Source: Arcicella rosea (GTDB lineage: Bacteria; Bacteroidota; Bacteroidia; Cytophagales; Spirosomataceae). From it: a stretch of 61,531 bases of DNA. This document shows, piece after piece, positions 1 through 61,531 of this stretch; within the stretch, counting starts at the first letter, position 1, and each line of letters starts with the position of its first letter. The stretch covers positions 1-61,531 of the forward strand of contig NZ_JACHKT010000031.1 of assembly GCF_014204325.1 (NCBI RefSeq), written 5' to 3'. The notes below the pieces were generated by a model. The model searched no databases, was not told the DNA's origin, and was given only the letters and a program-made list of their open reading frames with translations. The position numbers and the translations under genes were made by a program.

Positions 1-84
1 TCACCTCTTCCCATCTCGAACAGAGAAGTTAAGCCCAGTTCCGTTGATGATACTGCAATCATATGCGGGAAAGTAAATAAACCC
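1..84 (+). rRNA. rrf: 5S ribosomal RNA, 3' part
   Basis: The window opens inside a 5S rRNA gene. The segment CCTCTTCCCATCTCGAACAG followed by AGAAGTTAAGCCC is the conserved loop B/helix III part of bacterial 5S rRNA, and the distal GCGGGAAAGTA matches the helix IV/loop E side. The 5' part lies outside the window, so an rRNA operon ends here. The exact 3' end (about 80-86) is an estimate. A strong terminator follows directly. Confidence 0.88.
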
Positions 85-96
85 CAAAAATATTAT

Positions 97-134
97 AAAA
101 CTCCCTTGATAAATTAACTTATCAAGGGAGTTTT
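97..134 (+). terminator. Intrinsic terminator of the rRNA operon
   Basis: Perfect 16-bp inverted repeat (97-112 with 119-134) around a 6-nt loop, with core CTCCCTTGAT / ATCAAGGGAG and a T-rich 3' side. It lies about 12 nt after the estimated 5S end and can act as a Rho-independent terminator. Confidence 0.85.
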
Positions 135-205
135 GTTTTATACTAAACCCTAATTATTGACTTTTTAAATGAGAGCACGTATATTTAAGGTAAAAACGCT
201 CTACA

Positions 206-985
206 ATGAAAAGAATACTACACTTAATTATGATAGGCTTTGGCTATTTCATGATTCCCTTCTTTGCATTCTCTCAAAAACAATTTAGCTACATTGATGG
301 CTATTCAATTAATACCTCTTTTGGTATGGCTACTACTGTAGGTGAATTAGGTCATTTAGGTACTTTTAATCCTGTCATATCTATTGGTGTAGAGAAAGGA
401 ATTTCTCAAAAAATTAATTTAATGTTTGAAAGTAATTTTGGGAATTTGTCGGGCTATGAAAATAAGCCGTATTTTTCACGATTTGAGAGCGATTTCTTCC
501 AATTAAACTTTTTAACCTCTCTTAATCTTAGCAGACTTTTTGAAGATAGTAGAAGAAATTCAATCTTAAAGCCTTATATAGGCTTAGGAATGATATGGTT
601 TCATACAGATGTTTATGACTTAAAATCTGGAGCTTTTTTGAGAACTACTGCCGATGGTACAACAAGACATACTTCTATTTTTCAACAAGCTGGTGTAGGA
701 GTTGGTAGTAAAGGAATATATTACACTAGAGAATTAGTAGTTCCTTTTGGCTTTATGACTGAACTTTGGCTTAGTAAACGGCTTTCAACCGTTTTTGACT
801 TACGTTATTCTTGGGTTTATAATGATAAATTAGATGCTACAACTGCTTATAATCTGACTACTCCACATAAAATTGGAGGAGTAAATTCGTATAGTGATAC
901 AGCAAATGATGGTTGGATTAATCTTTCTGTAGGTTTGAAGTATAAGTTTGTTTCACTAAGAATTATGAAACAGAGAGGTATTTGA
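206..985 (+). CDS. Predicted outer-membrane beta-barrel protein
   Basis: 259 aa, not assigned to a named family. An N-terminal signal peptide (hydrophobic residues about 5-22, ending FAFSQ) is followed by alternating hydrophobic/aromatic strands with Gly/Asn turns, typical of Bacteroidota outer-membrane barrel proteins (OmpW/PorT-like size). A long loop of about 25 residues sits near residues 140-165. The strand region ends at about residue 250 and is followed by a short basic tail (IMKQRGI) instead of the usual terminal aromatic residue, which is slightly odd. It stands alone between the rRNA operon and a convergent SNF2 gene; only 51 nt separate the two stops. Function unknown; the barrel call is inferred from composition. 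Confidence 0.6.
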   Translation: MKRILHLIMIGFGYFMIPFFAFSQKQFSYIDGYSINTSFGMATTVGELGHLGTFNPVISIGVEKGISQKINLMFESNFGNLSGYENKPYFSRFESDFFQLNFLTSLNLSRLFEDSRRNSILKPYIGLGMIWFHTDVYDLKSGAFLRTTADGTTRHTSIFQQAGVGVGSKGIYYTRELVVPFGFMTELWLSKRLSTVFDLRYSWVYNDKLDATTAYNLTTPHKIGGVNSYSDTANDGWINLSVGLKYKFVSLRIMKQRGI

Positions 986-1036
986 AAGAATATACTCCCT
1001 AGTCCATTACTAAACTAAGGAGTATTTAAATGAATC

Positions 1037-4000
1037 TTAGGAGAATAAATCTATAATATCATCTTGTGAAAGTTTCTTTAAGAAACCATCTTCAGTACTA
1101 ATTATATCTTTCGCAATGTCTCGTTTTTTATCTTGAAGTAATAAAATTTTCTCTTCGATTGTGTCTTTACAAATCATTCTGTAAGCAAAAACACTCTTTT
1201 TCTGCCCAATTCTGTGCGTTCTATCAATCGCTTGTTGTTCAACTGCTGGATTCCACCAAGGGTCAACTAGATAGACGTAATCGGCTTCTGTGAGGTTAAT
1301 ACCTACTCCACCAGCTTTTAAGCTCATCAAGAACACTCTACAAGTTTCATCATCCTGAAAATGATTTACTCTATCAGCTCTATCGGTCGTTTTGCCGTCT
1401 AAGTATTCATATTTTATATGATGCTTTTCAAGATGCTGTTTGATTAAATCTAGCATTTTTAAGAATTGACTGAAAATTAAGATTTTATGATTCCCTGCAT
1501 TTTCTTCAATTTCACGAATGATTTCCTCAAGTTTAGCAGAGTTTGTATCATACTCTGTATCGTCGTTTAAAAGTGCTGGACTATCACATATCTGACGAAG
1601 CTTTAATAAACCTTCCAGAATCAAGAATGCTGCCTTTTCTCTACCATCAGTGGACATTTTATCAACCAATTTCTGGCGATAAATTTCACGGAAAGTATCA
1701 TATACTTTTCGTTGCTTTTTGTCCATTTCACAGTAAATAATACTTTCTGTTTTTTCTGGTAAATCTTTCGCTACTTCTTCTTTCGTTCTTTTTAGCATAA
1801 AAGGATACACAATTTTTCGTAATTGTGAAGCCTTTTCTTTGTCTTGGTTTTTATCAATTGGATTTGAAAACTCTGCTTTGAAAAACTCTCCGCTTCCTAA
1901 TAAACCTGGATTGATAAACTCCATTTGAGAATACAAATCAAAAGTATTATTCTCAACAGGCGTTCCTGTCATCACCAAACGATTGCGTGATTGAAGTAAC
2001 TTAACGGCTTTAGAAATCAAAGAATCAGGGTTTTTGATAGCCTGAGATTCATCAAGAATAATATAATTGAAATTAAAGGCACGAAAAAGTTCAATGTCTG
2101 AACGAACCATTCCGTAAGTTGTCAGAATAATGTCGTACTCATGCCAATGTTCGTTGATTTTTTGACGAGTTCCGCCACGATGAACAAACAGTTTTAAATC
2201 TGGGCAGAATTTGGCGGCTTCAGCTTGCCAGTTAAAAATCAAAGTTGTAGGTAAAACAACTAGATTTACGCCATCTGGTTTACGGTTTTGTTGCTCTTGT
2301 AGGAAAGTGAGCATTTGAAGAGTTTTTCCAAGCCCCATATCGTCGGCAAGAATTCCTCCCCACGAAAATTCATCTAAGAAATTCAACCATTTAAAACCTT
2401 CCACTTGGTAGTCACGCAATTGTGCGTTCATATTTTGTGGTAAAGCAATTTCAGCCATTTCTTTGAAATTCAACAGCTTTTGTTTTTTCTCGAAAAGTTC
2501 TTGCTCAAATTCAAAATCATTGATGTCTTTACTCAACTCGTCAATCAACGAAAAGTGCATTTTAGAAAGCTGTAATTGGTCGCCTTTTACTTTTCCAAGT
2601 TTTAATACATTTTCGTAGCGTTTTAGCCATTCTTCTGGCAACATTCCAAGTGAGCCATCTTTTAACTCAACATAGTTTTGTTTCTTTAAAACGGCTTTTT
2701 GAATTTCTTTGATACCAATCAATTGGTCGCCGAATTGTACTTCAATTTTCATATCAAACCAATCAATTCCTGAACCAGCTTTGATATTAAATTCTGCTTT
2801 ATGCGGATTATATCTGAATTTCTTTAAATCCTTAAATCCTAAAATCGTAATATCATGAGCTTTCATGGCTTCAAAAAACTTGTAAAGCCAACCGTCTTTC
2901 AATACATTATTGAACGACAAGTAAAAGAATGGATATTGACTTTGGTTTTCGAAAGAAGGATGTTGTTCTTTGATGATTTGATAAAAGTTTTTCTCGGCTT
3001 CCGTGTTACGATGTTGAATGGTAATTTTCTCGTTTTCAAAATTGATTTTATTCGTTTTTTGATCGTGCGAAAATTCGATTTCATTTTCGTATTCATACAT
3101 TGGGACGAAAAGTAAATTGCCATCGTCTTCTTTTAAGTAAATTTTTATTTGCTGAAAATTGACATGTTGATGTTCAATTTCATGATTAATCTCTAAATCA
3201 ACCGTAAATTTTTCGGCTAATGGCAAAACGAAATCTTGAAAGAAGCCTGCAAAATTGCTTTTTCGTACTTTAATTACACCATTTTTAGGAAGATAACTCA
3301 ACAAATTGGCTACTTCTGGATTTGCCAATTTATATAAAACATTTCCGATACTTCTAACCCAATAACTGTTTGGATTAGCTAAAGAAGCTAGTTTTGTTTT
3401 TTTCTGATTGATGGTTGTGAATCCTTCTAAAATGATAAAATCTTCTTCTTCCGATAAAGTAAATGAAGGGAAAATTCTTTCCTTACCAATCTTAATTTCC
3501 TCAACATCAATCTGGCTACTCACAAACGAAGTCTTGCTTGTATGTACTTGTTTGTCAGATAAGAGATTAAAAATTCTGTCTAATTTCTTATTGATATACT
3601 CTTCTACGATGGGTAAATCGTTGGCTGAAACTTCGTCTCGATTCAAATAATCGTAGAAGTACGGCAAACGTAATTCTTTTTTCTTACCAAAAGCTTTCAA
3701 GCCATCATCTTTAATACTATTGATTAAACCAATTACTTGGCTGTCGGCATCGGTTAAAACTGGAAAACTATCAAAATCACTATCTTTCAAAGAACGGATA
3801 TAAGCCATTTTACCGTTTGCTCCAGCTTTGTACGAATAAGTATCAATCGCTACGTCGTTTACAAATTCTGTTCCTTTGAAACGAAGTACGTATAGAATTT
3901 GACGGAGTTCACGTTCTACATCATCATTATTGATTAAAAATGAATTTTCGGGTGTTCTGAAAATTCTATTATTGATGTTTCGCCAGTTTTGAAATTGACT

Positions 4001-4816
4001 TAATTTCTGAATACTTTGGTCGAGGCGAAGTAATTGAACCGAGCCATCCGACTTTAGTTTGAAATCAAATTTATCTTGTAAATCATCTTCTAAAGAAAAA
4101 CCATATTCTGCCAGTAATTTATCTTTTTCAACGGTATAGTCACGCATTCTATCGAATGGATTGTTCGGGCCGTAAGTATCACGAATGGCGATTAATGCTC
4201 CAATTTTATGAATACACAATTGGTTTTCAATATCCTGAGCACAAGAACATGAAGTAGCTACTTCGCTATTGAAACGGAGTTTTTCAAATTTTAAATGGAA
4301 AGTCTCTTTTTTGTATTCTACATCTACAACGGCAGCTCCGTCAATCGCAGAAATAATTTGTACGTTCTGAACACTTGCACGATTTTTCCAATCATCTAAA
4401 CTTGAATGACTTTTTAAAGACCAATCGTCGAAAGTACTTATTCTGATAATATGATATGAAGTTGGATATGTTTTCTTTAAAGGAAGCGATTGGATGACGC
4501 TTGGTTTGCGAGTAAGTAAATCTTGTTCTAAAAAGAGTAAAGCGGCAACACGGTGTTTACAAATTCCACCCCAATCATAGTCGCAAGAACAGTTAGAGCT
4601 TACAATGGCAGTATTCCAGTTTTTGATGATTACTGTATAGAATTTAGAACTAGAATCGCTTTTTACTTTGATTGTTGCTTCGCCTTTGTCGGTATAAGAT
4701 ATTTTTTCGAATGTAGTTCCTCCCTTTTGATAAATGATTTTTCCACGAGAAACACTCTGTGGTAAAGCATTTGATTTGAGGTATTTTCTTAATTTTTCTG
4801 CAAGGATTATTGACAT
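1037..4816 (-). CDS. SNF2-family DEAD/DEAH-box ATPase with two SWIM zinc fingers
   Basis: 1259 aa. The C-terminal half is a complete SNF2/Rad54-like ATPase: motif I ADDMGLGKT, motif II DESQ (in ILDESQAIKN), motif III TGTPVENN, and the C-terminal helicase lobe with DPWWNPAVEQQAIDRTHRIGQ-type motifs V/VI. The N-terminal part carries two SWIM-type CxC-x8-CxH sites, CSCDYDWGGICKH at about residues 76-88 and CSCAQDIENQLCIH at about 190-203; one is usual. Between them and the ATPase lies a long uncharacterised region as in the bacterial SNF2/SWIM family. Such proteins are DNA translocases thought to remodel protein-DNA complexes; the target is unknown. The gene is monocistronic, with a TAnnTTTG box upstream at 4852-4859. 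Confidence 0.92.
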   Translation of the reverse strand: MSIILAEKLRKYLKSNALPQSVSRGKIIYQKGGTTFEKISYTDKGEATIKVKSDSSSKFYTVIIKNWNTAIVSSNCSCDYDWGGICKHRVAALLFLEQDLLTRKPSVIQSLPLKKTYPTSYHIIRISTFDDWSLKSHSSLDDWKNRASVQNVQIISAIDGAAVVDVEYKKETFHLKFEKLRFNSEVATSCSCAQDIENQLCIHKIGALIAIRDTYGPNNPFDRMRDYTVEKDKLLAEYGFSLEDDLQDKFDFKLKSDGSVQLLRLDQSIQKLSQFQNWRNINNRIFRTPENSFLINNDDVERELRQILYVLRFKGTEFVNDVAIDTYSYKAGANGKMAYIRSLKDSDFDSFPVLTDADSQVIGLINSIKDDGLKAFGKKKELRLPYFYDYLNRDEVSANDLPIVEEYINKKLDRIFNLLSDKQVHTSKTSFVSSQIDVEEIKIGKERIFPSFTLSEEEDFIILEGFTTINQKKTKLASLANPNSYWVRSIGNVLYKLANPEVANLLSYLPKNGVIKVRKSNFAGFFQDFVLPLAEKFTVDLEINHEIEHQHVNFQQIKIYLKEDDGNLLFVPMYEYENEIEFSHDQKTNKINFENEKITIQHRNTEAEKNFYQIIKEQHPSFENQSQYPFFYLSFNNVLKDGWLYKFFEAMKAHDITILGFKDLKKFRYNPHKAEFNIKAGSGIDWFDMKIEVQFGDQLIGIKEIQKAVLKKQNYVELKDGSLGMLPEEWLKRYENVLKLGKVKGDQLQLSKMHFSLIDELSKDINDFEFEQELFEKKQKLLNFKEMAEIALPQNMNAQLRDYQVEGFKWLNFLDEFSWGGILADDMGLGKTLQMLTFLQEQQNRKPDGVNLVVLPTTLIFNWQAEAAKFCPDLKLFVHRGGTRQKINEHWHEYDIILTTYGMVRSDIELFRAFNFNYIILDESQAIKNPDSLISKAVKLLQSRNRLVMTGTPVENNTFDLYSQMEFINPGLLGSGEFFKAEFSNPIDKNQDKEKASQLRKIVYPFMLKRTKEEVAKDLPEKTESIIYCEMDKKQRKVYDTFREIYRQKLVDKMSTDGREKAAFLILEGLLKLRQICDSPALLNDDTEYDTNSAKLEEIIREIEENAGNHKILIFSQFLKMLDLIKQHLEKHHIKYEYLDGKTTDRADRVNHFQDDETCRVFLMSLKAGGVGINLTEADYVYLVDPWWNPAVEQQAIDRTHRIGQKKSVFAYRMICKDTIEEKILLLQDKKRDIAKDIISTEDGFLKKLSQDDIIDLFS

Positions 4817-4851
4817 TTTTCTGAATGCTTTGTTTGAAATCGGCTAATCCG

Positions 4852-4859
4852 CAAAGATA
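4852..4859 (-). promoter_or_regulatory. Candidate -7 promoter box of the SNF2 gene
   Basis: On the minus strand this reads TATCTTTG, an exact match to the Bacteroidota TAnnTTTG box, 36 nt before the ATG at 4816. I see no convincing -33 TTG at the usual spacing, so this is a motif-level call. Confidence 0.45.
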
Positions 4860-4961
4860 CAGATAATTGAAATGGAAAACTTAATTAAAAGAGAAAAGCT
4901 CTATAATTATGTTTTCAAAAATATTTCTTAATTTAGAATTCTATACCTTAAATGGCTTAAT

Positions 4962-7121
4962 ATGAACTACTTCTCTCCGTTTCCATTTGTTCGTTTTACA
5001 ATTGCCCTGATTTTGGGCATTGTGATTTACAATTTTTTTACTCCTTCCCATCTTCAACCGATTTTTGTTGTTTGGTTGTTAAGCATTAGCATTTATATCG
5101 CTCTGTATATTTTCCGACAACGATTTAAAAACCATTTACTTATAGGTTTCACAGGTTTTGCGGTTTTGTTACTAACAGGTTTACTAAGAACTTTTTTGGT
5201 GACAGAAAGTAATTTTCCACAGCATTATTCACATAATGTTTCAAGGCTAAGCCATTTTGAAGTAATTGTGGATAACTTGGTCGAAGAGAAAGAAAATACT
5301 TGGAAATGTATCGCTGAGGTTCGTTCAGTCATTGTCAATAATCAAATATTAACAAGTTCTGGAAAAATACTTCTCTATTTTGATAATCGTACTGTGGAAA
5401 AACCAAATTATGGAGATGTCTATTTGATTAAAGGAAATCCACAAGAAATTTCTGCTTCTAAAAACCCAGAAGAATTTGATTATCGACAATACATGGCTTG
5501 GCAAAATATTGGTTTTCAACAGTATTGTACAGTTTCAGCAATTGAAAAAGTAGGAAATGAAAAACCCAATTTGATAAAAGCCTTAGCCCTAAAAACAAAT
5601 ATTGTGGCAGATTCTATTTTCACGGCTTTTGTTGAAGGCAAACAAGAATATGGCGTAGCAAATGCCATGATTTTAGGGCAAAGAGATGATATAGACAGCG
5701 AATTGATGCAGGCGTATTCTGCTGCTGGAGCTATTCATGTGTTGTCGGTTTCGGGTTTACATGTCGGAGTAATTTGTGCTGTATTGGTGTTTTTACTTGG
5801 TTTTTTGAATAAACGGGGCAAAAATGGCAAATTTGTGATGTTACTTATTATTTTAACGTCACTTTGGTTTTATGCTTTTATCACTGGATTATCTTCGCCA
5901 GTACTTCGTTCTACTTTTATGTTTTCGGTGATTTTGATAGCTAAAACTTTTCAACGAAAAGATAATTCTTATAATACTGTCGCCTTTTCTGCTTTCTGTT
6001 TGTTGTTGATAAATCCTTATTTTTTATTCAATGTTGGTTTTCAATTATCGTTTTTAGCCGTTTTTGGAATGATTTACTTTCAACCCAAACTCAATCCGCT
6101 TGTTGTGATTGATAAAAATAAAAGTTGGTTTCATTGGCTTGCCGACCGCACTTGGAAAGTAACAACCGTAGCGATTGCTGCACAAATTGCTACCTTTCCG
6201 ATTACTATTTATTATTTCCATCAGTTTCCGAATTACTTTCTATTCGCCAATCCGCTCGTAATCTTACTTTCTTCGGTTGTATTAATGTATGGTTTGGGTT
6301 TTGTGATAATGGCTAAAATATTATTATACTTTAATCTTGAGGCAATTCTCTATTTGTTAGGTCAAGGTTTGAAGTTTTCTATTTTGGCACTTAATAAAAC
6401 TGTTCTTTGGTTTGAGGCTTTACCTTTTGCTATCACTAAATTTTTGTGGATTTCGGAAGGTGAAATGTATTTAATGTATGCACTAATTTTTAAGTTAATG
6501 GTATTATGTAAAACGCAAGAATATCATTGGGTGAAAACAAGTAGTGTAATTGTCTGTGTTTTAATTGCCTTAACGATTAACAAAAAAGTAAAGCAAATGA
6601 ATCAAGATTTTTTACTGATTCATTCAATTCCAAAACATAGTGCATTTTCTGTAGTTAAAGGTAAACGAGTACTGTTGTTGGCAAATGATTCTTTTTTGAA
6701 AAGTAGAAAAGATATTGGTTTTAGAATGAATAATTTTTGGGCGAAAGCTGGAGTAATGGATACGTTGAAAAGAGATTTGAATCAAAATCAAGTATTAAAA
6801 TCATTCGGTGTAATTTCACAAAGTAAAGATTCCGTCACAATAATTGCTTGGAAAAATAAGACTTTTCTTTGGCTTGGTAAAAACCTGAAAAGAAAAGAAT
6901 TCAATGCCCAAAATCAGTTTTTTGATTACTTAATTTTAGCGAATAAATCTGTAAATGATTTAACACAAATTGTAGGTAAAGTACAATTCAAATTTTTAAT
7001 CATTGATGCTTCTTATTCGGATTGGTATGCCGATAAACTGAGTAATCAGGCAAAACTGCTGGGCTTGAATTGTATTAATTTACGCAAACAAGGAGCTTAT
7101 CAAATCGACGATTCAGACTAA
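4962..7121 (+). CDS. comEC: ComEC/Rec2-family DNA uptake channel
   Basis: 719 aa. In known systems ComEC forms the inner-membrane channel through which one DNA strand enters during natural transformation. An N-terminal DUF4131-type region (about 1-200) with several membrane segments precedes the Competence domain, marked by AGAIHVLSVSGLHVGVI at about residues 261-277 and many further helices to about 550. The C-terminal 165 residues occupy the place of the metallo-beta-lactamase-like domain, but I see no HxHxDH zinc motif, as is usual for the short Bacteroidota form. No other competence gene is adjacent. It is divergent from the SNF2 gene (145 nt apart). Activity in transformation is inferred from the family only. 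Confidence 0.88.
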   Translation: MNYFSPFPFVRFTIALILGIVIYNFFTPSHLQPIFVVWLLSISIYIALYIFRQRFKNHLLIGFTGFAVLLLTGLLRTFLVTESNFPQHYSHNVSRLSHFEVIVDNLVEEKENTWKCIAEVRSVIVNNQILTSSGKILLYFDNRTVEKPNYGDVYLIKGNPQEISASKNPEEFDYRQYMAWQNIGFQQYCTVSAIEKVGNEKPNLIKALALKTNIVADSIFTAFVEGKQEYGVANAMILGQRDDIDSELMQAYSAAGAIHVLSVSGLHVGVICAVLVFLLGFLNKRGKNGKFVMLLIILTSLWFYAFITGLSSPVLRSTFMFSVILIAKTFQRKDNSYNTVAFSAFCLLLINPYFLFNVGFQLSFLAVFGMIYFQPKLNPLVVIDKNKSWFHWLADRTWKVTTVAIAAQIATFPITIYYFHQFPNYFLFANPLVILLSSVVLMYGLGFVIMAKILLYFNLEAILYLLGQGLKFSILALNKTVLWFEALPFAITKFLWISEGEMYLMYALIFKLMVLCKTQEYHWVKTSSVIVCVLIALTINKKVKQMNQDFLLIHSIPKHSAFSVVKGKRVLLLANDSFLKSRKDIGFRMNNFWAKAGVMDTLKRDLNQNQVLKSFGVISQSKDSVTIIAWKNKTFLWLGKNLKRKEFNAQNQFFDYLILANKSVNDLTQIVGKVQFKFLIIDASYSDWYADKLSNQAKLLGLNCINLRKQGAYQIDDSD

Positions 7122-7229
7122 ATACTGTTTTTAATAGGTAAAAGATTGCCATTCATCAAAAACTTTTCTGAAATAAAGCTTAATATCTTATCTTAGACCG
7201 TTTATTTTTTCAACAATTTTTAAATCATC

Positions 7230-9794
7230 ATGCTAAAAACTCAGACTAAAATTGCTCTTTTGGCTTTGTCGTGTTTTACGATTTCTGTAAACGCACAAGA
7301 TAAAAAAGGAGATACAAAAGCACCTGCAGTGGCAACAACTGCACCAGCTCCTAAACCAGCCGAAGCTCCAAAACCTGGACCTAGACCTTACAAAGAAGTA
7401 ATTACCGACAAAGCAAAAACTTCAAAAGGTCTTTTTACGGTTCATAAAATTGATGAAAAGTTTTTCTTTGAAATTCCTGATTCAATCATGGGCAAAGAAA
7501 TCATGAGTATTACTCGTTTCGCAAAAGTCGCTACTATTCCAGGTACTTATGGTGGCGAAATGTTGAACCGTCAGGTAATTCGTTTTGAAAAAGCACCTGA
7601 AAACAAAGTATTCCTTCGTGCAGTACAGTATATCAATGTTTCTCCAGATTCTGCTGCACCAATTTACAAAGCTGTAAAGAATTCAAATGTTGAACCAATC
7701 GCTCAGGCTTTTGATTTAAAAGCTATCAAAAAAGATTCTATCAGTAAAACAAGTTCATCAGTTATTGAAGTAACGGAATTTTTTAAGGGTGATAATCAGA
7801 TTTTCTCTTTGCCTCCTTATACAAAAACAACTTATAAACTTACTGCAATTGCACCTGATCGTTCTTATATTCAGTCGATAAAATCGTATCCAATCAATAC
7901 GGAAATCAGAACGGTTAAAACTTTCAATGCAATTCCGCCAATGCCAAGTTTTGGTGCGCCAAGTCCTGTACCTTCGGTTAATATTCCTGGTGCAGCAGCA
8001 GCAGGTGCTGTGACCATTGAACTTAATACTTCAATGATTTTATTGCCAAGTACACCGATGAAAAAACGTTATTTCGATAACAGAATTGGATACTTTGCAA
8101 GTGGTTATACTGTATTTGAAGAAGGTGGGCAACGCACAGAAGACCAAACTTTTGCTGTTCGTTGGAGATTAGAACCCAAAAATGCAGAAGATGCGGCTAA
8201 GCAAAAAAGAGGGGAATTGATTGAGCCGAAAAAACCAATTGTATATTATATCGACCCAGCTACTCCTGAAAAATGGCGTAAATATTTGAAATTAGGTGTT
8301 GACGATTGGCAAAAAGCTTTTGAAGCGGCTGGTTGGAAAAATGCTATCCGTGGAGAAATCTTGACTGAAAAAGATACGACAATCAGTTTAGAAGATGCTC
8401 GTTATTCTGCAATTCGTTACTTCGCTTCTGATATTGAAAATGCTTATGGCCCTAATGTAAATGACCCACGTTCTGGTGAAATCTTAGAAAGTCACATCGG
8501 TTGGTATCATAACGTAATGAAGTTATTGAAAAAATGGTACATGACCCAAGGTGCAGCAGTTGACCCACGTGCTAGAAAAAATAAATTTGATGATGAATTA
8601 ATGGGTGATTTGATTCGTTTTGTATCATCTCATGAAGTAGGTCACACAATCGGTTTACGTCACAATTATGGTTCAAGTAGTACTGTGCCAGTAGAAAAAC
8701 TTCGTGACCCGAAATGGATTGCTGAACATGGACATACGCCTTCAATCATGGATTATGCTCGTTTCAATTATGTAGCACAACCAGAAGATGGCGTGAAAGA
8801 TTTGTATCCACGCATTGGTGAATATGATATTTGGGCAATTAAATGGGCTTACCAGACATTAGATGGTGTTACACCAGAAGATGACCAAAAAACTTTGAGC
8901 AAACAGTATATTCAGGAATTTGCTAAAAACCCAAGAATTTGGTTCGGTACAGAAACAAACCCTTATGATCCACGTACACAAAGTGAATGTTTGGGCGACG
9001 ACAATATGTTGGCAAGTGATTACGGTATCAAAAACTTGAAAAGAATTGTACCCAACTTAACGGAATGGACAAAAGAAGAAGCACAAGATTTTGATATGTT
9101 GACGGAGTCTTATAACGAAATTGTTACGCAATATCGTCGTTATATCGGTCATGTTTCAAAAAATATTGGTGGTGTTTATGAAACGCCAAAAACTGCTGAC
9201 CAACAAGGTGCAGTTTATGAGCCAACTCCTAAGAGTGTTCAGAAAAGTGCTGTTTTATGGTTGAATCGTCAGGTTTTTGATACGCCATCTTGGTTATTAG
9301 ATGATAAAATTATCACTAAAATTCGTCCAGATTATGGAGTAGATGCAATCAGCCGTATTCAAGAAGCTACGCTGAATAATTTATTTACTTCAGATCGTTT
9401 ACAACGTTTAGTTGAAATGAATGCTAAAAATCCAGCTTCATATAGCTTGGATGAATTATTTACAGACGTTCGTACTTCAATTTGGTCAGAAGCACGTACT
9501 CGTAAAGTAACTGACGCTACTCGTAGAAATTTACAGAAAGTATATGTAGAAAGAATGCTTGCTATTTTAAATGGCCCAGCTGTTGGTGGTCAAGGTGGAT
9601 TTAGCTTCAGAGGAACTGTAGTGCCTGCACCAGTTGACCCACGCAAAACAGATATTACTTCGGTAACTCGTGGACATTTATTGGCATTGAAAAGCGAGCT
9701 TAAAGCTGCTTTACCTTTGACAACCGATAAAATGACAAAGTATCATTTTGAAGATGTTTTATCCAGAATCGAAAAAGGTCTTGACCCAAAGTAA
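7230..9794 (+). CDS. Secreted zinc metalloprotease, DUF5117/DUF4953 family
   Basis: 854 aa. The signal peptide (about 1-22, ending VNAQ) is followed by a low-complexity Ala/Pro/Lys linker (about 25-55), the N-terminal DUF5117/5118-type region, and a catalytic DUF4953 region. The zinc site is HEVGHTIGLRH at residues 468-478, the HExxHxxGxxH signature of metzincins, and SIMDY some 30 residues on is the expected Met-turn. Length agrees with the Bacteroidota family of large exported zinc-dependent metalloproteases of unknown substrate. No partner gene is adjacent. The proline-rich linker probably sets the enzyme off from a membrane or wall anchor (inference). Confidence 0.9.
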   Translation: MLKTQTKIALLALSCFTISVNAQDKKGDTKAPAVATTAPAPKPAEAPKPGPRPYKEVITDKAKTSKGLFTVHKIDEKFFFEIPDSIMGKEIMSITRFAKVATIPGTYGGEMLNRQVIRFEKAPENKVFLRAVQYINVSPDSAAPIYKAVKNSNVEPIAQAFDLKAIKKDSISKTSSSVIEVTEFFKGDNQIFSLPPYTKTTYKLTAIAPDRSYIQSIKSYPINTEIRTVKTFNAIPPMPSFGAPSPVPSVNIPGAAAAGAVTIELNTSMILLPSTPMKKRYFDNRIGYFASGYTVFEEGGQRTEDQTFAVRWRLEPKNAEDAAKQKRGELIEPKKPIVYYIDPATPEKWRKYLKLGVDDWQKAFEAAGWKNAIRGEILTEKDTTISLEDARYSAIRYFASDIENAYGPNVNDPRSGEILESHIGWYHNVMKLLKKWYMTQGAAVDPRARKNKFDDELMGDLIRFVSSHEVGHTIGLRHNYGSSSTVPVEKLRDPKWIAEHGHTPSIMDYARFNYVAQPEDGVKDLYPRIGEYDIWAIKWAYQTLDGVTPEDDQKTLSKQYIQEFAKNPRIWFGTETNPYDPRTQSECLGDDNMLASDYGIKNLKRIVPNLTEWTKEEAQDFDMLTESYNEIVTQYRRYIGHVSKNIGGVYETPKTADQQGAVYEPTPKSVQKSAVLWLNRQVFDTPSWLLDDKIITKIRPDYGVDAISRIQEATLNNLFTSDRLQRLVEMNAKNPASYSLDELFTDVRTSIWSEARTRKVTDATRRNLQKVYVERMLAILNGPAVGGQGGFSFRGTVVPAPVDPRKTDITSVTRGHLLALKSELKAALPLTTDKMTKYHFEDVLSRIEKGLDPK

Positions 9795-9888
9795 ATTGAG
9801 TTTAGAGTTTTGAATTTTGAGTGAGGATTAAACCTTCAAATATTCTATAGACTCTGAAAAGCGTATATTAATGTTTTTATGAAACATC

Positions 9889-9920
9889 AAAAATCCTGTC
9901 GGTAAAGGCAGGATTTTTTT
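9889..9920 (+). terminator. Intrinsic terminator after the metalloprotease gene
   Basis: Stem AAAAATCCTGTC (9889-9900) with GGCAGGATTTTT (9907-9918), loop 9901-9906, followed by T residues to 9920. Twelve pairs including one G-U. It lies 95 nt after the stop at 9794. Confidence 0.8.
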
Positions 9921-9950
9921 GTTACCTTTAAAAGATTAAAATCAAGGAAA

Positions 9951-10859
9951 ATGGATTTCGGAAAACTTCCTATACACGAGTTAAGCAAAGTAGATTTTAC
10001 TTTACAAGCCGATAATGCCTTTAACACGAAAGTGCTATCTGGTATTCCTGTGAAAAAACCAAAAGTAAAAGTCGGTTGTCCTGAATGGGCGAATAAAGAT
10101 TGGAATGGAAAAATTTATCCTCATAAAGTAAATAAGGGAGATTATTTAAGATTGCATTCAAAGCAATTTGAAACGATTGAATTGAATATTACTCATTATA
10201 AAATTCCAAATCAAGATGAAGTAAAAGCTTGGAAAGAAGACTCGGCAGAAGGCTTTACTTTCAATCCAAAATTTCCACAAGTAATTACTCACGATAATTT
10301 ATTGCAAAAATCTGATGCCATCACCAAAGTGTTTTGTGAAAGAATTTTTGAATTAGAAGAAAAACTCGGTATTCCATTTTTACAATTAGCACCCTACTTT
10401 ATGCCGAAGCATTTTCATATTTTAGAAAAGTATCTGAAAACTTTGCCAACAAATTTGAAAATTGCCGTAGAATTTCGTCATGAAGATTGGTTTAAAAATG
10501 AAAAAGTATGGCAACAAGCATTGGCATTATTACAAAGTTATGGTCATGGAACGGTGATTACTGATGTTTCTGGTAGAAGAGATGTAGCTCATCAAAGTTT
10601 GAGTAATAGCATTGCCATGATTCGTTGGACTGGCAACGAACATCCATCAGATTATCCAAGAATTGATGAATGGATTCAGAAACTTAAACTATGGTTTGAA
10701 AAAGGAGTGGAGGAGGTTTATGTTTTTGTTCATATCAACGATAAAGATTGTGTGCCAGAATTGGCTTATTATTGGATTCAGCAGTTTAATTTACATTTTA
10801 ACTTGAACCTAAAAGAACCTAAATTTTTACCAAAAGTAGAGCAGATGAGTTTGTTTTAG
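9951..10859 (+). CDS. DUF72 (YecE-like) family protein
   Basis: 302 aa, cytoplasmic. The DUF72 TIM-barrel-like fold is recognised from the early VGCPEWANKDWNGKIYP segment (about 41-58), the central KIAVEFRHEDW (about 171-181) and the late VYVFVHINDKD (about 260-270, matching the family's Y-x-F-N-N-x pattern). Function of the family is unknown. About 40 residues precede the first family motif, longer than many relatives, so an internal start is possible, but no other ATG is obviously better. Single gene, with a terminator directly upstream. Confidence 0.85.
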   Translation: MDFGKLPIHELSKVDFTLQADNAFNTKVLSGIPVKKPKVKVGCPEWANKDWNGKIYPHKVNKGDYLRLHSKQFETIELNITHYKIPNQDEVKAWKEDSAEGFTFNPKFPQVITHDNLLQKSDAITKVFCERIFELEEKLGIPFLQLAPYFMPKHFHILEKYLKTLPTNLKIAVEFRHEDWFKNEKVWQQALALLQSYGHGTVITDVSGRRDVAHQSLSNSIAMIRWTGNEHPSDYPRIDEWIQKLKLWFEKGVEEVYVFVHINDKDCVPELAYYWIQQFNLHFNLNLKEPKFLPKVEQMSLF

Positions 10860-10863
10860 TGTA

Positions 10864-10959
10864 AGCTTTCGGTTTTCGGACATCAGCTTTCGGTTTTAAA
10901 TAAGAAAAAAGAAACGTTTATAATTATAACTTAAATCCGAAATCCGACATCCGAAAGCT
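10864..10959. repeat. Imperfect inverted repeat of the TTTCGGATGTCGG family
   Basis: The left arm (AGCTTTCGG at 10864-10872, continued to 10892) can pair with the right arm (10934-10959, ending CCGAAAGCT). Similar words made of CGGATTTCGG and its complement occur at 13121-13160, 17580-17612, 22060-22168 and 38881-38930, always between genes. This is a dispersed, decayed hairpin repeat of unknown role. Confidence 0.6.
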
Positions 10960-11032
10960 CATAGCCATCGAAATAATTCTCGTTTTCTCACTAAATACCA
11001 AATCTTTAGAAAGTAAATTTCAAAATAATAAC

Positions 11033-11040
11033 TATTTTTG
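11033..11040 (+). promoter_or_regulatory. Candidate -7 box of the his operon
   Basis: TATTTTTG fits TAnnTTTG. It ends 4 nt before the hisL ATG, so the transcript would begin at or within a few bases of that ATG. Either the leader peptide is translated from a nearly leaderless mRNA or another promoter lies upstream. No clear -33 element is visible. Confidence 0.4.
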
Positions 11041-11044
11041 CATC

Positions 11045-11089
11045 ATGATTTTCAAAGGCACACATCATAACCATCATTTCGTTTCCTAA
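11045..11089 (+). CDS. hisL: his operon leader peptide, 14 aa
   Basis: ATG at 11045 opens a 14-codon frame reading MIFKGTHHNHHFVS, stop TAA at 11087-11089. Four of five consecutive codons (11063-11077) are His CAT codons, the signature of a histidine-operon attenuator leader. It lies 154 nt upstream of hisH and is followed by a set of alternative RNA helices ending in an intrinsic terminator. By the classical mechanism, scarcity of charged tRNA-His stalls the ribosome on the His run and permits antitermination. There is no Shine-Dalgarno sequence. Too short for usual ORF finders; supported by the His run, the RNA structures and the gene downstream. Confidence 0.9.
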   Translation: MIFKGTHHNHHFVS

Positions 11090-11182
11090 ACAGGAAAGGC
11101 TGATGAGTATTGTGCCAATAGCAACGACACAAGTATTCGATATAAATAGAAGCCTGATTCCTGAAAAGAGTCAGGCTTTTTT
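11082..11182 (+). promoter_or_regulatory. Histidine attenuator with competing hairpins
   Basis: Pause/protector stem: TTTCCT (11082-11087) with AGGAAA (11092-11097), spanning the hisL stop. Antiterminator: CAGGAAAGGCT (11091-11101) with AGCCTGATTCCTG (11151-11163), 11 pairs and a 2-nt bulge. Terminator: AGCCTGATTC (11151-11160) with GAGTCAGGCT (11168-11177), one G-U, then six T. The antiterminator uses the left arm of the terminator and the right arm of the protector, so the states exclude one another. A ribosome stalled on the His codons would cover 11082-11087 and free 11091-11101, favouring read-through. Confidence 0.88.
11151..11182 (+). terminator. Attenuator terminator upstream of hisH
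   Basis: Ten-pair stem (11151-11160 with 11168-11177), 7-nt loop CTGAAAA, and a T-tract at 11175-11182 whose first T residues lie in the stem. It is a premature terminator, 62 nt before hisH. Confidence 0.88.
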
Positions 11183-11243
11183 TAATGCTTAATCGGGAGT
11201 GTTGACGGTGAATTTCAAATTGTTTTTCTCTTAATTCTAAAAA

Positions 11244-11828
11244 ATGAAAACAGTAATAATCAAATACAACGCAGGAAATGTGCAGTCGGTAATGTATGCT
11301 TTGGATAGAATTGGCGTAAACTACCTTTGGACTGACGATGAAGCTGAAATCCGTTCGGCCGATAAAGTGATTTTTCCGGGCGTTGGCGAGGCAAGTACTG
11401 CTATGGCATACTTGCGTGAAAAAGGTTTGGATAAAGTAATTCCTTCGTTGAAACAACCTGTGTTAGGTACTTGTGTCGGAATGCAACTGATGTGTAAGCA
11501 TTCGGAAGAAAACGATACTACTTGTATGGGCATTTTTGATATTAATGTAAAACGTTTTGATTCAAGCAATTTCAAAGTGCCACACGTAGGTTGGAATAAT
11601 ATTTATAACCTAAAAAGTAAGTTGACAGAAGGCTTAAAAGAAAATGCCTTTATGTATTTTGTGCATAGTTATTATGCCGAAATCAGTGCATATACCGTAG
11701 CCGAATGTGATTATGTACAACCATTTTCAGCGATGCTTCACAAAGAAAATTTCTACGCCGCCCAATTCCATACCGAAATCAGTGGAAAAGAAGGACAGAG
11801 GATTATTGAGAATTTTTTGAAAGTATAG
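11244..11828 (+). CDS. hisH: Imidazole glycerol phosphate synthase, glutaminase subunit HisH
   Basis: 194 aa. HisH hydrolyses glutamine and passes ammonia to HisF, which makes imidazole glycerol phosphate and AICAR in histidine biosynthesis. The class I amidotransferase nucleophile is Cys77 in GTCVGMQLM; the His-Glu pair is in QFHTEISG near the C-terminus (usual form FHPEKSG). Early GVGEASTAM matches the family oxyanion region. It is the first structural gene after the attenuator; hisG, hisD, hisC and hisB are not in this window, so the pathway is split over at least two loci or continues elsewhere. Length is normal. Confidence 0.95.
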   Translation: MKTVIIKYNAGNVQSVMYALDRIGVNYLWTDDEAEIRSADKVIFPGVGEASTAMAYLREKGLDKVIPSLKQPVLGTCVGMQLMCKHSEENDTTCMGIFDINVKRFDSSNFKVPHVGWNNIYNLKSKLTEGLKENAFMYFVHSYYAEISAYTVAECDYVQPFSAMLHKENFYAAQFHTEISGKEGQRIIENFLKV

Positions 11829-11835
11829 ATTTTAA

Positions 11836-12381
11836 GACTTTAGGACTGGAGGACTTTAGGATTTGAAGACAGAAGGACTTTAGACTAAAGGATTTAACAA
11901 ACGTGATTTTTACAGAGTATTTAAACTTCTTTATTTTATGAGAGGAGATAATTTTAGAGAATTAAATGTTTGGAAACAAGCCGTTGCTTTTGTGACTGAA
12001 ATGTATGTTATCACCAAAATATTTCCTCAAGAAGAACAGTATGGGTTAACGTCTCAGATTAGAAGAGCCTCGGTTTCTATTCCTTCAAACATTGCTGAAG
12101 GTTCAGGAAGGAGTGACAAAGATTTTACCCGTTTTGTAGATATGAGTCTCTCATCGGCTTATGAAGTAGAAACGCAATTAATAATAGCTAAGAATTTAGG
12201 ATATATTTCAGAAGATAATTTTCAGATTCTGATTGAAAATCTAAGAAGTATAGAAAATCAATTACATGGTTTATCAAAATATTTAAATAGGACTAAATGA
12301 CTTTAGGATTTGAGGACTTTAGGACTGAGGACAAGTATTTTAAATCGTCTTTAAGTCCTAAAGTCTTCCAGTCCTAAAGTC
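11836..12381 (+). mobile_element. IVS-like element: S23 gene enclosed by a long inverted repeat
   Basis: Left arm L (11836-11870) and right arm R2 (12347-12381) can form a continuous 35-bp RNA duplex; the outer 26 positions are 25/26 identical as inverted repeats and the sole difference is a G-U pair. A second copy, R1 (12299-12332), lies in the same orientation as L, begins inside the S23 stop codon, and can pair with R2 instead, leaving a 14-nt loop. The element fills nearly the whole hisH-hisA gap: L starts 8 nt after the hisH stop and R2 ends 10 nt before the hisA ATG. The arms consist of GACTTTAGGACT-like words. The layout equals that of 23S rRNA intervening sequences, which carry S23 genes in a long stem-loop; mobility is inferred. 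Confidence 0.7.
11938..12300 (+). CDS. Four-helix-bundle S23 / intervening-sequence protein family
   Basis: 120 aa. The family signature QIRRASVSIPSNIAEGSGR lies at about residues 38-56, preceded by FRELNVWKQAV and followed by amphipathic helices, giving the usual four-helix bundle (TIGR02436-type; also related to bAvd of diversity-generating retroelements). Family proteins form pentameric, basic bundles thought to bind nucleic acid; in some bacteria the gene is in an intervening sequence of 23S rRNA. Here it sits between hisH and hisA inside inverted repeats and has no evident role in histidine synthesis. The start ATG follows a TTTATTTT stretch without a Shine-Dalgarno sequence. No reverse transcriptase or variable repeat is present, so a DGR role is unsupported. 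Confidence 0.9.
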   Translation: MRGDNFRELNVWKQAVAFVTEMYVITKIFPQEEQYGLTSQIRRASVSIPSNIAEGSGRSDKDFTRFVDMSLSSAYEVETQLIIAKNLGYISEDNFQILIENLRSIENQLHGLSKYLNRTK

Positions 12382-12390
12382 CCCCAAAAA

Positions 12391-13113
12391 ATGATTCAAA
12401 TTATTCCAGCCATAGACTTAATTGACGGAAAATGTGTTCGTCTTACGCAGGGCGATTATGCTCAGAAAAAAATCTATAACGAAAACCCTTTAGAAGTAGC
12501 CAAGTCTTTTGAAGATGCAGGTATTCAGCGTTTGCATTTGGTAGATTTAGACGGTGCAAAACAAAAACGTATCGTCAATCATAAAGTATTAGAATTGTTG
12601 GCGACCAAAACTAATCTTCATATTGACTTTGGAGGAGGAGTACAATCAGACGAAATGATTGAAATCGCTTTTAATTCTGGAGCAAAACAAGTAACAGGCG
12701 GAAGTGTAGCGGTTAAAAATCCTGAATTATTTGAAGGATGGTTACAAAGCTATGGCGGAGAAAAAATTATTCTCGGAGCAGATGCTCGTGATGAAAAAAT
12801 TGCCATTTCGGGTTGGGAAGAAGCTACCACTACTTCTGTGTATGATTTTGTCGGAAATTATATCGAAAAAGGAGCGAAGTATGCGATTTCAACAGATGTA
12901 GCTAAAGATGGATTATTAGAAGGACCAAGTTTTCAATTATATAAAAATCTCCAAGATCAGTTTCCAAGCTTACAAATTATTGCCAGCGGAGGAGTATCTG
13001 TAATGGATGATATTTTGAAATTAGATGAAATGAATATCTTCGGAGTAATCGTCGGCAAAGCGATTTATGAAGGTAGAATTACTTTAAAACAGATTGCAGA
13101 TTTACATAAATAG
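12391..13113 (+). CDS. hisA: Phosphoribosylformimino-AICAR ribotide isomerase HisA
   Basis: 240 aa. HisA isomerises ProFAR to PRFAR, the substrate of HisH/HisF. The (beta/alpha)8 barrel is recognised from [19 protein letters not shown] (catalytic Asp8), the half-barrel phosphate motifs DFGGGVQSD and [10 protein letters not shown], and the second catalytic Asp in [10 protein letters not shown] (about residue 170). Length is standard. The ATG is 10 nt after the right arm of the S23-containing repeat; translation must therefore initiate next to a possible long hairpin. Confidence 0.95.
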
Positions 13114-13415
13114 ATGTTGGGATTTCGGGTATCGGATTTCAGATGTCGGATTTCGGCAGTTTAAGGAAATTAAAATCCAAATAAAATTTACAAGTCTTTA
13201 ATCTTGAATCTTGTATCTAAAATCTTGCGTCTTTAAGTCCCAAAGTCTTCAAGTCTCAAAATCAAAAAAAGTCTTGAATCTTGTATCTAAAATCTTATGT
13301 CTTTAAGTCCTAAAGTCTCAAAATCCTAAAGTCCAGATAAAAAAATCTTGAATCTTGTGTCTTTTACCTAAGTACCTTTAGTCTTAAAGTCATTAAGTCT
13401 TAAAGTCAAAAAAAT
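13114..13415. repeat. Repeat-filled hisA-hisF gap with three tandem 70-74-bp units
   Basis: The 302-bp gap begins with TTCGG/ATCGG words (13121-13160). Three tandem units each start with TCTTGAATCTTG at 13202, 13272 and 13346. The first two share the following GTATCTAAAATCTT; all contain AAGTCcTAAAGTC-like words at their ends, the same words that build the arms of the S23 element upstream. It looks like decayed arm sequence lacking a gene. No terminator with a T-run is seen, so transcription into hisF is plausible. Confidence 0.75.
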
Positions 13416-14186
13416 ATGCTTACAAAAAGAATAATTCCTTGTCTTGATATAAAAGACGGTCGCACAGTGAAAGGCACAAATTTCGTGAACCTTCGTGATG
13501 CTGGAGACCCCGTAGAATTAGGTGCCATTTACGCTGAACAAGGAGCAGACGAATTGGTATTTTTAGATATTACAGCAACAGTTGACAATCGCAAAACATT
13601 AATTGATTTAGTAAGAAACGTTGCTCGAAATGTAAATATTCCATTTACCGTAGGCGGAGGAATTTCTTCAATTGAAGACGTTTCGGCTTTGCTCAATGCA
13701 GGTGCGGATAAAGTATCTATCAATTCATCGGCTGTTAGAAGACCAGAATTGATTAATGAATTAGCCTTGCAGTTTGGTTCGCAATGTATCATCGTGGCGA
13801 TTGATACTCGTTTTATTGTTACTGAAAATGGAATTTCAGAACACATCGTTCATACACACGGAGGAAGAAAACCAACGGCTTTGCGTACTTTGGCTTGGGC
13901 AAAAGAAGTAGAAGAGCGTGGAGCAGGAGAAATTTTGTTGACTTCAATGGATACCGACGGCACGAAAGCTGGCTTTGCCAATGAATTAACAGCAGAAATT
14001 TCAAGTAATTCGTCTATTCCAATCATTGCATCTGGCGGAGCGGGAACGATGGAACATTTCAACGAAGTATTTACTGTTGGAAAAGCTGATGCAGGTTTGG
14101 CAGCAAGTATTTTCCATTTCAAGGAAATAGATATTATTGAATTAAAAGAGTATTTAAGAGAAAAGGGAATCCCTGTAAGATTATAA
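13416..14186 (+). CDS. hisF: Imidazole glycerol phosphate synthase, cyclase subunit HisF
   Basis: 256 aa. It uses ammonia from HisH to convert PRFAR to imidazole glycerol phosphate and AICAR. Starts with [17 protein letters not shown] (catalytic Asp11); other barrel motifs are [20 protein letters not shown], the second catalytic Asp in [14 protein letters not shown] (about residue 177) and [13 protein letters not shown]. Normal length. The stop is 26 nt before the preferred hisIE start. Confidence 0.96.
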
Positions 14187-14212
14187 TTTTGCGGAAAATT
14201 AAATTCAAAAAC

Positions 14213-14812
14213 ATGCAAGTAGATTTTGAAAAACAGGGAGGATTAATCCCTGCTGTCATCCAAGATGCTAAGACAGATAAAGTATTAATGCTTGGTTATA
14301 TGAACCAAGAAGCTTTGGAGAAAACAGAGCGTGAAGGCGTCGTAACTTTTTTCAGCCGTTCTAAGCAACGTCTCTGGACAAAAGGCGAAACATCTGATAA
14401 TTTCTTACACGTTGTAGAAATTTTGAAAGATTGTGATGAAGATACTTTGTTGATTAAAGTAAATCCTGCTGGCCCAACTTGCCATACTGGATCGGATACT
14501 TGTTGGGGTGAAAAAAATGAACCGGGACAAGCTGGTTGGTTGAATCACCTAAAAGCAGTTATTCGTGACCGCAAAAATAATCCTTCAGAGAAGTCTTACA
14601 CAGCTAGTTTATTTGAAAAAGGAACGAATAAAATTGCTCAGAAAGTAGGAGAGGAAGCAGTAGAATTAGTGATTGAGGCGATGGATTCTAACGATGAGCT
14701 ATTCAAAGGTGAAGCTGCTGACTTATTATTTCATTATTTAGTCCTATTAGAGCAAAGAGGACTTGATTTTGATGAAATTATTGATGTACTTCGCTCAAGA
14801 CATTCACGATAA
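14213..14812 (+). CDS. hisIE: Bifunctional phosphoribosyl-AMP cyclohydrolase / phosphoribosyl-ATP pyrophosphatase
   Basis: 199 aa from ATG at 14213; an in-frame TTG at 14189 would add 8 residues before the family begins and is less likely. It catalyses steps 2 and 3 of histidine synthesis. The HisI domain (about 1-110) shows MLGYMNQEAL, SRSKQRLWTKGETS, and the metal-binding segment GPTCHTGSDTCWG; the HisE domain (about 115-199) shows the helical GEEAVELVIEA and EAADLLFHYLVLL motifs. TAATTTTG at 14184-14191, a TAnnTTTG match, lies just upstream and could be an internal promoter. It is the last recognised his gene in this operon. Confidence 0.95.
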   Translation: MQVDFEKQGGLIPAVIQDAKTDKVLMLGYMNQEALEKTEREGVVTFFSRSKQRLWTKGETSDNFLHVVEILKDCDEDTLLIKVNPAGPTCHTGSDTCWGEKNEPGQAGWLNHLKAVIRDRKNNPSEKSYTASLFEKGTNKIAQKVGEEAVELVIEAMDSNDELFKGEAADLLFHYLVLLEQRGLDFDEIIDVLRSRHSR

Positions 14813-14843
14813 AATTAATTTCAATCTTAGAACAATTTGTGAA

Positions 14844-15188
14844 ATGACAAACTTCATTATCAAATATTTAATCATTGCCATTGTGGTTATGTTTGGGTCA
14901 AAGTACATTAATGGCATTAGTATCGACGGCTTTCAAACGTCTATATTAGTGGTGTTAGCGATGGGTTTTGCCAATACATTTTTGAAACCTATATTAAAAC
15001 TCATTAGCTTCCCAATTACGGTGCTTTCTTTGGGTTTATTTCTTTTAGTTATCAATGTAATCGTAGTATATATTGTAGATTACTTTATTGATGGCTTTCA
15101 TGTTAATGGCTTTGTTCCTCCTTTGATTTTTAGTTTTGTTTTATCAATAACCTCAACGGTTTTGGGTTGGTTTTTTGATAAAGATTAA
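14844..15188 (+). CDS. Phage holin family / DUF-type small membrane protein
   Basis: 114 aa from ATG 14844; the open frame extends back into hisIE, but those residues are charged and not family-like. About four transmembrane segments (about 5-22, 30-50, 57-80, 92-110) with the ANTFLKPILKLISFPITVLSLGLF pattern, in pieces NTFLKPIL and FPITVLSLG, identify the PF04020-type membrane family (YvlD-like). Despite the name there is no prophage here; these are ordinary chromosomal proteins of unknown role. It is 31 nt downstream of hisIE and may be co-transcribed. Confidence 0.85.
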   Translation: MTNFIIKYLIIAIVVMFGSKYINGISIDGFQTSILVVLAMGFANTFLKPILKLISFPITVLSLGLFLLVINVIVVYIVDYFIDGFHVNGFVPPLIFSFVLSITSTVLGWFFDKD

Positions 15189-15234
15189 GATTATATAAGT
15201 ATTTCGTACTAGATTTTCTTACTGTTAAGTACTT

Positions 15235-15288
15235 GTTTTTCAATTGTGTATAAATATTATAATAAAAATTTACACACAATTGAAAAAC
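15235..15288. promoter_or_regulatory. Long imperfect palindrome upstream of a small secreted-protein gene
   Basis: GTTTTTCAATTGTGT (15235-15249) is perfectly complementary to 15274-15288; after one mismatch four more pairs follow (15251-15254 with 15269-15272), leaving a 14-nt loop. There is no T-run on either exit, so it is not a typical terminator. It ends 14 bp before a TAnnTTTG box and could be an operator for a dimeric regulator (inference). Confidence 0.55.
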
Positions 15289-15301
15289 TAAAAAAAACGA
15301 T

Positions 15302-15309
15302 TACATTTG
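15302..15309 (+). promoter_or_regulatory. Candidate -7 box for the TonB-C-like gene
   Basis: TACATTTG matches TAnnTTTG, 153 nt upstream of the ATG at 15463, giving a long 5' untranslated region. The palindrome at 15235-15288 overlaps where RNA polymerase would bind upstream. Confidence 0.4.
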
Positions 15310-15462
15310 TATTCGTATTTACCACAAGGTAATTTTTTGAGAATATGCTATTTTGTATGTGAGTTCAAAATAATACTCTTTTTGGTCGTTTGTTCATCAT
15401 TTCTCTAAGCAATTGATAGGTATTACCCTGTTTTGAATTTATAAAGTCCTAAGTAATAAATA

Positions 15463-15957
15463 ATGAAAAATTTTACACTCTTTGGCTTAGTCCTTTTGTT
15501 AGGAATTAATGCCAAAGCACAAAAGAGTACCATTTCAACCAATTCTTTTTCTGAAAAAGATAAAAATCTCATAGCAAGTGTTTTGGAAATACAAAGTCCT
15601 GTCAGTAAAAAAGACAAGGAAAGAAGTTCATATTTCAAGAACATTACATTAGATTTGGATTCAACTTATTACGATGTTGAAACCCCTGCAATGTTTTCGG
15701 AAGGACAGGATGGATTGAATAAATTTATTTGCCAAAATTTGGTTCGCCCCAATGAATCAAAAGGTGAAACCGTTCTAGTAAGATTTAAAGTAGAGCGTTT
15801 TGGTGAGATTTCTAAAATTCATGTTTTAGATAATGGTACTTCGCCAAAATCGAGTGCTGAAGCAATAAATCTTGTCAAGAAAATGAAAACTTGGATTCCT
15901 GCCAAGATACAAGGAATCCCCGTTGCTTCTTTTTATGTTTTACCGATAAAATTCTAG
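15463..15957 (+). CDS. Secreted protein with TonB C-terminal-like domain
   Basis: 164 aa. Signal peptide about 1-19 (FTLFGLVLLLGINAKAQ). The C-terminal half (about 85-164) resembles the TonB_C fold used in many Bacteroidota periplasmic proteins: ...VRPNESKGETVLVRFKVE, then FGEISKIHVLDNG and ...WIPAKIQGIPVAS. It lacks a membrane anchor and Pro-rich linker, so it is not a conventional TonB. Function unknown. It converges with a lipoprotein gene whose stop is one base away. Confidence 0.65.
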   Translation: MKNFTLFGLVLLLGINAKAQKSTISTNSFSEKDKNLIASVLEIQSPVSKKDKERSSYFKNITLDLDSTYYDVETPAMFSEGQDGLNKFICQNLVRPNESKGETVLVRFKVERFGEISKIHVLDNGTSPKSSAEAINLVKKMKTWIPAKIQGIPVASFYVLPIKF

Positions 15958-15958
15958 C

Positions 15959-16345
15959 TTACTCTTCTGGCATTCCTCTTTGGAAATTTACTTCAGTTGC
16001 CATTCCCATGGCACTGAATCTTACTGCCATCATTTGTGCGTTCGATTTCTTTTTAACGTCTTCACAATGATTGCCTGGCTCTAAAAAGTAAATATAATAT
16101 TCTTGGCTGCGGTCGGCTAATTGCTGAATGTCTGGCTTGCCTAAATAATCGTCTAAATCGTTTGAGCTTACTCCTTTGATTTCCTCTTTCAATGATTTTA
16201 GTTTATCAACCATTTGCAATCTTTCACCTTTGCAGCCACCGAAATCATTTTTAAATTTTTCTAAATCTAAACCATCTAATTTTGGTTGTTTTGTGCAAGA
16301 GGCACAAGTAACTAATACGAGTAATATATAAATTGTATGTTTCAT
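15959..16345 (-). CDS. Small predicted lipoprotein
   Basis: 128 aa. Signal peptide with lipobox CASC at about residues 14-17 (YILLVLVTCASC), so the mature protein should be lipid-anchored. The mature part is charged, with two further Cys (in GGCKGER and NHCEDVKKK) that could form a disulfide. No family recognised. The stop lies one base from that of the convergent 15463-15957 gene, with no room for a terminator between. Confidence 0.65.
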   Translation of the reverse strand: MKHTIYILLVLVTCASCTKQPKLDGLDLEKFKNDFGGCKGERLQMVDKLKSLKEEIKGVSSNDLDDYLGKPDIQQLADRSQEYYIYFLEPGNHCEDVKKKSNAQMMAVRFSAMGMATEVNFQRGMPEE

Positions 16346-16427
16346 GTTTTTGGAATAATATCCATTATTTAAGCTTATAAGTTTTAATTAGTAAAGCAAT
16401 TTATCTATCAATCTAACATCCAAAATC

Positions 16428-17573
16428 CTAAAGTTTTGATAGCTTTTCTCCTGCTCTTTCTAAAGTTTCATCATCTTTGGCAAAACAAAATCGTAGAATT
16501 TTAAAATCATTTTTTTGATGATAAAATACTGAAACTGGAATACTTGCTACTCCAATTTCCTTCGTTAAGCGAATCGCCAAATCATAATCGTTTTCCTGCG
16601 TAATTTTTTCATAATTCACACATTGAAAAAAACTACCTTTTGCTGGCGTAAAGGTAAAGCGAGAATCTTGAATACAAGTCAAAAACTTATCACGTTTCTC
16701 TTGATAGAACTGCGGAATGGAAAGATAGTTTTCAGGTTCTTGCAAGAAATCTGCTAACGCATATTGAATCGGAGTGACCGTTGAGAATGTTAGCCATTGA
16801 TGTACTTTCCTGAATTCTTCACTTAGTTGTTTGGGAGCGAGACAATATCCAACTTTCCAGCCTGTAACATGAAAAGTTTTTCCGAAAGAACCACAAATAA
16901 AACTACGTTCTTTCAAAACAGGATTGCGAAGTAAAGACCAGTGTGATAATCCGTCAAAAATGATATGTTCATATACTTCATCGCTAATCAAAAAAATATT
17001 GGTGTCTTTCAAAATATCAGACAAACGATTCAAATCTTCTTCTGAAAGTACAGTTCCTGTAGGATTATGAGGAGTATTGAGTATAATTAGTTTGGTCTTT
17101 TCAGTAATTTTTGATTTTACAATACTCCAATCAATTTTATACTCGTTCTCTGGCGTTAAAGTTACATAAACAGGAATTCCACCATTCAAAGTAATAGCAG
17201 GCGTGTAAGAGTCATAACAAGGCTCTAGCAGAATAACCTCGTCGCCTTGATGAACAATAGCTGTAATGGCTGCATAAAGAGCTTCTGTTGCACCCGAAAC
17301 GACAGTTACTTCGCTATCTGGATGATAATTTACTTGATATAAATCACTTACTTTCTGGGCAATAATTTCTCGAAGCGATTGAATACCTGCCATTGGGGCA
17401 TATTGGTTCATTCCTTTTTTGAGGTAATGATTGACCAACTCAGTCAGTTTAGGAGAACAATCAAAATTTGGAAAACCCTGTGATAGATTCAACGCTTCGT
17501 GTTCAGAAGCTAATTTTGACATTACCGTGAAAATAGTCGTTCCTGTATTGGGTTGTTTAGAAATCAAATTCAT
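16428..17573 (-). CDS. Methionine-type PLP aminotransferase (YbdL-like)
   Basis: 381 aa, fold-type I aminotransferase. Motifs: NLSQGFPNFDCS (about 29-40), NQYAPMAGIQSLRE (substrate/cofactor loop), VVSGATEALYAA, LNTPHNPTG (Asn contacts PLP), the PLP lysine in GSFGKTFHVTGWKVGY (about residue 233), and the terminal LRFCFAKDDETL with the carboxylate-binding Arg. These match the methionine aminotransferase (YbdL/Kat III-like) group that transaminates 2-keto-4-methylthiobutyrate in methionine salvage. Substrate is inferred from family. Monogenic; the 147 nt upstream holds a CGG-type degenerate repeat. Confidence 0.88.
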   Translation of the reverse strand: MNLISKQPNTGTTIFTVMSKLASEHEALNLSQGFPNFDCSPKLTELVNHYLKKGMNQYAPMAGIQSLREIIAQKVSDLYQVNYHPDSEVTVVSGATEALYAAITAIVHQGDEVILLEPCYDSYTPAITLNGGIPVYVTLTPENEYKIDWSIVKSKITEKTKLIILNTPHNPTGTVLSEEDLNRLSDILKDTNIFLISDEVYEHIIFDGLSHWSLLRNPVLKERSFICGSFGKTFHVTGWKVGYCLAPKQLSEEFRKVHQWLTFSTVTPIQYALADFLQEPENYLSIPQFYQEKRDKFLTCIQDSRFTFTPAKGSFFQCVNYEKITQENDYDLAIRLTKEIGVASIPVSVFYHQKNDFKILRFCFAKDDETLERAGEKLSKL

Positions 17574-17579
17574 TTTTAA

Positions 17580-17612
17580 ATGCTTTCGGTTTTTGGCTTT
17601 CAGATGTCAGAT
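17580..17612. repeat. Degenerate TTTCGG/CAGATGTCAG repeat
   Basis: TGCTTTCGG and GCTTTCAGATGTCAG words just upstream of the aminotransferase start, belonging to the same dispersed family as 10864-10959. Confidence 0.45.
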
Positions 17613-17720
17613 TTTATATTGGTTATCTTAGGAATATGAAGCTCGTAAGAACTGTTTACTTGAATTAACTATATTTTCTTTATTAATTCACTAAATCACA
17701 ACTCACTAATTCACAAATAT

Positions 17721-18854
17721 TTAAAACCATTCCAAACAGCCATTTTCAATTAAGCCTTTTATCTGGAGAGAATCGTCAAAAATAAAGAAATTTGCCTGAT
17801 AATCTTTTTGGATTTTGCCTAAAGAATGTTCTAAACCAAGTACTTCTGCTGGATAAGTTGAAGCCATTCTTAAAGCTTCGGGTAGAGGAATATCTACTTT
17901 TTCAACACAATTTTTTACCGCTTGAAGCATCGTTAAGGCAGAACCTGAAAGCGTACCTTTCGTATCTGTATAATGTGTGCCAGCATGAATAAATTTATAA
18001 TCGCCAGAAACATCATTCGTTACGGCATCGGTAATGATGAAAAGCCTTTTTCCCATGATTTTTTTAGAGATTTTAACACTCGTAAAATCCACATGAATAC
18101 CATCAGGAATAATACTTGCCCATACGTCAGAATCATAAGTTGCCCCCACCAAACCAGGTTCTCGTCCTTGAAATGCCGACATAGCATTGAACAAATGGGT
18201 TACTCTTTTAATACCTTTATTGAAAGCATATTTGGCTTGCTGATAAGTAGCAGAACTGTGTCCTGCTGCAATTTTTATATCACTTTGTAAAAGTAAATCA
18301 AGTTGTTCGTTGGTAAATTCTTCTGGAGCTACCGTCATGTAGGTTGGCAAACCTTTACAAGCTTCAATAATACTTGTTAATTCTTCAATACTTGGTTTTC
18401 GGATAAATGCAGCGACATGAGCCCCACGCTTAGGGAAACTAAAAAAAGGACCTTCTATGTGTAATCCTGCTAAACCTTGTCCACCATTTTTAAGATAATT
18501 TTTGGCTACTTCTATCGCCTCTAAAATTTTATCTAAAGGCGTAGATGAAAGCGTAATTTGGAAATGCGTTGTTCCTGCACGACGAATTTCCAAGTAAGTA
18601 TTATGAATGGTTTCTTCTGTTGTTTTTGAATTGTACAAATTTCCACCACCGCCATAAATTTGAGCATCGATTAAAGCTGGTGCAATATTATAACCTTCTA
18701 AATCAATGATTTGAATATCAGGAAAAAGATTATCCAATTCCTCAATGTCGTCTTCATCTAATATTTTAGCAATTTTATCGCCTTTGATGACCAAGAATTT
18801 ATGGGTAAGTATCTCTTCTGAGGTAAAGATTTGACAGTTTTTTAAAGCGTACAT
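17721..18854 (-). CDS. nagA: N-acetylglucosamine-6-phosphate deacetylase NagA
   Basis: 377 aa from ATG 18854; the open frame starts at 18899, but those 15 extra residues overlap the upstream gene and precede the family start MYALKNCQIF. NagA deacetylates GlcNAc-6-P to glucosamine-6-P, used in amino-sugar catabolism and peptidoglycan recycling. Metal ligands are visible: Glu in LHIEGPFF (about 130), His in AAGHSSATY (about 198) and His in THLFNAMS (about 219); the catalytic Asp is in ITDAVTND (about 275). Third gene of a minus-strand block behind the amidase and an NTF2-like gene, 25 nt downstream of the latter. Confidence 0.93.
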   Translation of the reverse strand: MYALKNCQIFTSEEILTHKFLVIKGDKIAKILDEDDIEELDNLFPDIQIIDLEGYNIAPALIDAQIYGGGGNLYNSKTTEETIHNTYLEIRRAGTTHFQITLSSTPLDKILEAIEVAKNYLKNGGQGLAGLHIEGPFFSFPKRGAHVAAFIRKPSIEELTSIIEACKGLPTYMTVAPEEFTNEQLDLLLQSDIKIAAGHSSATYQQAKYAFNKGIKRVTHLFNAMSAFQGREPGLVGATYDSDVWASIIPDGIHVDFTSVKISKKIMGKRLFIITDAVTNDVSGDYKFIHAGTHYTDTKGTLSGSALTMLQAVKNCVEKVDIPLPEALRMASTYPAEVLGLEHSLGKIQKDYQANFFIFDDSLQIKGLIENGCLEWF

Positions 18855-18879
18855 GATGTATAAATTAAAATATGCTGAA

Positions 18880-19734
18880 TTATATACTAACGATTTCAAG
18901 CGTGATTTTCCAAACTCCTTTTGCTTCTTGTCGCCACATTCTTAAATAATTACCAGTTTTCCCATTGCCAGAGATTGTGCCATAAACACAAACTAAATCT
19001 CCAGAAGAAGATGCAATTGCTTTTAAGCCCGTATAAACTATTTTTTTATCATACGATTTTTTCAAAAATTGATTGGCGGGTTCTTTACCAACAATTGGCA
19101 GTTGCCCATTTCTGAAAATTCTTACATTTTGTGATAAATGAGCTTCGAAAGAATTGGGAGAATTTTTCGCATTTTTCCAATAAAAATGGTCGTTCATAAA
19201 AACGTAGCGTTCAGCGGCGGTAGCATTATTTTTTAATTCAAGGGGTTTAAAAACAGGATAATTTTTGGTTATTTCTGTAAGTTTATTCGTGTTTTCAGCA
19301 TGATTTACGCCAATATCAACGGCTACTTTCCAATTCCCATCATCTTGTTTTTTCCAAAGTGAAACAAAACTGCCAAAAGCCAATGCTTTTGTTGGTGTTG
19401 TTGAATCAAAAATTTGCCAGTTGCCAGCAGTATAGCCTAAATCGCCAGCACCAGCTATTTCTGCAAAGTAAGGTTGCCAGTTTAAATGTTGATTGAACGT
19501 TATTTTCTGCCAATGTTCAATGCCATTTGTAGGCATTCCTTTCTCAAAAACAATAGCATCTGTTCCTAAAAATGTTAGAAATGCGTTTTTTGTACCTTTG
19601 TCAATTGAAGTTTGAGCAAATGATTTTTCGCTTTCAATCATTTTTTGTAAAGCTTCTTCCTGCTTTACGTCTTGGGAAAAAGTAGCTAAGGGAAAACCCA
19701 AAGCTACCGATAACAGCAATTGTTTGAAGTACAT
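18880..19734 (-). CDS. Secreted protein with two NTF2/SnoaL-like (DUF4440-type) domains
   Basis: 284 aa. Signal peptide about 1-20 (ending FSQ). Two tandem cone-shaped NTF2-like halves are suggested by repeated patterns: EEALQKMIESEKSFAQTS ... FVSLWKKQDDGNWKVAVD (about 25-150) and AAERYVFMNDHFYWKN ... LRMWRQEAKGVWKITLE (about 165-282). NTF2-like folds bind small ligands or act as enzymes; no active-site assignment can be made. It is 3 nt downstream of the amidase gene, so an operon is very likely. Confidence 0.7.
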   Translation of the reverse strand: MYFKQLLLSVALGFPLATFSQDVKQEEALQKMIESEKSFAQTSIDKGTKNAFLTFLGTDAIVFEKGMPTNGIEHWQKITFNQHLNWQPYFAEIAGAGDLGYTAGNWQIFDSTTPTKALAFGSFVSLWKKQDDGNWKVAVDIGVNHAENTNKLTEITKNYPVFKPLELKNNATAAERYVFMNDHFYWKNAKNSPNSFEAHLSQNVRIFRNGQLPIVGKEPANQFLKKSYDKKIVYTGLKAIASSSGDLVCVYGTISGNGKTGNYLRMWRQEAKGVWKITLEIVSI

Positions 19735-19737
19735 ATT

Positions 19738-21396
19738 TTATAATTTAGGATGCTTCAGATGGAAATCTGTGGCATCTTGATAAATTTTTGCTACTTGTAA
19801 TAATTTGCCTTCGCCAAATAATTTTCCCATAAAAGTAATACTTGTTGGGCGACCTTCCGCACGAAACCCGTTTGGTAAAACCACACATGGATGTCCCGTT
19901 AAGTTGGTCATTGTTAAATTTCTGCTGGCAAATGCAGGTGATAAGTAAACGTCGATTCCTTTCAACCTATTGTTAAATTCCTGAATCAATAAAGTTCTAT
20001 GGCGATTTGCTTGTAAATACTCTACTGCTGGAATAAACCTTGCTGCTCTGAAAGCGTTTGGCCAAGCATTTTTAATTTGACGAACCATTAAATCATCTTT
20101 TCCTGAGCGTGTTAATTCATCAAATGCGGCTGCAGCTTCTACACTGAGTAAAAAACTAATATCGTTGGATGGCAAATTAGGCAATTCTAAAGGAATTAAT
20201 TCAGCACCTAGTTTTTTCATGGTCACCAAAGTGAGTGAATCTTGCGTTTTGTTGGGATATTTTCCTTCAAAATCTTTTTTCAAATAGGCAATTTTGATGC
20301 CTTTTAAGTCTTTTTTATTAGCATCGAACTGAAAAGGAGCGTCAATCACACTTTGGTCTTGTCCGTCTTTTCCTAAAATTGCATTAAAAACTATTGCACA
20401 ATCTTCAACCGTTCTACAAATTGGGCCTAATTTATCCATACTCCAACTTAAAGCCATCGCACCAGTTCTTGGTACTCGTCCAAAAGTAGGACGCAAACCA
20501 GTATCGCCACATTCAGAAGATGGCGAAACGATTGAACCCAAGGTTTCTGAACCAATGGCAAAAGGTAATAATCCTGCCGCTACTGATGAGGCCGAACCAG
20601 CCGAAGAGCCCGAAGATCCACGGTTTAAATTCCAAGGATTTTTGGTTGTTCCGCCAAACCAAACATCGCCCCAAGCTAATTCTCCTAAAGTAAGTTTTGC
20701 ACACAAAACAGCACCAGCTTTTTCTAAACGTTGAATTACTACGGCATCGTAATCTAATACTTGGTTTTTGTAAGGCACAGAACCCCAAGTAGTTTTATAG
20801 CCTTTTTTCGCTAATAAATCTTTTGCACCATAAGGAATTCCGTGTAATAAACCTTTGTATTTGCCTGCTGCAATTTCTGCATCGGCTTTAGCGGCTTGTT
20901 TTAGGGCTAAATCTTCCGTGAGTGTAACGACACAAGCCAATTGATTATCATACTTTTTTAGGCGTTCTAAAAAGAATTTTGTTAGTTCAAGCGAAGTGAT
21001 TTTTTTATTTTGAATTAAAGCGGCTAGTTGTCTGACAGAGTAAAATGCTAAATCATTTTTATCTTTTGGAAGTGAAACTGATGAAATAGTTGAGGCTTTA
21101 AAGTAAGAAGTACCTTTTTCAAATTCAAAACCTGTTGGTAATGGATTGAACACTAAAGCTGGTGCAACTTCGTTTTTGAGTTCCACTTTTCTGATTTCTT
21201 CAAAGCTTTTACGAGTATCGTTGAGTTCTGTTAACATAGAATCTGCTTCGGGCTGCGTAAATTCTAAGCCAATAATTTTTTCTGCTTTTTTAACGATGTC
21301 AACCGTAATACTTTCATTTTCTAAACTTTTTGTAACAAATGCACCGAAGGCCATACTTGCGAAGCAAAGGCTGGTGATGAGTAATTTTTTTTTCAT
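19738..21396 (-). CDS. Exported amidase, amidase-signature family
   Basis: 552 aa. N-terminal hydrophobic segment (about 1-20, MKKKLLITSLCFASMAFGAF) suggests export. The Ser-cisSer-Lys triad region is complete: Lys in GIPYGAKDLLAKKG (about 193), the Gly/Ser-rich loop NRGSSGSSAGSASSVAAG (about 255-272), and the nucleophile region GSETLGSIVSPSS. About 90 residues precede the amidase domain. Amidase-signature enzymes hydrolyse C-N bonds of amides; the substrate here is unknown, and GatA is excluded by the export signal and extra N-terminus. First gene of the block with the NTF2-like protein and nagA. Confidence 0.88.
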   Translation of the reverse strand: MKKKLLITSLCFASMAFGAFVTKSLENESITVDIVKKAEKIIGLEFTQPEADSMLTELNDTRKSFEEIRKVELKNEVAPALVFNPLPTGFEFEKGTSYFKASTISSVSLPKDKNDLAFYSVRQLAALIQNKKITSLELTKFFLERLKKYDNQLACVVTLTEDLALKQAAKADAEIAAGKYKGLLHGIPYGAKDLLAKKGYKTTWGSVPYKNQVLDYDAVVIQRLEKAGAVLCAKLTLGELAWGDVWFGGTTKNPWNLNRGSSGSSAGSASSVAAGLLPFAIGSETLGSIVSPSSECGDTGLRPTFGRVPRTGAMALSWSMDKLGPICRTVEDCAIVFNAILGKDGQDQSVIDAPFQFDANKKDLKGIKIAYLKKDFEGKYPNKTQDSLTLVTMKKLGAELIPLELPNLPSNDISFLLSVEAAAAFDELTRSGKDDLMVRQIKNAWPNAFRAARFIPAVEYLQANRHRTLLIQEFNNRLKGIDVYLSPAFASRNLTMTNLTGHPCVVLPNGFRAEGRPTSITFMGKLFGEGKLLQVAKIYQDATDFHLKHPKL

Positions 21397-21574
21397 GATT
21401 TTTTGTGGATGAAGTAATTGTAAGTTTTGATAAATAAGCTTTGCTCTTTCAGCTTTTTATTGAAGGTGTTTTTTATGAGTAAGTTTAAAATGCTGATAGC
21501 TTACTTCTCAAGGCTTAAAAGCTATAATGTTGATGTTTTTATAAAATTACATGATAAACGAAACCTTTGTTTAT

Positions 21575-21582
21575 TATCTTTG
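21575..21582 (+). promoter_or_regulatory. Candidate -7 box of the 21615 membrane-protein gene
   Basis: TATCTTTG, an exact TAnnTTTG match, 33 nt upstream of the ATG at 21615. Confidence 0.45.
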
Positions 21583-21614
21583 AGAAAATATTGACAAATC
21601 AAACCCAAAAATTT

Positions 21615-22052
21615 ATGTACGAAATTTTTCAATTAATTCATAAGACACTTTTCTTTGTCGTGATGATTCTAGGGCTTATCGTAATTTTCCGTGCGGTAAT
21701 GGGCTTAAATTCAAAAAGTGATTTTACAGAAACAGACCGCAAATTGGGTCTTTTCTTCCTTATCTCTAATCACACGCAATTATTGATTGGTTTGGTTTTA
21801 TACTTGTTCTTGAGTCCATTCGGAATCAAAGCCTTTACTGATTTTGGTTCAGAAGTAATGAAAATTGCTGAGTACCGCAAAATTGCAGTAGAGCATATCT
21901 TAACAAATATTATTGCAATTGCTTTGATTACAGTAGGTTATTCAAAGAACAAACGTGCTACAGACTCAATTGTTCGTCATAAAAATGCTTTAATTTTCTT
22001 TGGTTTAGGTTTGGTTTTATTATTGAGCCGTATTCCTTGGGATAAATTGTAG
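21615..22052 (+). CDS. Four-helix small membrane protein, 'cytochrome B'-named Bacteroidota family
   Basis: 145 aa from ATG 21615; an in-frame TTG at 21567 is upstream but lies before the promoter-like box. Four membrane helices (about 8-30, 47-70, 85-108, 118-138) and the conserved pieces SNHTQLLIGLVLYF-like (HTQLLIGLVLYLF), YRKIAVEHILTNIIAIALIT and the final LLSRIPW match a Bacteroidota family often annotated as cytochrome B. The conserved His residues might bind heme, but this is unproven. It is followed by a repeat-rich gap and a terminator. Confidence 0.75.
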   Translation: MYEIFQLIHKTLFFVVMILGLIVIFRAVMGLNSKSDFTETDRKLGLFFLISNHTQLLIGLVLYLFLSPFGIKAFTDFGSEVMKIAEYRKIAVEHILTNIIAIALITVGYSKNKRATDSIVRHKNALIFFGLGLVLLLSRIPWDKL

Positions 22053-22059
22053 TTTGGCT

Positions 22060-22168
22060 TTCGGTAATCGGATATTATACTTTAATTAAAATAAGTTTGA
22101 ATCCTACAATAGATTTGTAACTAAAAATAAATCCGAATTCTGACGACCGACATCCGAAATCCATCAGC
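22060..22168. repeat. Imperfect inverted TTTCGG/CCGAAA repeat
   Basis: GGCTTTCGGTAATCGGATATT on the left and the complementary words AATCCGAATTC, CCGACATCCGAAATCC on the right (to about 22168). Same family as 10864-10959. It lies between the stop at 22052 and the terminator at 22191. Confidence 0.5.
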
Positions 22169-22190
22169 TCATTTCCAAAGATTTTTTATG

Positions 22191-22226
22191 AAAAACGCAG
22201 ACTTGTCAGAAAGTCTGCGTTTTTTT
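22191..22226 (+). terminator. Intrinsic terminator
   Basis: Fourteen-bp perfect stem AAAAACGCAGACTT-side (22191-22204) with 22211-22224, loop GTCAGA, then T residues. It probably ends the transcript of the 21615 gene. Confidence 0.85.
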
Positions 22227-22316
22227 GTGAAAAATCTGAATACTATTACCGTTAGATAAAAAAACAGAATAAATTGTACAAAAAAATAACAAAATAGTTA
22301 TATTGTATGGTTGTTT

Positions 22317-22324
22317 TAACTTTG
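22317..22324 (+). promoter_or_regulatory. Candidate -7 box of the HAD phosphatase gene
   Basis: TAACTTTG matches TAnnTTTG, 57 nt upstream of the ATG at 22381. Confidence 0.45.
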
Positions 22325-22380
22325 AGCCAAATTATTTTATTCTCAAAGCCGTTTTTATCTATTGACTAAATTTATAAGTG

Positions 22381-22890
22381 ATGAAGAAATGTATTTTTTT
22401 AGACCGTGATGGCGTATTGAATATTGATAGAGTTGATTATGTGTACAGACTTGAGGATTTGATTATTCCAGAAGGAGCGATTGAGGCGTTAAGAAGATTT
22501 AAGGCTGCGGGATACTTATTAATTGTAATTACAAATCAGTCGGGAATTGCAAAAGGAATTTATACTCGTGAAGATGTATGGAATTGCCATAATTATTTCC
22601 AAGAGCAATGTGGACATTTATTAGATGATATTTACTTTAGCCCACACCATGAAAAATTTAATTCAGCTTCACTGACTCGTAAACCAGATTCTTTGATGAT
22701 TGAAAAGGCGATTGCCAAATATAAAATAGACCGTGATGCTTCTTGGATGATTGGCGATGCACACCGTGATATTAAAGCAGGAAAAAAGGCAGGAGTAAAA
22801 ACGATTCATTTAACCGAAAAACCAGAAGAATCACTCTCAGAATTAACAACTAGCAATTTGCTTAAAGCAAGTGAATTAGTTTTACAATAA
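22381..22890 (+). CDS. HAD-IIIA phosphatase, GmhB-like
   Basis: 169 aa from ATG 22381 (a GTG immediately before is also in frame). HAD motif I FLDRDGVLN (Asp7/Asp9), motif II VITNQSG, the Lys in TRKPDSLM, and motif IV WMIGDAHRDIKAG are intact. This is the D-glycero-D-manno-heptose-1,7-bisphosphate 7-phosphatase / histidinol-phosphatase group. The CxH...CxC zinc loop of classical GmhB is absent: the corresponding stretch SPHHEKFNSASLTRKP has no Cys. Such zinc-less forms exist, so a heptose role is only likely. It converges with rnr across a shared terminator. Confidence 0.85.
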   Translation: MKKCIFLDRDGVLNIDRVDYVYRLEDLIIPEGAIEALRRFKAAGYLLIVITNQSGIAKGIYTREDVWNCHNYFQEQCGHLLDDIYFSPHHEKFNSASLTRKPDSLMIEKAIAKYKIDRDASWMIGDAHRDIKAGKKAGVKTIHLTEKPEESLSELTTSNLLKASELVLQ

Positions 22891-22925
22891 ACAAAAAGAG
22901 GTAGCAATTTGCTACCTCTTTTTGT
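22891..22925. terminator. Bidirectional terminator between the HAD gene and rnr
   Basis: Perfect 15-bp stem ACAAAAAGAGGTAGC (22891-22905) with 22911-22925 and a 5-nt loop. A- and T-tracts on the two sides let it serve both convergent genes. Confidence 0.88.
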
Positions 22926-22931
22926 TTTCTA

Positions 22932-25316
22932 TTACTTATCTCGTTTTTTAGATCTATCTCTACCTTCTGAACCTTTTGAGCGTCTGTCGCCTCTTGGTGC
23001 TGATTTTGAGCTTTTTGATTTATGTCTCGAATCGCCACGGTGCGATGGTTTGGTTTTTCTTTTTCCATCGCCATCATTTCCAACCAAAGTCAAATCCATA
23101 CTTCTACGTCCCAAATTACACTCTTTTACTTTTACTTGTAATTTATCACCAAAAGTAAATACTCGTCCATTTCTTTGTCCAACGATTCTGTAATTATCAC
23201 GGTCGTAATCGTAGAAATCATCTTTCAAATCATTCATTCTGATTAAACCTTCCGAAGCTGTTTCAGTAATTTCTACAAAAATTCCGAATTCCGTTACGCC
23301 TGAAATAATTCCTTCCCAAACTTTGCCTTCTTCCATCAAGCTCATGTACTCTACTTGCTTGTATTTGATAGAGGCACGTTCAGCTTCGGCTGCCATTTTT
23401 TCCATTTCAGAACTGTGCTTGCAACGAGCTTCCCAAGGAGCACGTTCCAAAGGTTGTCCGCCATCTAAATAATGTTGAAGCATTCGGTGTGCCATCATAT
23501 CTGGATAGCGACGAATCGGACTGGTAAAATGCGAGTAAAATGGAAATGCCAAACCAAAGTGACCGATTGGGTCGGTGCTGTACTTGGCTTTTGACATTGT
23601 TCTTACTGCCAAGTTTTCCAAAATATTTTGCTCTGGTTTTCCTTCTACATCGTGCATTAAAGCATTGAACGAAGTACTAATCTGCGAAACTTCCGTTTGT
23701 ACATTATAACCAAAACGCTTGGCGAAAGTAGAAAAGTTTTTCAACTTTTCAGGGTCAGGTGCGTCGTGAGTACGATACACCATCGTATTTCTTGGTTCGG
23801 TTTTGCGTAGATTGAAAACATATTCTGCTACTTTTTTATTGGCAAGTAACATGAATTCTTCAATCAATTTATGCGAATCTTTTCTAATTTTCTGATAAAT
23901 CCCAAGTGGTTTTCCGTTTTCGTCTAAATTGAACTTTACTTCAACAGTTTCAAAATTTACGGCACCTTTAGCAAAACGTTCGTCACGAAGTTTGTGAGCT
24001 AATTCATTCAAGGTTAAAAGTTCTTTCGAGAAATTAGGAATTACTGCTACTTCGTCCGTTTTCTTTTTACGACCTTTTTTCTTGGGTTCTTCTGCTACAA
24101 TTTCAGTTGGCTGAACTTCTTCTGAGATTACATTACTTACTTCGCCATCCAATACTCCTTGTGCTTCTTCATAAGAAAACCTTCTGTCTGAATGAATGAT
24201 GGTTCTACCAAACCATTCGCCAACTACTTTGGCTTCTGGCGTGATTTCAAAAACGGCAGAAAAAGTTAATTTATCTTCATTCGGGCGAAGTGAACACAAA
24301 CCATTTGATAATTTTTCTGGCAACATCGGCACTACTCTGTCCACCAAATACACCGAAGTAGCTCTTTTAAAAGCTTCGGCTTCTAAATTGGTTTCTGGCA
24401 AAACATAATGTGTAACATCGGCAATGTGTACGCCGATTTCGTAATTGCCATTTTCCAAGAAAGTGAAACTTAAAGCATCATCAAAATCTTTGGCATCGGC
24501 TGGGTCAATCGTGAAGGTTGTCGTTTCTCTGAAATCACGACGTTTTTTAATTTCTGCGGCAGAAATTTTTACAGGAATGGCTTCAGCTTCATCTTCAATC
24601 GCTTTCGGGAAAGTAATTGGCAAACCAAATTCAGCTAAAATAGCGTGCATTTCGGTATTGTTTTCTCCCGCTTTTCCAAGTACTTCTATTACTTGCCCTT
24701 CCATTTTACGCTCTTTTTCTGCCCAACTCATAATCTTGATGATTACTTTGTCGCCATTTTGAGCCTCGCCAGTATCGTATTTTGAAATGAATACATCTTG
24801 GAATATTTTCTTGGCATCAGGTGTGAAAAAAGCATAATTAGGTAAAATTTCAATTGTACCTACTAATTCTTTTCTACCTCTTTCTATAATTTCTACAACT
24901 TCGCCTTCGGCTCTGGTTGTGCCTTTTTTACCTTTTGGAAAAACTAATACTTTTACTGTATCGCCATCAACAGCGCCGTTGAGTTCACGAGTATTTACCC
25001 AAATATCGTCTTCACGGTCTTCTACAATTACAAAAGCAAAACGGGCATTTACATGGTCAACTCTTCCAACAACAAATTGAGTTTCTGTATCAATAATATA
25101 ACTTCCGTTTTGTTGGCGGATGATTTTTTTATTTTTGTGGAGGTCTTCAAGAAGTTCTCCGTACAAAGTTTTTGTACTGCGGTCACGAACGGCAAATGCT
25201 TTATGTACTTGGTTGAGCGACCAAGCGGTATCTTCATTTAAGCGAAAGAATTCAAGTATTTCACCTTTAATTCTATCACGAAAAGTTTGTTCTTTGATTT
25301 GTTTTGGTTTAATCAT
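22932..25316 (-). CDS. rnr: Ribonuclease R
   Basis: 794 aa, 3'-5' exoribonuclease that degrades structured RNA. In order: a winged-helix N-terminus (about 1-75), cold-shock domains (about 80-235, with VGRVDHVNARFAFV), the RNB catalytic domain with the Asp cluster TIDPADAKDFDDALS (about 273-287) and GLAFPFYSHFTSPIRRYPD-type C-end, an S1 domain (GIISGVTEFGIFVEI at about 665-679), and a very basic Lys/Arg/Ser tail of about 45 residues. An acidic/basic insert (EEPKKKGRKKK) at about 415-425 interrupts the RNB domain and is not in the E. coli enzyme. A TATATTTG box lies upstream at 25340-25347. Confidence 0.95.
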   Translation of the reverse strand: MIKPKQIKEQTFRDRIKGEILEFFRLNEDTAWSLNQVHKAFAVRDRSTKTLYGELLEDLHKNKKIIRQQNGSYIIDTETQFVVGRVDHVNARFAFVIVEDREDDIWVNTRELNGAVDGDTVKVLVFPKGKKGTTRAEGEVVEIIERGRKELVGTIEILPNYAFFTPDAKKIFQDVFISKYDTGEAQNGDKVIIKIMSWAEKERKMEGQVIEVLGKAGENNTEMHAILAEFGLPITFPKAIEDEAEAIPVKISAAEIKKRRDFRETTTFTIDPADAKDFDDALSFTFLENGNYEIGVHIADVTHYVLPETNLEAEAFKRATSVYLVDRVVPMLPEKLSNGLCSLRPNEDKLTFSAVFEITPEAKVVGEWFGRTIIHSDRRFSYEEAQGVLDGEVSNVISEEVQPTEIVAEEPKKKGRKKKTDEVAVIPNFSKELLTLNELAHKLRDERFAKGAVNFETVEVKFNLDENGKPLGIYQKIRKDSHKLIEEFMLLANKKVAEYVFNLRKTEPRNTMVYRTHDAPDPEKLKNFSTFAKRFGYNVQTEVSQISTSFNALMHDVEGKPEQNILENLAVRTMSKAKYSTDPIGHFGLAFPFYSHFTSPIRRYPDMMAHRMLQHYLDGGQPLERAPWEARCKHSSEMEKMAAEAERASIKYKQVEYMSLMEEGKVWEGIISGVTEFGIFVEITETASEGLIRMNDLKDDFYDYDRDNYRIVGQRNGRVFTFGDKLQVKVKECNLGRRSMDLTLVGNDGDGKRKTKPSHRGDSRHKSKSSKSAPRGDRRSKGSEGRDRSKKRDK

Positions 25317-25339
25317 TTAGGAATTAATATGTTATTTCT

Positions 25340-25347
25340 CAAATATA
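25340..25347 (-). promoter_or_regulatory. Candidate -7 box of rnr
   Basis: Minus strand TATATTTG, an exact TAnnTTTG match, 24 nt before the rnr ATG. Confidence 0.45.
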
Positions 25348-25452
25348 CGGAAAAACTACCCGATTTCTTTACTATTTAGTGAATGAGTGATTTGGCGAAT
25401 GAGTGATTTAATGATTTGGCAATTAATAATTTAATGCCAACGCTCATTGTGG

Positions 25453-26322
25453 TTAAAGTAATGGAATTACATCTACAGAAACGGACAAAGTGTGTTTCCC
25501 AGAACTAAAAATGATTCCTTTTAGTGGAGGAACATCGCTGTAATCTCGTCCATAAGCGGTAATAATATGTCTTTCTTGTGGTACTAAATCGTTGGTTGGG
25601 TCGAATTCGCACCAGCCAATATTGGGAATATAAACCGAAATCCAAGCATGAGAAGCATCCGAACCTTGTAATTTTTTCTTGCCCGGCGGAGGAAGTGTTT
25701 CTAAATAACCACTGACATAACGAGCGGCAAACCCTAAACTTCGCAGGCAAGCGATGGCCAAATGTGAAAAATCCTGACAAACACCTTTACGTTCTTTCAA
25801 CACCGTTTTGATAGGCGTATTGATATTGGTGAAGTTAGAAACAAACGAAAATTCAGTGAAAATTTTATGGCAAAGTGCTTTTACACTTTCATACAAAGGG
25901 CGTTCGTCTGGAAAACAATTTTGTGCAAATGCTTGAATTTCTTCGTCCCAGTGGGTAAAAGGGCTGGGCAACAAATATTGTAAAAGTTCTATTTTTAAAG
26001 AATTATTGTTTTGAACTTTTTCTCGTGATTCACAGCATGAAAGCGAGGCATCGGCATTGATTATTTTGGCAAAGGTTTCTACTTTACTTTCCGTTTTTAC
26101 AATCAATTCTTGATGTGCTGATTGTATAGAAAAGTAATGAATACTATTCCCGAAAAAGTCTTTCCTTTCTACAATTTCAGCAGGCTTTGGACTAATTTGG
26201 AGCGAAAAGCTATGGCATATTTGTGAAGGTAAGTTCTGAGGTTTCAGACATACCAAACTGTGATAGCTATTCACAGGGACAAAATATTTATAGGTTGTTT
26301 GGTGTGTGAGGTTATATTTCAT
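25453..26322 (-). CDS. Transglutaminase-like cysteine protease family protein
   Basis: 289 aa from ATG 26322 (MKYNLTHQTTYKY, the usual start of this family); an in-frame ATG at 26331 would add three residues. An N-terminal beta-sandwich region (about 1-100) precedes the transglutaminase core: catalytic Cys in GVCQDFSHLAI (about 176), His in DASHAWISVY (about 221), Asp in CEFDPTND (about 236). It overlaps the ATP-grasp/alpha-E gene by 11 nt and is therefore translationally coupled to it. This gene pair recurs widely in bacteria and has been proposed to act in peptide synthesis and hydrolysis; no product is established. Cytoplasmic, no signal peptide. Confidence 0.88.
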   Translation of the reverse strand: MKYNLTHQTTYKYFVPVNSYHSLVCLKPQNLPSQICHSFSLQISPKPAEIVERKDFFGNSIHYFSIQSAHQELIVKTESKVETFAKIINADASLSCCESREKVQNNNSLKIELLQYLLPSPFTHWDEEIQAFAQNCFPDERPLYESVKALCHKIFTEFSFVSNFTNINTPIKTVLKERKGVCQDFSHLAIACLRSLGFAARYVSGYLETLPPPGKKKLQGSDASHAWISVYIPNIGWCEFDPTNDLVPQERHIITAYGRDYSDVPPLKGIIFSSGKHTLSVSVDVIPLL

Positions 26323-28885
26323 TGGTATCACTATTTTCTGGATTTTCCATTAATGAGTGCTGAATGACAGTATGAGTAAAGTATAAATCTGTTAAACTTA
26401 CTGTTACCGAAGAAATTAAATCGAAAATGCTTGCTAATAAACCGTCTAGTTTTTCTCGATATAAAGTTTCGGTGTCATACGTACTTAATGTTGAAATATC
26501 CGTTAGTTTAATTTTAGTAGATGCTTCTAAAACAGCTTTTTCTGCTTTGGTTAATCTTTCAGCTTGTGATGTTTTTGGTAATTTAGCCAAACATTCTGCC
26601 AATGCATCAATTTGATAACTTAAAGAATAAGGTAAATTTTCCTCTAACAAAACCATATCCAACATCGCCTCTAAACTTAGATGTGATTTATACAAAGAAC
26701 GATAATGAACCAGTAAATGATGATTAATCAATACGGCTTCAATTAAATCGTTTTCAACATTCAGGTCGTTCTTGAAACTAAAAGTAGAGCGAATAATGCT
26801 AATTCTTGAAAGGATTCTTTCAATTAACTTTCCAGCTTCTAATAGGTAAAAACCGTTATCTCGTGGCATCGACTCTGAGATAATTCCATAGAAAGTAAAT
26901 AAACGAGTATGTAGTTTATCTAGTACTTTCTGGATTACATTTGGATTATTAATTTCTGAACCAGAATTTTTTATCTTTTTTAAACTATTTTCAATCAAGT
27001 TGATGATTCGCCAAGTATCATGACTCCACTTATCACTTACAGCAATTACTCCTCTTAAAAAAGACTCTGCACTGTAAGCAACCGTACCACTTCTTTTTGA
27101 ATTAAGTACCAAATCGTGAATTTCTTCATAAGGTTTTTTTAAGATAGAAGGATTTTCTTCATCAATAAATCCTGGATAAGTAAGCGTAAGATGTGTAAGC
27201 GATTTTAGTAAAACTTCAATATGTTCTGATTTAACCGAACCACCAAAATTTACATTTTCTTGAAGGGCATTAATCGTGATTTTTAAGAATTTTGTGGTGG
27301 CCATTGTGCGTTCGCTGTAACGACCTACCCAAAAAAGATTTTCGGCACTTCTACTTGGTAATGAAGCATGATGAATTACCGAAGCTGTTTGTGGAACTAC
27401 AATTTTCTGTTGAACTGTCACTAATTTATCAGAAACAATCCAAGTATCTTTAGAAAAACCTCCGTATTGATGTGAAATTTCAAAGCGGTCTCTAACGGCT
27501 GAACTACGTGTCAGTCCACCTTCCATTACGTGATAATTTTTCCCGTCTGAAACCAAATAAGCTCTTATTGCTGCAAAACGAGGTTCTATTTTATCGTTGA
27601 TAAAAGCTGGTGTTGTAGAAAGGCTTACTTCTTCTTGTGCCACAAATTCAGAAGGATTTCTGAGAATATCTTTTCGAAGGTCTGCTAATTCTTGATTCGA
27701 CAAGTTTTTGCCGTAAATTGATTTTAATTTTTGTTTACGATTGGTATTTTTGATAATCAGTTTTGGAAGATTTGCCAAAACATGATTTAATTCTTTGGCT
27801 TGTCCACACCACCAAGTAGCTACTGAAGGCATAATAAGGGTTTCACCCAAAAAGAATCTACAGGCGGCGTTCATGAATGGCAACAAACCATTGTTTTCAA
27901 GAACACTTGAGCCAGGAGGATTTATCACCGAAACATTTCCTAAACGAATAGCATGGAGCAATCCGGGGATTCCTAACCGAGAATCCTGACGAAGTTCTAG
28001 TGGGTCACACCATTCATCATCAATTCTTCTTACGATAACATCTACTTTCTCTAACCCGTCAATAGATTTTAGCCAAACGAAGCCATCACGCACCAATAAA
28101 TCATCTCCTTGAACCAATGTATAACCCAAATATGCCGCTAAGTAAGCGTGTTCAAAATAGGTTTCATTATTTGAACCAGGAGTTAAATAAACAATATTGG
28201 GGTGATCTTTCGCTTTGGTTGCCAGCGAAGAAACCGTCTGTTGGAAATTATGAAAGAAAGGAGAAAGCCTGCTAACAAACATACCATTGGTAAGTTCGGG
28301 CAATATTTTACTCATCACACTTCTGTTTTCGAGGGCATAGCCCATCCCTGAAGGTGCTTGTGTTCTGTTATCAAGTACCCACATTCTGCCGTCGGGCCCA
28401 CGAGCGATGTCGGCTGCATAAAGTGTTAATTGATTTTCCGAGGGTAGTTTTACATCATTACAAACCCTAAAAAAGCCCGTATTGCCATAGACTAATTCGG
28501 GAGGAAGAATGTTTTCTTTGATTAAACGCTGAGGCCCATAAATATCCCTGAGCATTAAATCTAACACTAAAGCCCTTTGTTTAAGTCCTTTAGCGATATT
28601 ATTCCACTCTTGCTGTTCAATTAGAAAAGGAATAGGGTCTAATTGCCAAGGACGGTTCAAGCTCCCAGAATTTTCATATACATTATAAGTAACCCCATTC
28701 TCACGAAGTTTATTGATGATTTCGATATTACGAAAATGTAATTCTTTCATGCCCACTTTTTCTAACGTAGCAAAAAGGGCATTCCAATGAGGTTTTACTT
28801 GACCGTCTGCTCCCAAGATTTCATCATAAGAATTAATTTCCTTTTGATAGGACTGAAGTAAATTAGGAGATATATCTGTAATCAT
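26312..28885 (-). CDS. Circularly permuted type 2 ATP-grasp protein fused to alpha-E domain
   Basis: 857 aa. The N-terminal about 480 residues form the CP_ATPgrasp_2 (DUF404/DUF407) part, with ALVLDLMLRDIYGPQRL, GFFRVCNDVKLP, the ARGPDGRMWVLDNRTQAPSGMGYALENR region in pieces (GPDGRMWVLDNRTQAPSG), and INPPGSSVLENNGLLPF. The C-terminal about 330 residues form the helical alpha-E domain (DUF403), starting LPSRSAENLFWVGRYSERT. Many bacteria encode these as two genes; here they are fused. ATP-grasp enzymes form amide bonds, so with the coupled transglutaminase this may build or modify a small peptide (inference). First gene of the two-gene operon. Confidence 0.9.
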   Translation of the reverse strand: MITDISPNLLQSYQKEINSYDEILGADGQVKPHWNALFATLEKVGMKELHFRNIEIINKLRENGVTYNVYENSGSLNRPWQLDPIPFLIEQQEWNNIAKGLKQRALVLDLMLRDIYGPQRLIKENILPPELVYGNTGFFRVCNDVKLPSENQLTLYAADIARGPDGRMWVLDNRTQAPSGMGYALENRSVMSKILPELTNGMFVSRLSPFFHNFQQTVSSLATKAKDHPNIVYLTPGSNNETYFEHAYLAAYLGYTLVQGDDLLVRDGFVWLKSIDGLEKVDVIVRRIDDEWCDPLELRQDSRLGIPGLLHAIRLGNVSVINPPGSSVLENNGLLPFMNAACRFFLGETLIMPSVATWWCGQAKELNHVLANLPKLIIKNTNRKQKLKSIYGKNLSNQELADLRKDILRNPSEFVAQEEVSLSTTPAFINDKIEPRFAAIRAYLVSDGKNYHVMEGGLTRSSAVRDRFEISHQYGGFSKDTWIVSDKLVTVQQKIVVPQTASVIHHASLPSRSAENLFWVGRYSERTMATTKFLKITINALQENVNFGGSVKSEHIEVLLKSLTHLTLTYPGFIDEENPSILKKPYEEIHDLVLNSKRSGTVAYSAESFLRGVIAVSDKWSHDTWRIINLIENSLKKIKNSGSEINNPNVIQKVLDKLHTRLFTFYGIISESMPRDNGFYLLEAGKLIERILSRISIIRSTFSFKNDLNVENDLIEAVLINHHLLVHYRSLYKSHLSLEAMLDMVLLEENLPYSLSYQIDALAECLAKLPKTSQAERLTKAEKAVLEASTKIKLTDISTLSTYDTETLYREKLDGLLASIFDLISSVTVSLTDLYFTHTVIQHSLMENPENSDTNEI

Positions 28886-29259
28886 TGCTCATTAGTTGTA
28901 TATGAAGTGCTGAAATTTTTATTAAAATTAAGGTTTTTGTAGGGAAAGCTTATACTGTTGCTTATAAATTTAGATTTGGAGGAGGGGATAGTAATATGAA
29001 TGTTGCTCAAAAAATCTTGAACTTCTGCCGTTATTCTTGTCTCTACGAACAAAAATGTTTGCGAAGACACAAGTAATGGCAAAGTTGATTTTACTTAATG
29101 GCGTTGTTCATGTCACCACGAACAAAAAAAGTTTATGAATTAACGCAAAAATATATTAGAGAAAAACGAGCCGTTTAATTGTTTATGAAGATACAAACAA
29201 TGGCAAAAGAACATATAGTTTGCGGTTTTCTACGGTTTTAAATCCCAAACCTCTCTAAA
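28886..29259. other. Non-coding gap with weak repeat traces
   Basis: No supportable gene. CGTTGTTCATGTCACCACGAAC (in parts GTTCATGTCACC and CACGAAC, about 29100-29125) and TTCTTGTCTCTACGAAC (29034-29050) resemble the first hairpin of the 84-bp repeats at 43131, 43924 and 45995, and words such as GTTTATGAAGATACAAAC recur, so decayed repeat copies are possible. Confidence 0.35.
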
Positions 29260-29442
29260 AGATAGCTTTTTGATACTTCAAGTATATCAATTCTATCTAA
29301 ATCACGCAATTTCCCGCAAAAAAGATAGATTTTTGATGCTTTTTACCGCAAAATCCCGCAAAAAAGATGCGTCAACCTATCAAAAAGATAGGAAATCCCA
29401 TCTTTTTGATAGGTTGACGCATCTCAGAGATAGGTTTTTGAT
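29260..29442. repeat. Cluster of AGATAGnTTTTTGAT repeats
   Basis: The 15-nt word AGATAGnTTTTTGAT occurs at 29260-29274, 29323-29337 and 29428-29442, with related inverse words in the palindrome at 29366-29423. The word CCCGCAAAAAAGAT occurs twice (29313-29326, 29355-29368). The cluster sits just downstream of the caspase gene (stop at 29514) and contains no ORF. Confidence 0.7.
29366..29423. repeat. 24-bp perfect palindrome (cruciform)
   Basis: 29366-29389 (GATGCGTCAACCTATC followed by AAAAAGAT) is the exact reverse complement of 29400-29423, with a 10-nt loop. There is no T-run on either side, so it is not a standard terminator, although it lies 91 nt after the minus-strand caspase stop and could end or stabilise that transcript. 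Confidence 0.85.
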
Positions 29443-29513
29443 TCTTTGAGATAGCTTGGGCTGTGTTTGAGATACGATGAAGTAAAAAAAGTATTACTCT
29501 TTAAATATTGCTT

Positions 29514-32500
29514 TTACTTCATCATTTCCACTGGGAAATCGTTCCCTAGTCCATAGCTTGCTGGATATTGGGGTGTTCCGCTGTACTTTTTCATGAGTTC
29601 GGGTACTTGTACTTGAATAAAGTTTTTGAGTCCATTTACCGTAATCATTTTATTGTTGGCTGCTTGTCCTTTCAGTGCTTGAAGTAACACGTAAGTAAAA
29701 GCACCGTGACCGAGAGTCGCAAATTCATTGGCGAATTGCTTAGAACCCGATGCCGCCATCCAATGTGTACCTGTACTTCTTGCCACAACGGCTAAACTTT
29801 TTTGTTGATTGGCATCCGCCGCAATTAGTTGCTCGAAAGCACCAGCACTTTGGCAGGCATCTAAAATAAATACTTGCTTTTGTGCCTGAATATTAACCGC
29901 ATAACCTTGTAATTGCTTCGAAGGAATGCCTTTCTGCAAAAGTATTTCATCTACATTTTTCAGGTCTGCAAGATCTGTAGGCACTAAATAAAATTCTTTG
30001 TTTTTATCAGAAATCACGCCGTGACCAGCATAATAAAATACAAAGACATCCTGTGCTTTAGCTGTTTTTTGTACTTCCTTCAAAGCATTTATAATTCCAT
30101 TTTTATCTGCCTTAGCATCTGTTACGAAATATGTTTTTACGTTTGAAATAACAGTCTTCGCATCTTTTTCAATTTCGTCTTTAAAGGCAGTAGCATCTGC
30201 GAGGGCATAGTTGAGTGATAATTTCTCATTCTGATATTTATTGATGCCAACAACTACTAAGTGGAGGGTTGCATTTTTATCAACAGCGTCGATAATACCG
30301 CCATCTTTTGAAATATTTGGTTTGTTATTCGGTTGGTTTCCAGCTTTGTAATTCACAATAATTTCATCTGGCTGACTTTCCGTTCTTTGGCTGTTCAGGG
30401 CGATGGCTCTGAAAACATTCTGCCCAGCTAATAAATTGATGGTGTATTTCTTGGTATCCGTTCCCGTTGTATTATCGGTTACGAACAAACCACGAGTAGC
30501 CAAATTCACGATTTTACCGTTATGAAATAGCCTAATTTCATCAATTTTATCATTTTCGGCAGTAGCGTTTACTGTTATTTCTGCAAGCCCTGTTGTGTTT
30601 TCATAGCTTGGTTTTGCATCGTCTTCAACGGTGAGGTTTCTTGTTTTTTGCTCATAAGAAATCTTACAAATAGGTGCTTTGTGCAAATCATCAAAATCTG
30701 CATCTACGGCAGGGAAATGTTCGCCAGATAAAAGACGTGGCAATAATTTTGGCGTATAATATTTTTCGTAAAGTATTTCTAAAGGGAAAGAGTTAATGCC
30801 TTTCACAAAGTACAAATCTTTTTGAGCATTCACGGAAGCATCAAATTGTCCATTAGGAGTAATGACTGCCCACTCGCCCGTCGAGGGAACTGGGTATAAA
30901 GTCGCTAAGAGCTCACGGGTTTGTAAATCCCAAAGCTTTATATTGTTTTCACGAGCATTTGTAAATAAGTAACGATTGTTTTTACTAAGAGTAACGCCTG
31001 CTACGGGGTCGGTATAGGCTTTTATTGTTTTGGATAAATCCCATTGCTGTTGCTGGATATTGTAAAAATGTAACTCCCCATCATAGTTACTAGCAATCAA
31101 ATAATTTTCATCCGCTGTAAAAGTAGCTGAATAAAAGGTTTTTTTGCCATTGGGTAAAAGCTCTGGAATTTCTATTGTTTTTCCTGTGCTGACTTCAACG
31201 ATTATTTGTCCATTACCCGACTGGCAAGTAAGGTATTTATCATTCATTGAAAATGTCAGCCTTCCGCCACCTACATATTTTTTTGGCAAATTAATTTTCT
31301 TGACTAAGTTTCCCGTAGCACCGTCTAATAAGTCAATACTCGTAAAACCTCCATACGTATTAATCGTGGCTATTTGTTTTGAAGTATGGGCAAAAGCAGC
31401 TTTATCAATCGCTTTTTTCCGCCATAAAATTTTCTTCGTTGTGACATCGGCTACAACCAATTTATCCTGATTGATACTATACAGTTCAATTTTGGGGTCT
31501 ATGTAATAACCAATATGGAAAAAATATTTATCATCGAATGATAAACCCGTAAACGATGGAGTACGATTGACATTCCCAATTGAACCTTCGTAAGGAAAAT
31601 CCTTATGAGCATTATTTGCTAAATCTATTTCAGTCCAGAAATCATATAATTTATTCCCTTTTTGATTAAGTTGTAAATGATATTCGAAAGCTGGTTGAGT
31701 AGTCCGAATTACTTTTCGCATTGCACCAGACGACAAATCCCAAATGGCAGCTTTTTTATCAAATTCAATGAGTAATTGATTAGAAGATTCAGAAAGATGA
31801 TGAAAGAAAACTTCTTCATTCGTTACGCCGAATAGTTTACTGATGGTTTGTCCATTTTCAGCATTGAGGAGGCTTAGATTTTTTTGTGTTCCGAGTAATA
31901 TCTTTTTTCCATCATCAGAAAAGTGTATAACCCCTCTTCGGCTACTGTACTCATTAATATAAAAACCACCTTGCTTGATTCGCCAAATATCTTTCTTGGT
32001 TTCAAGGTTGATTAATATTATTTCGTTGGTAGTATGAACAAAGATTTTTTTACTATCTGGAGAAAAGCCTGCAAGGTTCAAGAATTTCGTTTTATACTCA
32101 TTGGGATGAATGTATGAATAAACACTTTGACCAGTATTAATATCCAATACTTCTAAGGAATTGTTATTTCCAGCCATCAAGTAGCGTCCATCTGAAGAGA
32201 ATTTTGTGAATTTTATATCAAGAATTGGAGCACTCGCATAATCGCTTTTAGCCAAATTGAAATTTAGTTCTTTGATGATTTCTCCGCTTGGTACTTTACA
32301 CAATGTAACATCGTTTCTGTTCGGAATCGAAATAACATTTCGTTCGTCTGAATAGTCTTGCTCTATTCCAAATTTATTGATTCGAATCGTTCCTCTAAAG
32401 CCATTTTCACGAGTATAGATACTAGCATTACTTAACAGGAGGTTTGATTTTCGATGATAAGACCAATTTAAACGATTACTTTTATTGTTCCCTGTATTAT

Positions 32501-32819
32501 TGATTGGACTTTGGCTAATCACTTTCCCAGCATAGTCTATCGTTTGGAATTTATATTGGTTTGTTACAACGTCAATCGTTTTGTTATCCAATCTAAAATC
32601 AGCAGCCATAATATTCGGAAAACTTTGTAATTGTTTGCCCGTACTCAACTCCCACAGAATCAGTACTTCGTTGGATTCAACCGTTAAAGCTACTTTATTA
32701 TCAGGCGAAATCGAAGCCATCATAACTTCACTTTGCAAACCCGATTTGATAACCAATTGAGGTTTTTGAGCAAAAAGTATCAACGGAAATGACAGTAAAA
32801 AGATTAAGAACTTTTTCAT
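29514..32819 (-). CDS. Secreted WD40-repeat caspase-family (C14) protease
   Basis: 1101 aa. Signal peptide about 1-18 (MKKFLIFLLSFPLILFAQ). Residues about 20-680 are WD40/PQQ-like beta-propeller repeats (for instance VTLSKNNRYLFTNA and ENNIKLWDLQTRELLATLY), then an Ig-like stretch (about 730-820), then a p20-type caspase domain (about 845-1100) with the His933/Cys989 dyad in YYAGHG and FILDACQSAG. It sits 32 nt downstream of a papain-like protease gene on the same strand, so both are probably co-transcribed. Metacaspase-like enzymes usually cleave after Arg/Lys; substrate unknown. Shares the TRNLTV motif (about residue 725) with the neighbour. A role in extracellular or periplasmic proteolysis is inferred from the signal peptide. 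Confidence 0.9.
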   Translation of the reverse strand: MKKFLIFLLSFPLILFAQKPQLVIKSGLQSEVMMASISPDNKVALTVESNEVLILWELSTGKQLQSFPNIMAADFRLDNKTIDVVTNQYKFQTIDYAGKVISQSPINNTGNNKSNRLNWSYHRKSNLLLSNASIYTRENGFRGTIRINKFGIEQDYSDERNVISIPNRNDVTLCKVPSGEIIKELNFNLAKSDYASAPILDIKFTKFSSDGRYLMAGNNNSLEVLDINTGQSVYSYIHPNEYKTKFLNLAGFSPDSKKIFVHTTNEIILINLETKKDIWRIKQGGFYINEYSSRRGVIHFSDDGKKILLGTQKNLSLLNAENGQTISKLFGVTNEEVFFHHLSESSNQLLIEFDKKAAIWDLSSGAMRKVIRTTQPAFEYHLQLNQKGNKLYDFWTEIDLANNAHKDFPYEGSIGNVNRTPSFTGLSFDDKYFFHIGYYIDPKIELYSINQDKLVVADVTTKKILWRKKAIDKAAFAHTSKQIATINTYGGFTSIDLLDGATGNLVKKINLPKKYVGGGRLTFSMNDKYLTCQSGNGQIIVEVSTGKTIEIPELLPNGKKTFYSATFTADENYLIASNYDGELHFYNIQQQQWDLSKTIKAYTDPVAGVTLSKNNRYLFTNARENNIKLWDLQTRELLATLYPVPSTGEWAVITPNGQFDASVNAQKDLYFVKGINSFPLEILYEKYYTPKLLPRLLSGEHFPAVDADFDDLHKAPICKISYEQKTRNLTVEDDAKPSYENTTGLAEITVNATAENDKIDEIRLFHNGKIVNLATRGLFVTDNTTGTDTKKYTINLLAGQNVFRAIALNSQRTESQPDEIIVNYKAGNQPNNKPNISKDGGIIDAVDKNATLHLVVVGINKYQNEKLSLNYALADATAFKDEIEKDAKTVISNVKTYFVTDAKADKNGIINALKEVQKTAKAQDVFVFYYAGHGVISDKNKEFYLVPTDLADLKNVDEILLQKGIPSKQLQGYAVNIQAQKQVFILDACQSAGAFEQLIAADANQQKSLAVVARSTGTHWMAASGSKQFANEFATLGHGAFTYVLLQALKGQAANNKMITVNGLKNFIQVQVPELMKKYSGTPQYPASYGLGNDFPVEMMK

Positions 32820-32851
32820 GATGTTTTGTTTGAATAAGCTTGATAGAAATG

Positions 32852-34441
32852 CTAATTATGTTTTATTTCAATCATTAAAGGTACAACACTGCCAGTAGTT
32901 GGCGTAGCAGGAGCATCATCGGCAACTGTTAAATTTCTGGTTGAATGTCCTTTCGTGCTAAATGCAACACGGTTTGTGTCATAAGTGATTTTAGCTTTAT
33001 CAATCAGTTTATTCCCTAACACAGTTTTGATTTTAGTACTCAAAGCTCCCGTCATACCGTTCATTTTTTCGGCAATGGCTTTGGCATCCAATTTTTCAGC
33101 AGCATATAAAATCAAGAGATAGTCTGTACCTTTTTGATTATCTAACTTGATAACCTTGGTGTCTGAAGGAAAAGCGATGATACTGTTTGCACCAACATGG
33201 GTTGAAGTATTATCATTAAAAGGCAAAATTCTATTTACTTGTCCCGTTAAATCCGTGGCAAAAGCATACACATACGCTTCGGCATCAACATTCATGAAAA
33301 AACGAAAAGCTGTTCCACTCGTATAGGCACTTGCCATTGTATAAGCTACTAAATCTTCTTTGGGGCCTTGAAATTCTTCTTCAACCGTTAAGTTTCTGGT
33401 GGAAGTTTTCCCAACAGCCATATTTTCACCTGTATTAAGTTTGAATTCTATATTGCCACTCAAACTAAAAGTCTGTTCGGGTACTGGGTTGGGTTTAGGT
33501 TGTGGTTTTGGGTCAGGACTAGGTTGAGGCTTTGGTGCAGGTTGTACTTCAACAGGAACAGGAGTATCAGTTCCTCCAAAAACCTGAATTGCCATTACAC
33601 ACCATTTGGCGTAATCTTTGTATTTTATCCAAACATAACCGTGGTCAGCCCAATCTGTTCCCCAGCTATTCAATACTCTGAATGCTCCGCCAGCTTTGTT
33701 GTCGTCATATCCTACGATTGCCATGGCGTGTCCGTTATGTTTCCAATCATTGAGTGCTTCATTCGGTGAAGGCTCCCAAACATCAGATTTTATCTTGAAA
33801 AATGTTTCTGGCAAATTAAACCCTGTAGAAACAGGCGAACCTTCTAAAAGTGCTTTCTTGGTTAAATCAATTCTTACTTGTTCAGGTTTATCATACTCTT
33901 TAATGCCAGATGCGTAGAGAATCGCTGCATCGGCAATGCGATATTTAATGGCTTCTTTAGATATTTCTGGTGTGATGGGTAATCCACATTTATAAGGGAA
34001 GTTTTTAATTAAAGCTTCGCCTTTTTCTATCATAGTCAGTAAGGCTGTAATTGGGTCGGCTCCATTTTGGCAGTCAGTATCGTCTGCCTTCTTGATTTGT
34101 TCATACAAGAAAGTAGGAGAGAAGGCATATTTGTTAATCAGTGTTTTATTGGTAAGATTATGTGCTTTGGCATATAAAATGGTAGCAATTCCATAACCAT
34201 TAGCAAATGCCACACAAGTACCATGATTCCCTTGGTCGCCAGGTGTAGGGCAGTATTTTTCTAGTGAATGTGCCGTCGGCATTCCTCTAAAACTGCGTAA
34301 CGAAAGTTCTACTTTTTGCGGAGTAGCAGCAATCGTAGAAAGGTCGAAATTAGCACCAGTACCTTTTTTTTGTGAAAAAGTGTGATTGATGGTTGATGAA
34401 CAGATGGCTAAGAATACGATAAAGAAGTATCTCTTTTTCAT
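32852..34441 (-). CDS. Secreted papain-like (C1) protease with C-terminal DUF4384-type domain
   Basis: 529 aa. Signal peptide about 1-24 (ending TFSQ). Papain fold about 50-290: catalytic Cys76 in GDQGNHGTCVAFANGYG, His238 in HNGHAMAIVGYDD, Asn in RVLNSWGTDW (about 262). There is no obvious propeptide. A Pro/Lys/Gln linker (about 300-325) leads to a C-terminal domain (about 340-529) with the DUF4384-like AEAYVYAFATDLTGQVNRI. The motif STRNLTV occurs twice, near residues 347 and 500, bracketing that domain. First gene of the pair with the caspase protein 32 nt downstream. Confidence 0.88.
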   Translation of the reverse strand: MKKRYFFIVFLAICSSTINHTFSQKKGTGANFDLSTIAATPQKVELSLRSFRGMPTAHSLEKYCPTPGDQGNHGTCVAFANGYGIATILYAKAHNLTNKTLINKYAFSPTFLYEQIKKADDTDCQNGADPITALLTMIEKGEALIKNFPYKCGLPITPEISKEAIKYRIADAAILYASGIKEYDKPEQVRIDLTKKALLEGSPVSTGFNLPETFFKIKSDVWEPSPNEALNDWKHNGHAMAIVGYDDNKAGGAFRVLNSWGTDWADHGYVWIKYKDYAKWCVMAIQVFGGTDTPVPVEVQPAPKPQPSPDPKPQPKPNPVPEQTFSLSGNIEFKLNTGENMAVGKTSTRNLTVEEEFQGPKEDLVAYTMASAYTSGTAFRFFMNVDAEAYVYAFATDLTGQVNRILPFNDNTSTHVGANSIIAFPSDTKVIKLDNQKGTDYLLILYAAEKLDAKAIAEKMNGMTGALSTKIKTVLGNKLIDKAKITYDTNRVAFSTKGHSTRNLTVADDAPATPTTGSVVPLMIEIKHN

Positions 34442-34614
34442 GAAATGAATGATTTGTTTGTAAAAAAATAAGGCGATTAATTACCAAGCTAAAGATGGGG
34501 AAAGCGTGAAGAGTAGGCAAATGGAATGAGTCCAGACTTATAAGTTTAGACATCAAATAGTGCAGAATATGCTTTAAAAGCATTTTTACTTCTAAGAGTG
34601 ATATGATTTGTAAA

Positions 34615-34646
34615 CAAAAAATCCCTTCCAGCAACTGAAAGGGATT
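34615..34646 (-). terminator. Terminator of the merC-like gene
   Basis: On the minus strand, stem 34639-34646 pairs with 34620-34627 (AATCCCTT/AAGGGATT), followed by a T-run (plus-strand A-tract 34615-34620). It lies 29 nt after the stop at 34675. Confidence 0.72.
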
Positions 34647-34674
34647 CTTTATAATTATGTATTTTAAGCAAATC

Positions 34675-35061
34675 TTAGCAATCGCAAGATTTTACTTTTG
34701 CTTTCCAGTTGATGTAATATGCCGAAGCAATTAATAAAGCTCCCAAGCTACCTGTGATAAATTCAAAACTTTCTCCTAACCAAAGTACTTCTGTAAGTTT
34801 AACAAGTAAACTTCCATTCAAGAGTAAAAGGGGAATAGTATTTAAGTGCTTTCTATAATCTATCCACAAGATAATTCCTGCTAACAAAATACTTCCGCCA
34901 ATAAACCATAATTCCCAAGAATGGTCAACCATTAAACTTCCACCCAAAAAAGGAATAAGCGTAATTAATACTGGAGTAGCTATGCAATGTATCGCACAAA
35001 GTATAGAAAGGTAAAAACCAACCTTTTCTATTTTTAAGGTATGACGATGTGAATGTTCCAT
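34675..35061 (-). CDS. MerC-domain inner-membrane protein
   Basis: 128 aa from ATG 35061 (MEHSHRH); in-frame ATGs at 35091 and 35073 would add 10 or 4 residues. The His-rich N-terminus is followed by four membrane helices; CAIHCIATPV in the first helix is the MerC metal-binding Cys motif, and the tail ends CDC. MerC proteins were first found as mercury transporters, but the Bacteroidota forms are usually unlinked to mer genes, as here, and probably handle another metal such as zinc or iron. A TGCAA-n5-TTGCA palindrome at 35092-35106 supports metal regulation by a Fur-family repressor (inference). Confidence 0.85.
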   Translation of the reverse strand: MEHSHRHTLKIEKVGFYLSILCAIHCIATPVLITLIPFLGGSLMVDHSWELWFIGGSILLAGIILWIDYRKHLNTIPLLLLNGSLLVKLTEVLWLGESFEFITGSLGALLIASAYYINWKAKVKSCDC

Positions 35062-35091
35062 TGTTGTAATCATGTTGCAAAAATAATACAA

Positions 35092-35106
35092 TGCAACGTC
35101 ATTGCA
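35092..35106. promoter_or_regulatory. Candidate Fur/Zur-type operator
   Basis: TGCAACGTCATTGCA: half-sites TGCAA and TTGCA around five bases, 31 nt before the merC-like ATG. A further GTTGCAA lies at 35074-35080. The shape fits Fur-family operators; identity of the regulator is not shown by the sequence. Confidence 0.5.
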
Positions 35107-35407
35107 AATAAAATACTCGTTTTTATTCCATAACGAGAAAAATTACATCAACGAGAATTTAAAATTTCTGTACCGTTGAACAGTAAAATCGTTTTATTGA
35201 TTTCTCAGTAAGCTTTCTGATATGCTGTTTAAATGTAATGTGCTGTTATTCAATTGTTTATTTTGTATTTTTTGCTTTTTATAAAATGCTTTTATAAAAG
35301 CGAAAATATGGATTAAAACACTAACTTAAATTTTAGTTTTCATTTTGATTCTACAATCTTAAAAACTAATTTTATAGTTATGTAACTAAATATTTAAAAG
35401 ACAAATT
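35107..35407. promoter_or_regulatory. AT-rich gap with a TAGTTA-TG-TAACTA palindrome
   Basis: Gene-free divergent region between the merC-like and TPR genes. The perfect 6+6 palindrome TAGTTATGTAACTA lies at 35375-35388, 20 nt before the TPR start, in a good place for a repressor or activator site. CTCGTTTTTATTCCATAACGAG (parts CTCGTT and AACGAG) makes a weak hairpin near 35118-35139. No gene or classical promoter is evident. Confidence 0.35.
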
Positions 35408-36550
35408 ATGACTAGATTTTACTACTCTCTATTATTGGCATTACTCTGTATAAATTTGGGGAAAGCACAAGCAGAGATTGAAGCTCAAACTTTGATTCGA
35501 CAATATCAATATGAAAAAGCTATTGGTATTTTGAAAGATTGCCCGACGATTACTTGTCGTTTAGATTTAGCTTTTTGTTTGGTGAAAGCTGGAAGAATAA
35601 AAGAGGCAATAGATAATTACCAATCTGTCTTAGAGAAAGAACCAGCCAATACTTTGGCGATGATGAATTTGGCAAGTCTTTATGAAAAAAGTAATAAATT
35701 ATTTCAAGCCAAGAAAACCTATCAAACTTTATTGAAAATTGATTCTACAAATGCTTTCGTTTATAAAAGCTACGCAATACTTTGTCTAAAATTTTCGGAA
35801 GATTCTCTGGCGAAGATTTATTTCAAAAAAGCGATTGCAATTAATCCCGCAGATGTAGAAAATATTGTAGAATTAGGAAGACTTTTAGTGAAATCCGACA
35901 GTATTCCTGAAGCTCATAAATTGATAAATAAAGGAATACTTTTAGACACAACTTATATTGCACTTTGGCATTTAAAGGCTAGGGCAAATTATCGTGAAAG
36001 TAATTTTAAGCCAGTGGTTGCCTCTATCAAAAAAGCTATGGCTTTGGGCGATTCTACGATTAGTTATCAGCAATTGTTGGGTTACTCTTACTTTTATTTA
36101 GATAGTATTCCGCAAGCAATTGCTTGTTTTGAGAAAGTATTGTCAGTAGAAATAGAATCAGAACCAGCCTTTTTTTACTTAGGTTTATGCTATACAAAAC
36201 TGAAAAAAGAAGAAGTGGCACTTCAATATTTTCAACAAGCGATTAATGCTGGTTTGTCGGATGATTTACCAAAATATTACGAAAGAATAGGTTTTATTGA
36301 TGAGAAAAATGCCAGATATAATAACGCTATTGATGCCTATCAAAAAGCATGGGAATATTCAGCAAAAGATGATTACTTATATTTGATTGCCAGAGTAAAT
36401 GATTGGAAATCAACAAATAAAACGAAAGTCTTGAAGTTGTACAAACAGTATCTTTTATCGAAAAATAAAAAAAATACAGAATACATTACTTTAGCGACGG
36501 CAAGAATTAAAGAATTAGAGGCTGTTAAAGATGCAAAGGTAAAACCTTAG
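35408..36550 (+). CDS. Exported TPR-repeat protein
   Basis: 380 aa. Signal peptide about 1-21 (ending GKAQA). About nine tetratricopeptide repeats follow from residue 25 to 345, for example AIDNYQSVLEKEPANTLAMM, AKIYFKKAIAINPADVENIV and AIACFEKVLSVEIESEPAFF. TPR solenoids bind protein partners; none can be named. Many secreted Bacteroidota TPR proteins work in the periplasm. It is a single gene, followed at once by a MITE-like element. A palindrome at 35375-35388 may regulate it. Confidence 0.82.
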   Translation: MTRFYYSLLLALLCINLGKAQAEIEAQTLIRQYQYEKAIGILKDCPTITCRLDLAFCLVKAGRIKEAIDNYQSVLEKEPANTLAMMNLASLYEKSNKLFQAKKTYQTLLKIDSTNAFVYKSYAILCLKFSEDSLAKIYFKKAIAINPADVENIVELGRLLVKSDSIPEAHKLINKGILLDTTYIALWHLKARANYRESNFKPVVASIKKAMALGDSTISYQQLLGYSYFYLDSIPQAIACFEKVLSVEIESEPAFFYLGLCYTKLKKEEVALQYFQQAINAGLSDDLPKYYERIGFIDEKNARYNNAIDAYQKAWEYSAKDDYLYLIARVNDWKSTNKTKVLKLYKQYLLSKNKKNTEYITLATARIKELEAVKDAKVKP

Positions 36551-36566
36551 AGAATCTACATTTTAA

Positions 36567-36808
36567 AAACATGAGTCATCCCGAATTTTCTCTTGAAAAA
36601 GTGAATTTTAAAAGATTTCAATGTTTTTTGGATTGGTTCTCGTCCTTACTTTTTGCCTTGATGCAAAAAGTAACAAAAAAATCAAGAATTCCTAAACTCG
36701 CTTCGCTCAAACAGTAGGAATTCGTTGTTCATCAATCACAAAAAAGCGGTCGAAATTAGTTTTTCGACCGCTTTTTTGTGATTTTAAAATTCGGGATGAC
36801 TCATGTTT
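36567..36808. mobile_element. MITE-like element, copy A (242 bp)
   Basis: Bounded by perfect 23-bp terminal inverted repeats (36567-36589 and 36786-36808; AAACATGAGTCATCCCGAAT followed by TTT). Inside lie a terminator-like hairpin AAAAAAGCGGTCGAAA/TTTCGACCGCTTTTTT (about 36746-36777) and an inverted pair GAATTCCTA/TAGGAATTC around CTCGCTTCGCTC. No ORF, so any movement would be in trans. A related copy lies in opposite orientation at 51963-52212 and part of one at 61355. Confidence 0.8.
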
Positions 36809-36812
36809 CCTG

Positions 36813-36831
36813 TACGACTTGGAAAGTCGTA
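36813..36831. repeat. Small hairpin TACGACTT-GGA-AAGTCGTA
   Basis: Perfect 8-bp stem with a 3-nt loop between the MITE-like element and the GH43-like stop. Same style as the hairpins at 43061-43075 and 55842-55890. Confidence 0.55.
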
Positions 36832-36839
36832 GTACCATT

Positions 36840-37778
36840 TTATTTTGCTATCAATTTATCATAAACTTCTTTTGATACTTCAAATACAGTTCCGTGGCGA
36901 AGTCCTTTTGGAAAAACTGCTTTATCAGAAATATCTTCCCAAGTTTTGAAATCTTTAGAACGGATAGCACCATACTTATGCTCTGTATATTTATCGAAAT
37001 AAACATAAGTATATTCCCCAATTTTCACGCTTGTTGGTCCTTCTGCCCAATATTTTCCAGTGATTGGTGCGGATACTTCAGTAGGATATGGGCCTTCTGC
37101 TTTTTTAGAACGAGTAATTCTAATATTCTTTTCAGCGGGTTTTGGGTTTTCATTTTTCACAAACATATAAAACCATTTTCCATCTTTCAAGATTGTAGCA
37201 TCAATGGCACTGAAAGTAGGATTGAAAAACATTTTAGTTTCACTAAAAGTCTTGAAATCACGAGTTTTTATATAATAAATTCGGTGATTTAAACCTTTTT
37301 CACGTTGTGTTTCTTCAATGGCTGAATGTCTTCCCGGAATAGTTGTTGCCCAAAAAATCAGATAATTTTTTGTCTTTTTATCATAGAATACTTCTGGAGC
37401 CCAAGCATTTTTAGCCGTTGGCTCATGTTCCATTACGGGAATAGCTTGCTGTTCCGACCAATTAATTAAGTCTTTTGAAGATGCGTAGCCGATAATTCTA
37501 TCATTCCAGCCACTTGTCCAAACCATTTTAAATTCGCCATCAGCTCCTTGAATGATACATGGGTCACGCATTAATTTATCTTTACCAACAGCGGGTTTCA
37601 AGAAAGATTTCCCATTTTTTACTACATTCCAAGTTAAGCCGTCTGTGCTTGAAGCGAAATGTAATCCATCTTGTCCGTTATCGACAAAATATGAGAACAA
37701 CAAAACTTTATCTTGAGCCTGTGTTTTTGAATAAACAATTGTAAAGAAGAGTACTAAATAAAAGATACTTTTTTTCAT
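36840..37778 (-). CDS. Secreted GH43-like glycosidase (five-bladed propeller)
   Basis: 312 aa. Signal peptide about 1-21 (ending KTQAQ). Propeller-type motifs MRDPCIIQGADGEFKMVWTS (split: MRDPCIIQG, GEFKMVWTS), AWAPEVFYDKKTKNYLIFW, IDATILKDGKWFYMFV, and YWAEGPTSVKIGEYTYVYFD fit clan GH-F families (GH43/GH32 or the related GH117/130 groups). Candidate acid residues are Asp in RDPCI, Asp in SAIDATI and Glu in AEGPT. These enzymes release arabinose, xylose or galactose from plant or algal glycans; the substrate cannot be told. It is 21 nt downstream of a sugar-phosphate HAD gene, so the two may act in one sugar pathway. Confidence 0.82.
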   Translation of the reverse strand: MKKSIFYLVLFFTIVYSKTQAQDKVLLFSYFVDNGQDGLHFASSTDGLTWNVVKNGKSFLKPAVGKDKLMRDPCIIQGADGEFKMVWTSGWNDRIIGYASSKDLINWSEQQAIPVMEHEPTAKNAWAPEVFYDKKTKNYLIFWATTIPGRHSAIEETQREKGLNHRIYYIKTRDFKTFSETKMFFNPTFSAIDATILKDGKWFYMFVKNENPKPAEKNIRITRSKKAEGPYPTEVSAPITGKYWAEGPTSVKIGEYTYVYFDKYTEHKYGAIRSKDFKTWEDISDKAVFPKGLRHGTVFEVSKEVYDKLIAK

Positions 37779-37799
37779 ATTTGGTAATAATGCTAAAGG

Positions 37800-38453
37800 T
37801 TAAAAAAGGCTTTTTACGTATTCAATTGTAAGATTTTGATAATCGTTTAAGAACAATTTAATATTAGAAAATGCTTCAAATTCAGTTTTGTCATGCGTGG
37901 TTGTTAAGATAATTGTTTGACAACCCGCATTTACAGATGTTTTAGCTCCTGTTGGAGAATCTTCAAAAACAAGGCTCTTATCCAATGAAACGCCTAACTC
38001 TTTGGCTACTTTTTCAAATACTTCTGGGTCGGGCTTGCCTTTATCTACTAAACCTGAATGCACGACAGACGAGAAATAATGACGAATGCCTAGATTATCC
38101 AATACGAAATCTACATTTTCGGCAGGTGCTGCACTACCAATTCCTAATGGAATATTAGCCGCTTTTGCTTTGTCTAAAAATGCTTTGAGTCCATCAATTA
38201 AACGAAGTTCATTTTTAAATACTGCTCGATATTGTTCTTCTTTTTCAAAAGAAACTTGGTAGCGTTCTTCTGGAGTAAAACGATTGGGGAATAATCTTTC
38301 GATAATTTCCTCATTTTTTCCATGACAACGTTCTTTTACTTCTTCAAGGGTTAAGTCAAGTCCTAATTCTTTTAACTTTAGTTGCCAAGCACGGTGATGA
38401 ACCATCATATTATCCACCATTGTGCCATCCATATCGAAAATAAATGCTTGCAT
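37800..38453 (-). CDS. HAD-family phosphatase / beta-phosphoglucomutase-like
   Basis: 217 aa from ATG 38453 (MQAFIFDMDGTMVD); the frame stays open to 38606 but those residues are not family-like. HAD subfamily IA: motif I DMDGTMVDN (Asp8, Asp10), helical cap (about 16-85), motif II GIGSAA, Lys in GKPDPEVF, motif IV VFEDSPTGAKTSVNAG. Closest to beta-phosphoglucomutase/sugar-phosphatase YfbT-type proteins. It precedes the GH43-like gene by 21 nt and follows a terminator after a small lipoprotein gene. Confidence 0.85.
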   Translation of the reverse strand: MQAFIFDMDGTMVDNMMVHHRAWQLKLKELGLDLTLEEVKERCHGKNEEIIERLFPNRFTPEERYQVSFEKEEQYRAVFKNELRLIDGLKAFLDKAKAANIPLGIGSAAPAENVDFVLDNLGIRHYFSSVVHSGLVDKGKPDPEVFEKVAKELGVSLDKSLVFEDSPTGAKTSVNAGCQTIILTTTHDKTEFEAFSNIKLFLNDYQNLTIEYVKSLF

Positions 38454-38575
38454 AATTGTCTTTTTACTGTAAATGATTAATATTTTTTGAACGAAAATGA
38501 ATGAAAATATAAATCGTGTAAACTTAACACGATTTATTGAGTTCAACAAAAATCTTATTTGGATTTCATAAAATG

Positions 38576-38617
38576 AAAAAGCAACAACGAAGGAAAATAT
38601 CCTCATGTTGTTGCTTT
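38576..38617 (-). terminator. Terminator of the small lipoprotein gene
   Basis: On the minus strand AAAGCAACAAC (38617-38607) pairs with GTTGTTGCTTT (38588-38578), with an inner TCCT/AGGA pairing, then a T-run opposite the A-tract at 38576-38580. It lies 20 nt after the stop at 38638. Confidence 0.75.
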
Positions 38618-38637
38618 AAATGTGTTAGCGGGAAGTA

Positions 38638-38766
38638 TTAATTTCTACCTTTATAGCTTGGTTTATCAATACTTGTGCTTCCGTAAGCTGGGCAATTATT
38701 TTTTCTTGCACAAGATGCTAAAGACAAAACTGCCAAAAAACCAATGATGATGCTAGCTTTTTTCAT
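38638..38766 (-). CDS. 42-aa predicted lipoprotein
   Basis: ATG at 38766 to TAA at 38638. The protein starts MKKASIIIGFLAVLSLASC, a complete signal peptide with lipobox LASC (Cys19), and continues with a 24-residue mature part, ARKNNCPAYGSTS then IDKPSYKGRN, that has one more Cys and is rich in polar residues. It is followed by a proper terminator, so it looks like a separate short gene. Very small lipoproteins with a CPAY segment occur in Cytophagales; no function is known to me. The gap of 307 nt upstream holds its promoter and repeats. Confidence 0.78.
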   Translation of the reverse strand: MKKASIIIGFLAVLSLASCARKNNCPAYGSTSIDKPSYKGRN

Positions 38767-39073
38767 GATTAAAATTTGTATGTAAGTAGTAGTAAAGCGT
38801 TACTCTTACGTTAAATTACGAAAAATAATAATAAATATTGTTTCGCAAATGATTAATTTTCAAAGATTTACGAGTAAAGCTATCGGATTTTGGTCATCAG
38901 ATTTCGGATTTGAACAAAAAGCTAATCGGTGAAATGTATAGAGATTATCCTCTTTCATTCATAACGAGGGAATTAGCTCCCTTGTTAAAGATTTAGTATT
39001 TGTCTTTATGAATTCGAAATTAGTATTATCAAAACACTCCGTATTCCTCACTCAAAACTCCTCATTCAGAAAA
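38767..39073. repeat. Gap with CGGATTT repeats and a weak hairpin
   Basis: ATCGGATTTTGG and CAGATTTCGGATTT words (38881-38912) belong to the dispersed CGG repeat family. AACGAGGGA/TCCCTTGTT (38961-38984) forms a 9-bp hairpin with one G-U. No gene seen. Confidence 0.45.
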
Positions 39074-40555
39074 TCATTGTTCTACCATCGAAAGGTTTTC
39101 TGCCAAAGTCAATTCATCTTGGCTTAGGATAAATACTTTTTCTTCTTTGTCCTCTTTTTCACCATAGCCCAAAATCGTCATCATTCCTTCTTTACCTTGT
39201 TCATCGGCAAAAAGGCGAGTCGTAATCGTTCCGTTTTCTAATCTGTCCACAATTACGTGTTTTGGAGCAGGAATCAAACAATGTTGAATACCGCCATAAC
39301 CGCCTAAAGATTCTTGATAAGCACCTGTATGGAAGAAACCTACAAACTGGCGTTCTTGTCCTTCTTCAAAAATTGGCAAGTACAAATCTGAACTGTGGGC
39401 TTCGGTATTATAGAAATCCATCGAGTCGCAAGTAAGTCCGCCTAAATTTACTTTTTGGTAAGGACTACCCCAGTTATTTACTGGCAACATGATGTATTTT
39501 TGGTTCATTCCCCACGAATCTGGCAATTGAGTAATGAAAGAACCATTAATCATATACCACAATTCTTTATCATTTTGCAACTTTTGGTCAATGATTTCGT
39601 ATAAAACTGCACCACTTTCGCCAACCGTATAAGAGCCAAATTCTGTAAATAAATTCGGAACAGGAACGTTACTTTTGTTGCAAATCCATGAGATTGATTC
39701 AACGATTTCGTCAATCATTGCTTGATAATCATAATTGAATTGCAATGAAGTTTGGATTGGCAAACCGCCTCCTAAGTCGATAGAATCTAATTCTGGACAA
39801 ACCTTTTTCAGTTCGCAATACTTATAAATAAAACGGCTCAATTCTGACCAATAATAGGCACTATCTTTAATGCCTGTATTGATGAAAAAGTGTAACATTT
39901 TTAATTTATAACGTTCGCTGTTTTGGATTTTGTTTTTGTACAATTCCATTACATCTGAATAACGCAAACCCAAACGAGAAGTATAAAAAGCAAAGTCAGG
40001 CTCTTCGTCCGTAGCAATTCTGATACCCAGATTTACGGTTTCAGTCGTTACAAATTTATCATAAAAATCAATCTCTTTAAGGTTATCTAAAATTGGAATA
40101 CAATTAAATCCTTCGTTGATTAACTCGCTGATATACTGTGTGTAAAGGGGTAATTTATATCCGTTACAAAGAATATAGTTCGATTTAGAAATCTTATTTT
40201 CTCTGTACAAATCACGAATAAGAGAAATGTCAAAAGCAGAAGAAGTTTCGAGGTGAACATTGTGACTTAGAACCTCCTCAACAATAAACTTAAAATGCGA
40301 TGATTTTGTACAATAACAATAAGTATAATTTCCCTTATAGTTGTACTTTTTGATGGCGTTCTTAAACATCCTTTTGGCATTCTCGATATGCTCGCCAACT
40401 TTGGGTAAGTACGTAATTTTCAAGGGTGTACCATATTGCTGGATAATGTCCATCAATGGAACATTATTGAACAAAAGTTCATTGTCTTGGTCAATGTTGA
40501 ATTCCAAGGTTGGGAATTCAATGGTTTGGTCAATTAGGTCAATGTAATTTTTCAT
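39074..40555 (-). CDS. Arginine decarboxylase-type PLP enzyme (fold type III)
   Basis: 493 aa. Resembles the Bacteroidota group called arginine decarboxylase, which makes agmatine for polyamine synthesis. The PLP lysine is in NYTYCYCTKSSHF (about residue 85-88); other fold-III pieces are HLETSSAFDISLI, LDSIDLGGGLPIQTS (phosphate-binding Gly loop) and the C-terminal TCDSMDFYN, which fits the conserved CD-x-D segment, with GGYGGIQH near 420. Diaminopimelate decarboxylase is a less likely alternative because of length and the missing C-terminal signature. Monocistronic and divergent from mpl (252 nt). Substrate by family only. Confidence 0.78.
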   Translation of the reverse strand: MKNYIDLIDQTIEFPTLEFNIDQDNELLFNNVPLMDIIQQYGTPLKITYLPKVGEHIENAKRMFKNAIKKYNYKGNYTYCYCTKSSHFKFIVEEVLSHNVHLETSSAFDISLIRDLYRENKISKSNYILCNGYKLPLYTQYISELINEGFNCIPILDNLKEIDFYDKFVTTETVNLGIRIATDEEPDFAFYTSRLGLRYSDVMELYKNKIQNSERYKLKMLHFFINTGIKDSAYYWSELSRFIYKYCELKKVCPELDSIDLGGGLPIQTSLQFNYDYQAMIDEIVESISWICNKSNVPVPNLFTEFGSYTVGESGAVLYEIIDQKLQNDKELWYMINGSFITQLPDSWGMNQKYIMLPVNNWGSPYQKVNLGGLTCDSMDFYNTEAHSSDLYLPIFEEGQERQFVGFFHTGAYQESLGGYGGIQHCLIPAPKHVIVDRLENGTITTRLFADEQGKEGMMTILGYGEKEDKEEKVFILSQDELTLAENLSMVEQ

Positions 40556-40807
40556 CCTACTGCGAAAAGCATAAATGCGGGGTTTTGATTAAAATACTTA
40601 TATCTTCGTGAAACTTAATCTCAGAAGTTTTATTTAGTAAAGATAAGTTTTCGTTGTTGATTATAAACGAAAAGCTATAATAAAAAGCGTGCAAAAGTGC
40701 AATAAAAGTATGACCTTTGCAAGCATAAAAATTGGATATATTCAATATTTAACGTTCCGTTTTTAGTTTTAGTTTCTACGGAGAGGTCTTTCCGTAAAAT
40801 TGGTTTC

Positions 40808-42169
40808 ATGGAAAAAATACATTTTATTGCTATTGGGGGTGCAGCAATGCACAATTTGGCCATTGATTTACATAACAAAGGCTACCAAATTACGGGTTCG
40901 GATGATGAAATCTATGAGCCTTCACGCACTTTGTTAGCAGAAAAAGGCTTACTTCCTGCTGAAATTGGCTGGTTTTCCGAAAAAATTAACAATGATTTAA
41001 CTTGCGTAATTTTAGGAATGCACGCTCGTGTGGATAATCCAGAATTGGCTAAAGCTCAGGAATTGGGCATTAAAATTTATTCATATCCCGAATTTATTTA
41101 TAGCCGAAGTTTACACAAACAACGTGTGGTGATTGCTGGAAGTCATGGAAAAACGACCATTACTTCTATGATTCTGCACGTATTGAAGTATCACAAACGT
41201 AAATTTGACTATATGGTTGGAGCAAGAATTGAGGGCTTCGACACGATGGCAAGTTTGTCGGATGCTCCTGTCATTGTGATTGAAGGTGATGAATACTTAT
41301 CCTCGCCAATCGACCGCCAACCCAAATTCTTGCATTATCATCCTCACGTAATGTTGATGTCGGGAATCGCTTGGGATCATATCAATGTCTATCCAGATTT
41401 CAACGACTACGTGCATCAATTTGAATTATTGGCTGATAGATTACCAAAAGCAGGGAGTTTTGTATATGATGAAACAGATGCTTTGGTAGATAAAATTGGC
41501 GAAAAAGAGTATGAAAGTGTAAAGAAATTTCCATACAAAGCTCATCCTTATAAAGTAAAAGATGGAAAAACATTTTTGATTTTACCAGATAAAAAAGAAT
41601 TAGAAATTGAAGTATTCGGAGAACATAATCTGAAAAATTTGAATGGGGCAAAATTGGTGCTTTCTCAAATCGGTATCGAAGAGGATGAGTTTTACCAAGC
41701 TATTCCATCTTTCAAAGGTGCAGCCAAACGTTTGGAATTAGTCGCCGAAAACGATGAAACAATCATCTATAAAGATTTTGCTCATGCTCCGTCAAAGGTA
41801 GAAGCAACCACCAAAGCCGTAAAAGCACAATTTCCCAATCGTAAATTAGTGGCTTGTTTGGAACTCCATACGTTCAGTAGTTTGAATAAGGATTTCTTAG
41901 GAGAATATTCCAACAAATTAAATGCCGCTGATGTTGCTATTGTATATTTCAGTCCGAAAACATTGGAACATAAAAAATTGCCAGCTATTACGCCAGAAGA
42001 TATTAAGAGCCATTTCAATAATCCGAATTTATTAGTTTTTACCGATAGCGATTCACTCAAAGCATTTTTATTGGCAGAGCGATGGCGTGGCTGTAATTTA
42101 TTAATGATGTCGTCAGGTACTTTTGATGGACTTGATTTTAAAGAATTATCACAAGGAATTTTACAATAA
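40808..42169 (+). CDS. mpl: UDP-MurNAc:L-alanyl-gamma-D-glutamyl-meso-DAP ligase Mpl
   Basis: 453 aa, Mur-ligase family. Mpl joins recycled murein tripeptide to UDP-MurNAc, a salvage route for peptidoglycan. N-terminal Rossmann-like part MEKIHFIAIGGAAMHNLA; ATP site IAGSHGKTTITSM (about 112-124); VIVIEGDEYLSS (about 157-168); C-terminal domain with KDFAHAPSKVEAT. MurC is excluded because the family-specific HAR in LGMHARVDNPEL and the DEYLSSPIDRQPKF segment match Mpl. It is divergent from the decarboxylase. The GC-rich dumbbell repeat separates it from trpA. Confidence 0.92.
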   Translation: MEKIHFIAIGGAAMHNLAIDLHNKGYQITGSDDEIYEPSRTLLAEKGLLPAEIGWFSEKINNDLTCVILGMHARVDNPELAKAQELGIKIYSYPEFIYSRSLHKQRVVIAGSHGKTTITSMILHVLKYHKRKFDYMVGARIEGFDTMASLSDAPVIVIEGDEYLSSPIDRQPKFLHYHPHVMLMSGIAWDHINVYPDFNDYVHQFELLADRLPKAGSFVYDETDALVDKIGEKEYESVKKFPYKAHPYKVKDGKTFLILPDKKELEIEVFGEHNLKNLNGAKLVLSQIGIEEDEFYQAIPSFKGAAKRLELVAENDETIIYKDFAHAPSKVEATTKAVKAQFPNRKLVACLELHTFSSLNKDFLGEYSNKLNAADVAIVYFSPKTLEHKKLPAITPEDIKSHFNNPNLLVFTDSDSLKAFLLAERWRGCNLLMMSSGTFDGLDFKELSQGILQ

Positions 42170-42176
42170 AAATAAA

Positions 42177-42268
42177 ACCTCACCCCCCAGCCCCCTCTCC
42201 TTTTGAGAGGGGGAGCTTATCGTCCGAATTCTCCCCCTCTCAGCAGGAGAGGGGGGCGGGGGTGAGGT
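42177..42268. repeat. GC-rich dumbbell repeat
   Basis: An outer 11-bp stem ACCTCACCCCC (42177-42187) / GGGGGTGAGGT (42258-42268) encloses two 9-bp hairpins, CCCCCTCTC/GAGAGGGGG at 42191-42213 and again at 42233-42255. Base composition is strikingly GC-rich against a low-GC background. Similar CCTCACCCCCCAGCC blocks are common in Bacteroidota genomes. It ends 10 nt before the trpA start, so it may affect trpA translation. Confidence 0.85.
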
Positions 42269-42278
42269 CTTTCGTTAT

Positions 42279-43058
42279 ATGAACCGTATTACAGCACTTT
42301 TTTTAGAAAAAAAGACTCAGAATCTTAATATTTACTTTACTGCTGGTTTTCCAAAAATCAATGATACAAAATTGGTTTTGAAATCTTTACAAGAAGGCGG
42401 AGCAGATTTAGTCGAAATTGGAATGCCTTATTCAGACCCTGTGGCGGATGGCGAAACGATTCAGCAAGCTAACCAAGTGGCTTTGGACAACGGCATGACG
42501 GTAAAGCTTTTGTTTGAACAATTGGCGGGTATTCGTGAAGAAGGTATTACTGTACCCATTTTATTGATGGGTTATGTAAATCCAGTTTTACAATTTGGCG
42601 TTGAGGCTTTTTGTCAGAAATGTCAAGAAGTAGGCGTTGATGGTTTGATTTTGCCAGATATGCCAGCAAGCGTTTATGAAGAAGAATACAAAGCCATTTT
42701 TGATAAGTATGGTATTCTGAATATTTTCTTGATTACGCCACAAACCAGCGAAAGCAGAATCAGACATATTGACGAAATATCGCATGGTTTTATTTACATG
42801 GTTTCGTCGGCAAGTACTACTGGGGCAAAATCTGGTATTTCAGATGTACAAGAAGAGTATTTTGAAAGAGTAAATGCTATGAATTTGACAAACCCAAGAC
42901 TCATCGGTTTTGGTATTTCAGATAATGAAACCTTCAAAAAAGCTTCATCCCATTCAGCAGGAGCAATTATCGGTAGTGCCTTTATCAAAATGCTAAGTAC
43001 TTCCACAGATTTAGACGGCGATACTAAAGCCTTTGTAAAAATGGTAAAAGGACAGTAA
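42279..43058 (+). CDS. trpA: Tryptophan synthase alpha subunit
   Basis: 259 aa. TrpA cleaves indole-3-glycerol phosphate to indole and glyceraldehyde 3-phosphate; indole passes to TrpB. Catalytic Glu in LVEIGMPYSDPVADG and the following Asp (about residues 48 and 59) are present, as are LLMGYVNPVLQFG, DGLILPDMPA, the FLITPQTSESRI loop, YMVSSASTTGAKSG and GFGISDNETF, and GAIIGSAF near the end. Length normal. trpB and other trp genes are not in the window, so this copy stands alone or the operon is split. Confidence 0.95.
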   Translation: MNRITALFLEKKTQNLNIYFTAGFPKINDTKLVLKSLQEGGADLVEIGMPYSDPVADGETIQQANQVALDNGMTVKLLFEQLAGIREEGITVPILLMGYVNPVLQFGVEAFCQKCQEVGVDGLILPDMPASVYEEEYKAIFDKYGILNIFLITPQTSESRIRHIDEISHGFIYMVSSASTTGAKSGISDVQEEYFERVNAMNLTNPRLIGFGISDNETFKKASSHSAGAIIGSAFIKMLSTSTDLDGDTKAFVKMVKGQ

Positions 43059-43060
43059 TT

Positions 43061-43075
43061 CGGGTTTCCAACCCG
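43061..43075. repeat. Small hairpin CGGGTT-TCC-AACCCG
   Basis: Perfect 6-bp stem with a 3-nt loop directly after the trpA stop; similar in design to 36813-36831 and 55842-55890. Confidence 0.5.
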
Positions 43076-43080
43076 AAAAC

Positions 43081-43123
43081 AAAAAAGCGTTGAAAACCAT
43101 TTGAAGTTTTTAACGCTTTTTTT
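43081..43123 (+). terminator. Intrinsic terminator of trpA
   Basis: Seventeen-pair stem (43081-43097 with 43106-43122, one G-T) around an 8-nt loop, ending in a T-tract through 43123. Confidence 0.88.
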
Positions 43124-43130
43124 GTTAAGT

Positions 43131-43214
43131 GCCATTGCTCGTATCTTCACGAGTATTTTGTCAGTTTAATAGGCAAATCAACGAAATATTGCCCGTGATG
43201 ACACGGGCAACGGC
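43131..43214. repeat. 84-bp folded repeat, copy 1
   Basis: Begins GCCATTGC and ends GCAACGGC; between them lie hairpins GCTCGT/ACGAGT, TTGTC/GGCAA (G-U pair) and TTGCCCGT-type/ACGGGCAA. High identity to copies at 43924-44007 and 45995-46078, all exactly 84 nt. It is the left edge of the accessory island. Confidence 0.85.
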
Positions 43215-43273
43215 GTAAAAGTAAGTCCGTGAACCTTTTGTAATTTTATCGCTGTATATTTCGTTATTATTCA

Positions 43274-43726
43274 CTATTTGCTTGTTCGTTTCCCCTTATT
43301 GTTATACTTAGGTTTGTGCTTGTCATAAAGAAACTCTTCCAATTCTTTTCTTCCTAATTCAACTGTCAAGATAGAAACTTCAAGTTGGCTTTCTATCCAA
43401 TTGTTGAGTTTTATTTCAATTTCAGGGATAAACTTTTTTTGAGAAGTTGCCTTTTCAAAGCTTATATGGTCTTTATACTTTGTGTGTCCAATTGTTCGTC
43501 TGATGACGTGATTTTGTGTATTTAATAAATCTGCCATTCTTGCTCTTATTGAACCTGTTTCGCCAACATAACTAATTTCTCCACTTTCTCTAATTAGATA
43601 AACACCTGCATCTGTCGGAAATTGTTTAGTCCAATCTCTTGTCAATTTAATACTTTTTCGATTATTGTCTGAAAGTAATTTTTTCTCAAGTTCTTGTAAA
43701 TATATTTTGATTTCTTGTGGTGTCAT
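43274..43726 (-). CDS. GIY-YIG nuclease domain protein
   Basis: 150 aa. The GIY-YIG core occupies about residues 40-100: GVYLIRESGEISYVGETGSI gives the G-V-Y and Y-V-G motifs, followed by the catalytic Arg in RARMADLL; a candidate metal-binding Glu is in NNWIESQLEV. An N-terminal helix precedes the core. Stand-alone GIY-YIG proteins are often linked to mobile or restriction systems. It is the first of three minus-strand genes in the cassette-like island; a right-hand repeat AAAATGGTAGCCAAC is at 43747-43761, 21 nt upstream of the start. Target unknown. Confidence 0.85.
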   Translation of the reverse strand: MTPQEIKIYLQELEKKLLSDNNRKSIKLTRDWTKQFPTDAGVYLIRESGEISYVGETGSIRARMADLLNTQNHVIRRTIGHTKYKDHISFEKATSQKKFIPEIEIKLNNWIESQLEVSILTVELGRKELEEFLYDKHKPKYNNKGKRTSK

Positions 43727-44064
43727 TTACTTTGTAGGGTCGTTCTAAAATGGTAGCCAACGAATATATAACCGCCATAAACTATTAAAAAAACATAGTT
43801 TTATTGCGGGTATATTTTATATGTCTCTGAGCTCGTTAGTTAGTCCACACTTTTTTAAAACTAATTATTTATTTCTAAATATCCAATCTGTTTTTATTTG
43901 GTTAAAATACCTCAAGATTTTGTGCCATTGCTCGTGTCTCCACGAGCATTTTGCCAGTTTAATAGGCAAATCAACAAAATATTGCCCGTGATGATACGGG
44001 CAACGGCGTAAAACCCTAATGTTGGTGGCAGTTTTTCTTGGTTGCCCAACTTTGCTCGTCGAAT
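43727..44064. repeat. Intercassette region with inverted GCCAAC/GTTGG repeats
   Basis: Holds AAAATGGTAGCCAAC (43747-43761), the 84-bp repeat copy 2 (43924-44007) and GTTGGTGGCAGTTTTT (44021-44036). The two outer words are inverted relatives of those at 44855-44869 and 44970-44984, so this may be a second attC-like site into which the 84-bp element has inserted. No gene seen. Confidence 0.5.
43924..44007. repeat. 84-bp folded repeat, copy 2
   Basis: Outer arms GCCATTG/CAACGGC; hairpins GCTCGTG/CACGAGC, TTGCC/GGCAA and TTGCCCGT/ACGGGCAA. It differs from copy 3 at only a few positions. Confidence 0.88.
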
Positions 44065-44808
44065 CTATAACAGATAAAATATACAAAATATCATTCCTAA
44101 ATTAAATGCCGAATGACAAATTATAGCTCCTAAAATAGAGTCTGATTTTTTTCTGAAAGTAAAGAATAACAAACTCACTAAAAACATACTTGTTACCCAA
44201 ATTATGGTCGGAATAGTAAAAAAGTCCCATTTTTCATTGATGAAAACCAAACCAAAATGTGAAATGTGAGTTAACGCAAATGCTGAACTGTCAACTATTG
44301 ATGCTTTTTTCTCTCCAATTGATTTTGCAAAACTTGAATGTACAATGCCTCTGAAAAACAACTCTTCTCCGATTGGGCTAAAAGTCATTCCTGTTATTGC
44401 CATAATAGCAAACATTATATTCTTGTCAGATTGAGTTATAGTCGCTGGAATTTTATATGATTTTCCAACGTACATATACCAATTTTGATATGAATTACCA
44501 TATAAAATTTGTCCGAAAAAATAAAGCAATATGCTTGCAATTAGTCCACAAACAAATGCAATCAATAGCCATTTAAAATTTCGTGGTTTTGTAATTCCAA
44601 TTTCTTTACGTCCATATTTGGTCAAAAAGATAAATGGTGCAATTGCCGAAATCGTCATAATCAGTCCAATAGAACCATAACTTCCCGAAGAGTTTGCATT
44701 TAGTACCAAGATAAATCGAGGAATACACACAATGAGAATTAGGAAAAGTCCAAATTTCCAATTAAAGTCAAAAAGTCTGCTCCAAAACGGTTTTAATTCT
44801 CTGTCCAT
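44065..44808 (-). CDS. CPBP-family intramembrane glutamic protease (Abi)
   Basis: 247 aa with about six to eight membrane helices. Family motifs: EELFFRG in GEELFFRGIVHSSF (about 159-172; EExxxR), LTHISHFG (about 197-204; FxxxH-type), and ICHSAFNLG near the C-terminus (HxxxN). CPBP/Rce1-like proteases process prenylated or small peptides and sometimes give bacteriocin self-immunity. It is bracketed by GTTGGTGGCAGTTTTT at 44021-44036 and AAAATTGCCACCAAC at 44855-44869, so it looks like a complete cassette. Substrate unknown. Confidence 0.88.
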   Translation of the reverse strand: MDRELKPFWSRLFDFNWKFGLFLILIVCIPRFILVLNANSSGSYGSIGLIMTISAIAPFIFLTKYGRKEIGITKPRNFKWLLIAFVCGLIASILLYFFGQILYGNSYQNWYMYVGKSYKIPATITQSDKNIMFAIMAITGMTFSPIGEELFFRGIVHSSFAKSIGEKKASIVDSSAFALTHISHFGLVFINEKWDFFTIPTIIWVTSMFLVSLLFFTFRKKSDSILGAIICHSAFNLGMIFCIFYLL

Positions 44809-44854
44809 ACATAATATTTGTCAAACGTTACTTGTCTGTTTAGACGTTCTTTAT

Positions 44855-44984
44855 AAAATTGCCACCAACGGTTTACAGCTTGGCGAAGTGGCGGAAATAG
44901 AAGCACAAATGTTCAATCGAAGAACTGCTGTTGGATTTAGCACTGAACTCGCCATTTTGCCAAACTACTGTTGGCGGTAGTTTT
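44855..44984. repeat. attC-like imperfect palindrome between two cassettes
   Basis: Outer arms AAAATTGCCACCAAC (44855-44869) and GTTGGCGGTAGTTTT (44970-44984) are near-perfect inverted repeats. Inner stems TTGGC (44880-44884) with GCCAA (44959-44963) and TGGCG (44889-44893) with CGCCA (44950-44954) are separated from them by unpaired spacers of 10 and 6 nt. This two-part stem with a variable 56-nt end loop is the plan of an integron attC site, and the outer arms end in AAC/GTT at the right place. The strict GTTRRRY consensus is not met and no integrase is in the window. Confidence 0.6.
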
Positions 44985-45911
44985 TTATTTCATCCACTTT
45001 TCAATGGTGTTTATAAATTCTGTTTGCTGGTCAACAAATGGATAATGTGAACAGTTGTCAATAAGTTTAAAATTCTGTTCCTTGACGATTTTTTTCATAT
45101 CATTCAATTGCTTTTTCGAAAAAATTTTGTCTTGTTGTCCGTAGATAGCAAGTAACTTGACTTGCTTTTTAAGTTTTTTTAAAACAGGCTTTGTGTCAAT
45201 ATTATTTTTGCTTTCGTTTTGATAGAATAGAGTTGGAGCATTGTCATTTCGGATATTGTTTTTTCCAAACTCACTTTTTTTATAATCATCTCGAAGTTGG
45301 TTTGCTTCTTTTGTTGGAAATGGCATTTCGAAATAATTTCTTTTGCTCGCAACTTCATAACATTTTTGTCTATATTCAGCAGAATTTTTAGGAAGTTTTT
45401 CGATTTCTGAAATTGTAGAAAGCATTAAACTATCTTTTTGTTCTAAATAGATTTTTCTCGTCGTTTCCAAAATATGGTCATAGGTTTCTTGTTGAGAAAA
45501 CAATGCTCCTGCAAGTATTAATGAGTTTACTTTTTCAGGGTTTTGTTCTGTAAAAAGTGTTCCAACCAAACCGCCAAAACTATGAGCAATAATATTTGCT
45601 TTTTTGATGTTGTATTTTTGGTAAAGATTATTTAAATCTTCAATTGCTTCTTGAAAAGTAAAAGTTGCAGTTGTGTCGATGGAACGACCTTCACCTCGTC
45701 TGTCATAAACAATTACATAAAATCCTTTTTTAGCTAATTTTTCGGCTGTTGTTCCCTCAAACAGTGTTGAATTTCCTCTTGGTCCGCCGTGAATGAAAAT
45801 AATCGCTGGATTTTCGCTTTGTCCATACGCTTTTGAATAAATGGTATTTGTCTGAGCATTTATTGTCAGCGATGTTAAGATATAAAATAGGATTAAATAT
45901 ATTTTTTTCAT
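44985..45911 (-). CDS. Secreted alpha/beta hydrolase
   Basis: 308 aa. Signal peptide about 1-19 (MKKIYLILFYILTSLTINA). Alpha/beta hydrolase fold: oxyanion motif FIHGGPRGN (about 40-48), DRRGEGRS, nucleophile Ser in IAHSFGGLVG (about 113), Asp in YGQQDKIFS (about 275) and His in NCSHYPFVD (about 297). Similar to the proline iminopeptidase/S33 and esterase groups; substrate unknown. Its stop directly abuts the attC-like site and its start is 33 nt from AAAATTACCGCCAAC (45944-45958), so it is the best-formed cassette. Confidence 0.87.
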   Translation of the reverse strand: MKKIYLILFYILTSLTINAQTNTIYSKAYGQSENPAIIFIHGGPRGNSTLFEGTTAEKLAKKGFYVIVYDRRGEGRSIDTTATFTFQEAIEDLNNLYQKYNIKKANIIAHSFGGLVGTLFTEQNPEKVNSLILAGALFSQQETYDHILETTRKIYLEQKDSLMLSTISEIEKLPKNSAEYRQKCYEVASKRNYFEMPFPTKEANQLRDDYKKSEFGKNNIRNDNAPTLFYQNESKNNIDTKPVLKKLKKQVKLLAIYGQQDKIFSKKQLNDMKKIVKEQNFKLIDNCSHYPFVDQQTEFINTIEKWMK

Positions 45912-45942
45912 CTGTCGTTTATTGTTTAGCGGTGTCTTTGGT

Positions 45943-45958
45943 CAAAATTACCGCCAAC
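45943..45958 (-). promoter_or_regulatory. TAATTTTG promoter box overlapping the cassette-end repeat
   Basis: Minus strand 45950-45943 reads TAATTTTG (TAnnTTTG), 32 nt before the hydrolase ATG. The box lies within the repeat word AAAATTACCGCCAAC (45944-45958), so the repeat would bring a promoter with the cassette. Confidence 0.45.
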
Positions 45959-45994
45959 TCGTAAATATACGCATGTTTACGTTTTTTTTCTTGT

Positions 45995-46078
45995 GCCGTT
46001 GCTCGTGTCTCCACGAGCATTTTACCAGTTTAATAGGCAAATCAACAAAATATTGCCCGTGATGATACGGGCAACGGC
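45995..46078. repeat. 84-bp folded repeat, copy 3
   Basis: Outer arms GCCGTTGC/GCAACGGC are perfectly complementary here. Hairpins GCTCGTG/CACGAGC and TTGCCCGT/ACGGGCAA are perfect; the middle one has one mismatch (TTACC/GGCAA). Right edge of the accessory island. Confidence 0.9.
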
Positions 46079-46080
46079 GT

Positions 46081-46229
46081 AGTGAATAATCACCATCATT
46101 TAGATATACGTCCATTACATTTAGTGAATAGCCATCATCATTTAGATATATGTCAATTTTTCATTTAGTGAATAGCCATCATCATTTAGATATAAGCTTA
46201 TTCCATTTAGTGAATAGCCATTAACATTT
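46081..46229. repeat. Tandem repeat, 42-44-bp unit, about 3.5 copies
   Basis: Units start AGTGAATA at 46081, 46123, 46167 and 46209; each contains CCATCATCATTTAGATATA or a close variant (the last is partial). It lies between the 84-bp repeat copy 3 and the terminator of the T9SS cargo gene. No ORF runs through it convincingly. Confidence 0.85.
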
Positions 46230-46240
46230 ATCTAAAAACA

Positions 46241-46280
46241 AAAAAGGGTTGAAAACTTTAAATCGTTTTCAACCCTTTTT
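46241..46280 (-). terminator. Terminator of the T9SS cargo gene
   Basis: Perfect 16-bp stem (46241-46256 with 46265-46280, core AAAAAGGGTTGAAAAC) with an 8-nt loop, immediately after the stop at 46282. Confidence 0.88.
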
Positions 46281-46281
46281 A

Positions 46282-49200
46282 TTACCAAGCTACCGTAACA
46301 GCTCCTTGTTTTTTGAGTTTCCCTCGCTCAGGAAAATATTCAGCCGTATAAGTAATTTCCCAAACGAATGAATCTGGCTTTAGTAAAACTCCTTTATACT
46401 TACCATCCCAACGATCTTCAGGCTGTTTAGAAGTAAATAATAACTCGCCCCAACGGTTATATATTTTTAAATCAAAATCTCTGACATGTGCCGTGAAAAC
46501 CTGAAAAGAATCATTTTGTAAATCGCCATTTGGCGTAAAAATATCAGGCACTAAGATACTTGGCTCGCATCTATCCACAACATTTGTACTTGCTTTGCTT
46601 GTGCAGCCTAGCGTATTGGTTACTTCTACGGTATAAATTCCAATATTTGATACTGAAATCATTTGACTCGTTTGTCCACCTGGAAGCCAACGATACGTTA
46701 GGCCTTCACCAGCACCAGCATCGAGTTTAATCGGTAAAGCATCTGGCACGCACAATGGTATTTCAGATTTTAATGGAATAAATGGTGAAGGCAATAAACG
46801 AATCACAATATCATCCGTTGTTCTACAATTGCCCAAATTGGCATTTAATGTAAAACGTCCTTGCTGAGTAGGATAAATAATATTGGTTGTTTGCCCAGTA
46901 TTCCAACGATAAGTAACACCTGTTTCAAGATTTGTACCGATGAAATCAATGCCATTTCTACAAACATCTCTGTCTGCACCTAAATCTACTTTAGGTGATG
47001 GCGAAATTGTAATTGTTCTAGCAACTTTGCCTACACAGCCATTTGTACCTGTTAATTCATAACGAACGTTATCACTTTGTGGTAACGTAGGAGGGGTATA
47101 GAGCCCATTTGAACTAATATTTGAACCAAACCAAACTCCAGTTGCTGGACTAGCAGTAAATTGAACAGGACGAGTTCCAGTACAAATTTCGTTTGGAACA
47201 TTTACGTTAATCACTGGAAGGGGCTTGAACGAAACCAAAGAATTAGCTTTACTGATACATTTACCTGTGAAATCAATTACTGTAACGGAATAAATCCCTG
47301 CTTGCGTTACATTAATACTAGGTGTTGTTGCACCAGTATTCCATAAAATGGAACCAGCAGTATTGACTGCTCGGAGTACAATTGTTTCTCCCAGACATTC
47401 AATTGGTGGTCTTGAAATGGTGGTTACTGTTCTTGGTCGTACCGCAATTATCAGCGGACTTTCAATGTGTTTACAACCTGAAGCATCTTCTAATTCTAAA
47501 GTATATGTTCCAGCACCCAAACCATTTATTAAGTAATTTCTTGGTGAAACCAATATTGAACCTACTGAACCACTTTTAATCGTTACGTCTGGGTTTCCAT
47601 TAATCTTTAAATCAAAAGTAATTGGCTGAATCCCACTATTTGCATTCACCGTAAAAGCTATCGAACCATCGTTCAATACATCACAATAAGTATCTGTTGG
47701 TCTTACAATAATGTTTGGCTTGGTATTGCCCAATGCCAATAAAGGAATATTGAAAGTAGTATCACAAGCAACTCTACTTTGGATGGTCACACGATAATTG
47801 CCAGCATCCAAACCTCTAATTGAGTTTCTACTTTGTCCAGCGATAAGTACGCCATCTTTATACCAAACAAAAGTATAAATATCCGTAGGAGATAAACTTT
47901 GAATGGCGATTTGTCCATCTCTGATACTACAATTACTTGGTAGCGTTTTATTGACTACAAAAGTTGGTTTTGGTAATGCACTCACTACAACTTGGTCTCT
48001 TACTTCACAATTGGTTGTACTTTCTTTAACGATTACAGAATAAGTACCTGGACGAACCACTACGATACTTGGTGTCGTTTGTCCAGTATTCCATAAATAA
48101 GTACTTGTTGGGCTACTACCTGCATTGCTTGCTGATAAAGTAAAAGAAGAATTTTGACAGATAGTTGTATCTGCTGGAAGATTAAAAGGTTTTGCCGAAA
48201 AGAGATTTACCTTCACAGAATCTTCTGCAATACAACCATTTTTTTCTACAAATACTGTATATTTTCCAGACCTTGTCGCTACTAAAGTACTCAGCGTATC
48301 TCTTGGTAAATAACTACCATCAATCAACCAAAAGTAATGGCTGTTAGGAAGGGTATTTCCTGCATTTAACGTAGTTGTATTCTGGCAAATATTAATATCA
48401 TTGCCTAAATCTGCATTGGGAATGGCAAATATTTCAAACTCTTGCGGAGGAAGTAAGGTATCGCTCAAACATTTATTTCCCATACTTACAAAAACATAGT
48501 ATTTCCCAGGAGTATCGAACTTATAAGTTACTTGTAAGCCTGTATCACCCGCCCCGCCTGATTTTTGATAAACTGCTCCAGCAGGCAAGGTATATTTCCC
48601 TGTCCGAGAGTCTGGCTGTGGAGGAGTACCTCTATAAAAGTACCAATCAGTTTTTGTATTTTTAAAAGTCTCTCCTTCACAAAGATGATTCGTCTGGAAA
48701 TTTGAAGGTGAACCAAAACAAGTATCCGAAGCCATAATACCTACACCAGAACCTCTTGTAATTACTACCGTTGTAGTCGTTGGCAAACCCAACTGACTGG
48801 TTTTGCCATTTAAACTAAAGGAATCTCTTCGATAGTAAGCAGTATCTATTTTTACTTTAGTGGCATTGGTATAAGAAACGGTATCATTCGGTAATTTTAT
48901 CACACCCAACGTATCACTTCCTTGTACGGCTAAATAAATTCTTCCATCTGGTCCTAATTGTACAGAACCATAATATTCTTTTTTAGAAGAATCTAAGGTG
49001 ATTTTAGATTTTGCTAAAGATGCCTCATCTCCTTGCGTTAAATCATAACGCAATAAAGAAGAGTATGAACCTGGTTTTTTAATGGTATCGGCTTTCATCG
49101 TTACAAAGAGCGTTCTGCTATCTGGCGAAAACTCAACACCATAAACGGTTGGTGGGGCTGGCCCTAAATCAATTGTTTTTTTATTCGAAATTGCTCCTGT

Positions 49201-50487
49201 AGAATCTGCAAAATCATATATTTCCACAAGATTTCTTGTTCCACCAGGAATAGCGATGGCTAATTTGGTAGCATCTTGCGAAACCTTTAAATAGCCTTGT
49301 GCTTTTTCTGGAGAATCTATCGTTGAACCAATATCAATGGTTTTTGAAATAGAAATTCCATTTTTAGTAACACGATACATTCTGTAAGTATTGTTACTAT
49401 AATCATGAGAAATTACCCAGTAAGTAGAGTCTTTTTTAACAAAAGTTGAGATGAGATTTTCCGTAGAAGAAACATCATCTAAAGGTAAATTTTTAGCAAT
49501 TACTTTCCCTTTTCCTACATTCATTCGAATATCAACAATCGAATAAGTTAGTTTCTTTTGTCCATTAATTTCTGTCGTTGTAAAAATATAATAATACGAC
49601 TGGCAACCCTGACAACTAGGCTGTGGCACAATTACGGCTGACTGTGTTGAAAAGGAACTTCCCTTCAAGGTATCAGTCGGAAATACGGCTTGCATTTCCG
49701 TACCATCCTTATCATACACTCTTCTTCCGTCAGTATAAAAAAGTAAATTGCCATTTTGGTCAGCGATAGATGAAACACCTTCTACAGTATTTAATTTTCC
49801 TTCAGTATCAGCTGTTGCCGAACCGTTTGAAAATTTAATACCGGCGTTATTACCAAAGTACCAAGAGGTTTCAGCAGGTTTTGGAGGCGGTGGAATACAA
49901 AGTTGAACATTGATTTTGTTTTGAGCAGAACAGCCTGTAATAGAATCTGTTACTTGTACAGAATAACAGCTTGTGGTATCCGCAATGAGCGTTTGCGTAC
50001 TATCGCCTTTTGGAAACCAACGATATTTATATGGTCTATTAGATACGTCAGTATTCGGATAAGGATTTAATACAATAGAACCGGGATTACAAATAGTGGT
50101 ATCTTGCTGTGAAGGAGTTTGTCCCAAAAAGAAAGCTTGCGGTGGTGCAAAAATTTCAAAAGTTTTGGTATAAGTAACAGGCACACCCCTTTCTGTACGT
50201 ACAAGGGTTACGGTTTTTGTACCCGGAGTAGTATATAAGTGTGCTGGATTCCTCAGCGTGGAAGTATTTTTTAGAGTACTAGCAGGGTCACCAAAATCCC
50301 ATCGCCAAGCTGAAGCTGGAGTAGCAACCAAATCTTTAAAAACGGTTGCCGCTGTAGTATCTGAACATTCTGATAAACAAGTTTTTGCTACACTGAATTG
50401 AGCATGAGCCGTATTTGACCATGCCCATGTTAGAAAAACACAGGAGATGAGCAAAAAAAATCGTTGTATGCTACTAATTCTAAACAT
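46282..50487 (-). CDS. Giant secreted protein with gliding-motility C-terminal (type B T9SS) domain
   Basis: 1401 aa. Signal peptide about 1-29 (ending AHAQ). A PKD-like domain (about 35-115, WRWDFGDPAST ... TPGTKTVTLVRT) is followed by a beta-propeller-like part (about 205-580, for example GVEFSPDSRTLFVTM), then a series of Ig/PKD-like repeats rich in VTxxxGCxS and WNTGQTTPS. The last about 95 residues (ILVPDIFTPNGDLQNDSFQV, IYNRWGELLF, WDGKYKG, VWEITY) form the CHU_C/gliding-associated domain that directs export by the type IX system. Divergent from the PorP/SprF gene, the usual partner. Probably a cell-surface adhesin (inference). Confidence 0.93.
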   Translation of the reverse strand: MFRISSIQRFFLLISCVFLTWAWSNTAHAQFSVAKTCLSECSDTTAATVFKDLVATPASAWRWDFGDPASTLKNTSTLRNPAHLYTTPGTKTVTLVRTERGVPVTYTKTFEIFAPPQAFFLGQTPSQQDTTICNPGSIVLNPYPNTDVSNRPYKYRWFPKGDSTQTLIADTTSCYSVQVTDSITGCSAQNKINVQLCIPPPPKPAETSWYFGNNAGIKFSNGSATADTEGKLNTVEGVSSIADQNGNLLFYTDGRRVYDKDGTEMQAVFPTDTLKGSSFSTQSAVIVPQPSCQGCQSYYYIFTTTEINGQKKLTYSIVDIRMNVGKGKVIAKNLPLDDVSSTENLISTFVKKDSTYWVISHDYSNNTYRMYRVTKNGISISKTIDIGSTIDSPEKAQGYLKVSQDATKLAIAIPGGTRNLVEIYDFADSTGAISNKKTIDLGPAPPTVYGVEFSPDSRTLFVTMKADTIKKPGSYSSLLRYDLTQGDEASLAKSKITLDSSKKEYYGSVQLGPDGRIYLAVQGSDTLGVIKLPNDTVSYTNATKVKIDTAYYRRDSFSLNGKTSQLGLPTTTTVVITRGSGVGIMASDTCFGSPSNFQTNHLCEGETFKNTKTDWYFYRGTPPQPDSRTGKYTLPAGAVYQKSGGAGDTGLQVTYKFDTPGKYYVFVSMGNKCLSDTLLPPQEFEIFAIPNADLGNDINICQNTTTLNAGNTLPNSHYFWLIDGSYLPRDTLSTLVATRSGKYTVFVEKNGCIAEDSVKVNLFSAKPFNLPADTTICQNSSFTLSASNAGSSPTSTYLWNTGQTTPSIVVVRPGTYSVIVKESTTNCEVRDQVVVSALPKPTFVVNKTLPSNCSIRDGQIAIQSLSPTDIYTFVWYKDGVLIAGQSRNSIRGLDAGNYRVTIQSRVACDTTFNIPLLALGNTKPNIIVRPTDTYCDVLNDGSIAFTVNANSGIQPITFDLKINGNPDVTIKSGSVGSILVSPRNYLINGLGAGTYTLELEDASGCKHIESPLIIAVRPRTVTTISRPPIECLGETIVLRAVNTAGSILWNTGATTPSINVTQAGIYSVTVIDFTGKCISKANSLVSFKPLPVINVNVPNEICTGTRPVQFTASPATGVWFGSNISSNGLYTPPTLPQSDNVRYELTGTNGCVGKVARTITISPSPKVDLGADRDVCRNGIDFIGTNLETGVTYRWNTGQTTNIIYPTQQGRFTLNANLGNCRTTDDIVIRLLPSPFIPLKSEIPLCVPDALPIKLDAGAGEGLTYRWLPGGQTSQMISVSNIGIYTVEVTNTLGCTSKASTNVVDRCEPSILVPDIFTPNGDLQNDSFQVFTAHVRDFDLKIYNRWGELLFTSKQPEDRWDGKYKGVLLKPDSFVWEITYTAEYFPERGKLKKQGAVTVAW

Positions 50488-50863
50488 TCTTTCGTTATAA
50501 AAAATGAAAATACTCTTTGCTTCCGATATAGACAGCTATTATTCCTAAAAGGTTGGATATTAAAATACTTATTAATTTTTTGATTTTAATGAAAAAATCT
50601 TCTTTAAATTTAGGCTCTTCTACGATTACATAAACAAAAACAAATTGTTTTGTTGCATGTTCCCGAAAAAAGATTTAGTAAAGTAACTCTTGATTGTATG
50701 AACGTAATTCAAAGGAATGTAGCAAATTTTAAACGAAATTTACTGTTTAAAATTATAGAAAGCGTTAGATAGTACAGATTTACGTTAGTAAAGTACAGTT
50801 TTATGCCAGTGGTATTTCAGGATAAAAGATTTTACTAATAATTAATAAGATGATTAATCGTTA
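50488..50863. other. Divergent promoter region, no gene
   Basis: 376 bp between the T9SS cargo gene and its PorP/SprF partner. AT-rich. TTAGTAAAGTAACTCTTG (50677-50694) and the related TTAGTAAAGTACAG (50786-50799) repeat the word TTAGTAAAGTA and could be paired regulatory sites. No TAnnTTTG box stands out. Confidence 0.35.
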
Positions 50864-51955
50864 ATGAAAATACTCATAACCATTGCCAATTCCATGTTAA
50901 AAAGAAGTTTTCTGTTGATATTGTGTATATTATCTTGGTCTTTTGCAGAGGCTCAGGATCCGCAATATTCACAGTTTTATGCAGCACCCATGTTTTTAAA
51001 TCCTGCTTTTGCGGGTTCTGCTAAAGCTCCTAGAGTGAGTTTAAATCATAGAAATCAATGGCCATCATTAAGTGCTAATTTTGTTACTTCATCACTTTCT
51101 GCGGATTTGTATTTAGAAAAACTGAATAGTGGTGTTGGTTTATTGCTCACTTCCGACCGTCAGTTTACTAATTTAACCACAACTGATATTGGTGCTATTT
51201 ACTCTTATCACCTTAAAATTAGTGATGGTTTAAGAGCGAATTTAGGGGTTCAAGGTTCGTATGTTACTCGTGGGGTAAATTTTGCAGATTATACTTTTGG
51301 TGACCAAATTAACACTTATCTGACTACTGGAGCGTATCCACGTTATTCTTCCGACCAAATTTTACAAGGTGGAAATAATCTTACTCCACAATTGAAATAC
51401 TGGGATTTCTCAACAGGTGCAATTGTTTATGGAGAACAGTTTTGGGTCGGAGCATCCGTTCATCATATCAATCAACCAAATCAATCTTTTTCAAATCAAA
51501 ATGCTGTTTTACCTGTCAGAATCGGTATTCAAGCAGGGTTCAATATTCCTTTGGATGATTATATGTTAGGAAATAATTTGGGTGATGCCGTTGACAGAGA
51601 GAAAAGTATTACGCCTGTCGTTCATTACCGACGTCAGGGACAATCAGATCAATTAGATGTGGGTGCGTACTTAACGTATTCGCCAATTGTAATTGGAGCT
51701 TGGTACAGAGGAATTCCTATTAAAACATACAAGAAAGATAACACAAGTATTGTTAGTCACGATGCTTTGGTGTTTTTGGTCGGTTATCGACAAGATAATT
51801 TTTCGATAGGATACAGTTATGATGCTACGATTTCAAGGTTAAGTTCGACAGGCGGAGCACATGAATTGTCAATTTCATATATTTTCAGTGATTTAATTCA
51901 GCCGAAGCGAAATGCCCGTCCGAGAAAAGGCGAATTGAAATGTCCGAAGTTTTAA
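50864..51955 (+). CDS. PorP/SprF-family type IX secretion membrane protein
   Basis: 363 aa (353 if ATG 50894 is used, which gives a neater signal peptide MLKRSFLLILCILSWSFAEA). The N-terminal DPQYSQFYAAPMFLNPAFAG is the hallmark of the PorP/SprF family, followed by a beta-barrel with GIQAGFNIPL and VGAYLTYSPIVIGAWYRG. In Bacteroidota these outer-membrane proteins attach or help export a type B T9SS cargo encoded next to them. Here the cargo is the divergent 1401-aa protein. A MITE-like element follows 7 nt after the stop. Confidence 0.93.
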   Translation: MKILITIANSMLKRSFLLILCILSWSFAEAQDPQYSQFYAAPMFLNPAFAGSAKAPRVSLNHRNQWPSLSANFVTSSLSADLYLEKLNSGVGLLLTSDRQFTNLTTTDIGAIYSYHLKISDGLRANLGVQGSYVTRGVNFADYTFGDQINTYLTTGAYPRYSSDQILQGGNNLTPQLKYWDFSTGAIVYGEQFWVGASVHHINQPNQSFSNQNAVLPVRIGIQAGFNIPLDDYMLGNNLGDAVDREKSITPVVHYRRQGQSDQLDVGAYLTYSPIVIGAWYRGIPIKTYKKDNTSIVSHDALVFLVGYRQDNFSIGYSYDATISRLSSTGGAHELSISYIFSDLIQPKRNARPRKGELKCPKF

Positions 51956-51962
51956 ATAGAAT

Positions 51963-52212
51963 ACATGAGTCATCCCGAATTTTAAAATCACAAAAAAGCG
52001 GTCAAAAAACTAATTTCGACCGCTTTTTTATGATTGATGGGCAACGAATTCCTACTGTTTGAGCGAAGCGAGTTTAGGAATTCTTGAATTTCTTTTGTTA
52101 CTTTTCTTGTTTCAAGACAAGAAAAGTAAGGATTGTACAATAATAAATATAAAAACCTCTCAAATCGTCCTATACCTCACTATTCTAAGAAAAAATTCGG
52201 GATGACTCATGT
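51963..52212. mobile_element. MITE-like element, copy B (about 250 bp)
   Basis: Terminal inverted repeats ACATGAGTCATCCCGAATTT at 51963-51982 and its complement ending at 52212. Compared with copy A it is inverted: the AAAAAAGCGGTC/GACCGCTTTTTT hairpin is next to the left end. The inner GAATTCCTA/TAGGAATTC pair with GAGCGAAGCGAG is kept. It lies between two convergent genes (PorP/SprF and ettA), where its hairpin could end transcription. Confidence 0.8.
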
Positions 52213-52228
52213 TTCTGAAAATAATGAT

Positions 52229-53899
52229 TTACTCTCCCAACTTTTTATAACGAATACGTTTTGGAGTAGCATCGTTACCCAAACGTTTTTTGCGGTTTTC
52301 TTCATAATCAGAGAAGTTGCCTTCAAACCAATATACTTGCGAATTTCCTTCAAAAGCCAAAATGTGCGTTGCAATTCTATCTAAGAACCATCTATCATGG
52401 GAAATGACTACTGCACAACCGCCAAAGTTTTCAAGGGCTTCTTCTAAGGCACGTAAAGTGTTTACGTCCAAATCGTTGGTAGGCTCATCTAGTAAAAGTA
52501 AGTTAGCACCTTCTTTCAACATCATCGCTAAATGAACACGGTTACGTTCACCACCCGAAAGGTTACCAATTTTCTTTTCTTGGTCTGCTCCGTTGAAATT
52601 GAATTTACTCACATAAGCTCTGGCATTTACTTGTTTGCCACCTAGCATTGTATGTTCTGTACCACCAGAAATCGTTTCAAAAACAGATTTTTCACCTTTC
52701 AATTGGTTATGTTCTTGGTCAACATACGCCATTTGAACAGTATCACCTACTTCAAATGTACCTGCATCTGGCTGAGCTTGTCCAGTAATTAACTTAAAAA
52801 GTGTTGTTTTACCAGCACCATTTGGCCCAATTACGCCAACAATACCCGCTGGCGGTAACGAGAAAGTAAGATTATCAAACAATAACTTATCGCCATAAGC
52901 TTTCGTTACATTGTTTACTTCAATTACCTTGTTCCCTAATCTTGGCCCAGCAGGAATGAACAATTCTAATTTATCTTCTTTTTGACGGTTTTCTTCCGAC
53001 ATCAATTTGTCGTAAGCTTCCAAACGTGCTTTAGATTTTGCCTGACGAGCTTTTGGTGCCATGCGTACCCATTCTAATTCACGCTGTAAAGTTTTCTGAC
53101 GACGAGACTCTGTCTTTTCTTCTTGAGCTAAACGATTTTGCTTTTGTTCTAACCAAGAAGAGTAATTTCCTTTCCACGGAATACCTTCGCCTCTATCCAA
53201 TTCCAAAATCCAACCAGCGACATTATCCAAAAAGTAACGGTCGTGAGTAACGGCAATTACCGTTCCTTTGTACTGACGAAGGTGTTCTTCTAACCATAAA
53301 ACTGATTCAGCATCCAAGTGGTTGGTAGGTTCATCTAATAAAAGTACATCTGGTTCTTGCAACAACAAACGGCACAAAGCAACACGGCGTTTTTCACCAC
53401 CCGAAAGATTGGCAACGTTGGCATCAGAAGGCGGACAACGCAAAGCGTCCATCGCTCTTTCTAAACGAGTATCCAATTCCCAAGCATTGTAATGGTCAAG
53501 TTTTTCTTGTACTTCGCCTTGGCGTTCTAACAATTTATCAAAATCAGCATCTGGGTCGCCAAAAGCTTCGTTGATTTCATCGAATTCTTTCAATAAAGCT
53601 ACAATTTCTGCAACGCCTTCTTCTACTACTTCTTTTACTGTTTTTGTTGGGTCAAGCTCAGGTTCTTGTTCCAACATTCCTACAGAGTAACCAGCCGAAA
53701 ATACAATATCGCCAGTGTAGCTTTTGTCTTTTCCAGCAATAATTCTTAAAAGAGAAGATTTTCCTGAACCGTTTAGCCCTAATACGCCAATTTTAGCTCC
53801 GTAGAAAAATGATAAGTAAATATTTTTAAGTATTTGTTTTTGGGGTGGAACGGTTTTAGAAACACGTTCCATAGAAAAAATAATTGTTTCCTGACTCAT
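52229..53899 (-). CDS. ettA: Energy-dependent translational throttle protein EttA (ABC-F)
   Basis: 556 aa. Two ABC nucleotide-binding domains without membrane segments: Walker A GLNGSGKS (about 38-45) and GPNGAGKT (about 357-364), two LSGGE signatures (NLSGGEKRRVALCR and NLSGGERNRVHLA), Walker B LLLDEPTNHLDAES and LLLDEPTNDLDVNT. The start YxFSMERVSKTVPPQK-like segment (FSMERVSKTVPPQK) and the linker with ELEWVRMAPKARQAKSK are EttA-specific. EttA binds the ribosomal E site and gates the first elongation step according to ATP level. Single gene; a TATCTTTG box is at 53992-53999. Confidence 0.95.
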   Translation of the reverse strand: MSQETIIFSMERVSKTVPPQKQILKNIYLSFFYGAKIGVLGLNGSGKSSLLRIIAGKDKSYTGDIVFSAGYSVGMLEQEPELDPTKTVKEVVEEGVAEIVALLKEFDEINEAFGDPDADFDKLLERQGEVQEKLDHYNAWELDTRLERAMDALRCPPSDANVANLSGGEKRRVALCRLLLQEPDVLLLDEPTNHLDAESVLWLEEHLRQYKGTVIAVTHDRYFLDNVAGWILELDRGEGIPWKGNYSSWLEQKQNRLAQEEKTESRRQKTLQRELEWVRMAPKARQAKSKARLEAYDKLMSEENRQKEDKLELFIPAGPRLGNKVIEVNNVTKAYGDKLLFDNLTFSLPPAGIVGVIGPNGAGKTTLFKLITGQAQPDAGTFEVGDTVQMAYVDQEHNQLKGEKSVFETISGGTEHTMLGGKQVNARAYVSKFNFNGADQEKKIGNLSGGERNRVHLAMMLKEGANLLLLDEPTNDLDVNTLRALEEALENFGGCAVVISHDRWFLDRIATHILAFEGNSQVYWFEGNFSDYEENRKKRLGNDATPKRIRYKKLGE

Positions 53900-54455
53900 T
53901 GGGTTAATTTATCGTTTAATGTAATTAGTTGTCGTTTTGTAAAAATTAATAGAATGTTTTTCTTCTGAAAATAAAACCTTAATCATTCATTCAAAGATAG
54001 TATTTTTAATTAAAGCCTCCTTACCTTTCTTGTCTGGTAGCTTAATTATGCTGTTAAAATTCATGAATTTAGAACAATAAGACTTTGAAAGAGTTTTTTT
54101 AATAAAAAAATTAATGGTTTTGACTGCAATTAATATTCAATTATCGTTTATTTTAGGCTTGATTTACGCATTAAAATAAAAATTTTGAGAATAGATGGAT
54201 TATGTGGATAAATCATTAGATTTTTTGCTGAAAATCAGTAAATTGCGGAAAATTTAGGTGGTAGAAGAGTTTTCATTTTCAAAATTTGTTAATTTTAGAA
54301 TTTTGAAATTATTTTCAATCAGAATCGTTTCTTGAACAAATAAGTAAAATAGAATTTTAAACAATCACAAAACTACTAAAATAAATTCAACCTAAACCAT
54401 GAATCTCTTAGAGTTATGAGCCTTGCCAGACACTCTAATCATGTAATGTAAACCA
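53900..54455. other. Long AT-rich gap with no supported gene
   Basis: 556 bp between divergent ettA and the DUF349 gene. On the minus strand TATCTTTG at 53992-53999 is a candidate ettA promoter box. A short frame ATGAATCTCTTAGAGTTATGA (positions 54399-54419; MNLLEL) precedes the DUF349 gene but has no other support. No hairpin or repeat stands out. Confidence 0.4.
53992..53999 (-). promoter_or_regulatory. Candidate -7 box of ettA
   Basis: Minus strand TATCTTTG matches TAnnTTTG, 93 nt upstream of the ettA ATG. Confidence 0.4.
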
Positions 54456-55736
54456 ATGGAAAATACAGTAAAGAACTCCGCCGACTATGGCTATTGTAAC
54501 GATGGTAAGGTCTATTTAAAAGGATATTCAGAATATCCGGAACGTCAGATTGGTGTCGTTAGAAACACAGAAGATGAGGCGCTACAATATTTCGTGAATC
54601 GTTTTACGATTGCCGAAAATAAAGTATCCTTACTTTTTGAGCAAGTAGAAGAAGCTCAGAACAAAGGCTCTTATCTTACCAAACTACTTCAACTTCGCAA
54701 AAATCTCGTAGAATTTGATGGCTTAGGAAATTTTATGCCCTTGCTTGAACGCTTGGATGGCTTAGAATTGGAACTAAGAGAGCTTATTCTGCACAACCAA
54801 ATCAAAAATCTTGAAATTAAAAGAGCTTTGATTGAAGAGTTGAGAGAAGCAAGCAAGAGTGAAGAATGGGCAGAAACTACTGAAGCCATTATGGAAATTA
54901 AAACCAAATGGTTGAAAACAGGGCCTGTTGATAAATCTTTACAAGATGGCGTTGAAGAAGAATTCAACGGTATTGTAGATGATTTCTTCGTAAGACGTCG
55001 TGAATATTATGCTGAGAAAAACCGTATCATCGACGAAAAGCTAGCTACGCTTCAACGCATTGTTGACGAAGCTCGTAATTTACGTTATGAAAAAGATGTA
55101 GATGCTGGTTTCCTTAAAATCAAGGACTTGCAACGTGAATGGAAAACCATTAGTCAGGTGCCGCCTAAAAAGCAGAGCCAACTTTGGAAACAATTCAAAC
55201 GTTCAAGCGATTTCTTCTTTGAGCGTTACAACCGTGATAAAGGAATTGTATCAACGCCAAGAGTTGATCCTAGAGTACAGCAAATGAAGGATATGACGAC
55301 CGAATTGGAAGGATTGTTCAAACAACAAGATTTGATTCCACAAACTTCTGAAAAGGCAAAAGGATATTTAGTAAAATGGAAAGAGTTATCGGCTCTTGCC
55401 AAAAATGTTGATAGAAGTATTGCTGAACGTTTCAGAAATATCTGTGATAAGATTTTCGAAATGAATTACTTGTTGAGAGTAATTAGCTATCGTCACCCAG
55501 CTTTACATGAAAAACCAAGAATTGAGCAATTGAAAATCATGATTAATCAAATGGATTACATGACTAAAAAAGAGAAAAATGAATTGGATTCATTCATCTC
55601 TGATGCCAATTACAATGGTCAAATGGGAGATAAATTGGTGATGAACAAAATCAACACCCAAAAGCGTAAAATCTCGATGAAAGAAACATTATTGATTGAA
55701 TTCAAGAAAGAACTTGAAATTTTGTTAGATCAATAG
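54456..55736 (+). CDS. DUF349-domain protein
   Basis: 426 aa, mostly alpha-helical and charged, cytoplasmic. At least three DUF349-like helical repeats are visible, with the Trp-centred pattern IKTKWLKTGPVDKS (about 150-163), LQREWKTISQVPPKKQSQLW (about 223-242) and VKWKELSALAKN (about 307-318). The family is widespread in bacteria and has unknown function. The first about 40 residues (NSADYGYCNDGKVYLKGY) are specific to the Bacteroidota version. Single gene, with a strong terminator after it. Confidence 0.88.
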   Translation: MENTVKNSADYGYCNDGKVYLKGYSEYPERQIGVVRNTEDEALQYFVNRFTIAENKVSLLFEQVEEAQNKGSYLTKLLQLRKNLVEFDGLGNFMPLLERLDGLELELRELILHNQIKNLEIKRALIEELREASKSEEWAETTEAIMEIKTKWLKTGPVDKSLQDGVEEEFNGIVDDFFVRRREYYAEKNRIIDEKLATLQRIVDEARNLRYEKDVDAGFLKIKDLQREWKTISQVPPKKQSQLWKQFKRSSDFFFERYNRDKGIVSTPRVDPRVQQMKDMTTELEGLFKQQDLIPQTSEKAKGYLVKWKELSALAKNVDRSIAERFRNICDKIFEMNYLLRVISYRHPALHEKPRIEQLKIMINQMDYMTKKEKNELDSFISDANYNGQMGDKLVMNKINTQKRKISMKETLLIEFKKELEILLDQ

Positions 55737-55801
55737 TTTTCTATGAGACTTTAAGATTGAAGATTCAAGACAAAAGATTTGTTTATGAATCAAATCAAAT
55801 G

Positions 55802-55836
55802 AAAAAGCCTTCTGATGCAAATCAGAAGGCTTTTTT
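55802..55836 (+). terminator. Intrinsic terminator of the DUF349 gene
   Basis: Perfect 15-bp stem AAAAAGCCTTCTGAT (55802-55816) with 55821-55835, 4-nt loop GCAA, T-run to 55836. Preceded by a GACTTTAAGATTGAAG stretch (55744-55759) resembling the S23-element arms. Confidence 0.88.
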
Positions 55837-55841
55837 CGTAG

Positions 55842-55890
55842 CACGAGTTTCCAACTCGTGAATTATTATTTTACGAGTTGAAAACTCGTA
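55842..55890. repeat. Two consecutive ACGAGTT-nnn-AACTCGT hairpins
   Basis: CACGAGTT-TCC-AACTCGTG (55842-55860) and TACGAGTT-GAA-AACTCGTA (55872-55890), both perfect 8-bp stems. They end at the stop codon of the GH3 fusion gene. Confidence 0.7.
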
Positions 55891-58800
55891 TTACTGTTGT
55901 TTTTCAATTGATTTATAAACAACATCCATTACTTTTCGCCTGATTTTTAAAGCATTGATTTTATTGTTACTTGCCGATGGATATACTCTGTTTGAAAGGA
56001 AAATAAAAACTAATTCCTTTTCTGGATCTACCCAAACCAAAGTACCTGTATAACCCGAATGCCCATAAGAACTTGGCGAAACAGAAGCAGAAATATAATT
56101 ACTTTCGCCATCTGCTGGAAGTTTATCCCAACCTAAAGCTCTTTCACTTTTAGAAGAAACACTGTTGGTAAAGACGTTGATAGTTTCTTCACTGAAGAAT
56201 TTTAGCTGATGAATACTTCCTTTTTCAAGATTCATCTCAAATAATTTCACCAAATCTGAAGCTGAGCTAAACAATCCTGCATGACCCGACACGCCACCTA
56301 ACATGGCTGCGGTTTGGTCTTGAACAGTTCCTTGTAATTCTTTTCCTCGAAAAAGTCTATCGTTTTCAGTAGGTGCAATTTTGGCTTTTTCTATTTTTTT
56401 CAAAGGATTAAATCCTGTTGTTTTCATGCCCAGAGGCTCGTATAAATATGAATTTGTGAAAACATCCAAGCTTTGTCCAAGTATTCTTTCTACAAGATGT
56501 TGCATTATCATCAAACCCAAGTCGCTATAAACATAGCTAAAGTTGCCGTCTTTATCTCGTTTATTGATTAATGGAGATTTGATGACCCATTTCCAAACAG
56601 AATCTCGAATAGCAGTTTTGGCAAACATGCCTTCGGCTACTGCTAGCGGATATTCCAACGATTGCGTATCGCTATAAAACTCTTTTTTCCAACCCAAAGG
56701 AATCCGTGTTTTTTCCCAAAAAGGAATGTAAGCAACTAATCCTGCTTGGTGCCAAAGAATATCCCGAATCGTCATGTTCTCTTTGTTTGTTCCTCTGAGT
56801 TCTGGAAGATAAGTAACGATTTTTTCGTCTAAAGTAATCTTCTTTTGGTCATAAAGGTACATTACCGCTTGGAGTGTTGCGGATACTTTGGTAACAGATG
56901 CTAAATCATAAACGGTTTGGTTCGTCACTGGTGGGCTTGTTAATTCATAAGTAAGTTGCCCATAGTTTTTATTCAGAATAATTTTCCCTTTTCTGGCAAC
57001 GAGTACTTGGCAACCTGGAAAGACTTTCTGACTGATGGATGAAGTAATAATCGGGTCGATGCCTTTAAGTACTTCTGGATTCATTCCAACGCTTTCGGGC
57101 GAGGCTTTTTCTAATTGTCCTTGTCTTTTAAGCGTAATTCCATCGCCAGCTTTGTAGAGATTTTCAACCGAAACAGGCAATTTACCAACCGCAGGGATTT
57201 GTCCAAAAAGTACTTTTGTCATGGCTGAATAAGAGGCATCGTCGTCTTCATAACCACAAACTACATTAGATACTTCTGGAAAATATTTCAAACTATAAGG
57301 ATTCCCAAACACGCAGACTACCACATTGGGCGTTTTTTTCTCAAGTCTTTTGATAAAATCTTGTACGCCAAAACTTAAATCTAATCTACTCGCAGATTTT
57401 TTATTGATGTTATGAACACTTAGGATAATGGTTTGGGTTGAATCAACATTTTTTAATACTTCATTAAAAAGGTTTTCATCGCTCTTCTTCACACTGGAAT
57501 ACTGTGGCATAGAAGTAAAAGAAGCCAGACTTTGTTGAAAACGATTGTTCGAAGCAATGTCTAAACTGACCGAAACCAATTTATTATTTTCAGTTGAAAG
57601 CGGTAAAAGCTTTCTTGTATCTTTCACGACGGTAATCGCATTCTCGAATAATCCTTGTTTGATTTGCTGTGCCTCTGGCGTATGTAATTCCTGATATAAA
57701 TTATTAGTTTCTATGTATTTGAAGCGATTCAAACCTACCCAATATTTAGCATGAAGTATTTTTTTGACACGGTTATCAATTTCGGATTGTAAAATTACAC
57801 CTGATTGAATGGCATCTTTAATTTTACTGATGCCTTCAGGAATGTTTTCTGAATAGAGTAAAATGTCATTTCCAGCGATAAATGCCTGTAAATCAATTTC
57901 TCCAGAAGATACTCCTTGGCCACTACGTACGCCTTTCATGTTCAAGGCATCAGTAATGACCAAGCCTTTGAAGCCCATTTCTTTTTTCAATAAATTGGTA
58001 ATGATACTTTGTGATAGCGTAGCTGGACGCCAGTCGTAAAATGGAATTTGTAAATGACCAACGATAACACTTTTGATAGAATCTTCAATGAGTTGTTTGA
58101 ATGGAACTAACTCAGTATCGTGCATACGTTCGAAACTATACGATACTTGTGGCAAAGTGAAATGCGAATCGCTATGCGTATCGCCATGACCGGGGAAATG
58201 TTTGGCACAAGCCAAAAGTTGATTGTTCTGCATGCCTTTCATGTAGGCACTACTTTTAGCAGCAACATTTTCGGGAATTTCGCCAAAAGAGCGAAAACCA
58301 ATCACAGGATTTTGTGGATTTGAATTAATATCAACAACAGGGGCAAAGTTTAGATGAATTCCTAAACGTTTGCATTGGCGTGCAATTTCTGTCCCCATGT
58401 CGTAGATTAATGAATTATCCTGAATTGCCCCCAGAGTAATCTGTTTTGGGAAAGCCATTGTGGCATTTACACGCATTGCTAAACCCCATTCGCCATCAAT
58501 ACCTATCAACAAAGGGATTTTTGTAGTTGATTGAAAACGGTTATTCAGATTAGCATAAGAAGTAGGCTCGCCTTGAAAAAATATCAAGCCACCGATATAA
58601 TTATGCTGAATTAAATTTTCGAGTTTTTTAAAATGTGCTTCTCCATGCGTTGGATTTACCGCCACCATGAAAAATTGACCAATTTTTTGGTCATTATCCA
58701 TTGATGCAAAAATACTATCAACCCATTGGCTTTCTAATAACTGACTATGATTGGTGAATTTAGGAGCTTGAAGTAAATGAGCTTTTTTGACAATTTTCTT

Positions 58801-58932
58801 GCCATTCCACACTTTCTTTTCCGTTTTTGAAAAAGGCAAAAACGTGTTGTTTAAAGCTCCTATAAGTGGGCTTTTGATAGCAAACCAAAGGAGTATAAGT
58901 GTGAGCAAAAACAATGAAAATTGCTTATACAT
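55891..58932 (-). CDS. NagZ-type GH3 glycosidase fused to a serine beta-lactamase-like hydrolase
   Basis: 1013 aa. N-terminal hydrophobic segment (about 4-26) for export or anchoring. The GH3 domain (about 75-410) bears the NagZ catalytic loop KHFPGHGDTHSDSH (about 243-256) and VITDALNMKGV; then a GH3 C-terminal sandwich (about 440-610). The last about 370 residues are a class C beta-lactamase/esterase domain with SVTK (SxxK, about 678-681), YSD in VYSDLGLM (about 801) and HSGYTGT (about 965-971). The first part should release GlcNAc from muropeptides or chitooligosaccharides; the second may cleave peptide or ester bonds. Such fusions are typical of Bacteroidota. Related in theme to mpl and nagA here. 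Confidence 0.92.
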   Translation of the reverse strand: MYKQFSLFLLTLILLWFAIKSPLIGALNNTFLPFSKTEKKVWNGKKIVKKAHLLQAPKFTNHSQLLESQWVDSIFASMDNDQKIGQFFMVAVNPTHGEAHFKKLENLIQHNYIGGLIFFQGEPTSYANLNNRFQSTTKIPLLIGIDGEWGLAMRVNATMAFPKQITLGAIQDNSLIYDMGTEIARQCKRLGIHLNFAPVVDINSNPQNPVIGFRSFGEIPENVAAKSSAYMKGMQNNQLLACAKHFPGHGDTHSDSHFTLPQVSYSFERMHDTELVPFKQLIEDSIKSVIVGHLQIPFYDWRPATLSQSIITNLLKKEMGFKGLVITDALNMKGVRSGQGVSSGEIDLQAFIAGNDILLYSENIPEGISKIKDAIQSGVILQSEIDNRVKKILHAKYWVGLNRFKYIETNNLYQELHTPEAQQIKQGLFENAITVVKDTRKLLPLSTENNKLVSVSLDIASNNRFQQSLASFTSMPQYSSVKKSDENLFNEVLKNVDSTQTIILSVHNINKKSASRLDLSFGVQDFIKRLEKKTPNVVVCVFGNPYSLKYFPEVSNVVCGYEDDDASYSAMTKVLFGQIPAVGKLPVSVENLYKAGDGITLKRQGQLEKASPESVGMNPEVLKGIDPIITSSISQKVFPGCQVLVARKGKIILNKNYGQLTYELTSPPVTNQTVYDLASVTKVSATLQAVMYLYDQKKITLDEKIVTYLPELRGTNKENMTIRDILWHQAGLVAYIPFWEKTRIPLGWKKEFYSDTQSLEYPLAVAEGMFAKTAIRDSVWKWVIKSPLINKRDKDGNFSYVYSDLGLMIMQHLVERILGQSLDVFTNSYLYEPLGMKTTGFNPLKKIEKAKIAPTENDRLFRGKELQGTVQDQTAAMLGGVSGHAGLFSSASDLVKLFEMNLEKGSIHQLKFFSEETINVFTNSVSSKSERALGWDKLPADGESNYISASVSPSSYGHSGYTGTLVWVDPEKELVFIFLSNRVYPSASNNKINALKIRRKVMDVVYKSIEKQQ

Positions 58933-59279
58933 TTGATGAATTAATGGTTGATGTACGATAAAAAAGATACAAACTTACAATAAATTTAACGCTTAATAAA
59001 CAGGAAGAGGAAATTTGAATTAGATAAAAATTTGCTTTCGTAAATAGTAAAAGGAGTTTGAGGAAGACAGCGTGATTATCAATGGGAAATGGTTTGTAAT
59101 CAAACTAATAACGAAAAAGCCGTTTATTTTATTCGGAATGATTATCTATTTAAGTTTAAATGATAAGTAGGAAGTTAAACCTTAATTATTTCATAAAAGG
59201 AATCAATAGCTATTTTAAGGAGAATTGTAAAAATTGTGCGGTCAAAAAATTATCAACTTGAACTTGAAAACCCAATAAA
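58933..59279. other. Divergent promoter region, no gene
   Basis: 347 bp between the GH3 fusion and the TonB-dependent receptor. GTTTG-TAAT-CAAAC at 59092-59105 is a small palindrome that could be an operator. No gene and no certain promoter box seen. Confidence 0.35.
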
Positions 59280-61295
59280 ATGTCAATTTTTACTTGTATT
59301 CTGCTGAGTCTCTCAATTGCTACGGATTCAACGATAAAAAAACAAAACTTCATATTAGATGAAGTAACGGTAATTGCTCAAAGAAGTGAGCAGAAGGTAT
59401 TTAATACGATGGGTTCTGTAGCAGTACTAAACGCTAAAAACCTAAAGAATTACCAATATAGGAGTACTCCAGAAACTTTATTTGGTGCCAATGGCGTGTT
59501 TGTACAGAAAACAAATCATGGCGGAGGCTCACCTTTTTTAAGAGGATTAACAGGAAACCAAACGCTTATTTTAATTGATGGCATCCGTCTAAATAACAGT
59601 ACTTTTCGTTATGGACCCAATCAATACTTAAATACGATTGACCCATTTTTGATTCAAAATATCGAAATATACAAAGGCGGAGGTTCTGTACAATACGGTT
59701 CTGATGCAATGGGCGGTACTTTGCAAATCAATACTGCTAATCCAGTTTTTGCGGTTGATAAACCAAAAGTAAATGGGAATGCTATCGTCAGATATGGCAC
59801 TTCGTCTCTTGAAAAAACGGCGAGAACAGACCTTTCTTTCGCTACGCAGAAAATGGCTATCAAAGCGGGTTTGAGCCTCAGAAAATTTGGAGATTTAATC
59901 GGTGGCGATACTACTGGAGTACAATCTCCTTCGGGTTATGATGAAGTAGCGTTTGATGTAAAAGCTAAATTCCAGCTTTCAAAAAATATGTTTTTAACAG
60001 CCGCTCATCAAAACTTAAATCAAAGTCATGTGCCTGTTTATCACAAAGTAAAGCTTGAAAACTTTAAGATTAATGAAATGTCGCCACAGAAAAGAGCACT
60101 TTCATATCTACAATTTGATATTAAAAGCGAAAACCGTTTACTTAAAAATTTGGCTTTCAATGTTTCTTATCAAGGTACCGAGGAAGGGCGAAATTCTCAG
60201 AAAAATGCTTCGAATGTGTATCGTGTAGAAAATGATCAAGTAAAAACTTTTGGTTCTTTTATCAATGTACGTTCTGAAATTTCACCTAATTGGGACGCCA
60301 GTTCTGGTATAGAATTTTATGCGGATAAAGTAAACAGTACGAAACAAGATACAGATTTTCAAAACAATAAAATTACTTATAGCAGAGGTTTATATCCCGA
60401 TGCTTCAAGCTTTAATAGTTATGCGGCTTATTCTTTGCACCATATCAATTTGAATAAATGGGATGTAAATTTTGGTGCTCGCTTCAATGCTTATTCTATC
60501 CATGTAAATGACCAAACTTTAGGGAAAGTAAATGTTTCGCCACAGGCTTTGGTGGGAAATTTGGCTTTAGGCTATCATCTGGAAAATCATTCTATGACTT
60601 ACTTATCGTTTAATACGGGCTTCAGAGCACCCAATATTGATGATATGGGAACTTTAGGCATTGTAGATTTTCGTTATGAATTACCAACAGCCAACCTAAA
60701 ACCTGAAAATTCTTATAATTTTGAATGGGGCTATAAATTTAGAACATCCACTTTTTCTTCAAGTGTTGCTTTGTATCATAATCAGTTAAGAAATTTGATT
60801 GCACGAGTAAAAGTAGAAGGACAAAAGATTAATGATTATCAGGTTTACCGAAAAGAGAATGTTGAAAAAGCCTATATACAAGGTTTTGAATGGGCGACAG
60901 AATGGATGGTTTTACCTGAAATTAAAATTTATACAGACTTAGCTTATACTTATGGACAAAACGAAACGAAGAACGAACCTGTAAGAAGAATTCCTCCACT
61001 GTCTGGTAGAGTAGGAGTACATTATCAGGCAAATACTGCATTTTTTGTCAAAGTAGAAGACATCTTTGCTGGAAAACAAGACCGATTGGCACAAGGCGAT
61101 AAAGATGACAACAGAATTCCAAAAGGCGGAACAAATGGCTGGAATGTACTCAATCTTTATACGGGTTATGAATACAAAAATGTTACTTTGATAGGCTCAT
61201 TTCAAAATATTTTTAATGTAGATTACCGCACACATGGCTCAGGAATTAATGGTGTTGGTAGAAGTTTGATTGCTACTTTAATGCATCGTTTTTAA
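59280..61295 (+). CDS. TonB-dependent outer-membrane receptor
   Basis: 671 aa. A short signal sequence (about 1-14), then the TonB box-like LDEVTVIAQR (about 27-36), the plug domain (about 45-155, with GANGVFVQKTNHGGGSPFLR split at GANGVFVQ, RGLTGNQTLILIDGIRLNN and GGGSVQYGSDAMGGTLQI), and a 22-strand-type barrel ending ...IATLMHRF with terminal Phe. There is no N-terminal carboxypeptidase-like domain, so this is a classical receptor and not a SusC protein. Sequence style resembles heme/hemoglobin or siderophore receptors; the ligand is unknown. Probably active with a TonB/ExbBD system elsewhere. Confidence 0.92.
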   Translation: MSIFTCILLSLSIATDSTIKKQNFILDEVTVIAQRSEQKVFNTMGSVAVLNAKNLKNYQYRSTPETLFGANGVFVQKTNHGGGSPFLRGLTGNQTLILIDGIRLNNSTFRYGPNQYLNTIDPFLIQNIEIYKGGGSVQYGSDAMGGTLQINTANPVFAVDKPKVNGNAIVRYGTSSLEKTARTDLSFATQKMAIKAGLSLRKFGDLIGGDTTGVQSPSGYDEVAFDVKAKFQLSKNMFLTAAHQNLNQSHVPVYHKVKLENFKINEMSPQKRALSYLQFDIKSENRLLKNLAFNVSYQGTEEGRNSQKNASNVYRVENDQVKTFGSFINVRSEISPNWDASSGIEFYADKVNSTKQDTDFQNNKITYSRGLYPDASSFNSYAAYSLHHINLNKWDVNFGARFNAYSIHVNDQTLGKVNVSPQALVGNLALGYHLENHSMTYLSFNTGFRAPNIDDMGTLGIVDFRYELPTANLKPENSYNFEWGYKFRTSTFSSSVALYHNQLRNLIARVKVEGQKINDYQVYRKENVEKAYIQGFEWATEWMVLPEIKIYTDLAYTYGQNETKNEPVRRIPPLSGRVGVHYQANTAFFVKVEDIFAGKQDRLAQGDKDDNRIPKGGTNGWNVLNLYTGYEYKNVTLIGSFQNIFNVDYRTHGSGINGVGRSLIATLMHRF

Positions 61296-61354
61296 GAAGA
61301 ATTAAAAGAGATTATCTACCGATATAGTGTTCCTAACGGAACTATAATCAAACA

Positions 61355-61531
61355 AAACATGAGTCATCCCGAATTTTTCTTTAAATAGTGAGGTTTAGGG
61401 CAATTTGACTGGTTTTCTATTTATTATTTGTCTAGTCCTTACTTTTCTTTCCTCGTATGTTTGTCTTACTAAAAATCATGTTAAAATAGATTAAATTACG
61501 ATATTAGCTTTTGAGTGGTGAGAGGATATTT
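61355..61531. mobile_element. MITE-like element, partial copy C
   Basis: Left terminal repeat AAACATGAGTCATCCCGAAT at 61355-61374. The following about 85 bases match the complement of the right part of copy B (for example ATAGTGAGG and TCCTTACTTTTCTT words), then resemblance fades near 61458. It may be truncated, or the rest may lie outside the window. Confidence 0.65.

Follow-up and report, generated by a model that had tools for sequence, protein, structure and literature searches.

An S23 gene between inverted repeat arrays fills the hisH-hisA junction of Arcicella rosea, an anatomy that recurs at S23 genes in many phyla

Introduction

The closest described relatives of the element reported here are the intervening sequences (IVS) of 23S rRNA genes. 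That of Coxiella burnetii has 28-bp terminal inverted repeats and is cleaved by RNase III; it carries an S23 gene in its loop, in the sense orientation, with tandem heptamers ahead of the S23 start, and this ORF is reportedly undergoing reductive evolution (PMC4990558).

Short repeats of this kind have also been described apart from rRNA. Intergenic G-rich heptamers occur in Xanthomonas and Nostoc, and convergent pairs of them number 70 and 75 in two genomes of Xanthomonas (PMC4692102); the terms "S23" and "helix bundle" are absent from the main text of that paper. Direct heptamers are reported from Beggiatoaceae and some Bacteroidetes in a paper in which neither "23S" nor "four helix" was found (PMC4679880). 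A fish-pathogen genome report places, uncommented in the passages concerned, a four helix bundle gene between the genes for guanylate kinase and nicotinate-nucleotide adenylyltransferase (PMC5524665), a position comparable to those described below, and a figure of novel associations in a CRISPR survey shows a 23S rRNA IVP (PMC10910872). Among the matches listed from the open-access literature, no account was found of operon-borne S23 genes flanked by repeat arms.

REP elements are intergenic inverted repeats, many of them without a gene. Diversity-generating retroelements contain Avd, a distant relative of S23. We describe here an S23 gene with long complementary flanks in the window, the whole stretch of 61,531 nucleotides of A. 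rosea DNA that was analysed, and compare it with S23 loci of other bacteria.

Results

The element in the hisH-hisA junction

The host genome of the element is 5.31 Mb in size, and the identities of hisH, hisA, hisF and hisIE are confirmed by NCBIfam models. The S23 gene lies in the loop of a long potential stem, and the element fills the gap between hisH and hisA, at the coordinates given in the initial annotation (Table 1). Only 7 nt separate the hisH stop from arm L and 9 nt separate arm R2 from the hisA start, and between the arms S23 is the sole ORF of at least 60 aa on either strand.

Table 1. Features of the hisH-hisA junction and its surroundings in the window
Feature	Position	Strand	Support
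hisH, upstream neighbour	11244..11828	+	TIGR01855, 196 bits
Arm L: G-rich 5' arm of tandem 8-nt units	11836..11870	+	pairs with R2, z 11.7
S23 gene, 120 aa, 23S rRNA intervening-sequence protein, four-helix bundle	11938..12300	+	PF05635, TIGR02436
Arm R1: extra 5'-type arm, local hairpin with R2 possible	12299..12326	+	28 nt, 89%
Arm R2: C-rich 3' arm, the complement of L	12347..12381	+	inverted-repeat and fold analysis
hisA, downstream neighbour	12391..13113	+	TIGR00007, 249 bits
hisA-hisF gap: arrays of similar short repeats, without S23	13114..13415	+	6 of 17 repeat-pattern matches (13234-13407)

Arms L and R2 form the unbroken RNA duplex of 35 bp that had been predicted for them, with 32 Watson-Crick pairs (91%), three G-U pairs and a computed energy of -61.2 kcal/mol; the outer 26 positions, read directly from the sequence, comprise 25 Watson-Crick pairs and one G-U pair, again as first described. 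The flank complementarity of this S23 gene has z = 11.7 against dinucleotide shuffles, and the fold of the whole hisH-hisA gap, at -155.3 kcal/mol (z = -6.4), is equalled by none of 100 shuffles. A local hairpin between R1 and R2 is also possible (-46.6 kcal/mol), for which no distant partner is necessary; the computed ensemble favours L-R2, with 34.9 expected pairs versus 0.0 for the local hairpin. The enclosure of an S23 gene by pairing arms is thereby confirmed as real and beyond chance.

The element resembles the S23-bearing 23S rRNA IVS of Coxiella and Leptospira in having S23 in the loop and in the sense orientation, complementary ends and short repeats in the 5' arm, these being heptamers in C. 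burnetii and 8-nt units here. It differs in its location, since it lies in a protein operon and not in helix 9, 25 or 45 of an rRNA; the only over-threshold Rfam match in the window is a 5S rRNA at 1-89. As in REP/RAYT systems, intergenic inverted repeats are present, but no transposase lies between the arms, which are tandem 7-8-mers of variable sequence. In contrast to diversity-generating retroelements, the cassette has no reverse transcriptase, S23 being alone in the loop; among the ORFs overlapping 8000-16500 no reverse transcriptase and no template/variable repeats were seen by eye.

At the next junction of the operon, the hisA-hisF gap measures 420-502 nt in three other genera (L050, L052 and L064) and contains an apparent small ORF, seen by eye, which we take to be acetyltransferase-like.

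Short repeats in the A. rosea genome

The arms in the window are tandem 8-nt repeats resembling GACTTTAG, with a lag-8 autocorrelation of z 5.6 in the gap 11829-11937. The repeat is over-represented in the genome as a whole, with 273 matches versus 128 for the reversed pattern (at most three mismatches), and all 13 clusters of matches inspected by eye are at places without S23. A period of 7 or 8 reaches z > 3 in six of the 30 window gaps of at least 50 nt; such gaps without S23, at 10860-11243, 9795-9950, 17574-17720 and 25317-25452, are made of other sequence. The window gaps 36550-36839 and 51955-52228 have in common a longer repeat with the ends ATGAGTCATCCCGAATTTT, possibly a separate repeat family, and a similar one occurs in L157.

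Five S23 genes were found in this genome. A check of all of them, proposed when the element was first noticed, shows complementary flanks at every one (z 5.9, 6.0, 7.0, 7.8 and 11.7), and by eye the repeats differ at each.

Complementary flanks at S23 genes in general

Flank complementarity was scored at S23 genes in two sets, using longest-ORF gene calls. In Cytophagales, 115 S23 loci gave 99 distinct ORFs, 82 of them with both flanks long enough; of these 59 have z > 3 and 43 have z > 5. In a cross-phyla set of 80 named loci, 55 of the 71 that were testable have z > 3. Loci with a flank under 16 nt, 17 of 99 and nine of 80 respectively, count as untestable, often because the ORF caller began the next gene inside the arm. 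Merging the sets gives 114 of 152 testable loci above z = 3, 81 above z = 5 and 38 not above z = 3, counts that exclude plasmid loci and in which identical ORFs alone were dropped, so that the two sets may overlap by a few loci. The S23 loci were retrieved best-first, which may favour typical copies.

Complementary flanks are rare at control genes, taken as genes of 100-300 codons. A sample of 59 stretches from the same order supplied 481 non-S23 genes; 277 of them could be tested, of which 11 have z > 3 and four z > 5. The same-contig controls of the cross-phyla set gave 12 of 88 above z = 3, and in a re-run seven of the 11 that passed proved to be further S23 genes.

Exchange of arms between loci shows how far each pair is matched to itself. 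The mean arm score is 18.7 with a locus's own arm versus 8.7 with arms from other loci; with 60 swapped arms per locus, the own arm comes out ahead of every one in 70 of 152 loci and ahead of 58 or more in 103 of 152. One or more of the 60 foreign arms fit equally well in 82 of the 152.

Besides Bacteroidota, the cross-phyla loci include some labelled Acidobacteria, Chloroflexi, Verrucomicrobiia, Nitrospirae, Nitrosomonadales, Elusimicrobia, KSB1, Atribacterota and SAR324, and an alphaproteobacterial S23 locus scored only z 0.1. On cyanobacterial plasmids, for which 27 records matched and eight were read, the seven testable loci range from z 3.0 to 10.8. The suggestion that the hisH-hisA element might represent a class is thus borne out by the recurrence of armed S23 loci in many phyla. 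The element is one instance of a general rule, by which S23 genes are enclosed by inverted arms built from tandem repeats of 7 or 8 nt, with each locus having its own repeat. In this variation of the arm repeats from locus to locus the operon cassettes differ from the rRNA IVS; that variation, and the enclosure of a specific gene family, also distinguish them from the Xanthomonas and Nostoc heptamers.

Anatomy of the arms

Autocorrelation of 109 arms shows a clear rise only at 7, 8, 14 and 16 nt, and the best lag is 7 or 8 in 50 of 55. In the 5' arm G outnumbers C in 51 of 53 loci (one opposite, one tie) and in 49 of 55 (three opposite, three ties), the set of 53 being the 59 Cytophagales loci with z > 3 less six that were omitted for overlong alignments. 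This G-rich-first polarity belongs to the element, because an inverted repeat whose G-rich half comes first on one strand has it first on the other as well. The possibility that a G-rich 5' arm is a feature of the transcribed strand was rejected on this ground. S23-free hairpins in the congeners of genome G115 (see below) are by eye mostly C-rich first.

The arms fit closely to the stop and start codons of the neighbouring genes. In 96 co-directional loci with z > 3 the arm length has a median of 34, the arm begins a median of 4 nt past the upstream stop (quartiles 0-7), and the 3' arm stops a median of 9 nt ahead of the next start (quartiles 6-15). Both neighbours are co-directional with S23 in 81 of 91 and 66 of 73 cases (about 90%), compared with 237 of 481 and 80 of 146 (49-55%) for control genes. 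This co-orientation with the operon argues that transcription matters.

Sites occupied by S23 cassettes

Junctions of core biosynthetic genes look favoured. S23 occupies the junction of the small and large methylmalonyl-CoA mutase genes in L272 (z 15.2) and the hemL/hemE junction in L258, where the arms were seen by eye only. In the leu cluster of L403 it is found both at leuC/leuD and ahead of leuB, with z 6.2 each; the leu cluster of L402 has S23 genes with z 0.9 and 1.7, and other S23 genes score 2.2 in L400 and, for one gene, 3.2 in L401. On cyanobacterial plasmids it lies at cas10/cmr3 (L391, z 3.1) and cas6/cas4 (L393, z 9.3). In another such plasmid, L394, an armed S23 gene is placed between two ribonucleotide reductase genes, on the opposite strand.

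The densest case is the mur/fts cluster of genome G168, in which five S23 genes occupy five successive junctions (L399:256-7350; G168:C10:60256-67350), the last four being mraY/murD, murD/ftsW, ftsW/murG and murG/murC. Automatic scoring reached only two of the five, with z 10.5 and 0.8; in a blastn self-comparison the first and third are bracketed by inverted repeats of 26-29 nt, and the rest was judged by eye. Four of these S23 genes are mutually 26-49% identical and the fifth is unmatched at E 1e-3, from which we conclude that they are not recent copies of one another.

History of the hisH-hisA junction and of a fast-changing site

A search of 222 genomes of the family Spirosomataceae shows S23 in the same hisH-hisA gap in six, four of genus g5, which we infer to be Spirosoma, and two of genus g9, which is Fibrella by its locus L275. 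These six copies are the four best matches after the window's own S23, plus the tenth and the fifteenth. By eye, their arms likewise span the distance from the hisH stop to the hisA start but consist of other repeats, so that different genera have different arm repeats at this one junction. In the S23 tree the six group apart from the window's copy; two arrivals are preferred and a single clade is not rejected (p-AU 0.145). The site has therefore seen one or two uses, with arms that today vary from genus to genus. The initial annotation had read the element as a free-standing, IVS-like element that had jumped into a protein operon. A self-contained layout of this type, with the S23 ORF looped out by a long stem and away from rRNA, is indeed present; the presence of S23 at the same junction in two other genera, with other arm repeats, leaves a jump as a recent event unsupported.

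Among 59 close hisH-hisA junctions S23 is present in seven, four of which have a hairpin of z > 3. Of the 52 S23-free junctions, 29 are only 0-71 nt long and 10 have a hairpin of z > 3 (gaps under 20 nt being unscored); several are arms-only hairpins of similar style, as in G082, G025, G033 and G035. An empty site was sought in seven congeners of A. rosea. None has hisH just upstream of hisA, two contigs giving only 208 and 983 bases; hisH is located elsewhere in six of them and was found nowhere in the seventh, so they cannot serve for comparison.

A second junction, followed in six congeneric species (L368, L382-L386), holds S23 in only one of them and shows how quickly such sites can change. 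In G115 an armed S23 gene (z 7.0) lies antisense to both neighbours in a gap of 569 nt. Five congeners of G115 have 77-132 nt at this junction, with main flanks 85-96% identical, and all five gaps are S23-free hairpins (z 10.1 to 21.0) whose arms vary by species and are unlike the arms in G115. At one and the same junction, hairpins are therefore replaced faster than the surrounding genes change. The search for a clean empty site bearing a target duplication found none: each of the five congeners holds some hairpin, which leaves no blank site to align, and a separate comparison matched none of four congeners.

How the arms are maintained

The G-U pair in the outer arms had been taken as a sign of selection for RNA pairing, and this is not supported by the wider comparison. 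Mismatches of the G-U and A-C types number 58 and 49 in 53 arm pairs and 68 and 76 in 55 arm pairs, 126 versus 125 in total; selection on the sense RNA should favour G-U, so these about equal counts give no sign of it. Compensatory change was likewise rejected as the means of arm upkeep. In 500 aligned pairs from 28 locus pairs, from which pairs with short flanks, low arm scores or low flank identity were excluded and in which alignment is unsure within tandem repeats, there are 17 double changes (8.4 expected), of which just nine are complementary. One-sided changes between relatives number 96, and of these 12 lead to G-U, 24 to A-C and 60 to other non-pairs. The equality of mismatch types and the predominance of one-sided, uncompensated changes make the arms look as if they were made or renewed at the DNA level; they are probably created and renewed there, and not kept by base-by-base selection on RNA.

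The S23 protein

The window's S23 matches PF05635 with 126.7 bits (cut-off 33.8) and TIGR02436, the four helix bundle protein, with 119.5 bits, also over its cut-off; its solved relative is 2GSC (E 2.6e-22). Against PF22296 (bAvd) it scores 25.5 bits, under the cut-off of 40. Of 67 close pairs of S23 genes 47 gave a dN/dS value, many of them non-independent through a common member; 43 lie at 0.03-0.18, and the remaining four are 0.21, 0.21, 0.26 and 0.58, of which the two highest come from pairs that differ little. The S23 protein is conserved here under purifying selection, in contrast to the reductive evolution reported for the C. burnetii IVS ORF. Carriage by phages was rejected, as a search of 50,697 phage records at E 1e-5 gave no match to the S23 of the window.

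Discussion

A cassette that fills the whole space between two operon genes, with an anatomy that recurs at S23 genes in many phyla, raises the question of what it does. By analogy with its rRNA counterparts, the element most likely works in its protein operon as an intervening sequence does in rRNA, although by location it is not one, and we think it reasonably probable that it is one copy of an S23 hairpin cassette that behaves like an RNA-processed IVS within the operon. The cassette would be transcribed by read-through along with the host operon, and the arms would close into a long double-stranded stem; RNase III may then free the S23 message without damage to the cistrons on either side, as is documented for the S23-bearing rRNA IVS. 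The arms themselves are probably made by repeat slippage and the copying of one arm from the other. Both RNase III processing and mobility of the cassette are inferred. Against this reading stand the lack of an RNA-level signature, the 38 testable loci not above z = 3, the 82 loci in which a foreign arm fits equally well, the hairpins of z > 3 in only four of the seven S23-bearing hisH-hisA gaps, the failure to find a clean empty site, the S23-free arrays that are common in the window's genome and the antisense position of the armed S23 gene in G115.

The same antisense copy counts in favour of a reading in which S23 has hairpin arms of DNA (or cDNA) as its target, serving mobility or the growth of arrays, and RNA pairing is a by-product. 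The cassette would then be a transposase-free relative of REP/RAYT elements, with the S23-free arrays as its non-autonomous copies. A DNA process predicts the near equality of G-U and A-C mismatches, and is consistent with the different hairpins at one junction in close species, with arms-only hairpins at sites shared with S23 copies, and with the service that the S23 relatives Avd give to a reverse transcriptase (PMC10053308). The density of S23-free hairpins, however, shows little relation to S23 copy number (Spearman 0.17, p 0.22; 57 genomes, one to three stretches each), and copy number was rejected as their cause, a null result qualified by the fewer S23-free hairpins in genomes without S23 (p 0.017). 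The strong co-orientation with neighbours, which points to transcription mattering, also weighs against an action on DNA, and we regard it as rather unlikely, though the most credible of the alternatives. That S23 is a normal operon gene whose flanks carry short repeats common in the intergenic regions of such genomes is less probable still. The arm repeats are indeed widespread without S23 in A. rosea, a local R1-R2 hairpin exists, and by eye some S23 genes appear to have a complete hairpin on either side; but complementary flanks are rare at non-S23 genes of the same order, and genomes such as G167 and G205, without any hairpin of score 20 or more in the sampled 20 kb, nevertheless have armed S23 genes (L131, z 6.4; L149, z 10.0). 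Regulation of hisA by the stem, as an attenuator or a block to translation initiation with S23 merely in the loop, would suit the short distance from R2 to the hisA start, which equals the median of the 96 loci. It seems most improbable, since a similar stem precedes unrelated genes (those of the leu, cas and methylmalonyl-CoA mutase loci L403, L391, L393 and L272) and a hairpin is found in so few of the scored S23-free hisH-hisA junctions.

Returning to the IVS-like cassette, a wider proposal can be put forward tentatively, with somewhat more doubt than belief: that S23 cassettes are a cosmopolitan mobile class adapted to the junctions of core-gene operons, in which S23 would recognise, and spread or renew, inverted arrays of 7-8 nt, and that the rRNA IVS may be a special landing place for this class.

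Taken with the breadth of the armed loci, these observations point to the S23 cassette as a widespread, barely described kind of genetic cassette in operons. The strong link between S23 and the arrays gives a likely substrate for S23 and a simple test, and the finding is of high interest because the arm rule makes the function of S23 testable. It also counsels caution over guilt by association, in that an S23 gene found next to cas, leu or mur genes may represent a cassette insertion and not a partner in the pathway.
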